Below, piece after piece: positions 1 to 35,343 of a stretch of DNA of 35,343 nucleotides. Source of the DNA: Bacillota bacterium (GTDB lineage: Bacteria > Bacillota_I > Bacilli_A > RF39 > UBA660); contig SVAK01000009.1 in assembly GCA_015059445.1 (NCBI GenBank), positions 1-35,343 of the forward strand, written 5' to 3'. The translations under genes were made by a program, and so were the position numbers. Numbering within the stretch: position 1 is the first letter of the stretch; each line of letters opens with the position of its first letter. The notes beneath the pieces were generated by a model. The model was not told where the DNA came from, searched no databases, and saw nothing but the letters and a program-made list of their open reading frames with translations.

Positions 1-127
1 TTTCCATTTATAACCTCCTGCGGTTTTTCTTTTTCCTTTGCATACATCAACTATATGACCATTATTTATATTTAATGTTTTTGAGGCTTTTGATATACTT
101 TCCCACTCATCAATTTTTTTATCATTT
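1..127. repeat. Terminal direct repeat, left copy (assembly overlap)
   Basis: These 127 bases are identical to the last 127 bases of the window (35217-35343). An exact overlap of this length is what a de Bruijn assembler leaves when it closes a circular or circularly permuted molecule with k = 127. It cuts through the 3' part of an HNH gene whose frame stays open across the join, which argues that the ends are contiguous and that this is not a biological terminal repeat. Confidence 0.93.
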
Positions 128-657
128 GTTGTTAATCTTACAATTTTCCTTTGACGAAGTTTATTATTTGCTTTTTTTTCATGTCTATTAATATTATTTT
201 TCCTTAATATTCTAGATATTAAAGCTTGATCCACATTATATTTTTTGGCTAAATCCGTAACATATTCACCATTTGAGTATTCATCACAAATTTTAATATA
301 TATGTCATTTGTTAATTTTACCTTTCTTCTTGAATCTAACATCGAATATTTATTATTATAATCCTGTGTGCACCATTCAAGATTTTCAACTTTGTTATTT
401 TCACGATCAAAGTCTTTGTGATTAACGTGTGGTAATTTATAAGGATTGGGGATAAATGCTTCTGCTACTAACCTATGAACTCTTTTATTTTTTTCAATAC
501 CTTTTAATGATAAATGTACCAAACAATAACCATATCTCTTATACTGTTTTAAAATCCTTGCTTCTAATATATTTTTGTTTTTTAAACTTCTAACTTTTCC
601 TAAATTACTAACTTGATATAATCCCTCATATCCTTTTATATCTCTCCATTCTTCCAT
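1..657 (-). CDS. NUMOD4-HNH homing endonuclease (3' end wraps to the window end)
   Basis: ATG at 657 with the frame open to base 1. On the circular map it continues through 35216 and stops with TAA at 35178-35180, giving about 231 residues. The N-terminus (MEEWRDIKGYEGLYQVSN) is a NUMOD4 module. An HNH core follows (HRLVAEAFIPNP, VNHKD, NLEWC). A helix-turn-helix-like segment lies near residues 125-160, and a NUMOD1-like C-terminus ends in RKTAGGYKWKY. Members of this family are free-standing site-specific DNA endonucleases that spread selfishly. Its start overlaps the stop of the 86-aa gene (TAATG), and its last codons overlap the start of the ArpU-like regulator. The same C-terminal motif closes the HNH protein at 32911-33456. 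Confidence 0.9.
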   Translation of the reverse strand, partial: MEEWRDIKGYEGLYQVSNLGKVRSLKNKNILEARILKQYKRYGYCLVHLSLKGIEKNKRVHRLVAEAFIPNPYKLPHVNHKDFDRENNKVENLEWCTQDYNNKYSMLDSRRKVKLTNDIYIKICDEYSNGEYVTDLAKKYNVDQALISRILRKNNINRHEKKANNKLRQRKIVRLTTNDKKIDEWESISKASKTLNINNGHIVDVCKGKRKTAGGYKWK

Positions 658-679
658 TACTTAATATCACTATCCTTTA
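653..679. repeat. 27-bp direct repeat, copy 1
   Basis: A perfect 27-bp match to 913-939. On the minus strand it holds the last six codons (KDSDIK) and stop of one gene plus the overlapping TAATG start of the next. The two copies bracket the 86-aa gene at 657-917, so that gene can be viewed as a cassette between repeats. Confidence 0.9.
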
Positions 680-917
680 ATTCATCACAATTTTCAAACA
701 TACCTGTTATATCATTAGGGTTTTCATAGACTTTGATTATTTTTTTCAATTTTTCATTTTCTTCTTTTAATTGTTGGATTTCTTGTTGTAATTTAAAATT
801 CGATTTACATACTTTTGAATAATCATTTGCTAACTCAATAGCTTTCTTTGTTAAAGATTTATCTTCAGGATTATATTCTCTTGCCATATTTTTTAATATT
901 CGAAATTTATCATCCAT
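657..917 (-). CDS. Small coiled-coil protein, function unknown
   Basis: 86 residues, not recognised as a known family. The N-terminal half is charged and helical. Residues about 38-65 form a leucine/lysine/glutamate-rich coiled coil (QQEIQQLKEENEKLKKII). The C-terminus KDSDIK is identical to that of the upstream 75-aa protein because both are encoded in the 27-bp direct repeat. Start and stop overlap its neighbours as TAATG at both ends, so it is translationally coupled at the end of the early operon. There is no obvious Shine-Dalgarno right before the ATG, consistent with re-initiation. Confidence 0.7.
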   Translation of the reverse strand: MDDKFRILKNMAREYNPEDKSLTKKAIELANDYSKVCKSNFKLQQEIQQLKEENEKLKKIIKVYENPNDITGMFENCDELKDSDIK

Positions 918-939
918 TACTTAATATCACTATCCTTTA
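913..939. repeat. 27-bp direct repeat, copy 2
   Basis: Second perfect copy of the repeat at 653-679, 260 bp away. It spans the stop of the 75-aa gene and the start of the 86-aa gene. Confidence 0.9.
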
Positions 940-1144
940 TGTTTTTAATATGTGATTTTCTAAAATGAAAATTATAATAAGGAAATGTAAAACAAGGTCT
1001 TAATAAATAACCACCATCTTTTAATTTATTTGGATCATTAGGATAATCTTCTTCTTTATGTAATATTCCAGCTTTAACATCATTATCATTAAGTGTAATT
1101 ACAACTTTTTTACCTAAAAATTGTTCTATTCTTTCCTTTTTCAT
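917..1144 (-). CDS. Small phage protein, function unknown
   Basis: 75 residues. It starts at an ATG eight or nine bases after an AGGAG site, next to the end of the RNA-repair gene. The sequence GKKVVITLNDNDVKAGILHKE suggests a short beta-rich, SH3-like fold, followed by an aromatic stretch (FTFPYYNFHFRKSHIKNI). I do not recognise a family. Its position directly after the kinase-phosphatase-ligase gene makes co-expression likely, but nothing in the sequence links it to RNA repair. Confidence 0.7.
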   Translation of the reverse strand: MKKERIEQFLGKKVVITLNDNDVKAGILHKEEDYPNDPNKLKDGGYLLRPCFTFPYYNFHFRKSHIKNIKDSDIK

Positions 1145-1156
1145 TTAACATCACTC

Positions 1157-3343
1157 CTAAATTATTTGTTTTTCTTTAATATACTTATAAAACATATTTC
1201 TCAAAGTGATTATATCTTTCCTTAATGTTTCTTCATCTTGTTTCTTTAACCATGCATAAAAATAATTTGAAGTAGCATTATATAATCCAGATAATTTTAC
1301 ATTATTTCTACGTAATACTTGCTCTTTTACTTTTCTCATACTTTTCCAAAAATTGTAATATGGGAATTTTAGCTTTGTCATTATTCCAGAACATTCAATA
1401 ACTACACCTTCTATATCTTTCTTAGACATATCATCCTCATCAGTATTTTCTAAATACCATTTATGAAATTCTCTGACATTATCAAATTCCTTATATATAG
1501 TTTTGCATTCACAATTAATTAGTTTTGCTAATTCTTGCACTTTTTCGTAAGGCTCCTTCTTAAATTCATAATCATTATGTATAATATCGAGCAATACAAG
1601 TTTAGATTCATTATATTGAATGATGTGCGGATCATGTTCTATATCTATTACTTCAAACGTTAATGAAACATCATTTTTTTCTAAAAAATATTCTAATTGT
1701 TGCTTGTTAATATTACTGTTTTCATAGATATTTCTAAACCATTCAGCAAAGTCACCTTTATTAGTTGATTTACTTGCTACAAACAATTCTCCATTAACCC
1801 ATGACATAATACCTAAATAGCCATTTTCTTTTTTATAGCATGTTATCTTATCCTTAAATTTAACAATTAAATGTTCCAACTCTGTGTCTCTTCGTTCATT
1901 TACATTAAAGAATTTTTCATAACCTCTTGCAACAACTTTATTTGTATTTGTATTTATAAATAATCCCCTAGCCTTACAAGTCAATTCATTCCAATTTTTA
2001 TTGTAAAAAGCATTATGAGTAAAATTAAATGAACTTATATTATTATCTAATACTGTTTCTTTAATATCTCTTGAATTTCTTAATTGCTCTATCATTGGTA
2101 TTTCATTAATTATTTTTGTTTTACACTCTTTAACCTCATCATCTACTTCTTGACTGCCATAATTATTATTTTTTATCTTTATCAAAGTAGGAATTTCTTC
2201 TTTATTTAATTGCAATACTTTTAAATAACCTCCAAATTCTACCTTCCCCTCTAAATTATATGATTTTCTATTTACATCATCTATTTCATATGTATTTCTG
2301 TGGCCATGAATTTGCATTACTAAATTAGTCATAGTATTTTCTGTATATATGTTATCTATATCTACGTTATAATCTCCTACACCATTTATAAATTGCTCTG
2401 TTGCAATTAGCTGTAATTCATCTGGAAGATAACTAATTCCGCCATGTGAAATTAAATATGTTATCTTTCCAAATTTAAAATAAGCTATCTGTCCTATTTT
2501 TCTATAAAATGCCCTTAAAGCTTTTTTATCTAAATCTAAAATCTCAACCATAGTTTTCTTTAAAAATGTGTTAGATTTTATGTTTTCAATTTCATCAAGC
2601 GAATAATAATTAATCCACTTTTCATGATTGCCTTCTAAAAATAATACATTTTTACGATTTGATATAGACATTAAAAATTCTAATGTTTCTTTATTTTGTA
2701 GTCCTCTATCTATATAATCCCCACAAAATATATACATTTCATTTTCATTAAATGGATATTTTTCAAAATACTCTTTCAAAGGATCATAACACCCATGGAT
2801 ATCACCAAATACATTTACTCTTTCATAATGATTTAAATCAAGTAGTTTCATACCTACTTCATTCCAAAAATTATTTTTATCTACTTTTACCCAACCGCTT
2901 GTTTTTCCTTGTGTTCTTAATCTTGAATACATTTTATCTATAACATTTTCAGGTACTCGTTTGTAGTCTTCTCTCTGTAAATTTCTTCTTTTGCATTCTT
3001 CTAATGACACATCACTAAAATCTACAAAATATCTTCTATATCTATATCTTTCACATAATTTATTGTATCTGCTAAAATCACTTGATCTACTATGAGTTGC
3101 GTCTATTATTACAAATTCTCCCCTAGACATTCTCTTTTCTAGTAATTCAAATAATAATTGCCATACATAATTATCATTTTTCTGGCTTATTACCCTATGG
3201 TTTTTATCAGCCACAATTATAGGACTTTCCACTAATAGCCTTATTGAATCTGCACTCAATGTATAATTTTCTAGTCCCATTTCTTTAACCCATGTAGATT
3301 TACCACTTGCTGGGCTTCCTCTTAATATAATTAAAGTCCTCAT
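1157..3343 (-). CDS. pnkp: Trifunctional RNA-repair enzyme: 5'-kinase, metallophosphatase, RNA ligase
   Basis: 728 residues with three catalytic modules in the order of bacterial Pnkp. (1) Polynucleotide kinase: P-loop GSPASGKST at 9-17, and SADSIR with D32 and R35 at the positions of the T4 Pnk general base and phosphate-binding arginine. (2) Calcineurin-type phosphoesterase: GDIHGC 180-185, GDYIDRG 208-214, GNHE 238-241, HGG 300-302, HGH 346-348. (3) Nucleotidyltransferase ligase resembling the T4 Rnl1 group: RGLF about 459, EKFFN about 476-480, probable motif I KENG with nucleophile K505, motif III LTFEVID, motif IV EGVVIE, motif V KLKFP. Family knowledge: such enzymes remove 2',3'-cyclic phosphate, phosphorylate the 5'-OH and seal broken RNA such as cleaved tRNA. 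Inference: it counters host anticodon nucleases. It is shorter than typical bacterial Pnkp (about 850 residues), and no Hen1 methyltransferase gene is adjacent. Confidence 0.9.
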   Translation of the reverse strand: MRTLIILRGSPASGKSTWVKEMGLENYTLSADSIRLLVESPIIVADKNHRVISQKNDNYVWQLLFELLEKRMSRGEFVIIDATHSRSSDFSRYNKLCERYRYRRYFVDFSDVSLEECKRRNLQREDYKRVPENVIDKMYSRLRTQGKTSGWVKVDKNNFWNEVGMKLLDLNHYERVNVFGDIHGCYDPLKEYFEKYPFNENEMYIFCGDYIDRGLQNKETLEFLMSISNRKNVLFLEGNHEKWINYYSLDEIENIKSNTFLKKTMVEILDLDKKALRAFYRKIGQIAYFKFGKITYLISHGGISYLPDELQLIATEQFINGVGDYNVDIDNIYTENTMTNLVMQIHGHRNTYEIDDVNRKSYNLEGKVEFGGYLKVLQLNKEEIPTLIKIKNNNYGSQEVDDEVKECKTKIINEIPMIEQLRNSRDIKETVLDNNISSFNFTHNAFYNKNWNELTCKARGLFINTNTNKVVARGYEKFFNVNERRDTELEHLIVKFKDKITCYKKENGYLGIMSWVNGELFVASKSTNKGDFAEWFRNIYENSNINKQQLEYFLEKNDVSLTFEVIDIEHDPHIIQYNESKLVLLDIIHNDYEFKKEPYEKVQELAKLINCECKTIYKEFDNVREFHKWYLENTDEDDMSKKDIEGVVIECSGIMTKLKFPYYNFWKSMRKVKEQVLRRNNVKLSGLYNATSNYFYAWLKKQDEETLRKDIITLRNMFYKYIKEKQII

Positions 3344-3381
3344 TATTGCTCCTTATCTATTAATTTTCTTAATTTTTGATT

Positions 3382-3666
3382 TTAATTTTCTAATTCTTCA
3401 TATTGTTTATCCATGTCTTTTTGAAGTTCTAGCAAATGCTTGTTTTCTTTTTTTAATCTAATAATAGCTTTATTAGCTTTGCTTCTAGTTACATTTTGAA
3501 GTTTTTTATATTCCCTAACAATTTTTCTGAATTCATTTTCTTTTCCTTCATTAAACATTTCAGTTATTTCTTCAATAGTAGCAGTACCACTGTCGCACAT
3601 TTCTTCTATAAAAAAATCAATCATTGTTAAAATTATGTTGTCATTTTTTTCATTTCGTTTTTTCAT
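3382..3666 (-). CDS. Small helical protein, function unknown
   Basis: 94 residues, highly charged and predominantly helical. Residues about 60-94 look like a coiled coil (NKAIIRLKKENKHLLELQKD). The N-terminus NIILTMIDFFIEEM is amphipathic. It lies two bases downstream of the 64-aa gene and just upstream of the RNA-repair gene in the same early operon. No family recognised. Confidence 0.7.
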   Translation of the reverse strand: MKKRNEKNDNIILTMIDFFIEEMCDSGTATIEEITEMFNEGKENEFRKIVREYKKLQNVTRSKANKAIIRLKKENKHLLELQKDMDKQYEELEN

Positions 3667-3668
3667 TA

Positions 3669-3863
3669 TTATTCCTCATCTACCCTTACTAAAATTTTGT
3701 AATTACTTTTTGATGATTTTTGCATTCTTTTTAAATGTGCAGGAGATTGATAAAATAATAAAGTTTTCTTTTGAACATTGAATTTTTTTGATAATTCATC
3801 TAGATTGTCAATTGCTAAACACTCATCACCTTTATACAAAGCATATTCTTTTCGCTTTTTCAT
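3669..3863 (-). CDS. Small DNA-binding-like protein
   Basis: 64 residues. The pattern YALYKGDECLAIDNLDELSKKF followed by NVQKKTLLFYQSPAHLKR is familiar from short accessory proteins of Bacillota phages that present a helix-turn-helix after a two-strand lead; here the helices would be about residues 22-45. Its ATG overlaps the TGA of the upstream 54-aa gene (ATGA) and an SD (GGAGG) lies just before it. A regulatory role is a family-level guess, not shown here. Confidence 0.72.
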   Translation of the reverse strand: MKKRKEYALYKGDECLAIDNLDELSKKFNVQKKTLLFYQSPAHLKRMQKSSKSNYKILVRVDEE

Positions 3864-4024
3864 CTATAATCCTCCAGTAATTTCAATAATTTATATAATC
3901 TCTTTAAATAATCAATTTTAGTCATTTTTACATATTCTTCTTTTTTATTATTCTTATTTTGAAAATCAGTTTTAATTATTTCAGCAGTTATTTTTTCTTT
4001 AATGTAGTCAATTGTTTCTCGCAT
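3860..4024 (-). CDS. 54-aa protein, function unknown
   Basis: A short gene: ATG at 4024, TGA at 3860-3862. It begins inside the last codons of the 165-aa gene (17-bp overlap) and ends ATGA-overlapping the 64-aa gene, filling what would otherwise be a gap in a tightly packed operon. The product (MRETIDYIKEKITAEIIKTD...) is a basic two-helix protein with heptad leucines near the C-terminus (LKRLYKLLKLLEDYR). An AAGGA-type SD precedes it. Confidence 0.65.
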   Translation of the reverse strand: MRETIDYIKEKITAEIIKTDFQNKNNKKEEYVKMTKIDYLKRLYKLLKLLEDYR

Positions 4025-4505
4025 TATCCTTACTTTCCTTACTTCTTTTCAAAACTTCTTTTCTACTGTAATCATAAGCGATTATCTCTTCTTTAGTAGG
4101 TGCACGTCGATGTGTTTTACAATACTCTAATCTTTCAGTTGTTTCTTCCAATTGAAATTTTACTTTTTCCAATTCACTATTCAAACTATGCATTTCTTTA
4201 GCTATTGCCCTTTTTTCACGTTTATAATTTTCAATTTTAGCTTTCAAATTACTGTTTTCTTTTTCAACTTTATCCAACAATTTTTGTAAATCACTTTTTT
4301 TAAGGCGTAAATCTTCTATTGTTTTAGAATGTAACAATATTGCTATTTCTTTATCTTCGATTATTTTATCTTTTTCCTTAATCTTTTTATTAAGTCTAAT
4401 TAACTCTAAAGAGTTGCGTTTTAAGTCTTCTTCATACTCATTTTTAATTGTTTTATAATGAAATACCCAATTTACAAAATCTCTTATTTCTAATAATGTT
4501 TTCAT
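4008..4505 (-). CDS. Coiled-coil protein, function unknown
   Basis: 165 residues. Residues about 25-130 are an almost continuous coiled coil rich in K, E, L and N, flanked by a short N-terminal globular piece (RDFVNWVFHYKTIKNEYE) and a polar tail. No catalytic motif. Possibly a structural or scaffolding partner of replication or takeover proteins, but this is only position in the early operon. Overlaps the 54-aa gene. Confidence 0.75.
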   Translation of the reverse strand: MKTLLEIRDFVNWVFHYKTIKNEYEEDLKRNSLELIRLNKKIKEKDKIIEDKEIAILLHSKTIEDLRLKKSDLQKLLDKVEKENSNLKAKIENYKREKRAIAKEMHSLNSELEKVKFQLEETTERLEYCKTHRRAPTKEEIIAYDYSRKEVLKRSKESKDNARNN

Positions 4506-4535
4506 ACCTCTCCTTATAAAACAACCAAAACTACC

Positions 4536-4787
4536 CTATCTATCTTTTACTTCATATAAATCACAAGCTATATCGTTTTTCATAGCTCTATCATTTTTAT
4601 TTATCAAACATTTATTGTTATCAAAGTTTTTACAATTCTTACAATAACAACCTATTTTATAGCCATTAATAAATCTAAACATTGTTCTTGAGGATATTCT
4701 TCCACCATGTTGAAGATACAGTTTTCCATTAAGATTATTAATATCTTTCTCTTCGCCATAAATATCTACTTGTCTGAATTTAGACAT
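4536..4787 (-). CDS. Cysteine-rich, probable zinc-binding phage protein
   Basis: 83 residues. The C-terminal half carries CYCKNCKNFDNNKCLINKN followed by ACDLYE, a spacing of cysteines (CxCxxC, then C and C) that suggests one zinc site and is common in small hypothetical proteins of Bacillota phages. The N-terminal half (KFRQVDIYGEEKDI) resembles an SH3-like strand region. Function not known. Confidence 0.75.
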   Translation of the reverse strand: MSKFRQVDIYGEEKDINNLNGKLYLQHGGRISSRTMFRFINGYKIGCYCKNCKNFDNNKCLINKNDRAMKNDIACDLYEVKDR

Positions 4788-4798
4788 CTTAAAACTCC

Positions 4799-5044
4799 TT
4801 AATCATAATCAACGTACTCGATACTTTCTCTATCGTATCCGTATCGTTCTAGTAAATCTTCTTCTAATTTATCTAAATCTTCTTTTATTTCTTTAAATAA
4901 CTTGTGTGCCTCTACACAAAAACATTGCTTAGCACCATCTCCTCTAGGTCCAAATGGACTATTAGGTGCATCTAAATAGACTGTTAAATCCATTACCTTT
5001 TCATAAAATTTTCCTATTAATTTCTCTCTTTTAAATTTATTCAT
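4799..5044 (-). CDS. Small acidic helical protein, function unknown
   Basis: I place the start at the ATG at 5044, 9 bases after a strong AAGGAGG; an upstream in-frame start at 5077 has no comparable site and would overlap the NinB-like gene. The product has about 81 residues (MNKFKREKLIGKFYEKVMDL...), is acidic and helical, and ends in an aspartate-rich tail. No family recognised. Confidence 0.75.
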   Translation of the reverse strand: MNKFKREKLIGKFYEKVMDLTVYLDAPNSPFGPRGDGAKQCFCVEAHKLFKEIKEDLDKLEEDLLERYGYDRESIEYVDYD

Positions 5045-5058
5045 TTCTAAAACCCTCC

Positions 5059-5595
5059 TTAAATTGACGGAATCCACATTGCTTTCATTTTAGCAATTTC
5101 ATCAGGTGTTTCTGTCGGTATTCCTAATTGTTTCGCCTCTTGTACTACATAATCTATAAAATCAGCCATTTGTTTAGTGTTATAAGAACTTGTTCCATAG
5201 TAAGCGAAGATGGTTGTTTTATTTTCATCGCTTTCTAATGTGTCACACAACCATCCTAGCCCTCTTTGTGACCATAAATGCTTAAATGTATCTACTGCAC
5301 TATTATCTATTTCAAATTGCCTATAAATGCCTTTATGACTTATAAAATCTCTGTAAACATCTTCTTTTGAATTACCAATAATTTCAGATATTTTAGTAAG
5401 TAATTCCCAGCAATACGAGTTTGCTCTATTACTTCGTTTTTCACGATGTTTCTTTATTTCAATATCTAAAACTAATTCATCTTTTAATTTAGAGAAATCA
5501 CCTAAATTATCTTGTCTTGTAAGCTCTAAAGTAATTTTAGGTTTATGTAGTTCAAAATCAGGCTCAAACTTAATAATTTTTCCTTGAACGTTCAT
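5059..5595 (-). CDS. NinB/Orf-like recombination-associated protein
   Basis: 178 residues. Features of the widespread phage family related to lambda NinB/Orf: a basic KKHREKRSNRANSYCWELL segment around residues 48-66, then an AYYGTSSYNTKQMADFIDYVV block (about 130-150) and the terminal GIPTETPDEIAKMKAMW. Lambda Orf/NinB acts in recombination together with SSB and annealing proteins, which fits its place downstream of the annealing protein and SSB genes. The similarity is from motif memory, so the family call is moderate. Confidence 0.65.
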   Translation of the reverse strand: MNVQGKIIKFEPDFELHKPKITLELTRQDNLGDFSKLKDELVLDIEIKKHREKRSNRANSYCWELLTKISEIIGNSKEDVYRDFISHKGIYRQFEIDNSAVDTFKHLWSQRGLGWLCDTLESDENKTTIFAYYGTSSYNTKQMADFIDYVVQEAKQLGIPTETPDEIAKMKAMWIPSI

Positions 5596-5882
5596 TATTC
5601 AACGCCTTTTTCTTTTAATAATTCTTTTAATTTATCTTCATTATGCTCAAAAAAGTAAACTTCACCATTTCTTTGAACAGCTAATGCATGATTCATTCCC
5701 CTACAATGTTCTCCACCAACTTCAATACATGTTGCTTCATCTAAATATCTATTAAATGTTTCTAAATTATAATCTACACCTATCAAAGCAAATGATGTTG
5801 ATACAAAATTATGTATTTGATTATTGTCAATTTTGGCTATTTTTAAAGCCTCTTCCTTTGTTAAAAATATTTTATCTTCCAT
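5595..5882 (-). CDS. Conserved-looking phage protein, function unknown
   Basis: 95 residues, preceded by TAGGAGGA seven bases before the ATG; its stop overlaps the next start (TAATG). The core IEVGGEHCRGMNHALAVQRNGEVYFFEHNE looks like a small alpha-beta domain with one Cys and two His, but no enzyme motif is clear. Lies between ssb and the NinB-like gene in the recombination block. Confidence 0.7.
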   Translation of the reverse strand: MEDKIFLTKEEALKIAKIDNNQIHNFVSTSFALIGVDYNLETFNRYLDEATCIEVGGEHCRGMNHALAVQRNGEVYFFEHNEDKLKELLKEKGVE

Positions 5883-5891
5883 ATATTCCTC

Positions 5892-6356
5892 CTAAAATGG
5901 CAAGTCATTTTGGTCTATTGCAATTCTTTGCCCCATTGCTTCAAATGGATCTTGTTCTGTTACTACATCTCTTACTATTTCAGCATCGGTTTTGTCTAAA
6001 TAATCAGGTACTTGTGGCTCACGTTCATCTTTAGCTTTATTATCTAAAAACATAAAATTATTTACATTGAATATGTGAGTATATCTATTATCTCCATTTT
6101 CATTTTGCCATTTTTCTATATTGTAACTGGCATTAATCATTACCAAACTTCCTTTATGCAAGTATTGTGACATAACTTCAGCACGTTTATCCCATACTCT
6201 AAAATTAGGGAATGTGGCTGGTCTTTTATTACCATCCTTATCTTTTCCGTTATCTACTGCTAAACTAAACTCTATATACTTAATTCCAGTTTGTTTAGTT
6301 TCTTTCATTTCCAAATCTTTTGTTATTCTTCCTACAAAAATACAGTTATTATTCAT
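5892..6356 (-). CDS. ssb: Single-stranded DNA-binding protein (full length)
   Basis: 154 residues. An OB-fold SSB: N-terminal NCIFVGRITKDLEMKET, internal IEFSLAVDN, FPNFRVWDKRAEVMSQYLHKGS (the WxxxAE..xxYxxKG signature of SSBs), then a variable linker and the acidic tip NDLPF. In the family that C-terminal tip recruits replication and repair partners. One of two SSB-type proteins here; this one has the interaction tail. Confidence 0.93.
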   Translation of the reverse strand: MNNNCIFVGRITKDLEMKETKQTGIKYIEFSLAVDNGKDKDGNKRPATFPNFRVWDKRAEVMSQYLHKGSLVMINASYNIEKWQNENGDNRYTHIFNVNNFMFLDNKAKDEREPQVPDYLDKTDAEIVRDVVTEQDPFEAMGQRIAIDQNDLPF

Positions 6357-6358
6357 AA

Positions 6359-6610
6359 TTAAACAAATTCCCTTTCACTAATTCCATATTGTTCAGCGAT
6401 AGGAATAGCTTTATAATTGCTTTCCATATCGTTTTTTAAATCATCATATTTTTCTTCTAATCTATCTATTTCATAAAGTAAATCTTCTATAACACTCATC
6501 ATATTTTTGGCTGGCATAAGATTTCCTAATAGCTCATAATCAGTACTAGTTATATCGCTAGCTCTTTTTAATTTTTCTAATTCTTTGTTATCAAGTTTTA
6601 AATACATCAT
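6359..6610 (-). CDS. Small acidic helical protein, function unknown
   Basis: 83 residues with ATGATG starts overlapping the TGA of the upstream annealing-protein gene, so translationally coupled. The sequence is helical with a central heptad region (IEDLLYEIDRLEEKYDDLKN). Located between the annealing protein and ssb, which suggests a recombination accessory role, but nothing specific is visible. Confidence 0.7.
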   Translation of the reverse strand: MMYLKLDNKELEKLKRASDITSTDYELLGNLMPAKNMMSVIEDLLYEIDRLEEKYDDLKNDMESNYKAIPIAEQYGISEREFV

Positions 6611-7419
6611 TTATCTCCCAAATTAATTCCCATATTTAAATAACTATCAATAATATCGTTTCTTAACAACATATCAGTACCAGCTTGTTCTAATGCAATT
6701 TTTCCAAATTTAGTCCAAATACTTTCATAAACTACTTCTTGATTAACTGGAACTACTTCTTTTATCTTTTGATTTTCGTTATACAATTGGTGCCAACTAT
6801 TAGTTTCCATATTCAATGTTTTTAGTTTTAATTCTAAATTTAATAATTGTTGAGTTGTCATTTCTTCTAATGTAGTCCACAACTCTTTTTGAACTACTGT
6901 GTTTAATGATTCTTTTACTACACCCATTTTTCGCATTAATTCGCCGATAGTTACTTTTGCTAGGTATTTAGCTTCTTCGTCACGAATAAACATATTTTGA
7001 TATATTTCAAACGTTTTATTTGTTCTTTTTGATTTTTCAATATCCTCAGCACTTGCAATCGCACTATCTACACCAAATCCAGCAAATCCTAATGCTCTAC
7101 CAACTGCAGAAGTTTCACAATTTTCAATCATAGATGTCTTGTTGATGTAATCTTTTTTAGAATCTCCTGTAAGCATTTCACTAGCTCTACCTGTTGCTAA
7201 TACTTCACCATTCTCATTACTAACCTTAGCCATTATTCGCACATAATCATCCTTTATTTCTTCGATTATTGTCTCGATAGGTCCAGTAGGATATACTTTA
7301 CGAAAAGCTTTTATACGTTCGTTTACTTGTGCGTAGCCTTTAGTTCCTAGTTTAATTGTTTCGATATCCTTATTTGCTTTTTCTATTTGTTCATAACTAA
7401 CTCTAATTTTATCTTCCAT
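6607..7419 (-). CDS. Putative ssDNA-annealing protein (Rad52/ERF-type)
   Basis: About 270 residues. I prefer the second of two tandem ATGs (7419), spaced better from AAGGAG. The N-terminal half contains KAFRKVYPTGPIETIIEEI, VRIMAKVSNENGEVLATGRASE and ENCETSAVGRALGFAGFGVDS. This layout (a beta-rich core, then a conserved helix with the invariant TSAVGRALG) is seen in phage proteins treated as distant Rad52/ERF annealing proteins. The C-terminal 120 residues are helical. Two SSB genes and a NinB-like gene adjoin it, as in single-strand annealing modules. A remote-homology search would be needed to fix the family. Confidence 0.62.
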   Translation of the reverse strand: MEDKIRVSYEQIEKANKDIETIKLGTKGYAQVNERIKAFRKVYPTGPIETIIEEIKDDYVRIMAKVSNENGEVLATGRASEMLTGDSKKDYINKTSMIENCETSAVGRALGFAGFGVDSAIASAEDIEKSKRTNKTFEIYQNMFIRDEEAKYLAKVTIGELMRKMGVVKESLNTVVQKELWTTLEEMTTQQLLNLELKLKTLNMETNSWHQLYNENQKIKEVVPVNQEVVYESIWTKFGKIALEQAGTDMLLRNDIIDSYLNMGINLGDK

Positions 7420-7714
7420 CATTGTTCTCCTTATTTGCTAAAAACGTTATTCTTTCTGCTAGTAATTTATTATTTTTTATAAATCTACCTCGAACACCAA
7501 TTACGTCTCCTTTTTTGCAATATTCAATTACCCTTTTTGCAATACCACTCCAAACGTTACATGTAACAAAATCAGTTTCATAAATGCCGTCTGCGTTCTT
7601 GTATTCTCTTTGTATTGCAATCGTTATTTCTACTTCAATATTTCCATTTTCTAAATTTTCGATTTCAGTAGGATTACTTGCTAATCTTCCTGCTAACATA
7701 AATTGATTTATCAT
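7409..7714 (-). CDS. Second SSB-like OB-fold protein, no acidic tail
   Basis: 101 residues with the SSB pattern: MINQFMLAGRLASNPTEIE, EVEITIAIQREYKN, FVTCNVWSGIAKRVIEYCKKGDVIGVRGRF. It stops right after the OB fold, with no linker or acidic tip. Its ATG overlaps the TGA of the replication gene (ATGA) and its end overlaps the annealing-protein start. It diverges strongly from the 154-aa SSB downstream, so it is not a recent duplicate. It may bind ssDNA at the origin or assist annealing rather than recruit host partners. Confidence 0.88.
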   Translation of the reverse strand: MINQFMLAGRLASNPTEIENLENGNIEVEITIAIQREYKNADGIYETDFVTCNVWSGIAKRVIEYCKKGDVIGVRGRFIKNNKLLAERITFLANKENNDGR

Positions 7715-8442
7715 TCAAACTCCTTTAAAATTTCTTCCAATTCCCCAAGTTTTTCAGTATCTTGTTTCTTTTCGGTATTTTTGTCATACCACTCAGGTAC
7801 TTTTGTTTTTGATTTAAACCATTGTTCCCTGATTGATTTTCGTAAAACTAAATTGAAATTTGTATATTTGTTTTTGTTATTGTTACTTTCGATATATTCA
7901 TCTAAAAGTACAATTTGATTAATTACAAATTCTTCGCCATAATCACTAACCAATCTTGCATATTCATCATCAGTTAATACAACACGCTTAAAAGTTCCGT
8001 ATTTTCTTTTTTCTTTTATATTTTCTTTTTTATTATATTTATTATCTTTATTATCTTTGTTATTAGTTGTTACTCGTGTGTTACTCGTGTGTTGGTCGTG
8101 TGTTATCGGTGTGTTATTCGTTTGTTGCTCGCATTGATACTTATCGTAGTTTTTTATTGTTATTATTGAATATTGGCGATTATTTTCGATTGTTAAATTA
8201 TCAGTTTTCTTTAAATGTGCTAGTGATGTTCTTACTTGTTGAATAGTTAAACCTGTTTCACTAGATAGTGACTTATAACTAGTCATAAAAGAACCTCTTT
8301 TAATTAAAATTCCATCGTACCAATTATCTTCCCAATTAGCTCTTAACAAACAATGTACCCACAACCTAGTATCATTAATATTGCTATACCATTCCCATTC
8401 TTTTATAATTCTTCTATGCAATAAAATAAATCCTTCATTCAT
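7711..8442 (-). CDS. Replication initiator / replisome-organizer-like protein
   Basis: 243 residues from the ATG at 8442, chosen for its GGAGAG site and because family members begin close to this point (NEGFILLHRRIIKEWEWY); an ATG at 8472 adds ten residues. The N-terminal winged helix (residues about 30-110: GSFMTSYKSLSSETGLTIQQVRTSLAHLKK) is typical of Bacillota phage replication proteins. A low-complexity N/T/K linker about 115-155 follows, then a helical C-terminal domain with IREQWFK. The linker DNA contains six 11-bp iterons, so the gene probably carries the origin that its product binds, as lambda O does. No helicase or loader gene is seen, so host DnaB is presumably recruited. Confidence 0.82.
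   Translation of the reverse strand: MNEGFILLHRRIIKEWEWYSNINDTRLWVHCLLRANWEDNWYDGILIKRGSFMTSYKSLSSETGLTIQQVRTSLAHLKKTDNLTIENNRQYSIITIKNYDKYQCEQQTNNTPITHDQHTSNTRVTTNNKDNKDNKYNKKENIKEKRKYGTFKRVVLTDDEYARLVSDYGEEFVINQIVLLDEYIESNNNKNKYTNFNLVLRKSIREQWFKSKTKVPEWYDKNTEKKQDTEKLGELEEILKEFE
8068..8133. repeat. ori: Six tandem 11-bp iterons, probable origin of replication
   Basis: Consecutive 11-bp units at 8068, 8079, 8090, 8101, 8112 and 8123, consensus TGTTACTCGTG on the plus strand (for example TGTTACTCGTG twice, then TGTTGGTCGTG, TGTTATCGGTG, TGTTATTCGTT, TGTTGCTCGCA). The period is 11, not a multiple of 3, so the protein encoded across it does not repeat; this points to selection on DNA. One unit per helical turn fits cooperative initiator binding. 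A very AT-rich stretch (8000-8066) adjoins it and could be the unwinding element. Confidence 0.82.
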
Positions 8443-8485
8443 GTTCTCTCCATTGTTCACCAAAACTTGCATTATCCCCTTTTTA

Positions 8486-8501
8486 GTGCTATAATTAGCA
8501 C
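8486..8501. promoter_or_regulatory. Palindrome upstream of the replication gene
   Basis: GTGCTATAATTAGCAC, a perfect inverted repeat with 6-bp arms, 44 bp upstream of the initiator ATG. It could be an operator or an mRNA hairpin. It is unlike the TGGCA operators of the switch region, so if it binds a protein it is a different one. Confidence 0.4.
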
Positions 8502-8530
8502 ATAATAATTTTTGTTAAATTATTTAATTA

Positions 8531-8568
8531 GTGTGCTTTCCCTTATTGTATTTAGGCACACTTTTTTT
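8531..8568 (+). terminator. Hairpin terminator in the plus orientation
   Basis: GTGTGC (8531-8536) pairs with GCACAC (8556-8561) and is followed by seven T on the plus strand. The loop is long (19 nt). It would stop plus-strand transcription heading into the switch region; no plus-strand gene lies just upstream, so it may guard against antisense reading. Confidence 0.45.
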
Positions 8569-8578
8569 ATTTAAATAA

Positions 8579-8692
8579 TTAATCTTCATCTGCACTCCTA
8601 ATACTATATTTGATTTTCACTTGATTTTTATCTTCTACAATCTTTATTAATGTAGAGAAAAATCTTTCTATACTTTCTTCGCTTAATGTCAT
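8579..8692 (-). CDS. 37-aa protein, function unknown
   Basis: ATG at 8692, eight bases after AGGAG; TAA at 8579-8581. The product begins MTLSEESIERFFSTLIKIV and ends SADED. It lies between the Cro-like gene and the replication gene in the early operon. It loosely resembles the start of the 52-aa protein at 13077-13235 (LS.E...RF). Small but with good start signals. Confidence 0.6.
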   Translation of the reverse strand: MTLSEESIERFFSTLIKIVEDKNQVKIKYSIRSADED

Positions 8693-8757
8693 TTCATCAT
8701 CTCCTAATTAATCTTATTCGACATTTTTCTTTTTAGTTGGTAGCTTTAAATTGTTTT

Positions 8758-8994
8758 TTATTCCTCTCTTGGCATTTTGCCATATATTAAGTTAAAAAAA
8801 TATATAGTATCAATATCATATATATCCAAAATTTTTAATAACTGACCAACTTCTAATGTAGATGGATTATTCTCGTATTTTCTAAATGTTTCACGATGTA
8901 TTTTTAATTTATTAGCCATATCCTCTAAACTATAACCCTTTTCTGCTCTAATTCCTTTAAGCTTTCCAGATATATTAGTTAATATATTTTCCAT
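8758..8994 (-). CDS. Cro-like XRE-family regulator
   Basis: 78 residues from the ATG at 8994, seven bases after AAAGGAG; a longer reading from 9045 would cross the promoter. Helix-turn-helix of the XRE type: KLKGIRAEKGYSLEDMANKLKIHRETFRKYENN, then a short helical tail. First gene of the leftward early operon and divergent from the larger XRE repressor at 9127, so it is placed like Cro. Its promoter contains a palindromic operator in the spacer, implying autorepression, and another copy of that operator lies in its own last codons. Confidence 0.85.
   Translation of the reverse strand: MENILTNISGKLKGIRAEKGYSLEDMANKLKIHRETFRKYENNPSTLEVGQLLKILDIYDIDTIYFFNLIYGKMPREE
8770..8782. promoter_or_regulatory. 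Operator-like palindrome inside the 3' end of the Cro-like gene
   Basis: TGGCA-TTT-TGCCA, the same inverted repeat as the operator in the promoter at 9025-9039 (5-bp arms, 3-bp centre). It encodes the tail of the Cro-like protein, about 255 bp from the promoter operator. A repressor bound at both could loop the DNA. Confidence 0.6.
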
Positions 8995-9016
8995 TCTTTT
9001 TCTCCTTTCACTAATA

Positions 9017-9045
9017 ATTATACTATGGCAAAATGCCATTGTCAA
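9017..9045 (-). promoter_or_regulatory. Early leftward promoter, consensus sigma-A type
   Basis: On the minus strand TTGACA (9040-9045), a 17-bp spacer, then TATAAT (9017-9022): a perfect consensus promoter. It starts transcription about 15-20 bp upstream of the Cro-like ATG and should drive the early operon. The spacer is filled by the palindrome at 9025-9039, so a bound regulator would block polymerase. Confidence 0.9.
9025..9039. promoter_or_regulatory. Operator in the early promoter spacer
   Basis: ATGGCA-AAA-TGCCAT, a perfect palindrome with 6-bp arms lying exactly between the -35 and -10 boxes of the leftward promoter. Likely site for the CI-like and Cro-like XRE proteins. Confidence 0.85.
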
Positions 9046-9053
9046 TAAAAATA

Positions 9054-9066
9054 TGGCAAATTGTCA
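9054..9066. promoter_or_regulatory. Second operator, near the repressor promoter
   Basis: TGGCA-AAT-TGTCA, matching the operator consensus TGGCAnnnTGCCA at 9 of 10 arm positions. Its centre is 29 bp from that of the first operator (just under three helical turns), and it ends eight bp upstream of the -35 box of the rightward promoter, a place from which a repressor could either activate or block its own transcription. Confidence 0.7.
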
Positions 9067-9074
9067 AAAAATAA

Positions 9075-9103
9075 TTGTAAAATGTTTGTTTTTATTGTAT
9101 AAT
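9075..9103 (+). promoter_or_regulatory. Rightward promoter of the repressor gene
   Basis: TTGTAA (9075-9080), 17-bp spacer, TATAAT (9098-9103), followed by AAAGGAGG and the ATG at 9127. The -35 box is weaker than that of the facing promoter, the usual asymmetry between lysogeny and early lytic promoters. Confidence 0.75.
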
Positions 9104-9126
9104 AAAATTGAGAAAGGAGGAGTATA

Positions 9127-9516
9127 ATGGTCAACAATGAAAATTTTACTAATAAGAATGTAAAATATTTGAGGGAAACAAATAATATACCACAATCTAA
9201 ATTAGCAAAAGACTTAAAAATTGATCAATCTACCTTAGCAAAATGGGAAAACAGCACAAGACAAATAACATTAGATTGGGCTATAAAAATATCAGATTAT
9301 TTTAAAATTGGAATTGGTGATTTTATTTCAAAAGACTTGCATATTAAAACTATCTCTAGTATTCCGACAACAGATGAGGAATATAAAGAAATATTAAAAG
9401 AAAAAGGTCTTATGGACGAAAATGAAAATATAGATAAAGAAGATTTTAAAAAGTTAATAGAATTTGCAGTTGCAAATAAAGATTATTTAATAAAAAAGGA
9501 TGAAACTAAGGAGTAA
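9127..9516 (+). CDS. CI-like XRE-family repressor
   Basis: 129 residues after a strong AAAGGAGG. XRE helix-turn-helix in residues about 10-65 (VKYLRETNNIPQSKLAKDL, DQSTLAKWENSTRQ). The C-terminal half is acidic and helical (EEYKEILKEKGL, EDFKKLIEFAVANKDYL) and shows no S24/LexA-type peptidase. Release of repression is therefore unlikely to be by RecA-stimulated self-cleavage; an antirepressor or metallopeptidase mechanism would be needed, and none is obvious here. First gene of the rightward lysogeny operon, divergent from the Cro-like gene. Confidence 0.87.
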   Translation: MVNNENFTNKNVKYLRETNNIPQSKLAKDLKIDQSTLAKWENSTRQITLDWAIKISDYFKIGIGDFISKDLHIKTISSIPTTDEEYKEILKEKGLMDENENIDKEDFKKLIEFAVANKDYLIKKDETKE

Positions 9517-9519
9517 ATA

Positions 9520-9897
9520 ATGAGAAAGGTTTTGGCATATTTTATTGCCATAATTGGGTGGTTAGGTGGAATTTTTTTAGGAACAATATGGGCATTATTG
9601 TATGGTGGATATCAACAAAATAACGTTATTGATTTACCAACCTTAATAATGGAGAATATTTTACCTGCAATTGTCAGTGTTTATTTATCAAATTATTTAT
9701 TTGAAAAAATATATCCAACAAATGATATTAATTTCGATTTACATAAAAAAATAATCAACATTTTATTGATTATTAACTATTCTTTTATTTTATGTGAAAC
9801 AATATATTTTAAAAATTATAGTAATATCATTTATGTAATTACCGGTATAATATATTCTGGTTATAATATTATTAATAATCAAAGAATAGAGAACTAA
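9520..9897 (+). CDS. Four-helix membrane protein next to the repressor
   Basis: 125 residues starting three bases after the repressor stop, with its AAGGAG inside the repressor's last codons, so the two are co-expressed in the lysogen. Hydrophobic segments at about 4-28, 42-62, 80-97 and 100-117 predict four transmembrane helices. No family recognised. A membrane protein co-transcribed with the immunity repressor fits superinfection exclusion or another lysogenic-conversion role; that is inference from position. Confidence 0.75.
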   Translation: MRKVLAYFIAIIGWLGGIFLGTIWALLYGGYQQNNVIDLPTLIMENILPAIVSVYLSNYLFEKIYPTNDINFDLHKKIINILLIINYSFILCETIYFKNYSNIIYVITGIIYSGYNIINNQRIEN

Positions 9898-9910
9898 TAG
9901 AAGTTCTCTA
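9887..9910 (+). repeat. Hairpin overlapping the membrane-protein stop
   Basis: TAGAGAAC and GTTCTCTA form a perfect 8-bp stem around an 8-nt loop that contains the stop codon. There is no T-run, so it is a weak or non-intrinsic terminator or an mRNA-stabilising hairpin. Confidence 0.5.
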
Positions 9911-10087
9911 CCAAAATGAAATATAATGAAATATTTATGTTGTGTTTACTGAGTGTCATTATCAAATCATCGTATTTCAAAACAACCACCCCTATTCTAT
10001 TATAAATAGAAAATGTGGTTTTGGTAAAATTTGGTTAAAAACACGAAATGTATTTTTAATAAATAAGAAGAAAAGGAGGTCAATCAA

Positions 10088-10693
10088 ATGAAAAAAAATA
10101 TTTTATATTTGGAACTAGGTTGTTTTGCATTAATTATTGTTGGTTTTATAATATTTGGAACAAATGATGATTTAGGAGCAGTTTTTATTGTTTTAGCACT
10201 TATGACAATGGTTTTTGGACCACTATTTATGTTACTCGGAAAATACGCTAACAAGAAAAAATTAGAAGCTAATGAATTAAAGGAAAAATATAATTTGGAT
10301 GAAAATTTATGGAACATTATAATAAAAAATAAATTTGCGGTAAACGAAACACAAAAATTATTATTAATTAATGGCGAAAATTATTCATTCAACGATATAT
10401 TAGATGCGGAATTATTAGAAGATGATAATTCTATCATTAAATCAAGTTTAATAGGAACTGCGGCAAAAGGCTTTATGTTTGGAATGCCAGGATTATTATC
10501 AAGCTCAAAAAAACAAAAAAAAGTTTGCGAAAAATTGCAACTAAAAATAACCATTAAAGATTTATCTAATCCCGTCCAATACATTAATTTTATAAATTCA
10601 AGAATACAAAAAAATAGTTATATATATAAAAATGCTTATGAAAACGCACAAAAATGCATTTCAATAATAAATATTATTGTAAATAATAAATAA
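10088..10693 (+). CDS. Two-helix membrane protein with a cytoplasmic domain, lysogeny module
   Basis: 201 residues after AAAAGGAGG. Two N-terminal transmembrane helices (about 5-25 and 30-50), a basic hinge (KYANKKK), then a soluble domain: KLLLINGENYSFNDILDAELLEDD, a glycine-rich turn (IGTAAKGFMFGMPGLLSSSKKQKK), LQLKITIKDLSNPVQYINFINS and a C-terminal helix. This layout is familiar in Bacillota prophages beside the repressor or integrase, where the soluble part resembles bacterial PH-like domains found with SHOCT motifs. Function is not established; exclusion or membrane-stress sensing are guesses. Confidence 0.75.
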   Translation: MKKNILYLELGCFALIIVGFIIFGTNDDLGAVFIVLALMTMVFGPLFMLLGKYANKKKLEANELKEKYNLDENLWNIIIKNKFAVNETQKLLLINGENYSFNDILDAELLEDDNSIIKSSLIGTAAKGFMFGMPGLLSSSKKQKKVCEKLQLKITIKDLSNPVQYINFINSRIQKNSYIYKNAYENAQKCISIINIIVNNK

Positions 10694-10724
10694 AAAAAAG
10701 ACCTCGTACTGCGAATACGAGATC
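10692..10724 (-). terminator. Terminator in the minus orientation within the plus-strand lysogeny module
   Basis: CTCGTA (10703-10708) pairs with TACGAG (10716-10721), and the minus-strand product is followed by eight T (A-run at 10692-10699). It faces against the surrounding plus-strand genes, so it would stop antisense transcripts coming from the integrase side before they reach the membrane-protein and repressor genes. On the plus strand it lacks a T-run. Confidence 0.6.
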
Positions 10725-10756
10725 AAAATGAAAAACTACTTAGCTACCAACTAAAA

Positions 10757-10815
10757 CTATAAAATTATAGGTGTTTTCACATACAATGATATAGGAGCTT
10801 TTCTATATTATTGTA
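10757..10815. repeat. Two inverted repeats upstream of the HNH-integrase genes (attP candidate)
   Basis: A small palindrome CTATAA-AA-TTATAG at 10757-10770 is followed by a 13-bp inverted repeat: TACAATGATATAG at 10782-10794 against CTATATTATTGTA at 10803-10815, one mismatch, 8-nt centre GAGCTTTT. No T-run follows, so a terminator is unlikely. Serine-integrase attP sites are short imperfect inverted repeats near the integrase gene. Here the HNH gene separates the site from the integrase, so the assignment is tentative. Confidence 0.4.
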
Positions 10816-10889
10816 TCTAAAATTCAAATAAAAATCAATATTTTAAACAGAAAAATATTGTAGAAAAATAGGAAGGAAAATTTACAATA

Positions 10890-11333
10890 ATGAGAGAAGA
10901 AATATGGAAAGACATTAAAAATTATGAAGGATTTTACCAAATATCAAATTATGGCAGAGTAAAGTCAGTCGAAAGGATAAGAAAAGGAAAAACAAACCAA
11001 ATTTATTTACAAAAAGAAAGAATATTAAAGCAACATTTAAATAAAAAAACAGGATATTATCAAGTTTATTTAACTAAAAATTCTGTTCCAAAATTATTTC
11101 TTTGCCACAGGTTAGTTGCTAAAGCATTTATAAAAAACTCCAATAACAAAGTGTTTGTTAACCATATTGATGGTAATAAAAAAAATAATATAGCCGACAA
11201 TTTAGAATGGTGCACACATAGTGAAAATATTCAACATGCCTATAATAATAACTTAATTTCTAGGACAAAAAATAGGTTTTATTATTCTCGTCATAAAAAA
11301 GACATAAAATTAATCGAAAAGGAAGTGTTATAA
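10890..11333 (+). CDS. NUMOD4-HNH endonuclease upstream of the integrase
   Basis: 147 residues. NUMOD4 at the N-terminus (EEIWKDIKNYEGFYQISNYGR), then the HNH core: CHRLVAKAFIKN, FVNHIDGNKKNN, NLEWCTHSENIQHAYNN. It lacks the NUMOD1-type C-terminus with the TAGGYKWKY end of the other two NUMOD4 proteins and finishes in a short basic tail, so it is a shorter variant or has lost that module. Its stop overlaps the integrase start (TAATG), tying integrase translation to it. Confidence 0.9.
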   Translation: MREEIWKDIKNYEGFYQISNYGRVKSVERIRKGKTNQIYLQKERILKQHLNKKTGYYQVYLTKNSVPKLFLCHRLVAKAFIKNSNNKVFVNHIDGNKKNNIADNLEWCTHSENIQHAYNNNLISRTKNRFYYSRHKKDIKLIEKEVL

Positions 11334-12703
11334 TGAAAGAAATAAAGAGAGTTGCATTATATATAAGAGTGTCTACTGAACATCAAGTTAAAGAAGGAGA
11401 TTCACTTGAAGCACAAGAAAATGCACTATTAGAATATTGTAATAAATATAACTACATAGTAGTAGATAAATATATTGATGGTGGAGAATCAGGACAAAAA
11501 ATAAAAAGAACTAATCTACAAAGAATGTTAGATGATGTTAAGCAAGATAAAATAGATTTAATACTAATGACTAAATTAGATAGATGGTTTAGAAATATTG
11601 GCGATTTTTATAAAGTAATAGAAATAATAAAAAAGCACAAAACCGACTGGAAAACAATATGGGAAGACTATGACACTACTACTGCCAGTGGTGAGTTTTG
11701 GCTTAATATGAGCCTTTCTATGGGACAATTAGAAGCTAAAAGAACTAGTGAAAGAATTAATAGTGTATTTGATTATAAATATAACGTGCAAAAGACTGTA
11801 TGTACAGGTCAGCCACCTTATGGTTATAAAATTTCAGAAGATAAAAAACTAGTTATTGATGAAAAAGAGGCACAAAACATAGTTAAATTATTTGAATATT
11901 ATGCCAAAACCAACAATCTAAATGAAACTGCCAATTGGTTTAAAGAAAATTGTGAAAATAAAAGTACCTGTGTCATAAAAAAATATTTAAGAAATCCAGC
12001 ATATATCGGTAAATTTGTTAGAACTAAAACTAAAGAAACAATAGATGATTATTGTCCAGCGATAATTAGTGAGGAGTTGTGGAATAACGTGCAAAGATTA
12101 ATCAAGATAAATGTAAAAAAACAAATACCAGATCCAAATAGAAAAAAACACAATAGTGAACCATATATATTTTCTGGTTTACTAATATGCAAAGAATGTG
12201 GTCATACATTAAATGGTAAAACCAACTCTAATTCAAAACACTACTATAATTGTCGATACCACTACTTTAAAAAATGTGATAATAAAAAATGCATAAACGA
12301 AAGATGGTTAGAACAACATTTGTTAAATGAAATTATACCAATATTAAAAAATAGAAAATTACAAATTGTTAACATCAATGATAATCAACAAGAAATAGTA
12401 GACAATAGTCAACAACTAAAAACTAAATTAAAAAAATTAACTAACCTATATTTAGAAAACATGGTTGATTTAGATTATTACAAGGAAGAATATCTACTTA
12501 TTAATAGTCAACTAGAAAAAATCAAATGTCAAAAAGACAATCAGAATAAATTAGATTATTCATATATAGATAACTTTTTAAATAGTAATTTCCTTGATAT
12601 ATATAGCAATTTAGATAATTTAGAGAAAAGAAGGCTATGGTCTAGTATAATAGATAATGTTGAAATACTTGATTATGACAATATAAAAATAAACGTGTAT
12701 TAA
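11333..12703 (+). CDS. int: Large serine recombinase (integrase)
   Basis: 456 residues. Resolvase-type catalytic domain with YIRVSTEHQ, nucleophile S14, and MTKLDRWFRN; then the recombinase domain (GQPPYGYKI, about 155-250, including CVIKKYLRNPAYIGKF), a zinc ribbon (CKEC, later CRYHYFKKC) near 285-320, and a leucine-rich coiled-coil region about 345-410. This is the usual order and size for phage integrases of the large serine family. It would join attP to a host attB without supercoiling; excision would need a directionality factor, and no candidate is obvious. Last large gene of the lysogeny operon. Confidence 0.96.
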   Translation: MKEIKRVALYIRVSTEHQVKEGDSLEAQENALLEYCNKYNYIVVDKYIDGGESGQKIKRTNLQRMLDDVKQDKIDLILMTKLDRWFRNIGDFYKVIEIIKKHKTDWKTIWEDYDTTTASGEFWLNMSLSMGQLEAKRTSERINSVFDYKYNVQKTVCTGQPPYGYKISEDKKLVIDEKEAQNIVKLFEYYAKTNNLNETANWFKENCENKSTCVIKKYLRNPAYIGKFVRTKTKETIDDYCPAIISEELWNNVQRLIKINVKKQIPDPNRKKHNSEPYIFSGLLICKECGHTLNGKTNSNSKHYYNCRYHYFKKCDNKKCINERWLEQHLLNEIIPILKNRKLQIVNINDNQQEIVDNSQQLKTKLKKLTNLYLENMVDLDYYKEEYLLINSQLEKIKCQKDNQNKLDYSYIDNFLNSNFLDIYSNLDNLEKRRLWSSIIDNVEILDYDNIKINVY

Positions 12704-12708
12704 CTTGA

Positions 12709-12753
12709 ATAGTCCTGAAGGGCTATGTTAGTTGATACACTCATTAGGAGTGT
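12709..12753 (+). repeat. Two hairpins between the integrase and the small HNH gene
   Basis: ATAGTCC-TGAA-GGGCTAT (12709-12726) and ACACTC-ATTAG-GAGTGT (12737-12753). The second contains the AGGAG of the following gene in its loop and right arm, 12 bases from the ATG, so folding could hide the ribosome site. Neither has a T-run. Confidence 0.55.
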
Positions 12754-12762
12754 GTTAAAAAA

Positions 12763-13080
12763 ATGGAAATACCAAAGAAAGTAAGAGAAGAACTAGACAA
12801 AATATACGAAGCTTATGATAACCAAGCATATATAATTGATTATAAAGGACAATACCTACCAAAGAAAAGCGACGTATTCACAATAAGACACTATCATCAT
12901 ATAGATAGAGATAGGTCCAACAATGAATTATGGAATCTAGTGCCTCTATCATACCAAGATCATATTATAGAAATACATAGTAAAAATAATCAAATCGTAA
13001 AACAAGCAATATACGATTTTATGATAGAACGTTATCCAGAACATGAAGAACATTATCGTAAGTACTTATTAAACGATTAA
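12763..13080 (+). CDS. Small HNH-fold protein downstream of the integrase
   Basis: 105 residues. The core RHYHHIDRDRSNNELWNLVPLSYQDHIIEIHSK matches the HNH beta-beta-alpha pattern (HH, N in NLVPL, and H in the last helix). The N-terminal part (YLPKKSDVF) lacks zinc cysteines. It ends in a terminator shared with the 52-aa minus-strand gene. Either a minimal HNH nuclease or a degenerate one. Confidence 0.78.
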   Translation: MEIPKKVREELDKIYEAYDNQAYIIDYKGQYLPKKSDVFTIRHYHHIDRDRSNNELWNLVPLSYQDHIIEIHSKNNQIVKQAIYDFMIERYPEHEEHYRKYLLND

Positions 13081-13235
13081 AGGAACTCAGCGACGAGTTC
13101 CTTTTTAACGTCAAATATAATTACTGAATTAATTACAATTGTAATTACATTCTTCTTTTCAATTAGAATTACTGACTTAGCTTTTATTTCAAATACTTCA
13201 GTAAATCTTTTTAATTGTTCACTACTTAACTTCAT
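13077..13235 (-). CDS. Possible 52-aa protein
   Basis: ATG at 13235 after AAAGGGGGA; TAA at 13077-13079, overlapping the stop of the plus-strand HNH gene. Begins MKLSSEQLKRFTEVFEIKAK and continues with a beta-rich hydrophobic stretch (VITIVINSVIIFDV). Its last codons run through the plus-strand terminator, which is odd for a real gene. TATAAT lies 25-30 bp upstream. Its first residues resemble those of the 37-aa protein near the replication gene. Moderate support only. Confidence 0.4.
   Translation of the reverse strand: MKLSSEQLKRFTEVFEIKAKSVILIEKKNVITIVINSVIIFDVKKELVAEFL
13081..13106 (+). terminator. Terminator of the lysogeny operon
   Basis: AGGAACTC-AGCGAC-GAGTTCCT followed by a T-run on the plus strand, directly after the TAA of the HNH gene. 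A textbook intrinsic terminator. Confidence 0.9.
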
Positions 13236-13306
13236 ATTTCCCCCTTTTGTGATATCATTATATCATTTTGGAGTGTCATATTTTGTCGAAATTTGTAGGA
13301 TAAATA

Positions 13307-13337
13307 AAAAAAAAGAGATAAGCTTTTGCAACTTATC
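13307..13337 (-). terminator. Terminator of the toxin-antitoxin operon
   Basis: GATAAG (13317-13322) and CTTATC (13332-13337) with a 9-nt loop; on the minus strand the stem is followed by a T-rich run (A-run at about 13307-13315). It overlaps the stop of the membrane-protein gene. Confidence 0.85.
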
Positions 13338-14055
13338 CATTAATTACATTAACATTAAGTATATTTGGATCATTATATACATATATCATAGTAAAGATTA
13401 ATATAGCTAGTGTTACAAACGTAATTATTCCATAAAAAATTATGGCTATTATATTATTAAAATTATCTTTTCTAAATAAACAATTTATAAATACAATAAA
13501 CGTTATTCCCAACCAAACTATTCCAAATATAAACAAAGGTATAAATATTGGACTGATACTATCTATTCCAGTAATACCAGCTGATATAAAACTTACAGAT
13601 GCAATTATTGAAATAACAGTAGCACCAATTCCTTCAAATTTATTTTCTAAACCATTTAATTTCTGATTATTAGTATTCAATTCACTAGAATAATTATCTA
13701 TTCGTTTCGATAAAATATCATTTTTAATTTCAAGCAAATCGTTTTTAATTTTATAATAATTATGTCTTAATCTTTCGAACTTATTTTTATTACTAAATTC
13801 TTCACTATCACAAAATTTAATTATAAATTCAATAAAATCGATATTAACTTTTTCTTTTTTTCTAAACTTATTAAGTTCATCTTCTTGTTTTTCAATAGTA
13901 TTTTGCTTCGATACCACAAACAAATAATTCAAAATTCTTTCAGATTCATTATACCAATGTTCGATGTTTTCATCAATTTTAGTAAATATTAATTCTGTGG
14001 TTTTACTAAGTACACTATCGATATTTTTTTTAGCTTTACTTTTACTAGTTGCCAT
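13333..14055 (-). CDS. Membrane protein, putative toxin partner of the Panacea antitoxin
   Basis: 240 residues. The N-terminal two thirds are charged and helical with coiled-coil character (KQEDELNKFRKKEK, LLEIKNDILSKRIDNYSSEL). The C-terminus has three transmembrane helices (about 148-168, 172-195 and 202-228). Its ATG overlaps the end of the PanA gene by 11 bp, the arrangement of a coupled two-gene toxin-antitoxin operon, and a shared terminator follows. Family knowledge: Panacea-domain antitoxins pair with unrelated toxins, some of them membrane proteins. I do not recognise this toxin family, so the assignment rests on context and topology. Confidence 0.6.
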   Translation of the reverse strand: MATSKSKAKKNIDSVLSKTTELIFTKIDENIEHWYNESERILNYLFVVSKQNTIEKQEDELNKFRKKEKVNIDFIEFIIKFCDSEEFSNKNKFERLRHNYYKIKNDLLEIKNDILSKRIDNYSSELNTNNQKLNGLENKFEGIGATVISIIASVSFISAGITGIDSISPIFIPLFIFGIVWLGITFIVFINCLFRKDNFNNIIAIIFYGIITFVTLAILIFTMIYVYNDPNILNVNVING

Positions 14056-14506
14056 TTTTTAAGAAAACCTCTTTAAACCATTTTTTTGTGTTGTTTTTTG
14101 ATATTACAGTATCGAAATCTATAGGTAATTCATACCAAGGCGAACCTTTCATATGGGTTAATTTTATTAATTGAGTACTAGTTAAATCGCCAAACAAATC
14201 ATAAACATCGTTTATACTATCTACAACATTCGAATTAAATTCACATATTTTTTCACATTCTTGTTCGTAAATTGGAGTATCAGCAAAAAATTTATATTTT
14301 ATATAAACCTCTTTGCATACAGGTCCATATGTCCATGCGTAAAAATCTTCATTATACAATTTATCTTTATCATATGTTGCCATATAGTATGCTTCTATAA
14401 AATATAATAGTTTCTGTAATTTTAATTGTGTAATATCTTTACCAGCATTATTGAATTTGCATATTAATGTTTTAGCTACATCTAAAACATCTACTGTATT
14501 ACTCAT
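14045..14506 (-). CDS. Panacea-domain antitoxin (PanA; SocA/DUF4065 family)
   Basis: 153 residues from the ATG at 14506. The Panacea fold is plain: VLDVAKTLICKFNNAGKDITQLKLQKLLYF, then AYYMATYDKDKLYNEDFYAWTYGPVCKEVY and the late SPWYELP. Family members start close to the chosen ATG. An ATG at 14578 has a strong GGAGG and would add about 24 hydrophobic residues, but the promoter -10 at 14557 lies inside that extension. PanA proteins neutralise varied toxins encoded beside them. Here the operon sits between the lysis genes and the integrase, the usual site of phage cargo genes expressed in lysogens, flanked by terminators and with its own promoter. Confidence 0.85.
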   Translation of the reverse strand: MSNTVDVLDVAKTLICKFNNAGKDITQLKLQKLLYFIEAYYMATYDKDKLYNEDFYAWTYGPVCKEVYIKYKFFADTPIYEQECEKICEFNSNVVDSINDVYDLFGDLTSTQLIKLTHMKGSPWYELPIDFDTVISKNNTKKWFKEVFLKNGN

Positions 14507-14556
14507 ACTATCACTTCCCTTATTATCAATTATAATATACCACAGATTGGCTATGT

Positions 14557-14584
14557 ATTCTATCATTTTTTTTATCATTGTCAA
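14557..14584 (-). promoter_or_regulatory. Promoter of the PanA operon
   Basis: Minus strand TTGACA (14579-14584), 16-bp spacer, TAGAAT (14557-14562). A second TATAAT-like box lies downstream near 14528-14536. Gives the operon its own expression, separate from the late genes. Confidence 0.65.
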
Positions 14585-14642
14585 GTCCTCCTGTAAATAA
14601 TATACGCACCTCATACTGTTAGTTTATGGCGAAATTTGTTAT

Positions 14643-14676
14643 AAAAAAAAACACCTAACTTCATTGAAGCTGGTGC
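14643..14676 (-). terminator. Terminator shielding the PanA promoter from late transcription
   Basis: On the minus strand a CACC/GGTG stem with inner CTTC/GAAG pairing, followed by nine T (A-run 14643-14651), about 60 bp upstream of the PanA promoter. It is the second minus-strand terminator after the endolysin. Confidence 0.7.
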
Positions 14677-14689
14677 TTATTAAGAATGG

Positions 14690-14729
14690 AGATAAAATCT
14701 AATGAATATGTTTAGATTTTATCTTTTTT
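14690..14729 (+). terminator. Strong plus-orientation terminator
   Basis: A perfect 13-bp stem (AGATAAAATCTAA at 14690-14702 with TTAGATTTTATCT at 14712-14724), 9-nt loop, then T-run. It would stop plus-strand transcripts before they run antisense into the endolysin and tail genes. Confidence 0.8.
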
Positions 14730-14838
14730 GAGGTTTTTCAACCCATTATATATTTTAGAGAAGCGAATGAACAACACTTCCCTCGAAAAATTATATCACT
14801 AAATAACATTTTTGCAACTAAAAATATTATTTATTCAG

Positions 14839-14870
14839 AAAAAAAGACTAGATCACTTGGACCTAGTCTT
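14839..14870 (-). terminator. Terminator after the endolysin gene
   Basis: AAGACTAG and CTAGTCTT form an 8-bp stem with the stop codon in the right arm; the minus-strand RNA ends in a T-run. End of the late operon. Confidence 0.85.
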
Positions 14871-15819
14871 TCTTAAAAATCTTTTTAACTAATTTAATTA
14901 TCAAATCTATTAGATAGAATAATGCATTGTTGGCGTCTTTTCTATCTTCGTAATCTAACTCTTTCTCGATGTCAGGAAACTGTTCTTTATCAATCGTTTT
15001 TTCGTCATCAACAAAATGTTCGTTTTTGTCAATTACAGGGCTTTCTTCTACTTTTGGAACATCATTTTGCACAATATTTTCATTTTTCGATGTTTTTTCT
15101 TCTTTTACTGCACTTTTTTTCTCTGGTGCAGTATCTTGAATGTATTTAGCACTTACCCATTTAGCAACGCCTATTTTAGCCCATTCTCCCTCTATATAAT
15201 AAACTTTTATCGATGTACCATATTTTATACCATCTACCACTTTTGCACCTGTATTTGGCTCGTTTCTAACGTTTAGGACACTTGCATTGACATATTTAGT
15301 GGTTGGCTTATAGATATAAGTTAAGAATGTTGTATGTCCTGTTTTACCATCACTAGGTGCTTTATGGTCTTTTAGCGATAAAGTATTACTCTTGCTCTCA
15401 TCACCGTACCATTTACGAGGGCGTGTATCAATATGTATCTTTCCTTGATAATCTTGTGAACCACCACAGCGATATGCAACACCATATTGATGTCCTAAAT
15501 CTTCAAGTAATAAAGCGACTTTTGAGCTAGGAATTGGCTTGTTATTTTTATCATAAAAGATAATATCAACCGAATATCCTAAAGTATGACTACCAGTTCC
15601 ACGTCCACCCACGTTTTTATCATGGGTAGGACATCTATAACCAGAATAAATATCACCTCGAATTGCGTTTAGTTTAGTTCTCAATGTTTCAAGTAATTTA
15701 GGTAGTTTATCATCGATTTTAATTTCATGATTTTTACCACATTTGCATTTCCATTCTTGTACTCGAAAATGCTCTGTTAATTGTGTTTTATCGTTATATT
15801 TATATGTTTTTACTGCCAT
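14863..15819 (-). CDS. Endolysin: M15-type peptidase with SH3b domain
   Basis: 318 residues. The N-terminal domain (about 10-140) is a peptidase M15_3-type zinc D,D-/L,D-carboxypeptidase: SGYRCPTHDKNVGG, GSHTLGYSVDI (His and Asp ligands) and IHIDTRPRKWYG (third His). An SH3b cell-wall-binding domain follows (about 170-235: VNASVLNVRNEPNTGAKVV, GEWAKIGVAKWVSAKYIQ). An acidic, low-complexity linker ends in an unusual hydrophobic-basic tail (NALFYLIDLIIKLVKKIFKKD). No signal peptide, so release should need the holin encoded at 17606. The start ATG is preceded by GGGGGC and lies 3 bases from the upstream stop. Confidence 0.92.
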   Translation of the reverse strand: MAVKTYKYNDKTQLTEHFRVQEWKCKCGKNHEIKIDDKLPKLLETLRTKLNAIRGDIYSGYRCPTHDKNVGGRGTGSHTLGYSVDIIFYDKNNKPIPSSKVALLLEDLGHQYGVAYRCGGSQDYQGKIHIDTRPRKWYGDESKSNTLSLKDHKAPSDGKTGHTTFLTYIYKPTTKYVNASVLNVRNEPNTGAKVVDGIKYGTSIKVYYIEGEWAKIGVAKWVSAKYIQDTAPEKKSAVKEEKTSKNENIVQNDVPKVEESPVIDKNEHFVDDEKTIDKEQFPDIEKELDYEDRKDANNALFYLIDLIIKLVKKIFKKD

Positions 15820-15821
15820 AG

Positions 15822-17603
15822 TTAAGCCCCCTCGTATTCAGCAACGGTTTTAACGTTAGTTAGTCGTGTGAACTTTTCATTTATCCAAGCTTTTTGTGTA
15901 TCATCTTTAACAATGATTAAACAATCATTAGGTACACCAAAAGTCGCATTTGAACCAAACATATTAGTATAAGTTGTTACATTTGTAAAATCAAAATTTC
16001 TCATATCAATATGTGTTAATTTAGTATCCATTGAAAACATTAACTTTGTATTTGTTAGTTTTGGTGTATGCCAACCACTTAAATCTAAACTAGTTAGTTT
16101 TTGATTCATTTGAAACGTAGCTTCCATAATTTCAACATTTTCTGTGTTAAGGTTACTAATACCAATAATTGATGTTAAATTTATACAACTATCATACATA
16201 TAATAAAAAGTTGTTACTAAACTTGTATCAAAATTAGTTAAATCAATTTCATCACCAATAAAAGATTTATAAAAACTTTGACATGATGTGCCTGTATTTC
16301 TTAATGCTGGAATTTTTTTAATTGTTCTTGCAAAAGCTGGCACACCACTACTATCAACTGTTATAGTTTCATTAAAATACTCTGTTAAATCAGCACCACT
16401 AGTTTCAACTTCTATACTTGAATATCCATCTAAATTATCATCACTAGCATTGTAAACACCATTTTCAGTTATCGTTTTAGTTCCTAATTTTGGTTGAATA
16501 TTAACATCAACACTAGCTTTTTCTTTTACATCATAACTACCATTTTCAGTTATCTCTAACTCGCCAGTAGGAATAATATATTCTTCTGGAATAGGATTAA
16601 CTGTTACACTATCAAAATAAGTATCTTCGCTAGGTGTTAAAATTTGTTCTTCTTCTGTTGGTGTTACTGTTTTTTGTTCTGTATTTACAGTTGCAATTAC
16701 ATTAACATAATTAATTCCGTCAAAACCCTCGTCAGGGTGAATAAATGTGTTAATAGGTGCTTTTATATTTTCAACTTTATTTTGTAAATTTGGTTGTACA
16801 TTTACATTAACAGAAGCCTTTTCTGTTACATCATAATCACCGTTTTTAGTTATGTTCAAGTTTCCTTCTGGAATAACGTATTCATCAGGTATTTTTTCAA
16901 CTATTACCTGTGAAAAACCTACAAATTCATCACTTGGATTTAATGTTTGAACTTCTTTATTAGGAATAACATTTCCTTCTTGTAATGATACAGGTTCTAT
17001 CGTTACACTAGATAGTCCTAATGCTTCATTTGGAGTAATTATTTGTGTATTTGTATTTGGAGACACTGTTTTAGTTTCTAAATTAACACCTTCAACAATA
17101 ACTTTAGATAAACCATCAAAACCTTCTTCAGATAAAATAATTTGGTCTTCTAGTGATGGAGTTACATTTTTTTCTTGTAAATTAGCATCAGTAATAATAA
17201 CATTAGCTGTTGTTACTTTGATTGATTGTGTAATTTCAACACCTTCAGCTAATATTTCTGTTACTTGTACTGCATTTTCATCAAAATTACCAACGTAATT
17301 ATTTACTACCTTATCTATAATAATGTCGCTAATTGAACATTGAGGATATCTTTCATCGTTTAACATATACATGATGTCATATTTATACTTGTCATCATCT
17401 AATCCAGATGTAAACTCATCTTTAAAGGTTACATAATATTTAATTGACTTTTCAAAATCATGTTGAAATATAATATCGTCATTATATTTCTTTTTTATTG
17501 TTAATTGACAATAACCATTATTTTCAAACTCAAACTCACTAAAATCAAACTCGATAACACTGGTTGCACCACGATATAATTTTAAAGTTTCTAATTCTTT
17601 CAT
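15822..17603 (-). CDS. Receptor-binding/baseplate protein with repeats and a DUF285-type C-terminus
   Basis: 593 residues. Residues about 1-105 resemble the N-terminal domain of baseplate upper proteins (LYRGATSVIEFDFSEFEFEN..., KYKYDIMYML). The middle (about 120-400) contains degenerate repeats with TVTP..EEQILTPSE, FDG(I/L)..V.V and the twin blocks NGDYDVTEKASVNVNVQP / NGSYDVKEKASVDVNIQP. The C-terminus (about 440-560) has leucine-rich DUF285-like repeats (FDTSLVTTFYYMYDSC, NLNTENVEIMEATF, WHTPKLTNTKLMF, FDFTNVTTYTNMFG) known from surface proteins of Mollicutes and gut Bacillota. Lying between tail-tip and lysis genes, it probably contacts the host surface. Confidence 0.8.
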   Translation of the reverse strand: MKELETLKLYRGATSVIEFDFSEFEFENNGYCQLTIKKKYNDDIIFQHDFEKSIKYYVTFKDEFTSGLDDDKYKYDIMYMLNDERYPQCSISDIIIDKVVNNYVGNFDENAVQVTEILAEGVEITQSIKVTTANVIITDANLQEKNVTPSLEDQIILSEEGFDGLSKVIVEGVNLETKTVSPNTNTQIITPNEALGLSSVTIEPVSLQEGNVIPNKEVQTLNPSDEFVGFSQVIVEKIPDEYVIPEGNLNITKNGDYDVTEKASVNVNVQPNLQNKVENIKAPINTFIHPDEGFDGINYVNVIATVNTEQKTVTPTEEEQILTPSEDTYFDSVTVNPIPEEYIIPTGELEITENGSYDVKEKASVDVNIQPKLGTKTITENGVYNASDDNLDGYSSIEVETSGADLTEYFNETITVDSSGVPAFARTIKKIPALRNTGTSCQSFYKSFIGDEIDLTNFDTSLVTTFYYMYDSCINLTSIIGISNLNTENVEIMEATFQMNQKLTSLDLSGWHTPKLTNTKLMFSMDTKLTHIDMRNFDFTNVTTYTNMFGSNATFGVPNDCLIIVKDDTQKAWINEKFTRLTNVKTVAEYEGA

Positions 17604-17605
17604 AT

Positions 17606-17803
17606 TTAAAACTCCTCTCTAGTATCAGGGTTATTCATTGTTGCAAAAATTGTAAATATTGCTGTGATAATATCTTGGATTAACGTAATTGTGTCGTTTG
17701 GCATATCATATATTTCAAATAACCTTAAAATATACGCAATTAGCAACACTAACTCTATCCAAAATACTTTGCTCTTTAATTTAGTTAAAATCTTATCTTT
17801 CAT
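17606..17803 (-). CDS. Holin, phiLC3-type
   Basis: 65 residues from the ATG at 17803 (a TTG immediately precedes it in frame). One clear transmembrane helix (FWIELVLLIAYILRLFEIY), a second hydrophobic segment (IITAIFTIFATMNNP) and the terminal NNPDTREEF, the signature end of the phage_holin_1/phiLC3 family (usually NNPTDxxxF). It would open the membrane for the endolysin. Confidence 0.88.
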   Translation of the reverse strand: MKDKILTKLKSKVFWIELVLLIAYILRLFEIYDMPNDTITLIQDIITAIFTIFATMNNPDTREEF

Positions 17804-17813
17804 CAATAATCAC

Positions 17814-18077
17814 CTATCTTTCTAATAATTCATTACAATACTTTTTTGTTTGAGAATTAAATCCTAGTTCTAAATAATGATCGCAACTCTCTAATCTGTC
17901 CCCCATTGGAATACTTTCATTCCATATAGTATTTCTTAAAGTCATTTTCTGAATCAGTTTTAATTCATCTTTTAAACCGTAATAATAACCAAAAATAGTC
18001 CATAAAAAAAGGACAGCTGATACTATCCATCCACCAAATGAAATTATTAACTTTAACCTATTTGTTATACTTTCCAT
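17814..18077 (-). CDS. Small membrane-anchored protein of the lysis/tail junction
   Basis: 87 residues. One transmembrane helix at about 12-32 (ISFGGWIVSAVLFLWTIFGYYYG), then a soluble helical domain (RLESCDHYLELGFNSQTKKYCNELLE). Position directly before the holin suggests a second lysis component (antiholin or XhlA-like), though a moron role is possible. Family not certain. Confidence 0.7.
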   Translation of the reverse strand: MESITNRLKLIISFGGWIVSAVLFLWTIFGYYYGLKDELKLIQKMTLRNTIWNESIPMGDRLESCDHYLELGFNSQTKKYCNELLER

Positions 18078-18089
18078 TTTTATTCCTTT

Positions 18090-20234
18090 CTATAACTCTT
18101 TTATATATAAAGCATTACCCTCATAAGAAGATATCGCACTACCCTCGCCACTACAATACAATTCAATATAATCACCAGGATTTACTTCTAAAGGCATAGT
18201 AACTGCAATACTTTCTTGTAAATAAGTCGCATTACCAGTTGAACCAGCTAAATTAGATATTGTTTCACCATTCTTCTTAATTCGTAAAAATACATTTTTA
18301 TTTGCTGTATTCACTTGAAATTTACAGTTTGCAATTATTTCAATTAAATTTACATTTTCACCAATTATAACCCTATTGTTTGTAGCATCGAAACTAAATT
18401 TATTTCCTACTTTAACAGTTTGTGTATCTAAAGGTATTTTACTAATTGTATCTGCTTGAAAAGAAATATTTTCAGTTTGAGTTACATAAATTAAACTTTT
18501 TTTAAAAGCTAATTCCTCCATCCAAACTAATTTATCAGAATTACCAGCACCTATCCAAGCTTTAGCAGTATCATATTTAGTAAATAATACTCCATGGGTA
18601 TCACCAGTTGCAAATGCTATACCTGAACCATATCGTGGAAATTTATCATTTGTAGTTATCCCAGAACGTATTGCTTTAAATCTATAACCAGCTTTATTAT
18701 CGCCAAACAACGCAGTTTGAAATGAGTTGGTTGGATCTGTAGAAAACTCTCCACCACACCTTAAACTTCCATCTACTTGCACATTACCATAAAAACGACC
18801 TACTTTATGAAAATATGCATCCATATAACTATGCAAATTATCTTCCGTTGCAACTGCACCGAAAGTTATACCTTTACCACCTGCACGTTTTGACACTGTC
18901 TTATAAGCAACACCTAATAAGAATTCTTGTGGAACATCTCCAAACAAATCAGTTAAAACTGCTTTAATTGTATATGTTTGGTCTTGTTTTATACTATCGT
19001 AAACTACTTTTGAAAATTCACCACTATAACTTGATAATGTATTTACATCTTCCCAGCTACCATTTAAATAAATTTTTAACGTTTTTGTATTTAAATCATC
19101 AATAGGACTTATGCTATATTTACAAATCACTTTTACATACGTTCCATTTTCACTTAAAGTTCCATCTTGTAAACAACGCTTAACATTTAAACTAATAAAA
19201 GTTGGTTTACTATAATCAATTACATTTATTGTTTGTGTTACTGTTTTTTGTCTACCACGACTATCGGTTACTAGCGCACTAACTATTCTACTACCTGCAA
19301 TAGTTAATAGTTGTGTTGTAAATGGGTTTGTATTATATTGTTGACTAAAATCACTTATTGATGATAAATAACTTTTAATTGATGAACCTTTTACACCAGT
19401 TGCAGTAATTGTACCTTTTAATTTTGATTGATTTTTAATCCACAAACCACTTAAAGCACTTGGCTTATTTTCCATAACATCAGCAATAGCTAAACTTGCA
19501 CTAGGCACATAACTATCAGGTAATTTTAAATAGACTGTTGTTGTTGTTTCAACATTACTAACTAAGTTTTTACAATAAACTGTTAAGCTTATATTTTCAT
19601 TGTTTGGAAAGTTTGTGATTATATCAACTGGAAAGGAATACTTGATAGTTGTTTCAGTAGTAGATTCACTTATTACATATTCAGTTTCATCATTTTTTAT
19701 TTTATAGTAAAGCTTATTGGCTTCAACTTGACCTGTTAAATCATTTAAAGTAAATGTTACATCACTATCTAAATTGATATAATTACTATCAGAACTATTA
19801 TTTGTAATTTCAGTACCAACATTAATTTTAGGCAACGTATATGTAGTAGTTGATGTTTCTAAATCAAAACCAGTTCCTCTAAAAGTAAATGAGCCTGTAC
19901 CATCTTTATTATGATAAACATAAGTTGATTTAGAACCTTTTTTTATAAGTCTGCTACCGTCATCATAACTACTTGTATTTATACTTATTGTGCCTATACT
20001 TGAACCATTAATATAAACATTTGAATTTGTTGTATCATAAATTGATAAAGAACTTCCATCCCAATAAGTTTGCAAATAATAATCAACTATTATTTTAGTT
20101 CTTAATAGTTTTTTGTTAGCTTCACTTTGTTCATAATAAATTTTCCAATAGGCACGATAGTCAAAATCACTACGACGACTTGAACTATTAGTTCTAACCC
20201 AATAAGTTGATCTCTCTTTTAATAACGTAGCCAC
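18090..20234 (-). CDS. Siphophage tail fibre/tip protein (DUF859-like)
   Basis: 714 residues. The N-terminus (YRAYWKIYYEQSEANKK..., beta-rich, carbohydrate-module-like) and middle (IVSALVTDSRGRQKTVTQTINVIDY, KVICKYSISPIDD) match the DUF859 group of siphovirus structural proteins. A GKGITFGAVATEDNLHSYMDAYFHK motif leads into the fibre, and the C-terminal 150 residues look like a C1q/TNF-type jelly roll (FSFDATNNRVIIG, VFLRIKKNGETI, GDYIELYCSGEG). Likely part of the host-binding tip. One-base overlap with the upstream gene. Confidence 0.82.
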   Translation of the reverse strand: MATLLKERSTYWVRTNSSSRRSDFDYRAYWKIYYEQSEANKKLLRTKIIVDYYLQTYWDGSSLSIYDTTNSNVYINGSSIGTISINTSSYDDGSRLIKKGSKSTYVYHNKDGTGSFTFRGTGFDLETSTTTYTLPKINVGTEITNNSSDSNYINLDSDVTFTLNDLTGQVEANKLYYKIKNDETEYVISESTTETTIKYSFPVDIITNFPNNENISLTVYCKNLVSNVETTTTVYLKLPDSYVPSASLAIADVMENKPSALSGLWIKNQSKLKGTITATGVKGSSIKSYLSSISDFSQQYNTNPFTTQLLTIAGSRIVSALVTDSRGRQKTVTQTINVIDYSKPTFISLNVKRCLQDGTLSENGTYVKVICKYSISPIDDLNTKTLKIYLNGSWEDVNTLSSYSGEFSKVVYDSIKQDQTYTIKAVLTDLFGDVPQEFLLGVAYKTVSKRAGGKGITFGAVATEDNLHSYMDAYFHKVGRFYGNVQVDGSLRCGGEFSTDPTNSFQTALFGDNKAGYRFKAIRSGITTNDKFPRYGSGIAFATGDTHGVLFTKYDTAKAWIGAGNSDKLVWMEELAFKKSLIYVTQTENISFQADTISKIPLDTQTVKVGNKFSFDATNNRVIIGENVNLIEIIANCKFQVNTANKNVFLRIKKNGETISNLAGSTGNATYLQESIAVTMPLEVNPGDYIELYCSGEGSAISSYEGNALYIKEL

Positions 20235-21760
20235 TATTCAACACCTCCCCAATATGTGTTTAAATTACCTTGTTCATCAATTTCTGTTATCCATTTACCT
20301 ATTCCACTTTTACCTATTACTTGTTTTGTCAAAATTGTACTTTCATTGATATATAAAGCATTATTTGAGATATAAGCAGTTTCAGTTTCACCTGTTAAGA
20401 ATTGAATTCTATTATCTAAAATTCTCAATTTTGTTTGAGCGTCCTCTTTACCAAATTCTGCATAAGGACTTCCATAAAATTCATCTTCAACATCTGTAAT
20501 AACACCATAACGAATATATGCTCTTAATTGATCTAATGTTGTATTTTGATTATTAACTAAATCCTTTAAATCATCAATTGTACCTTGAACACCAGTTTGT
20601 TCAAACCACATAGTGAAATTCTCGCTAGTTTGTTCTAAAAAAGTACTCTCAATAGTTGTAATAGTTTGATTCAAATCATTTATTGTAGTTTCGGTATCGC
20701 TAACCCTTTGTGAAATAGTATCGGTTTCAATTGTTATCTCTGATAAAGTTTCTTTTTGAGCATTTTGTGTTTCAACTGCAATTTTAACTTCATTATCAAT
20801 ACGATTTAATTCAACATTTATATGTTTTATTTTATCGTTATTGCCTTTTTGTTTAGTTTCTTGCTGATGTTTAGAATTAACATTTAAAGAATATCCGCCA
20901 ATCCATGCACCATTAAAATCAAGATTATATTGCGCAATTGATATATAGTTTTCCTCACCGTTTACAAAACTAATTAAATCGCCTGCTAATATATTAGAAT
21001 TAATTATACAGTTACCAGTTTCAAAACTATAAAATTCAAAACCAATTATTTGATTAACAATATTATTAAAAATATCTTCAGAAGTTATGTATACATTTTC
21101 AGTATTTAAATATAACGTTTCCAAATTTTCATCAGCGGAAGTTTCATATTTCAAAAGACCATTATCAAATACCACTCTTTCGATTATGTGTTTTTCACCA
21201 ATCTTAAAGTCTTCACAATCATCAACATTTATTTCAACTGGTACTGAATCAAATTGTCTTAAATATAATTTGCCATCTTGTCCAATAACTGCGTAACCAC
21301 CATTTAATTCGGCAATGTAGCCAATATATTCTCTTGCGGTTATTGTATTATTATAAAAATCCACTTGAACATCACTGTTTATAAATTCAGTAGTTCCAAG
21401 TTCTACGCCTTGAATTAAACATATATTTTGTAATATGTCCTTTACAGAACACGGAACGATAGGACTAGCATCATAAGAAAAATTAAAAAGTGTCATTTTA
21501 TCTGTTAAAGATAATGATAGGATATTATTATCTAATATCTCGTAACTATCAACAATCAAATTGGCATAATCCTTATTATCAAGCCTTATTACCACTTCGT
21601 GCGGAATCGTTTGGACTGCACTCATTGGTACTTCAATTTTAAAAGTATTGGATGCAGTTGAACCTAAATAAAATTCTTCATCAAACAATCTAAAATCATT
21701 AGTTATACCAGCATAATAATCACTATCAATTAATACACCATCAAAATATATTTCTATCAT
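20234..21760 (-). CDS. Tail-tip (Tal-like) protein
   Basis: 508 residues. The N-terminal region (IEIYFDGVLIDSDYYAGITNDFRLF..., LIVDSYEILDNNILSLSLTDKM, ITAREYIGYIAELNGGYAVIGQDGKLYLRQF) has the all-beta layout of the tail hub/Tal family. Residues about 315-420 form a long coiled coil (VKIAVETQNAQKETLSEI), as in tail-tip proteins. The short C-terminus (GKSGIGKWITEIDEQGNLNTYWGGV) is a common fibre-chaperone-like ending. No lytic domain seen. One-base overlaps on both sides. Confidence 0.82.
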   Translation of the reverse strand: MIEIYFDGVLIDSDYYAGITNDFRLFDEEFYLGSTASNTFKIEVPMSAVQTIPHEVVIRLDNKDYANLIVDSYEILDNNILSLSLTDKMTLFNFSYDASPIVPCSVKDILQNICLIQGVELGTTEFINSDVQVDFYNNTITAREYIGYIAELNGGYAVIGQDGKLYLRQFDSVPVEINVDDCEDFKIGEKHIIERVVFDNGLLKYETSADENLETLYLNTENVYITSEDIFNNIVNQIIGFEFYSFETGNCIINSNILAGDLISFVNGEENYISIAQYNLDFNGAWIGGYSLNVNSKHQQETKQKGNNDKIKHINVELNRIDNEVKIAVETQNAQKETLSEITIETDTISQRVSDTETTINDLNQTITTIESTFLEQTSENFTMWFEQTGVQGTIDDLKDLVNNQNTTLDQLRAYIRYGVITDVEDEFYGSPYAEFGKEDAQTKLRILDNRIQFLTGETETAYISNNALYINESTILTKQVIGKSGIGKWITEIDEQGNLNTYWGGVE

Positions 21761-22143
21761 TATTGACCACTAACTTTCTTTTTTTGGACCAAATTAAAAG
21801 ACAAGCTATAATCACCTGTCTCTAACATTTCACTTGATGCTTTACTGCACCTAAATTGTGCCTCTATATATCCACCACTAAATAATGGATTTTTTGCTTT
21901 TACATATATTGGATTTTCATTAATAATATTCATTAGTTGATTAACTTGTTCTTCAGATAAACACTTATAACTAAATGCAATTTTACTCCACTTCCTTGAA
22001 ATAACTGTATCAATTAAATTACCAGTTGATTTTGAACGATAACTATTAGCATCTAAATCTTCCCAATCAATTTTATACGAAGAGGGAGTTAATTGTTGTA
22101 CATATTCCCCTATTGAATTAGATTTTGTATACCATATTAACAT
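21760..22143 (-). CDS. Small tail protein (distal-tail/DUF6711-like)
   Basis: 127 residues, located between tape measure and Tal, where a distal tail protein is expected. Sequence (SSYKIDWEDLDANSYRSKSTGNL, FSYKCLSEEQVNQLMNIINE, YSLSFNLVQK) fits the small tail component seen in this position in Bacillota phages. It is much shorter than a classical Dit. Confidence 0.7.
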   Translation of the reverse strand: MLIWYTKSNSIGEYVQQLTPSSYKIDWEDLDANSYRSKSTGNLIDTVISRKWSKIAFSYKCLSEEQVNQLMNIINENPIYVKAKNPLFSGGYIEAQFRCSKASSEMLETGDYSLSFNLVQKKKVSGQ

Positions 22144-24008
22144 TAAACGACACTCCTTCCCATAATTCGATTTTGATTATTTATATAGTTAACTGTTGAA
22201 CGTCCTATAACTTTTCCATCAAGTGAAACACTAAAGTCTTTTTCTTCTAATTTTTCAATTAATGTGTTCAATAAACTATTAGTTTCATCATTGCCACGAT
22301 TAAAGTATTCATAACTATTAAATTTTTTAGGTACAACTGCTTCGCCTTTATGAATATATGCTAATTGATCATTTGGCACATAATTAGTACCGGTATCAAG
22401 TTTTGGTATATTTAATAAACTTAATTTTTTAATTTCAACACCAGGGATTTTATTAATAAGACCAATTGCTGCATTTATCGCTTTAATAAAACCATTGATT
22501 GTATTTTCTGCAAAACCAATTATTTTATTAACAACTGTTTTAAATGCACCACCTATTGCATTTCCAATTGTGGTACCTATTGTTGTAAATATAGATTTAA
22601 TTGTATTCCAAATATTTTTAAAGAATGTTCCGACCGAACTAAAAGCCTTTTTTATACCATTCCAAGCATCAGTAAATCTATCGCTAAACCACTTTCCAAT
22701 AGTACCAAAAATATTTTTTATACCTTCCCATAGTCCTTTAAACCAATTACCTATTGCACTAATACCTTTAGAAAGTGCAGATTTAACGTCATCCCAATTT
22801 TTAATTATCCATAATACACCTGCTGTTACAGCTGCCACTAATGCTGCAATTGCCATAGGTATTGCACCAAATGCTAATCCAACAGCTAAAACAATAGCTA
22901 ATAGTCCTCCTAAAATTAATGTCCAAGCTTTAGTTTGATTACCAGTTTCAGAAAAAAGTTCTTTAATGCCTAAAACCACAGCTACAATGCCAGCAATAGC
23001 TAATCCTATTGCAATCAAAGGAACAACTATTGCACCCAAACCAATTGCAGATAAGGAACCAGCTAAACCTAATGAAGTTAACGCTATCGCAATACCACCT
23101 AAACCTATCGCAAGTAACTCCCAATTATCTTTTAACCATATTCCAAAATTAGTTATAGTCTCAGTCCAACTAGTATCTAATTGAACATTTTTAAAAGCGT
23201 CAGTCCAACCTATGTTTGAATTATCAGCATTAGCACCTGCACTATTATCTGCAATATTATTTATTTCATCAAAACCACCTAATTGTCCTTTTAATGCCTT
23301 AACCGACTTATTAGTATCCATTGTATTTTTATTAGCTTTTTCCATTGCTTTGCCCAACAAATCTACACCAAATACCGCTTTTATAAATATATTTAAATAT
23401 CCTACTAATTTTAAAAAGAAATTAGCTAATTTCTCTAAAATAGGGGATAACATTGAACCTAATCCTACCCATACCGCTTGTAGCTTATTAGACAATTCTA
23501 TATCTTGAGATAAATATGCTGAACTTGCTCTTGATACTGCACGCCATATAGATTGAATACCAAATAAAGATAAAGCAAAACGTTTTATACTTTTTATGCC
23601 TTTATCAAAACTACTTTGAATATTTTTTCCAAACTTTTTCGTTTCAATACTTGCGGTACTTATTCTATTTTTTAAATCACTAAATAACTTACCTGCCTTA
23701 GCGATTTTGCTGGTATTAATTGTGTTAATATCCTTTTTCAAATCACTTATTCTTGTAGACACTGAACTAATTTGTTGTTGAGATACAGACCACCCATTAT
23801 TACTATCTTGAATTAATTTATTATACTCATTTTCTAAGTCCTGTAATTCTTTTTGTGCACCTTTGGTGTCCATATACATACCAGTTTCTAAATTTTGTTT
23901 AGCAATTTTACCAAAATCGACAATTTTATTTTTCATTTGTTCCATTTTCTGACTAAATTTTTCTGTTATGGCTTTCAGTTCTACACCAAACGTTTCTTTT
24001 TCTTCCAT
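22143..24008 (-). CDS. Tail tape measure protein
   Basis: 621 residues. N-terminal coiled coil (about 1-110), hydrophobic helices in the middle (LLAIGLGGIAIALTSLGLAG, LGGLLAIVLAVGLAFGAIPM), then tandem amphipathic W/F-rich repeats about 395-500 (KGLWEGIKNIFGTIGKWF, FFKNIWNTIKSIFTTIG) typical of tape measures, and a C-terminal LDTGTNYVPNDQLAYIHKGEAVVP module common in these proteins. Length at about 1.5 Å per residue predicts a tail near 90 nm. Follows the frameshifted chaperone, as usual. Confidence 0.92.
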   Translation of the reverse strand: MEEKETFGVELKAITEKFSQKMEQMKNKIVDFGKIAKQNLETGMYMDTKGAQKELQDLENEYNKLIQDSNNGWSVSQQQISSVSTRISDLKKDINTINTSKIAKAGKLFSDLKNRISTASIETKKFGKNIQSSFDKGIKSIKRFALSLFGIQSIWRAVSRASSAYLSQDIELSNKLQAVWVGLGSMLSPILEKLANFFLKLVGYLNIFIKAVFGVDLLGKAMEKANKNTMDTNKSVKALKGQLGGFDEINNIADNSAGANADNSNIGWTDAFKNVQLDTSWTETITNFGIWLKDNWELLAIGLGGIAIALTSLGLAGSLSAIGLGAIVVPLIAIGLAIAGIVAVVLGIKELFSETGNQTKAWTLILGGLLAIVLAVGLAFGAIPMAIAALVAAVTAGVLWIIKNWDDVKSALSKGISAIGNWFKGLWEGIKNIFGTIGKWFSDRFTDAWNGIKKAFSSVGTFFKNIWNTIKSIFTTIGTTIGNAIGGAFKTVVNKIIGFAENTINGFIKAINAAIGLINKIPGVEIKKLSLLNIPKLDTGTNYVPNDQLAYIHKGEAVVPKKFNSYEYFNRGNDETNSLLNTLIEKLEEKDFSVSLDGKVIGRSTVNYINNQNRIMGRSVV

Positions 24009-24309
24009 TATCTACCACCTCTTTTCAACCATTTTTCTTTTAAGAAATCAGGCATTTTAACACCTATCTTTTGAGGATATAATTCTGGAGAAGCATCTTC
24101 TGGTGTTTTTGGATAACTTTTTCCACCGAATGCTACACCAATTAAATTTGCTTCTTTCCACATACGATAAGCAAGTCCTTTTTTCCTCTGTTCTAAAGTA
24201 TTCATTAACTCTTTCACTGTCATTTCATACATTTGACTATAAGTTAAATCAAACTTTAAAAGTTCATCATATAAAATACTAACTAACTCTGTAGCACTTC
24301 TTGTTTTTT
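24008..24309 (-). CDS. Tail assembly chaperone, frameshift extension (T part)
   Basis: Reading in the -1 frame relative to the gene at 24283-24666. The frame is open from the A-run at 24304-24309 through 24008 and encodes TRSATELVSILYDELL, then SQMYEMTVKELMNTLEQRKKG. An internal ATG at 24232 exists but lacks a good SD and would lose the conserved lead. Like lambda gpGT, the product is expected as a fusion to the upstream chaperone; both forms bind the tape measure encoded next. Confidence 0.8.
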
Positions 24310-24666
24310 CTTCTCTTTTAGCGTTGCTTGGCTCTCTTCCTTGAACTGTAACATCTCTTCCAAGTCGCTTTTCTTCAAAAAACCTGATACCACAGCAGTT
24401 TCATAAATAACTTTAAAAACTATATCTTCTAATGTGTAACCATTATCTACCAATCTATCATATAATTCGTAAGCATCTTTATCGCTAAAATTAGGAACTA
24501 CACTCTTTCTCATATATTTTAATAATGTGGTAACAGTGGTTAAACTGTAATCTTGAATATAATCTAATAATTTTACTCCTGTCTTTTTTTCGATTTCTAC
24601 TGAATCTGCACTTCTTAATCTTAATTTAATTTCTTCTCCATCTAATTCTATAACATGATAATTCAT
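24283..24666 (-). CDS. Tail assembly chaperone (G part)
   Basis: 127 residues from the ATG at 24666, seven bases after AAGGAG (an upstream ATG at 24693 has no SD). NYHVIELDGEEIKLRLRSADSVEIEKKTGVKLLDYI and helical remainder fit the small tail-chaperone family located between tail tube and tape measure. It ends in a lysine-rich tail containing an AAAAAA slip run, 18 nt before its stop. Confidence 0.82.
   Translation of the reverse strand: MNYHVIELDGEEIKLRLRSADSVEIEKKTGVKLLDYIQDYSLTTVTTLLKYMRKSVVPNFSDKDAYELYDRLVDNGYTLEDIVFKVIYETAVVSGFLKKSDLEEMLQFKEESQATLKEKKKQEVLQS
24304..24309 (-). other. Programmed -1 frameshift site (A-run)
   Basis: Six A on the minus strand (zero-frame AAG AAA AAA CAA). 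A slip of -1 reads AAA ACA and enters the extension frame, which is offset correctly (461 bases between the two ATGs at 24693 and 24232 leaves remainder 2). The heptamer is not a perfect X XXY YYZ; another AAA (after CTA, at 24318-24320) could also slip. Confidence 0.7.
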
Positions 24667-24689
24667 AATTAATCTCCTTCTTTCTATAT

Positions 24690-24774
24690 ACAAAAAAAGA
24701 GGTATAAAGAATACTAAACACCTCTTTAATCATTTGATTAAGGTAAGTAAATCTAGTTTATCTTTATACCTCTT
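24690..24774 (-). terminator. Terminator with alternative stems between tail tube and chaperone genes
   Basis: AAGAGGTATAAAGA (24697-24710) and its complement at 24761-24774 make a perfect 14-bp stem followed on the minus strand by seven T. Between the arms lie a TTAATCA/TGATTAA hairpin (24726-24741) and a second strand, ACCTCTTT on the plus strand at 24720-24727, that can pair with the same 3' arm over 8 bp. Two upstream arms thus compete for one terminator arm. It would lower expression of genes after the abundant tail tube protein. Confidence 0.7.
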
Positions 24775-24788
24775 ATATCTCTATTATT

Positions 24789-25229
24789 TTATTCAGCCGT
24801 AGGAATTGTTCTCTCAATTTCGCTTACAGGACTGTGATACATTCCAAATTTAAGCAAATCACCACTAGAACCGCCCTTTATATCTGTTCTAACAGCACTA
24901 CGATATGATATTTCTATTCCATTAGCAAAAGTTAGCCACCAATAGTAAACTTCGCCAGAATCTTCAAGATCACTTGCTAATTTAATATTACTTGTAGCAC
25001 TTGGATCCTCAAGGTTATACTCATATGCTAAATTAACAGCTGGCATTAAACCATATTTTGATGTTTCATACTTAGTATTATCTAAAGTAGTAGTATCAAT
25101 TTGATTAGGTTCTCCACCAATATCAGGAACAGTTATCAAACCCTTAATTTGAGTTCTCTCACCATCTAAAGTTGACGCATACTCTAACTTAGTACCGTTA
25201 TATGTAGAATAGTTTAAAGTTTCTTCCAT
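24789..25229 (-). CDS. Major tail (tube) protein
   Basis: 146 residues from the ATG at 25229 after GGAGG. LEYASTLDGERTQIKGLITVPDIGGEPNQIDTTTLDNTKYETSKYGLM is the signature N-terminal pattern of small siphophage tube proteins; beta-rich throughout and ending RTIPTAE. Followed by the terminator-like structure, consistent with high expression. Confidence 0.88.
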   Translation of the reverse strand: MEETLNYSTYNGTKLEYASTLDGERTQIKGLITVPDIGGEPNQIDTTTLDNTKYETSKYGLMPAVNLAYEYNLEDPSATSNIKLASDLEDSGEVYYWWLTFANGIEISYRSAVRTDIKGGSSGDLLKFGMYHSPVSEIERTIPTAE

Positions 25230-25242
25230 GTTATCCTCCATT

Positions 25243-25614
25243 TTAACTTATAATTTTGTTATTTATTTGGTTATAAATACCGAAACCAGTTACTTGAATT
25301 TTTTGTACACCATTATCTATAGAGACATCCTTATAACTAGCCCTAATATTTATTTCCTTTAATTTTGATATGATTTTTCTTGTGAACTCATCAATTATTG
25401 ATAAAGTGTCTTCAGCAAAATCATTTTTTCTTACAACATATCCAATTATTGATACTCTCATTGTATAGTTTTTATCCATATCACTATTTTGATAGTCCTC
25501 TTGAATTTGATATTCAAAATAAGTTTTATTATTTTCAAATATATTGTCAGGTTGAAAAGGACCTATATCAATATTATCTATTTCTTCTAGTTTTTGTTGA
25601 ATAAATTCTCTCAT
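25243..25614 (-). CDS. Tail completion/terminator protein
   Basis: 123 residues, between the gp10-like protein and the tail tube. FIQQKLEEIDNI, YFEYQIQEDYQNSDMDKNYTMRVSIIGYVV and IQVTGFGIYNQ show the small alpha-beta fold of tail terminators (lambda gpU group by position). The start overlaps the upstream stop (ATGA). Confidence 0.7.
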   Translation of the reverse strand: MREFIQQKLEEIDNIDIGPFQPDNIFENNKTYFEYQIQEDYQNSDMDKNYTMRVSIIGYVVRKNDFAEDTLSIIDEFTRKIISKLKEINIRASYKDVSIDNGVQKIQVTGFGIYNQINNKIIS

Positions 25615-26105
25615 TTTTTAAAAGCCTCCCTTAATTTTTTCTTATAATAATCTTTATTAGAATTTAAAGCAGGAACAAAGTGAGGTTTTGGTTTTTGTGC
25701 ATAAGCAATATAAAATTCTTTACCATCAATAATTATCTTTCGACCAATTGCATGATCTACAGATGTAGATGGAACGAACCAATAACGATAACCACTTGCA
25801 ATAAAAGTAGGTGTTTTTCCTATATGTGGTTCTAAGGCATAAATACCTGTTCCATGTTCTATCATTCTACCTATTGCATGTCCTTCACTCATTAAATCAG
25901 TATAGATAGACGTAGTAATTACACCATTTTCAATCTTGGTTTCTCCGAGTTTTATACTCGAAGAATATCTTCCACTACCAGGGGCTAAAGTCCTCACATC
26001 ATCACAAATTTTGGCCGCCGCTTCTCTTTGTTTATCTGCTATTCTTTTTTCTAATTTAGACGACCATAAAAATATTGTTCTATCTAATTCGCCAATCTTT
26101 TTCAT
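25611..26105 (-). CDS. HK97 gp10-like neck protein
   Basis: 164 residues from the ATG at 26105, which overlaps the upstream TGA (ATGA); a TTG at 26126 would add seven residues. AAAKICDDVRTLAPGSGRYSSSIKL, SEGHAIGRMIEHGTG and KPKPHFVPALN are the typical blocks of the HK97 gp10 family, which completes the neck or tail top. Confidence 0.85.
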   Translation of the reverse strand: MKKIGELDRTIFLWSSKLEKRIADKQREAAAKICDDVRTLAPGSGRYSSSIKLGETKIENGVITTSIYTDLMSEGHAIGRMIEHGTGIYALEPHIGKTPTFIASGYRYWFVPSTSVDHAIGRKIIIDGKEFYIAYAQKPKPHFVPALNSNKDYYKKKLREAFKK

Positions 26106-26434
26106 AATCTTTCTAAATCTATCCAATTATTCATTACAGAAGTTATTTTATACCTGACATTTTTTATTGTAATTATATACGTAGATATATTGTCTTGAGT
26201 ATTGTTAACTTTGCTTTGTAATAATTGCTCTAATCGTTTTAAAGAAGACCTTATTCTAAGCATTTTATTTATATTTGCACCATACATATTTGCACTTATC
26301 TCATCAATTATTTCTTGTGGTTGAACTTTATATTTTTCCTTAAATACATAAGTATTCATGAATGAACCATTTGCATTTTTATTTTTCTCAACTTTATAAA
26401 GATCTGCATCAATTAAATATCTTAATTGTGTCAT
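26102..26434 (-). CDS. Head-closure/stopper-like protein
   Basis: 110 residues, third of the connector genes. TQLRYLIDADLYKVEKNKNANGS and a late beta pattern (TYIITIKNVRYKITSVMNNWIDLER) fit the head-tail stopper (SPP1 gp16-like) by position. Overlaps both neighbours by 4 bp. Confidence 0.65.
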   Translation of the reverse strand: MTQLRYLIDADLYKVEKNKNANGSFMNTYVFKEKYKVQPQEIIDEISANMYGANINKMLRIRSSLKRLEQLLQSKVNNTQDNISTYIITIKNVRYKITSVMNNWIDLERL

Positions 26435-26751
26435 AGCAGTATCCTCTTTTGTTGTCTAATAATATCTTTTTGCATTTGTTCCATTGCATCGCTATATGTA
26501 TTACTAATACCACTTTGGCTATTTGAAGTTACGTCTTCAGTTCCACGTTGCAAATATATTGTTTTAACTGCTTTTTTTATATTACTTTTTAACAATGTCA
26601 ATTGAGTATCAATATCTTTTTTATGTTGTCTGTTAGACATAAATAGAGCATCATTTATAACGTCTTCTAACAGACTATCTATAACCTGTATATCATCACG
26701 ATAATTATCTGATAAATCTCTAATAATTTCATTCAAGATTCTGTTTTTCAT
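26431..26751 (-). CDS. Head-tail connector (gp6-like adaptor)
   Basis: 106 residues, all-helical, directly after the capsid gene (IIRDLSDNYRDDIQVIDSLLEDVINDALFMSN, ILKSNIKKAVKTIYLQRGTEDVTS). The helical pattern and RGxExxxS near the C-terminus are typical of the adaptor family (HK97 gp6/SPP1 gp15). Confidence 0.78.
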   Translation of the reverse strand: MKNRILNEIIRDLSDNYRDDIQVIDSLLEDVINDALFMSNRQHKKDIDTQLTLLKSNIKKAVKTIYLQRGTEDVTSNSQSGISNTYSDAMEQMQKDIIRQQKRILL

Positions 26752-26770
26752 TTCATGATGCCCCTTTCTA

Positions 26771-27628
26771 CTAAGCAGTTACTTTTTTAACAATTACTTG
26801 TTCTGGACTATTAACTGTCATACCAGAATTATATTCAACTTGAGCTTTAGAACCATTGAAGTTTTCGCTATCAATTAAACGATACATTTCCATATTATCT
26901 AATAATGAGAATGCTTCATTATAACCAACAATCATTTCAACGTCTGTTAAATCAACTGTCTTTAAAGCACCAGCATGATCATAATATTGTGCTTCTGCTT
27001 CATCAAATGCATTACATTCGATAATAGCTAAACCAAAACGTTTTAACATTTCACCACTTACTACTGCTGGATCATTTACAGATTGAAGTCCTAATACTGA
27101 TAAAGCCATAGCATAAATATCAGTTGATACCATTGCATAATTTGCTTTACCTTTTGCATCTTTAATTGCTTTACGTAATGAAGTTAATTTATCAACTAAA
27201 TTTTCTTTAGTAGTTTCTTCTGTGTCTTCTGAAACCGTTCCCTCATTAACTAAACATGCAATTGCAGAATATTGACGAGCTTCTTTAGTTTGATTTAAAC
27301 TATCTGCAAGATATTCTTCACCCATAGCGAAACTAACTGCATTTGCTTGTACTCCATAAATTTTTCTTGATTTTTGGAAATTATTATTGAAAATGATAGG
27401 TATTAGTTCATCACCAATAGCTTCATCAGTAAAATCACGTCCTGGTGTTCCTACTGTAACTTTATTTCCCTTTCCTAATTTGTGAACATAAATTCCTCCT
27501 GCAGGGCCTACTTCATACTTATCTGTATAAGTAACTCCTGGGATTAATACTGTATCTGAATACAGATTTGGTTCGATTGTTGATGCATATCTTTCATCAA
27601 CGTGTTGATTGCCGTATAATACTGCCAT
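26771..27628 (-). CDS. Major capsid protein
   Basis: 285 residues after GGAGGAG. Sequence patterns (RYASTIEPNLYSDTVLIPGVTYTDKYE, DELIPIIFNNNFQKSRKIYG, AMVSTDIYAMALSVLG, FGLAIIECNAFDEAEAQYYDHAG) and the place between scaffold and connector genes fit a HK97-fold capsid of the group lacking a fused protease. No protease gene is seen, so maturation probably uses the separate scaffold. Confidence 0.9.
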   Translation of the reverse strand: MAVLYGNQHVDERYASTIEPNLYSDTVLIPGVTYTDKYEVGPAGGIYVHKLGKGNKVTVGTPGRDFTDEAIGDELIPIIFNNNFQKSRKIYGVQANAVSFAMGEEYLADSLNQTKEARQYSAIACLVNEGTVSEDTEETTKENLVDKLTSLRKAIKDAKGKANYAMVSTDIYAMALSVLGLQSVNDPAVVSGEMLKRFGLAIIECNAFDEAEAQYYDHAGALKTVDLTDVEMIVGYNEAFSLLDNMEMYRLIDSENFNGSKAQVEYNSGMTVNSPEQVIVKKVTA

Positions 27629-27642
27629 ATAATTTTCTCCTC

Positions 27643-28206
27643 CTATTTTCCCTTATTAAAGTAAGGGTTATTTCCATATTTTTTATTTAAATATTCTTGG
27701 TCTGAATTAAAATTCATTCCATGTATTTGTTTTGGACCTTTTTCTTGTAATCTCTTGTTTACTTCTTTTTCAATTGCTTTATCCATTACAGATTTCATTG
27801 TTTCTAATTTAGTCTTAACAGTTTCAGCATTTTCTTTTCCATAATCAATTAATTCAAGCAAGGAAATGTCCAATTCCTTTTCTGTAGCAATTTTCATTGC
27901 TTGTTCTTTTAATTCATAAGCATTTAATTTTGATAAAGCATCATTTTTTTCTTTTTCAGCCTTTTCAAGTTCATACTTGTGTTTTTCGTCTGCATCCATC
28001 TTGGCTAATTTTTCAGCTTCAGTTTTTTTAGCCTCTGCCTCTTGAATTATTTCAGCCTTAATTTTTTCTTTTTCAGCAGATATAATTTTGTTTAATTCTG
28101 CTCTCGTATATGTTTTTTCTGCTTTTTTATTTTCAGTTCCAACATCTACTTGAGTTGAATTTTCTACTGTTTCGGTAGTAGTTACCATATCTTTGTTATT
28201 TTCCAT
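27643..28206 (-). CDS. Capsid scaffolding protein
   Basis: 187 residues from the ATG at 28206 (GGAGGAG upstream). Highly charged coiled coil (RAELNKIISAEKEKIKAEII, AEKEKNDALSKLNAYELKEQ) with the terminal GMNFNSDQEYLNKKYGNNPYFNKGK, the classic shape of the GP20/DUF4355 scaffold family. Confidence 0.9.
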   Translation of the reverse strand: MENNKDMVTTTETVENSTQVDVGTENKKAEKTYTRAELNKIISAEKEKIKAEIIQEAEAKKTEAEKLAKMDADEKHKYELEKAEKEKNDALSKLNAYELKEQAMKIATEKELDISLLELIDYGKENAETVKTKLETMKSVMDKAIEKEVNKRLQEKGPKQIHGMNFNSDQEYLNKKYGNNPYFNKGK

Positions 28207-28242
28207 AACTCCTCCTATCAATCACGGTTTGATATAACCAAA

Positions 28243-28309
28243 TAATCCGTTGCGGTGGATTAAACCAGGTGTCCTTGTAGGATTTGCACCTACTTATACT
28301 TTTAGGACA
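28243..28309 (-). ncRNA. Structured leader upstream of the scaffold-capsid genes
   Basis: In the minus-strand RNA: TGTCCT (28309-28304) pairs with AGGACA (28275-28270), enclosing GTAGG-TGCAAAT-CCTAC, which looks like a tRNA T-arm on an acceptor stem; then TAATCC-loop-GGATTA (28262-28243). These helices fill the space between the Com-like gene and the scaffold SD. Could regulate capsid translation or be a relic of a tRNA. Confidence 0.5.
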
Positions 28310-28310
28310 T

Positions 28311-28335
28311 AAAAAAACGCCTATTTCTAAGCGTT
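28311..28335 (-). terminator. Terminator after the Com-like gene
   Basis: AACGC/GCGTT stem with the gene's stop codon in the loop, followed on the minus strand by seven T. A short stem, so probably leaky; the capsid genes must be read through it or from a promoter I cannot see. Confidence 0.6.
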
Positions 28336-28494
28336 ATCTTTTATTTTTCTATTAAATTCTGTAATCTTTTTACATCTAGGACATTTTATTTCTAATTTGT
28401 AATTGCCACGTAATTTACCTTTAAATAATAATCTATTACAATATCCACAACGAAATTGTTGCATTATTATTTTGTATAGCTCTTTTTCTTTCAT
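28327..28494 (-). CDS. Com-like zinc-finger protein
   Basis: 55 residues: ATG at 28494, TAG at 28327-28329. The core FRCGYCNRLLFKGKLRGNYKLEIKCPRCKKI has the CxxC...CxxC arrangement and the CNRLLFK/EIKCPRC blocks of the phage Mu Com family, an RNA-binding translational activator in Mu. Located between the minor-capsid and scaffold genes and directly upstream of a structured leader. SD AAAGGATA lies a few bases before the ATG. The gene is short and easily missed. Confidence 0.85.
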   Translation of the reverse strand: MKEKELYKIIMQQFRCGYCNRLLFKGKLRGNYKLEIKCPRCKKITEFNRKIKDNA

Positions 28495-28516
28495 AAAATA
28501 TCCTTTCTTTAGGTAT

Positions 28517-28539
28517 TAAAAAAACACCTAATAGGTGTT
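28517..28539 (-). terminator. Palindromic terminator after the 64-aa gene
   Basis: AACACCTA-A-TAGGTGTT (28523-28539), followed on the minus strand by eight T. The right arm overlaps the stop codon. Strong-looking, though it sits inside the structural gene cluster. Confidence 0.75.
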
Positions 28540-28732
28540 ATTTAAATTTATTTTCTTCATAATCAAAGATATAATCGTATACTCTTTCTTTTTGTTCTAA
28601 TGTATTCCAATCTAAACGAAAAAGCTTATATAATAATTCATCATATTCCTTTTGTGTTTCTATCTCTAAATTAATATCATTATCAATTAAAAATTGTATA
28701 TCTTCTTCAATTAATATTTTCCTTAGATCCAT
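28538..28732 (-). CDS. Small acidic protein after the minor capsid gene
   Basis: 64 residues. ATG at 28732 eight bases after AAAGGAG, inside the last 26 bases of the minor-capsid gene. Very acidic (DLRKILIEEDIQFLIDNDINLEIE, YDYIFDYEENKF). Not recognised. Because its partner carries a C-terminal toxin-like domain, an immunity or chaperone role for this adjacent acidic protein is possible, as is a simple structural one. Confidence 0.65.
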   Translation of the reverse strand: MDLRKILIEEDIQFLIDNDINLEIETQKEYDELLYKLFRLDWNTLEQKERVYDYIFDYEENKFK

Positions 28733-30164
28733 TGTATTTTCTCCTTTTCATTACAGAAGAGATTTTTTTCGATGTAACACCAACTGTAACAATTACACGT
28801 TCATCAATAGTATAATCATAGCTGTTATGTTTCTCGCTATACCATGACATTTCATAATTATTTAATATATTCTTTATTGTATTTAAATCAATCTTACGTT
28901 CAGCCATTCTATAAATACCATGAATACTAGCACCTTTTAATTTTTCTTTTATTCCTTGACTATTTACAAAAACAAAATCCTCTAGTTTTTTACTATCTTT
29001 ATATGCTTTATGATAATCATCAAAATCAATTTTCTTTGTTCCAGGTCCTATTTCAATTTGAGATTTATAATCATTATATATCAGTTCTTTTTCCTTCATC
29101 TCTTCATAATAATTATGAATATTATACACTTTTTCCTTAAATTCTTCAAATGTATTAGGAATATTTAATTCTTTTTTTAATCTCAAATTATTATACATAA
29201 CAATTAATGAATTGTCAGAATAAATATTATATGTTATTGTACTTCTACACCAGTGGAAATGATTATTTATTGGTGGAAGATTTTCACCTAAAACTAAACC
29301 TTTTGTACGATAAGTAATTATTTTTTTATCTACTTCACTATATCGTTGATAAACATTAATATCATCTAATTTAAATATGAGATTATCTAACGTAGAACAC
29401 ATTTTAGTTGTTCTTTTATCTATTTCAGCGATAAATCTACATTGCTTAACATTATTATCTATTCCAGCTTGTAAATACCCATGATTATTCAAAGCATCAG
29501 TTATATTACCGATTCCACCACTCATTGTATCTATTTTAAGAAGCTTATTTTGTTGTTTTAGAAATAATTCTTTATACGATAGATTATCAACATTGAGTTT
29601 TTTACCTATTTGAATATCTATTAAAGTCTTTTTAAAAGTTTCCTCAGCATTTGTTAAAGCTAATGAATATAAATATTCTTCGGCAGTTGCATTAAGTAAT
29701 GGAATATTCAATAATGAGTAAACTATTTCACGTTCTAGCGATATGGGATTTAACTCTAAATCTTTTAATCCTCTTTGATATCCATCATTAGCAACATTGT
29801 AAAATAAAAGATTGTTATATTCATCTAGAGTTTTATTCTCTTCAATATAACAACCTAATATCATTATTTCTAGCATTTCTTTATATGTCACATTAGACTT
29901 GTTTAATATTAAACGTGCTTTGTAGCCATAATAATCACTCAACAAACCTTTTTCTTTTAGGTCTTTGATAAATCTATCCAAACGGCCTTTTTCTTGCTTA
30001 TTTATGTGTTTATTAATGTCTTTATATTCTATATTGATACTATTAAATATATCTTGTAATTTATCTCTTGTCTTTCGATTAATTTTTTTATAATCTTTCA
30101 ACCACTGTTTAAGATATTTATCAGTATTTTTCCATGTTTCATTTAGTATTTGTTCATTTTTCAT
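28707..30164 (-). CDS. Minor capsid (head morphogenesis) protein with a C-terminal DUF4258-like domain
   Basis: 485 residues. The first 330 fit the SPP1 gp7/Mu gpF minor head family: helical N-terminus, then CRFIAEIDKRTTKMCSTLDN, LPPINNHFHWCRSTITYN (the conserved HxxCRxxI). After a linker, residues about 408-475 form an added domain (GASIHGIYRMAERKIDLNTIKNILNN, YDYTIDERVIVTV) resembling DUF4258/BrnT-type RelE-superfamily domains sometimes fused to phage head proteins. That domain could be a ribonuclease-like effector packaged in the head. Followed in overlap by a small acidic gene. Confidence 0.82.
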   Translation of the reverse strand: MKNEQILNETWKNTDKYLKQWLKDYKKINRKTRDKLQDIFNSINIEYKDINKHINKQEKGRLDRFIKDLKEKGLLSDYYGYKARLILNKSNVTYKEMLEIMILGCYIEENKTLDEYNNLLFYNVANDGYQRGLKDLELNPISLEREIVYSLLNIPLLNATAEEYLYSLALTNAEETFKKTLIDIQIGKKLNVDNLSYKELFLKQQNKLLKIDTMSGGIGNITDALNNHGYLQAGIDNNVKQCRFIAEIDKRTTKMCSTLDNLIFKLDDINVYQRYSEVDKKIITYRTKGLVLGENLPPINNHFHWCRSTITYNIYSDNSLIVMYNNLRLKKELNIPNTFEEFKEKVYNIHNYYEEMKEKELIYNDYKSQIEIGPGTKKIDFDDYHKAYKDSKKLEDFVFVNSQGIKEKLKGASIHGIYRMAERKIDLNTIKNILNNYEMSWYSEKHNSYDYTIDERVIVTVGVTSKKISSVMKRRKYNGSKENIN

Positions 30165-30174
30165 TTACAAACAC

Positions 30175-31644
30175 CTACTCTTCTTCTTTTTCTTCGTTTT
30201 CTTCCTGTCCAATTTCTTCAGTTGGTACTTCAGCATTTCCAAACATTTTCATATGTTCAATATTAGCTAGTATATTATCTTCTGATTCAGCATCTTTTTT
30301 ATTTTTTTCATCAATATAGTTGTAACCTAATTTTTCGATTATTGTTTGTAATGATAAGATATTTTGAAGTTTTAGCATACTATCTATTTTTTCATCATCA
30401 TTTGCAGGTAAATTTTTAGGTAAGTCAATCATTATATCTCTAAAATCAAATTCAGTGCTTTTCTTTAAGTTAATTCGACCAAATATTAATTCCCAACGTC
30501 TCAAATATGCTTTCTTTAATTGAGACACTATGTTAGCAGTAGCCATGTTCATAACATAAAACTTACGATCTATTGCACTAGCATTTAAATCAGCACTATT
30601 AAATGCTAAATCGCTCGTGTTAGGAATACCAGCAATTTGAAACATTAAATCAATATATACTTTTAATATTGTTTGAACTCCAGTAGCATCTAATTGTTTA
30701 ATCAACCAACTAACATCTCCACCTTCGCCTACATAAATAGTAAGAGATTTAATCCACATTTCATCTTCTTTTATTCTCGCTGGATTAATTTGTGGATTTC
30801 CTTCTTCATCTGGTAAAATCATAGGATTTTCTGGTGTATATCCAGTCAATTTCATTTTACAATCGCTATCATTATATTGATAAGTATTTCTTACATTTTG
30901 AATTAATTGTTCATAAGATTGAATAATATCTTCACAAGTCTCAAATATTGAAAAGTCAGTTTCGACTGCTATTGCTGGAACATCGCCCCAATTATGATTA
31001 TTACGTTCTTCTTCTATTACTTCTTTTTTATTTTTAGAATATATTCTAGAACCATTTTTATCAGTTAATTCAACCATTGTTTTGTGGTTTCTGTTAATAT
31101 CTTCTTCTTCCCATACCCTAATTAAACCAGTTAAATTAGCAGGTATAGAATAATCCCAACATGCAACTGTTTGAAGCGGATCATATTTAGAATAAACTAT
31201 TTCGTTGTTTTGATTTTCATATATAATTTCATAGCAACTTGTTAATTCTAATATATCGTGAATCAAATCATAATTTTCAGTTGAATCGTCATTATAACTA
31301 GATACATAATCAATTATAATTTCCATGCTATTTTTATAATTATCATCTTTAATTTTCTTATCTAATAAATTTTGTAGTAGTTTTTTCTTATTTTCATCAC
31401 TGGTATCAGAAACACTATAAGTTGGTTTACCACTTAAATATCCTGTTGCTAAATCAGTAATAAATTTTTCAAATGGAATAATCGTTGTGTTGTTATTGTT
31501 TGAAAACATTACTGTTGAGCCATCAGCTTTTCTTGTATACTTTTCATGTAATTGTCTTCTTTTCTTTAATATTGGCTCTACTCTTTCTAATAATTTAGGT
31601 ATATCCTTAGCTTCTAATTCAGTTAAATTTGCTATTTGTAACAT
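30175..31644 (-). CDS. Portal protein (SPP1 gp6-like)
   Basis: 489 residues after AAGGAG. RVEPILKKRRQLHEKYTRK, VMFSNNNNTTIIPFEKFITDLATGYLSGKP, the late INLKKSTEFDFRDIMIDLPKNLPANDDEKI and acidic tail (EEIGQEENEEKEEE) are the pattern of the SPP1-type portal family. Forms the dodecameric DNA channel on which terminase docks. Confidence 0.93.
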   Translation of the reverse strand: MLQIANLTELEAKDIPKLLERVEPILKKRRQLHEKYTRKADGSTVMFSNNNNTTIIPFEKFITDLATGYLSGKPTYSVSDTSDENKKKLLQNLLDKKIKDDNYKNSMEIIIDYVSSYNDDSTENYDLIHDILELTSCYEIIYENQNNEIVYSKYDPLQTVACWDYSIPANLTGLIRVWEEEDINRNHKTMVELTDKNGSRIYSKNKKEVIEEERNNHNWGDVPAIAVETDFSIFETCEDIIQSYEQLIQNVRNTYQYNDSDCKMKLTGYTPENPMILPDEEGNPQINPARIKEDEMWIKSLTIYVGEGGDVSWLIKQLDATGVQTILKVYIDLMFQIAGIPNTSDLAFNSADLNASAIDRKFYVMNMATANIVSQLKKAYLRRWELIFGRINLKKSTEFDFRDIMIDLPKNLPANDDEKIDSMLKLQNILSLQTIIEKLGYNYIDEKNKKDAESEDNILANIEHMKMFGNAEVPTEEIGQEENEEKEEE

Positions 31645-31660
31645 TTTATCAACTCCTTTA

Positions 31661-32926
31661 TTACATTAACTTTCTATTTGAAATTTGCCATGTATTAGAT
31701 ATTGTATAATCCTCTATGGCATATCTTGCACTATCTATGCTATGGTTATTTTCGTCAGGATACTTACTTTTAAAGTTGCCTAATTTATCTTTTTCATATT
31801 CATACATACTAAATTCTTTTGATGCATTAGGACATCTTTTAGGATCTATTACAATACTTTCTAAATTCTGCAAAAATTTTATTCCATATTCAATACTATC
31901 AGGACCTTTTTTCGCACCTTTTACTCTTAAACCCAAACTTCTTAATTGATCAATACTCTTTGGTTCAGCAGAATCACAGGTTATAAAACTATGCCCTATC
32001 TTTGTTTTTTTTATTTGTTCAGCCAATTCAATATTGCTCATTCCAACCTTATATATTTCGTTAAAAATAAAAATACGTCTTCTCGTCTTATCATACTGTA
32101 ATTGCAAATAGCAATTCGGATCAACCGCATATCCAAAATCATTACCATCAAGAATATTATCATATTTATCAATTTCTTCATTTGTGATTTCTCTTAATGT
32201 TATATTTGTAAATACAGCTCCACCTGTTCCTGTTGCTTCGCCTAAATATTCATTTTTATATGCTAATTCATTTACTTTTTTTAAGTGTTCTGCTTCAAGT
32301 ATTGCCGGCTCTCCCAACCATTCTTTAGGAACATCCAAATATGTACTATGATGAACAACTGTTTTAGGTTTTGGAATTATTATCTCCGCATTAACCCAAT
32401 TATTAACACTTTTAGGTGGATTAAATGAATAAAATACTTTATATATATCTCCACCTCTCATCAATGATTGATTGATGCTTCTTATTTCTTCCATTCCAAA
32501 AAATTCATCTACTTCTTCATACCAAACATATTTACAATATCCTTTTTTTATCTTTATTGATTTAATTTTTTTATAATCTTCTTTATTGTTGGCACTTCTA
32601 AACAATATTTCTTGTCCAGTCGGCTTATAAATTAATTTTAAAGGACTAACTTTCATTTCCCAATAATAATTAACTCCCAATTTTTCTATAGCCCAGATTA
32701 ATTGCGAATAAACCGAATCTGCTAATGTATCTCCTACTTTACGCAATACTACTGCATTAGCAATTTTATCTTTCATCATACCAAGTATTATTTCAATACT
32801 AATAAATGATGATTTAGTAGACATTCTTCCACCTTTTAACCAATAATGAGTATTCAAATCTGATTTTAAATCCTTATGCAACATATAAAAACTTGGTGCA
32901 ATTATTTTACTTAATTGTATTTCCAT
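31661..32926 (-). CDS. terL: Terminase large subunit (PBSX/SPP1 type)
   Basis: 421 residues. ATPase: Walker A variant LKGGRMSTKSSF (about 31-42), Walker B KYVWYEEVDEF, coupling motif YSFNPP. Nuclease: DGNDFGYAVDPNC, FITCDSAEPKS, SIDSARYAIEDY with the acidic metal ligands. Its first 16 bases overlap the 3' end of the HNH gene, and its SD lies inside that gene's GGY codons. Motor and nuclease for DNA packaging. Confidence 0.95.
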   Translation of the reverse strand: MEIQLSKIIAPSFYMLHKDLKSDLNTHYWLKGGRMSTKSSFISIEIILGMMKDKIANAVVLRKVGDTLADSVYSQLIWAIEKLGVNYYWEMKVSPLKLIYKPTGQEILFRSANNKEDYKKIKSIKIKKGYCKYVWYEEVDEFFGMEEIRSINQSLMRGGDIYKVFYSFNPPKSVNNWVNAEIIIPKPKTVVHHSTYLDVPKEWLGEPAILEAEHLKKVNELAYKNEYLGEATGTGGAVFTNITLREITNEEIDKYDNILDGNDFGYAVDPNCYLQLQYDKTRRRIFIFNEIYKVGMSNIELAEQIKKTKIGHSFITCDSAEPKSIDQLRSLGLRVKGAKKGPDSIEYGIKFLQNLESIVIDPKRCPNASKEFSMYEYEKDKLGNFKSKYPDENNHSIDSARYAIEDYTISNTWQISNRKLM

Positions 32927-33456
32927 ATATAACCACCAGCAGTTTTTCTTTCACCTCTACAACAGGCATCTATATGGTTTATTTTTAATTCTGTAGCTGG
33001 CATTTTCACAGAATTCCATTTTTTAATAAAATTACCACGTAAATCATATTGTAAAACACATTTTGCATGTGGATTATCTTCAATTTTTATATTGTGCATA
33101 GGATTTTCTTTTCCACATTTAAAAAGATTATTCGTATTGAATAATCCATTTTTTATTGCATGTCGAACATTATAAGATGCTGTACACCATTCCAAATTAT
33201 CGACACAATTATTTAATTTATTTCCATCTTTATGATTTACTTGAGGCAGATTGTCAGGATTTGGTATAAAAGCTTCTGCTACTAATCTATGATTTTTTTT
33301 GCTTTTACACTTGCCATTTTTCCATAAAGTTATATAATAATACCCATTTTTTCCTATTCTTGGTTTTCTAATAATATTATTATATAGGCTTTTAACGTTT
33401 CCTAAATTAGATATTTCGTAATTTTCATAACCTTCAATGCTTTTCCATATTTCCAT
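32911..33456 (-). CDS. NUMOD4-HNH endonuclease between the terminase genes
   Basis: 181 residues. NUMOD4 (MEIWKSIEGYENYEISNLG), HNH core (HRLVAEAFIPNPDNLPQVNHKDGNKLNN, NLEWCTASYN), and NUMOD1-type C-terminus (VKMPATELKINHIDACCRGE, RKTAGGYIWKYN). Same C-terminal motif as the HNH protein at 1-657. It separates terS from terL and overlaps the terL start, an insertion point often used by phage homing endonucleases. Confidence 0.93.
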   Translation of the reverse strand: MEIWKSIEGYENYEISNLGNVKSLYNNIIRKPRIGKNGYYYITLWKNGKCKSKKNHRLVAEAFIPNPDNLPQVNHKDGNKLNNCVDNLEWCTASYNVRHAIKNGLFNTNNLFKCGKENPMHNIKIEDNPHAKCVLQYDLRGNFIKKWNSVKMPATELKINHIDACCRGERKTAGGYIWKYN

Positions 33457-33478
33457 CTACTCATCTCCTAACTAATAA

Positions 33479-33772
33479 TTACAAATCGTCTTTTATTATT
33501 GGTATTTCAGTTAATTCTATTTTATTGACTATTCCTTGACCACTCGTATCTCTAAGAAATTCTGCTGCTCTTATATCGCCATCCTTAGCCTTGTCTATTG
33601 CCGCTTGAACTATTGCTTCTAAACTGCTACCAAGTTGTCTTTCAATTTCTTCTTTAAATAATTTTTTCTCTTTTCTAGCCTTAACACTTGCTATGCCACC
33701 TTTAGAACCCATTTTCTTTGCTTCTTCACTGCTTAAATCAGTTCTAGGTTTTAAATTATCAATATTAGCCAC
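33479..33772 (-). CDS. terS: Putative terminase small subunit
   Basis: 97 residues from a GTG at 33772. Basic KGG-type N-terminus (AKKMGSKGGIASVKARKEKKLFKEE), then helices (AIVQAAIDKAKDGDIRAAEFLRDTSGQ) and an acidic end. This small KGG-containing protein regularly precedes terL in Bacillota phages and is taken as TerS. An out-of-frame ATG overlaps the GTG. Confidence 0.7.
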   Translation of the reverse strand: MANIDNLKPRTDLSSEEAKKMGSKGGIASVKARKEKKLFKEEIERQLGSSLEAIVQAAIDKAKDGDIRAAEFLRDTSGQGIVNKIELTEIPIIKDDL

Positions 33773-33776
33773 ATTA

Positions 33777-34175
33777 TCACTTCTTTCTTAAGTATCTTTC
33801 CTTTATCAATAAATTGCCATTTCTAGCCCTGTCAGAACAATGTTCTCTAGCAAATTGATTAAGTATACTATCAATTGCTTTTAACTGTCTTTCGATAGGC
33901 ATATAGCCTTGTATGTTTATCTCTTTTAGAATTGCATTTATGTATTCGTACATATCTAAATCTCTTGATTCGATAATATGTAAGAATTCATGAGCATTTC
34001 TAGTTAAGATAGCACCATTATTGATTTCTAATTTTCCATTATGGCATCTCTTTTTAATGTGATGAAATGTAAAAGAATTATCTCGCTTTACTTCGTATCC
34101 CATCCAGCATTGGTTTGTCATATTCCATTTAATTATCATTAGATTAGTTATACTTTTCATAATTATTTCTTTCAT
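33777..34175 (-). CDS. HNH endonuclease of the packaging region
   Basis: 132 residues. Core FTFHHIKKRCHNGKLEINNGAILTRNAHEFLHIIE, an HNH fold without NUMOD modules, upstream of terS as in many cos-type phages where such HNH proteins assist cos cleavage. The ATG at 34175 abuts the encoded CCA of the tRNA at 34176, leaving no room for an SD on a processed RNA; a second ATG at 34160 is possible. Confidence 0.85.
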   Translation of the reverse strand: MKEIIMKSITNLMIIKWNMTNQCWMGYEVKRDNSFTFHHIKKRCHNGKLEINNGAILTRNAHEFLHIIESRDLDMYEYINAILKEINIQGYMPIERQLKAIDSILNQFAREHCSDRARNGNLLIKERYLRKK

Positions 34176-34251
34176 TGGTTGGCAAGGTAGGACTTGAACC
34201 CACGACCGCTGAGATATAAGCTCAGAACTCTAACCACTGAGTTACTTGCCA
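34176..34251 (-). tRNA. tRNA-Ile, anticodon UAU, CCA encoded
   Basis: A 76-nt cloverleaf on the minus strand: acceptor TGGCAAG/CTTGCCA, T8-A9, D-stem ACTC/GAGT with 8-nt loop, anticodon stem CTGAG/CTCAG with loop CTTATAT (anticodon TAT), variable CGGTC, T-stem GTGGG/CCTAC with loop TTCAAGT, discriminator A and CCA. Reads AUA directly, a codon heavily used in this AT-rich genome. Most bacteria read AUA with a lysidine-modified CAU tRNA; this one would not need that modification. Lies between the hairpin-repeat region and the packaging HNH gene. Confidence 0.93.
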
Positions 34252-34255
34252 ATAT

Positions 34256-34276
34256 AAAAAGAGCTTTTCAGCTCTC
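34256..34276 (-). terminator. Terminator just upstream of the tRNA
   Basis: AGAGCT-GAAA-AGCTCT (minus strand) followed by five T, ending a few bases before the tRNA's 5' end. It would end transcripts from the repeat region, so tRNA and late genes need read-through or antitermination. Confidence 0.75.
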
Positions 34277-34330
34277 AAAGGGGGTTTCATAGAAAATATT
34301 AATAATGCACCCTAGCATTTATAATATTCA

Positions 34331-34680
34331 TTAGTATCTTAATTGATACTGTACTAAATAATAATAGTGCTGCAACACCCTATTTATGCAAGCAATCATC
34401 ATATAGCCCTAATCACAAAACTATATTCAAAAACATAAATAGTTTTTATTATTCAGTACACTAGCAATTAACTAGTGCATGTAGCTGGAACTACATATAC
34501 AACAATACGAACAAGAGAACGATTAACATATAACCGTGTTCTCCTTAGTACCAAAATTAATTGATACTGCACTAACGATATATTTAGCGTTACATCAATA
34601 AAAAAACAAACAATCAACAAAATGAGCAAAGCAAATTTTTTTATATATCATTAGTACACTAACAATTAAGTTAGCATGTA
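34331..34680. repeat. Array of four related hairpin repeats in a 480-bp non-coding region (possible cos/regulatory region)
   Basis: The stretch 34277-34759 has no convincing gene. It holds four related units on the plus strand: 34331-34372 (AGTATC-TTAATT-GATACT, then GTACTA..TAGTGC), 34454-34480 (CACTAG-CAATTAA-CTAGTG), 34545-34594 (AGTACC..GATACT, then TAACG..CGTTA) and 34651-34678 (CTAAC-AATTAA-GTTAG). Shared words are TTAGTA(C/T), (C/T)ACTA and AATTAA. ATGTAG-CTGGAA-CTACAT at 34479-34496 is a further hairpin. Upstream of an HNH-terS-terL block this is where cosN/cosB would lie; an RNA regulatory role is the alternative. Confidence 0.6.
34491..34529 (-). CDS. Possible 12-aa hydrophobic peptide
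   Basis: ATG at 34529, 11 bases after AAGGAG, encoding MLIVLLFVLLYM then TAG. Entirely hydrophobic. It sits within the hairpin-repeat region. It could be a leader peptide or chance; listed for its good SD. Confidence 0.2.
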   Translation of the reverse strand: MLIVLLFVLLYM

Positions 34681-34759
34681 AAAAGGGTTTTATTTGAATA
34701 ATAATTCAAATGAGAACTTTTAAATTTTCTCACATTATCATTGTATCAAAAAAAACGTG

Positions 34760-35197
34760 TCATAGTGTGTCATCTTTATTAAAAAATCTTAATTTGTGAT
34801 ATTTCTTATATATTCTTTGGCATTGCTCTTTTGAATAATGAACTAATGTTGCTATTTCTCGCCAAGTATATTTTTTTAAACAAATATCTTTGTAATAAAC
34901 AATTAATTGTTCTACTTTATCGTATTTCTTTAATATCTTAAGTTCTTTTTCTATCCAGTCCATCAAATTTAACTTACGACTTTGCTTTAATTGTATTTTT
35001 TCATCTAATTGCTTTATCTCTTTAATTTCAACATATTCTAGTAGCTTATCAACTCGTTTGCCACCATCTACGATCATTTTATCTGTACTAACTGCTTGAA
35101 TGTCTACACTAGCTTCTAGTACCTCTTTTTCTTTTAATAATAATTCTATTTCATTATCTAATCTTTCTACTTCACAATTAGCGTCTTTTAAAGTCAC
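34760..35197 (-). CDS. ArpU/RinA-like late transcription regulator (DUF1492-type)
   Basis: 145 residues from a GTG at 35197, nine bases after GGAG; longer readings enter the HNH gene. N-terminal coiled coil (ANCEVERLDNEIELLLKEKEVL), a middle helical part (QLKQSRKLNLMDWIEKELKILKKYDKVEQLIVYYKDI) and a C-terminal sigma-70 region-4-like helix-turn-helix (YTWREIATLVHYSKEQCQRIYKKYHK). This layout is that of DUF1492/ArpU/RinA proteins, which switch on late genes in Bacillota phages. Its place just before the terminase block supports that. Confidence 0.82.
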   Translation of the reverse strand: MTLKDANCEVERLDNEIELLLKEKEVLEASVDIQAVSTDKMIVDGGKRVDKLLEYVEIKEIKQLDEKIQLKQSRKLNLMDWIEKELKILKKYDKVEQLIVYYKDICLKKYTWREIATLVHYSKEQCQRIYKKYHKLRFFNKDDTL

Positions 35198-35343
35198 TCT
35201 TTTCAACTCCTTTATATTTCCATTTATAACCTCCTGCGGTTTTTCTTTTTCCTTTGCATACATCAACTATATGACCATTATTTATATTTAATGTTTTTGA
35301 GGCTTTTGATATACTTTCCCACTCATCAATTTTTTTATCATTT
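35178..35343 (-). CDS. C-terminal part of the NUMOD4-HNH gene (continues at window start)
   Basis: On the circular map this is the end of the gene at 1-657: bases 35217-35343 repeat 1-127, and 35178-35216 add the last 12 codons (YKGVEKSDFKRR) and TAA. The final 20 bases overlap the GTG start of the late regulator. Confidence 0.9.
   Translation of the reverse strand, partial: NDKKIDEWESISKASKTLNINNGHIVDVCKGKRKTAGGYKWKYKGVEKSDFKRR
35217..35343. repeat. Terminal direct repeat, right copy (assembly overlap)
   Basis: Exact copy of bases 1-127; see the left copy. Removing it gives a circular unit of about 35,216 bp. Confidence 0.93.

What the first reader, a model, noticed from the sequence alone, without database searches (positions are those of the whole stretch)
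1157..3343. Phage-borne all-in-one RNA end-healing and sealing enzyme
A single 728-aa protein carries intact motifs of a 5'-kinase, a metallophosphatase and an RNA ligase with T4 Rnl1-like features. T4 needs two genes for this (pnk and rnl1), and its phosphatase is of another superfamily. A compact Pnkp-order fusion in a 35-kb temperate siphophage, without Hen1, is unusual and suggests defence against host RNA-cleaving systems such as anticodon nucleases.
Basis: partly seen in the sequence, partly recalled or inferred. Interest (0 to 1): 0.85.

Follow-up and report, generated by a model that had tools for sequence, protein, structure and literature searches.

The report
Phage three-in-one RNA repair enzyme
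A small bacterial virus carries one protein that looks able to tidy both ends of a broken RNA and glue them together; its glue domain is closer to the tRNA-splicing ligase of fungi than to the classic T4 phage ligase, so a widespread but apparently uncharacterised phage enzyme family becomes directly testable.

Summary
In detail: a 728-aa ORF at 1157-3343 (minus strand) has an intact P-loop RNA kinase (1-166), binuclear metallophosphatase (162-401) and ATP-dependent RNA ligase (about 413-724). It lies in a complete 35.2-kb circular temperate phage genome. It is not unique: it matches phrog_8238 'RNA ligase' over its whole length, and 113 phage records plus at least 80 viral metagenome loci carry relatives.

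The healing half is bacterial-Pnkp-like. The ligase is neither the Pnkp ligase nor, most closely, T4 Rnl1. By profile, fold, tree and active-site signature it is nearest to fungal tRNA ligase Trl1, including Trl1's C-terminal helical subdomain. The four Trl1 residues that hold a sulfate beside the active site correspond to N507, H573, K667 and R670, conserved in 91-92 of 92 relatives; T4-type ligases lack them.

Most likely it converts 2',3'-cyclic-phosphate/5'-OH breaks to 3'-OH/5'-phosphate and seals them, without Hen1, to rescue RNA cut by host ribotoxins. The target nuclease is unknown: the co-binned genome has no PrrC/RloC-type match, only a MazF-type toxin. Whether sealing needs a 2'-phosphate, as in fungi, is the key open question.

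The parts
1157..3343 (-). 728-aa trifunctional RNA repair enzyme gene (whole ORF)
   Evidence: full-length match to phrog_8238 E=1e-216; AF2 pLDDT 91.3
2846..3343 (-). 5'-OH polynucleotide kinase domain, residues 1-166; P-loop GSPASGKST with K15/S16, D32, R35
   Evidence: AAA_33; CthPnkp kinase 4gp7 E=1.6e-12, Z 19.1 over 152 residues
2141..2860 (-). binuclear metallophosphatase domain, residues 162-401; D181, H183, D209, R213, N239, H240, H300, H348
   Evidence: Metallophos; CthPnkp phosphatase 4j6o Z 23.7 over 224 residues; all eight residues 92/92
1331..2107 (-). RNA ligase nucleotidyltransferase core, about residues 413-671; R459, K505 (motif I KENG), E564, H573, E645, K657, K659
   Evidence: RNA_lig_T4_1 E=1.5e-39; Trl1 and T4 Rnl1 folds; invariance
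1172..1363 (-). C-terminal helical subdomain, about residues 661-724, superposing on fungal Trl1 LIG-C; K667 and R670 = CtTrl1 R334 and R337
   Evidence: profile alignment to Trl1 extends through LIG-C; superposition to residue 724 for Trl1 but only about 671 for T4 Rnl1

Best explanation
It is a self-contained RNA end-healing and sealing enzyme of temperate and virulent phages of Firmicutes-type hosts. The metallophosphatase opens and removes the 2',3'-cyclic phosphate left by metal-independent RNases, the kinase phosphorylates the 5'-OH, and a Trl1/Rnl1-superfamily ligase, adenylated on K505, joins the ends. Because the ligase is of the self-sufficient Rnl1/Trl1 type and not the Hen1-activated Pnkp type, no partner is needed. 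The phage most likely uses it to restore tRNAs or other RNAs cut by host ribotoxins during infection. Shown: the ORF, the three folds, intact and conserved catalytic residues, and the closest relatives of each part. Inferred from named families: the three reactions and their order. Inferred only by analogy with T4: the counter-defence role and tRNA as substrate.
For: Domains and catalytic residues; AF2 models with pLDDT 91.3 and 93.7; separate best relatives: CthPnkp kinase and phosphatase, fungal Trl1 ligase; reciprocal search with Candida glabrata Trl1 against 50,697 phage records finds 89, the listed hits falling on this enzyme; tree branch family+Trl1 100/97; no Hen1 or RtcB match in the genome bin; stand-alone ligases of this superfamily in other phages sit near separate kinase, phosphoesterase or tRNA genes. 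The T4 paradigm of healing and sealing PrrC-cut tRNA-Lys is reviewed in PMC3400036.
Against: No activity has been measured. No anticodon nuclease of PrrC/RloC type was found in the co-binned genome, and binning does not prove that this is the host. No conserved tRNA-gene linkage near the gene in close relatives: 1 of 11 loci. One relative in the same genus lies among apparently chromosomal genes, so the role is not purely viral.
Confidence: 0.82

Rival explanations
1. Fungal-style sealing: the phosphatase domain opens the cyclic phosphate to a 2'-phosphate/3'-OH end and the Trl1-like ligase recognises that 2'-phosphate through N507, H573, K667 and R670, leaving a 2'-phosphate at the junction for a 2'-phosphotransferase (Tpt1/KptA) or another phosphatase to remove.
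For: CtTrl1 binds a sulfate, a surrogate for a substrate phosphate, with N150, H227, R334 and R337 (PMC6592678); the equivalents here are N507, H573, K667 and R670, conserved 92, 92, 92 and 91 of 92. T4-type ligases have D at the first position, no His at the second, His at the third and K/L/V/I at the fourth; VCM-type ligases have N, H, K, M. Yeast and plant ligases typically depend on a 2'-phosphate (PMC3400036). A 394-kb phage with the enzyme also carries KptA.
Against: The phosphatase keeps the histidine (H183) that aligns with CthPnkp H189; from my own knowledge of the CthPnkp literature, H189 is needed for removing the 2'-phosphate and its change to Asp is what yields 2'-phosphate ends. 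KptA is absent from the genome bin, from 29 of 31 records or genomes with the enzyme, and from the control genome of B. subtilis, host of SPbeta-like carriers. The site might hold any substrate phosphate.
Confidence: 0.25
2. The enzyme acts mainly on RNAs other than defence-cut tRNAs: general repair of mRNA or rRNA cut by stress RNases such as MazF, or processing of phage transcripts.
For: The genome bin has a MazF-type toxin but no AAA_13 PrrC/RloC match; a same-genus genome carries a full-length relative between apparently chromosomal genes, and cellular Pnkp-Hen1 is described as a generic repair system (PMC4411300).
Against: Most of the carriers found are phages, as expected for counter-defence; only 4 of 296 genomes of the class have a full-length copy. 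Restoring a particular mRNA after MazF cleavage is chemically possible but inefficient (inference).
Confidence: 0.3
3. The metallophosphatase half serves another purpose, such as protein dephosphorylation (NinI-like) or hydrolysis of Np4A or Np4-RNA caps (ApaH-like), and is only fused to a kinase-ligase.
For: Short-range similarity to PP1/PP2A, lambda phosphatase and ApaH.
Against: CthPnkp phosphatase 4j6o is the best whole-domain structural match (Z 23.7 over 224 residues) and matches along profile positions 16-240, whereas the protein phosphatases match about 70-85 residues by sequence; kinase-phosphatase pairing has the same order as in Pnkp.
Confidence: 0.06

Closest known systems
phrog_8238 'RNA ligase' family of Firmicutes phages (e.g. 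Bacillus phage Goe11 QMV48848.1, Staphylococcus phage Terranova AXY84053.1)
   Same: Full-length homology, same three domains and catalytic residues.
   Different: Listed carriers in the annotated phage collection are phages of about 85-155 kb; this one is a closed 35.2-kb temperate phage from an uncultured host. Family members are annotated only as 'RNA ligase', 'polynucleotide kinase', 'phosphatase' or hypothetical; I found no biochemical study in the library.
[quoted passage not shown] C. thermocellum Pnkp)
   Same: Kinase then binuclear metallophosphatase then ligase; closest solved kinase and phosphatase domains.
   Different: Ligase domain is of another type (no significant profile match to a Pnkp ligase); no Hen1; 728 against about 850 aa.
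Fungal tRNA ligase Trl1 (LIG-KIN-CPD)
   Same: Ligase fold including the LIG-C subdomain, KxNG motif I, H227/R334/R337-type phosphate site.
   Different: Domain order is different; 3'-end healing by a metallophosphatase and not a 2H phosphodiesterase; kinase is Pnkp-type.
T4 Pnkp plus T4 Rnl1
   Same: Same overall chemistry and probable counter-defence purpose; ligase in the same superfamily (Z 23.4-23.9).
   Different: Two genes in T4; phosphatase of the aspartate-based DxDxT family; Rnl1 has KEDG, no His at the H573 position and a different C-terminal region.
Stand-alone VCM-type phage RNA ligases (Otagovirus and others)
   Same: KxNG motif I and DPHI motif, in neighbourhoods with a calcineurin-like phosphoesterase.
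   Different: Single-domain, about 300 aa; Met where R670 lies; separate clade (100/100).

Membership tests
phrog_8238 phage trifunctional RNA ligase | Full-length profile match with all three domains | tested here: met
   E=1.2e-216, residues 1-724 to profile 1-735 of 737
Bacterial Pnkp (Pnkp-Hen1 system) | N-terminal RNA kinase followed by binuclear metallophosphatase of Pnkp type | tested here: met
   TIGR04075 positions 9-324; 4gp7 and 4j6o by profile and fold
Bacterial Pnkp (Pnkp-Hen1 system) | Pnkp-type C-terminal ligase domain; full TIGR04075 score | tested here: not met
   73 bits against a cut-off of 750, match ends at profile position 324 of 851; ligase profile gives only a 4-bit, partial match to the ligase part of a true Pnkp
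Bacterial Pnkp (Pnkp-Hen1 system) | Hen1 methyltransferase partner in the operon | tested here: not met
   no Hen1_L match in window or genome bin, 95% complete
Fungal Trl1 tRNA ligase | Rnl1-superfamily ligase with Trl1-specific LIG-C subdomain | tested here: met
   alignment through LIG-C; Z 28.1, 306 residues, model 15-331 of the ligase construct
Fungal Trl1 tRNA ligase | Domain order ligase-kinase-2H cyclic phosphodiesterase | tested here: not met
   order is kinase-metallophosphatase-ligase
Fungal Trl1 tRNA ligase | 2'-phosphate-dependent sealing | not testable with these tools
   putative phosphate-site residues conserved, activity unknown
T4 Rnl1 subfamily | Nucleotidyltransferase motifs of the Rnl1 superfamily (PF09511) | tested here: met
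   RNA_lig_T4_1 1.5e-39
T4 Rnl1 subfamily | T4-type signature (KxDG, no His at the H573 position) and tree placement with T4 Rnl1 | tested here: not met
   N507 and H573 in 92/92 relatives; T4-type ligases form a separate clade, 100/98
T4 Rnl1 subfamily | T4 Rnl1 C-terminal helical domain | tested here: inconclusive
   superposition on T4 Rnl1 reaches model residue about 671-688 only
Phage counter-defence RNA repair (T4 Pnkp/Rnl1 type) | Rescues phage growth on a host with an anticodon nuclease | not testable with these tools
   needs infection assays; no AAA_13 (PrrC/RloC) match in the genome bin

The most novel reading that the evidence does not exclude
The enzyme family is a prokaryotic tRNA ligase of the fungal mechanism: its sealing domain senses a 2'-phosphate with the same four-residue pocket as Trl1, and the fungal tRNA-splicing ligase and these phage repair enzymes share an ancestor to the exclusion of T4 Rnl1, possibly by transfer of a phage-type repair ligase into early fungi.
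Probability: 0.25. Interest if true: 0.75.

Novelty: new variant of a known kind. Interest (0 to 1): 0.5.

Why it matters
A single-chain enzyme that could heal and seal broken RNA, without a partner, in phages of laboratory bacteria (B. subtilis SPbeta-like phages, staphylococcal phages) makes phage RNA repair outside T4 testable. Its Trl1-type ligase with the LIG-C subdomain, which was reported in 2019 as unrelated to any other solved structure of its superfamily (PMC6592678), gives a prokaryotic comparison for how fungal tRNA ligase arose and for what the phosphate site does. It also shows that Pnkp-type healing domains have been combined with at least two different ligase types.

Tried and rejected
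(1) Apparent insertion in the gene in L005 and L006 (matches spanning 3.1 kb): it is a second, NinI-like metallophosphatase gene downstream, not an intron; Rfam found no intron. (2) That the enzyme is unique to this phage: rejected. (3) Hen1, RtcB, KptA and PrrC/RloC in the genome bin: none found. (4) KptA linkage: 2 of 31 carriers, one of them on a 283-kb host contig, so no general link. (5) tRNA clusters next to the gene: one of 11 close relatives. (6) Conserved neighbours among relatives: none consistent. (7) PADLOC: no defence-family match for the enzyme. (8) Burroughs and Aravind 2016 and the CthPnkp reprogramming paper are not held; a prior description of the three-domain fusion there cannot be excluded. 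(10) Whether Trl1 branches inside or beside the phage family: unresolved (AU p 0.33); placing Trl1 with T4-type or VCM-type ligases is disfavoured only mildly (p about 0.03).

Full report
WHAT IS THERE. The ORF is real and lies on the minus strand, 3343 to 1157, ATG to stop, 728 aa; the plus strand of the interval is closed by many stops. A strong ribosome-binding site (AAGGAG) precedes it. The window is a complete phage: it ends in a 127-bp overlap typical of a closed assembly, and the same genome, circularly permuted, is in IMG/VR as a 35,339-bp contig. It carries a large serine integrase, phage-type repressors, DnaD-like helicase loader, SSB, NinB-like protein and large terminase. The enzyme sits at the end of the early/replication gene block, before the late regulator at 34760-35266 (a positional inference). 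The window is contig 13 of a 1.02-Mb genome bin; that bin may or may not be the host.

DOMAINS. Pfam gives AAA_33, Metallophos and RNA_lig_T4_1, each above its curated cut-off. In 92 full-length sequences of the family the following are identical: K15, D32, R35 in the kinase; D181, H183, D209, R213, N239, H240, H300, H348 in the phosphatase; R459, K505, E564, E645, K657, K659 in the ligase. AlphaFold2 with a 59-sequence alignment gives mean pLDDT 91.3; the ligase alone gives 93.7 with pTM 0.90.

CLOSEST SOLVED RELATIVES. Kinase profile: C. thermocellum Pnkp kinase 4gp7, E=1.6e-12, then T4 Pnk; fold Z 19.1 over 152 residues. Phosphatase: many short matches to protein phosphatases, but CthPnkp phosphatase 4j6o matches along the whole domain and is the top structural match for that domain, Z 23.7 over 224 residues. 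Ligase: fungal Trl1 structures come first, Candida glabrata 9qw7 E=3.8e-34 and Chaetomium 6n0v E=1.7e-24, against T4 Rnl1 2c5u E=1.2e-16. By fold, Trl1 gives Z 28.1 over 306 residues and T4 Rnl1 about 23.9 over 244-252. The alignment to Trl1 runs through LIG-C to model residue 724, while that to T4 Rnl1 stops at about 671 in the whole model. A canonical Pnkp from the same class, with a Hen1-like gene directly upstream (my reading of its N-terminal sequence), is matched by the kinase and phosphatase profiles (2e-14, 6e-20) but hardly by the ligase profile. So the protein is a chimera: Pnkp-type healing, Trl1/Rnl1-type sealing.

THE LIGASE SUBTYPE. In C. thermophilum Trl1, R334 and R337 of the helical LIG-C subdomain, H227 and N150 hold a sulfate taken as a surrogate for a substrate phosphate; LIG-C was reported as unrelated to other structures of the superfamily (PMC6592678). 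Counting along the profile alignment, with R99, E149, R305 and K325 of the paper as check points, these residues align with K667, R670, H573 and N507. They are conserved 92, 91, 92 and 92 times in 92; the more distant Lactobacillus phage Dionysus, which was outside that set, has KYDG. Eight T4-type ligases have KxDG, no His at the H573 position (NRIV or similar) and His at the K667 position; four VCM-type ligases have KxNG and DPHI, K at 667 but Met at 670. A tree of 41 ligase domains puts this family and Trl1 on one side of a branch with 100/97 support and the T4-type on another with 100/98. Tests that move Trl1 to the T4-type or VCM-type give p about 0.03, and whether Trl1 is inside or beside the family is open (p 0.33). 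Only two fungal sequences were available, on a long branch. The reverse search agrees: the C. glabrata ligase domain, run against 50,697 phage records, hits 89, and nearly all belong to host groups that carry this family, with the listed hits at its loci; T4-like phages, of which the collection holds more than a thousand, do not appear among the listed genera.

DISTRIBUTION. 113 annotated phage records cover at least 80% of the protein, from SPbeta-like Bacillus phages, staphylococcal and Brochothrix phages, Fusobacterium phages and Lactobacillus phages; annotations are 'RNA ligase', 'polynucleotide kinase', 'phosphatase' or hypothetical. The smallest listed full-length record is 85.8 kb. In 296 genomes of the same class only four have a full-length match; one, in the same genus, is surrounded by transporter, two-component and flavin-reductase genes and looks chromosomal, with the same ligase signature.

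MECHANISM. From established family knowledge: metal-independent RNases leave 2',3'-cyclic phosphate and 5'-OH ends; T4 heals these with Pnkp and seals with Rnl1 to restore tRNA-Lys cut by PrrC (PMC3400036). Bacterial Pnkp does the healing with the same two domain types, but its ligase is activated by Hen1 (PMC4411300). Replacing that ligase by a self-sufficient type explains why no Hen1 is found. The expected path is cyclic phosphate removal, 5'-phosphorylation, AMP transfer from K505 to the 5'-phosphate, and sealing. The genome bin has no RtcB or Hen1 match, so the phage brings an activity that this cell may lack.

THE OPEN POINT. Yeast and plant ligases typically depend on a 2'-phosphate and need Tpt1 to erase it (PMC3400036). 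The phage family keeps the putative phosphate pocket, which argues for such dependence. Against it, the phosphatase keeps H183, which aligns with CthPnkp H189; from my knowledge of that literature (paper not held), wild-type CthPnkp yields ends sealed by T4 Rnl1, and H189D is what yields 2'-phosphate ends that yeast ligase seals. Tpt1/KptA is absent from the bin, from 29 of 31 carriers (some of them fragments), and from the B. subtilis control. A protein that couples an H189-type phosphatase with a Trl1-type ligase is therefore a real puzzle that one ligation assay would settle.

DEFENCE ROLE. The bin has no AAA_13 (PrrC/RloC) match and one MazF-type toxin; neither shows what the phage meets. 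The phage also carries a tRNA-Ile with anticodon TAT; AUA makes up 47% of its isoleucine codons, while the bin shows tRNA-Ile(GAT) and CAT-anticodon tRNAs but no other TAT tRNA among those scanned. That fits codon supply as well as replacement of cut tRNAs. The counter-anticodon-nuclease reading is plausible by analogy, no more.

VERDICT. It is a member of an annotated but apparently uncharacterised phage enzyme family, with a ligase domain whose kinship with fungal tRNA ligase I did not find described in the papers I could search.

Noticed in passing
window 13333-14614 (-): Overlapping gene pair: a Panacea/SocA-like antitoxin-domain protein (14045-14614, PF13274 2e-16) and a 240-aa protein with two apparent C-terminal membrane helices (13333-14055), the arrangement of a Panacea toxin-antitoxin pair.
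   Followed up: partly
window 34176-34251 (-): tRNA-Ile with anticodon TAT, which can read AUA without lysidine; AUA is 47% of phage isoleucine codons. It ends directly against an HNH-like ORF (33777-34175).
   Followed up: partly
L140 8907-11090 (same-genus genome G276): Full-length relative of the repair enzyme among apparently chromosomal genes (ABC transporter, two-component system, flavin reductase), so the gene is not purely viral.
   Followed up: partly
L005 10855-11643 and L006 10194-11006: A second, separate NinI-like metallophosphatase gene just downstream of the repair enzyme in two close relatives.
   Followed up: no
L137 (394-kb viral contig that also holds L063): A KptA/Tpt1 2'-phosphotransferase (PF01885, 1.3e-47) in the same giant-phage genome as a relative of the repair enzyme.
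   Followed up: no
L003 11124-11428: Cluster of four tRNA genes (Thr, Trp, Gly, Pro) about 6 kb downstream of a 76%-identical relative.
   Followed up: no
window 10890-11333 (+) and 32911-33456 (-): Two NUMOD4/HNH-type putative homing endonucleases, one beside the integrase and one beside the terminase (for the first; similarity to the same loci for the second).
   Followed up: no

What the first reader, a model, noticed from the sequence alone, without database searches (positions are those of the whole stretch)
34277..34759. 480-bp non-coding region with four related hairpin repeats before the terminase block
In a genome where genes overlap, 480 bp without a gene is striking. Four units share TTAGTA, CACTA and AATTAA words with arms that co-vary (AGTATC/GATACT, CACTAG/CTAGTG, TAACG/CGTTA, CTAAC/GTTAG). 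The arms change while pairing is kept, which suggests selection for structure. Position next to HNH-terS-terL fits a cos region or a late regulatory RNA.
Basis: partly seen in the sequence, partly recalled or inferred. Interest (0 to 1): 0.75.

Follow-up and report, generated by a model that had tools for sequence, protein, structure and literature searches.

The report
New tandem-module phage noncoding RNA family
The gene-free stretch encodes, on the strand opposite to the one first read, an untranslated phage RNA built of two repeated folding units; related units occur in some ninety virus and prophage sequences, many from ruminant guts, and match no catalogued RNA family, but what the RNA does is unknown.

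Summary
The structure lies on the MINUS strand, the strand of the late genes, and folds far better than chance (z -6.3). Two tandem modules, each hairpin H1 - long helix P2 - hairpin H3 (34674-34547 and 34477-34333), lie between a promoter-like site (34748-34740) and an intrinsic terminator (34276-34259), then tRNA-Ile. No Rfam family matches. A structural descriptor found relatives near terminase genes of related phages; pattern scans then gave about 170 modules in some 90 phage loci, often tandem, in two main sequence types; the window carries two of type B. Covariation is strong (97% of cells paired, 20 of 24 pairs with two-sided changes, 0/500 shuffles). Strand-specific G-U pairs show that RNA, not DNA, is selected. 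H1 and the inner part of the long helix use the same bases, cannot coexist, yet both covary: the RNA apparently rearranges. Most phages have one such locus, in the head/packaging region, co-directional with its neighbours, with promoter-like sites and terminators enriched around it. Cos is unlikely. Most likely a stand-alone late phage noncoding RNA with unknown target; cis-acting roles (antitermination, RNA protection) remain open.

The parts
34740..34748 (-). promoter-like extended -10 (TGATACAAT); start site expected near 34733
   Evidence: Sequence. Two host-genus gene starts have the same T-run + GATACAAT/GATAAAAT layout (L027, L030). Inferred, not tested.
34547..34674 (-). module 1 (type B): H1 34674-34670/34663-34659, helix strands 34669-34644 and 34583-34557, H3 34568-34563/34552-34547; complementary loop words UUAAUU/AAUUAA
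34333..34477 (-). module 2 (type B): H1 34477-34472/34464-34459, helix strands 34471-34446 and 34365-34339, H3 34350-34345/34338-34333; loops UUAAUU/AAUUAA
34259..34276 (-). intrinsic terminator (GAGAGCTGAAAAGCTCTT + T run) closing the RNA unit
   Evidence: 1 found, 0.2 expected in shuffles
34176..34251 (-). tRNA-Ile, anticodon TAT, directly downstream
34760..35266 (-). upstream gene, PHROG 36 (transcriptional regulator)
   Evidence: E 2.4e-8
31661..32926 (-). terminase large subunit (Terminase_3), the gene used to find relatives

Best explanation
It is a phage noncoding-RNA gene of about 475 nt, transcribed on the minus strand from an extended -10 promoter to the terminator at 34259, made of two tandem copies of a conserved module. 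Shown: the modules, their family, and selection for pairing at RNA level. Each module can fold two ways: strand b pairs with strand a (hairpin H1) or with strand c (one continuous helix of about 25 bp with a fixed G.G mismatch). Both pairings covary, so both appear to be selected. Inferred: H1 forms first as the RNA emerges; the complementary H1 loop acts as a toehold and strand c then displaces strand a. Inferred and less certain: the finished RNA acts in trans as a stand-alone late transcript, like other orphan phage RNAs found beside tRNAs (ROOL, GOLLD), for example by binding a host or virion-assembly factor.
For: Fold z -6.3 on the minus strand. 58-sequence alignment: 97.3% of cells paired, 20/24 pairs with two-sided changes, shuffles 0/500, slid controls 29-48%. 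H1, loop-loop and H3 covariation against permuted partners z 16, 11, 10. Triples switch together: X11 a/b/c = G/C/G in type A (83/102) and A/U/A in type B (23/32); X12 U/A/U versus C/G/C. G.G kept in 104/108 and sense-only G.U at three positions. Unit character: promoter-like sites upstream 43/87 sense versus 16 antisense; terminators after the last module 30/91 versus 5 antisense and 8 upstream. Co-directional with downstream genes 75:3. 36 of 40 records matched, most once, the rest twice. In L176 two modules follow a 12/12 consensus promoter and precede a ROOL RNA.
Against: Two thirds of loci show no recognisable terminator nearby, and several copies run straight into a ribosome-binding site (L008, L159, L171, L187), which suggests a cis-acting leader there. 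No expression data. The order of folding is inferred from energies (continuous helix lower in 107/115, median 4.5 kcal/mol), with module 2 of the window an exception. No target or partner is known.
Confidence: 0.55

Rival explanations
1. Cis-acting transcription element: a nascent-RNA antiterminator or attenuator (works like HK022 put or the B. subtilis EAR) that lets polymerase read through the adjacent terminator into tRNA and late genes.
For: Module tens of nt to about 150 nt behind a promoter-like site in many loci, terminator soon after it, then late genes; in the window terminator, tRNA and the whole late block follow; two exclusive folds suit a switch.
Against: Promoter-like sites are also enriched just downstream of the module (30/116 sense versus 7 antisense), so downstream genes may not need read-through. 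put is about 70 nt with two stem-loops (PMC9378689), unlike this fold. No Rfam family matches.
Confidence: 0.2
2. RNA-protection element: a pseudoknotted leader that blocks 5'-3' exonucleases (RNase J) and stabilises late mRNAs, tRNA precursors or ROOL, comparable in role to viral xrRNAs.
For: Tandem copies, possible H1-loop pseudoknot, position near RNA 5' ends, upstream of tRNAs, ROOL and structural genes.
Against: Where a terminator follows at once there is nothing downstream to protect; presence of RNase J in the hosts was not tested.
Confidence: 0.12
3. Kissing-loop multimer: H1 loop of one molecule pairs with H3 loop of another, forming rings or cages (works like phi29 pRNA or ROOL/GOLLD).
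For: Loops complementary and covarying; head/packaging location.
Against: In arrays the loop pairs fit their own module somewhat better than neighbours (7.6 versus 6.9 of 8), and copies without an H3 3' arm keep the complementarity, as expected of pairing inside one module.
Confidence: 0.1
4. DNA site (cos/pac or protein-binding inverted repeats).
For: Near terminase genes.
Against: Fixed G.U pairs on one strand only would be A.C mismatches in the other; location varies among relatives; strict co-direction with genes.
Confidence: 0.03

Closest known systems
ROOL RNA (RF03087)
   Same: Structured noncoding RNA of phages/prophages, found in rumen, often near tRNAs, function unknown (PMC12286853); one relative carries modules and ROOL side by side (L176)
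   Different: No Rfam match for the module; ROOL in L176 is a separate element about 340 nt downstream; the module is small and tandem
phi29 pRNA
   Same: Two complementary hairpin loops next to a junction; packaging neighbourhood (recalled from general knowledge)
   Different: Third arm is closed by a variable loop and the RNA ends lie between the two hairpins; no Rfam match; Terminase_3/SPP1-type packaging genes
HK022 put RNA
   Same: Phage RNA near a promoter with terminators downstream
   Different: put is about 70 nt, two stem-loops, early promoters (PMC9378689); here tandem three-helix modules in the late region
Riboswitch expression platforms
   Same: Two mutually exclusive helices and strand exchange
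   Different: No known ligand, no constant downstream gene, shared strands are of conserved sequence

Membership tests
ROOL / GOLLD | match to the Rfam covariance model | tested here: not met
   No hit in the window or module regions; the same search finds a true ROOL in L176
ROOL / GOLLD | homo-oligomeric RNA cage | not testable with these tools
   needs cryo-EM or mass photometry
phi29-type pRNA | intermolecular kissing of two loops | tested here: inconclusive
   complementarity covaries but tends to fit within the module
phi29-type pRNA | match to an Rfam model; phi29-type packaging ATPase | tested here: not met
   no Rfam hit; terminase is Terminase_3
HK022 put | about 70 nt, two stem-loops | tested here: not met
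   against PMC9378689
HK022 put | suppresses termination in cis | not testable with these tools
   needs transcription assays
cos site | constant place next to terminase genes, DNA-level signal | tested here: not met
   variable location and RNA-strand-specific wobbles
cos site | packaged DNA ends map here | not testable with these tools
   no reads available

The most novel reading that the evidence does not exclude
A previously undescribed class of phage RNA whose conserved property is an obligatory strand exchange between two mutually exclusive helices, used in tandem as a late-infection RNA device (for instance acting on RNA polymerase or on head assembly).
Probability: 0.35. Interest if true: 0.85.

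Novelty: new variant of a known kind. Interest (0 to 1): 0.72.

Why it matters
It adds what appears to be an unlisted RNA family to the small set of orphan phage noncoding RNAs (ROOL, GOLLD), common in gut phages, with alignable members and a clear structural model. The double covariation of two exclusive helices is rare evidence, from sequence alone, that a rearrangement is selected, and makes the question of what such phage RNAs do directly testable. It also shows how such families escape sequence-only searches: BLAST and Rfam found nothing.

Tried and rejected
BLASTN in phages, plasmids and 60 relatives' genomes: only tRNA or chance matches. Pattern CATGC-TTAATT-GTGTACT: only the same phage plus chance; its relaxed form was mostly chance. 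Rfam at gathering and permissive thresholds: tRNA and one ROOL only. Covariance model R1 misses modules with long tips and did not score the window significantly, presumably because hit length is limited; a Python descriptor replaced it. INPHARED terminase relatives (Blautia phage Montmirail, Dulem virus 35, human gut contigs) show no module by the descriptor in the stretches fetched. Outer a-d pairing was tested and shows no covariation. Two hits (L230+107, L240-3017) are antisense readings and were left out of later counts.

Full report
WHAT IS THERE. The window is a phage genome: its two ends overlap by 127 bp when compared with a near-identical IMG/VR contig, so it is a circular assembly of about 35.2 kb. 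Terminase, portal and head genes run on the minus strand. Between a PHROG-36-like gene (34760-35266) and tRNA-Ile(TAT) (34251-34176) lies the gene-free stretch. As minus-strand RNA it folds far better than shuffles (z -6.3); as plus-strand RNA much less so (z -2.7). An intrinsic terminator (34276-34259) closes it. Its 5' side has an extended -10-like TGATACAAT (34748-34740); a similar layout precedes gene starts in two host-genus genomes (L027, L030). The promoter is inferred.

ANATOMY. Folding the parts separately shows a tandem duplication. Each copy is hairpin H1 (loop UUAAUU), a long helix P2 with a tip that differs between copies, and hairpin H3 (with AAUUAA, complementary to the H1 loop). 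Strand names: a = H1 5' arm, b = H1 loop + 3' arm + P2 5' strand, c = P2 3' strand + H3 5' arm + loop, d = H3 3' arm. Positions in b are numbered X0-X25 and in c Y0-Y26; in the continuous helix X(i) pairs with Y(26-i).

FINDING RELATIVES. BLAST and Rfam gave nothing. Terminase homologues were fetched and scanned with a structural descriptor. This found modules on the terL strand in L004, L005, L007, L008, L017 and in a prophage of the host genus (L036/L156). Their P2 carried the words AGTAGATATA...TATATCTATTC; a pattern from them hit 90 stretches in IMG/VR (listed) and 16 in GTDB genomes, of which a handful carry modules, several in MAGs from ruminant guts. The window-type module was then found in L270, L272, L276 and, decisively for homology, in the same arrays just beside the first type in about 15 phages (L162, L175, L212, L214, L221, L232, L242, L244, L261 and others). 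Another host-genus prophage (L157) carries a module intermediate in sequence between the types. So all three members of the host genus found with this terminase carry it, at different places in the late region.

STATISTICS. On 58 diverse modules, 97.3% of cells in the 24-pair b-c helix are standard pairs, 20 of 24 pairs have changes on both sides, and no shuffle of 500 reaches any measure; sliding partners by 1-3 columns drops pairing to 29-48%. Those modules were picked by sequence words, not by pairing (window and L156 modules excepted). Permutation tests give z 16 for H1 (a-b), 11 for the loop-loop part, 8.7 for the middle part, 10 for H3, and nothing for an outer a-d helix. The G.G mismatch is kept in 104/108, and G.U wobbles at three positions are fixed in the sense strand, where the other strand would have A.C. 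This speaks for RNA rather than DNA. In the window the same descriptor hits only the two modules.

TWO EXCLUSIVE HELICES. Bases X6-X12 of strand b pair with a in H1 and with c in the long helix. Both cannot form at once, yet a, b and c change together: at X11 type A is G/C/G and type B A/U/A; at X12 U/A/U and C/G/C. The energy model puts the long helix lower in 107 of 115 modules (median 4.5 kcal/mol), with the window's module 1 near balance and module 2 favouring hairpins. I infer co-transcriptional strand exchange with the complementary loop as toehold. Pairing of the H1 loop with the strand after P2, as a pseudoknot or kissing contact, is a third possible state and would keep H1. In arrays the loop pair fits its own module somewhat better than a neighbour's (7.6 versus 6.9 of 8 pairs), and copies lacking d keep it, so an intramodular contact is favoured over multimer formation, without excluding the latter.

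CONTEXT. 36 of 40 virus records matched, most once and a few twice; 55 of 95 loci examined have two or more modules by the relaxed descriptor (some loci are cut short by contig ends). Co-direction with downstream genes is 75:3. Recognised neighbours are mainly minor head/portal proteins upstream and terminase, scaffold or major head proteins downstream. Promoter-like sites upstream: 43/87 sense against 16 antisense; terminators after the last module: 30/91 against 5 antisense and 8 upstream. All three host-genus copies are followed by a terminator-like hairpin with a T run. In L176 modules lie between a consensus promoter and a ROOL RNA. Several copies lead directly into an RBS.

READING. Settled: a real RNA family, without a match in Rfam 15, of which the window has a two-module member. 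Likely: a stand-alone late phage RNA. Not settled: trans or cis, and the partner. A cos site is disfavoured. The literature searches found no description of this motif, but the library lacks most subscription papers, so prior description cannot be excluded.

CAVEATS. The 172-module set was selected partly by pairing and is not used for the covariation claim, except that the type A/type B contrast at X11-X12 comes from it. Promoter and terminator calls are consensus scans. Several viral contigs may be close relatives, so counts are not independent events.

Noticed in passing
window 1157-3343 (-): Three-domain protein: P-loop kinase (AAA_33) + metallophosphoesterase + T4-type RNA ligase, as in RNA end-repair enzymes; interesting beside a phage tRNA (possible tRNA repair against tRNA-cutting defences)..
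   Followed up: no
window 34176-34251 (-): Phage tRNA-Ile with TAT anticodon (reads AUA), directly behind the RNA's terminator.
   Followed up: no
window 1-127 and 35217-35343: Window ends are a 127-bp direct overlap when compared with IMGVR_UViG_3300018495_000054: the contig is a circular assembly.
   Followed up: yes
window 32911-33456 (-): NUMOD4 + HNH homing-type endonuclease just before terL; another HNH-like fragment at 35178-35342.
   Followed up: no
L176 2033-3246 (+): Consensus promoter, then at least two modules, then a ROOL RNA (RF03087, 155 bits): two orphan phage RNA families apparently in one transcription unit.
   Followed up: partly
L005 about 7390-7560 (+): After the module unit's terminator a second TTGACA-17-TATAAT promoter starts a short leader with its own hairpins before the scaffold gene.
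   Followed up: no
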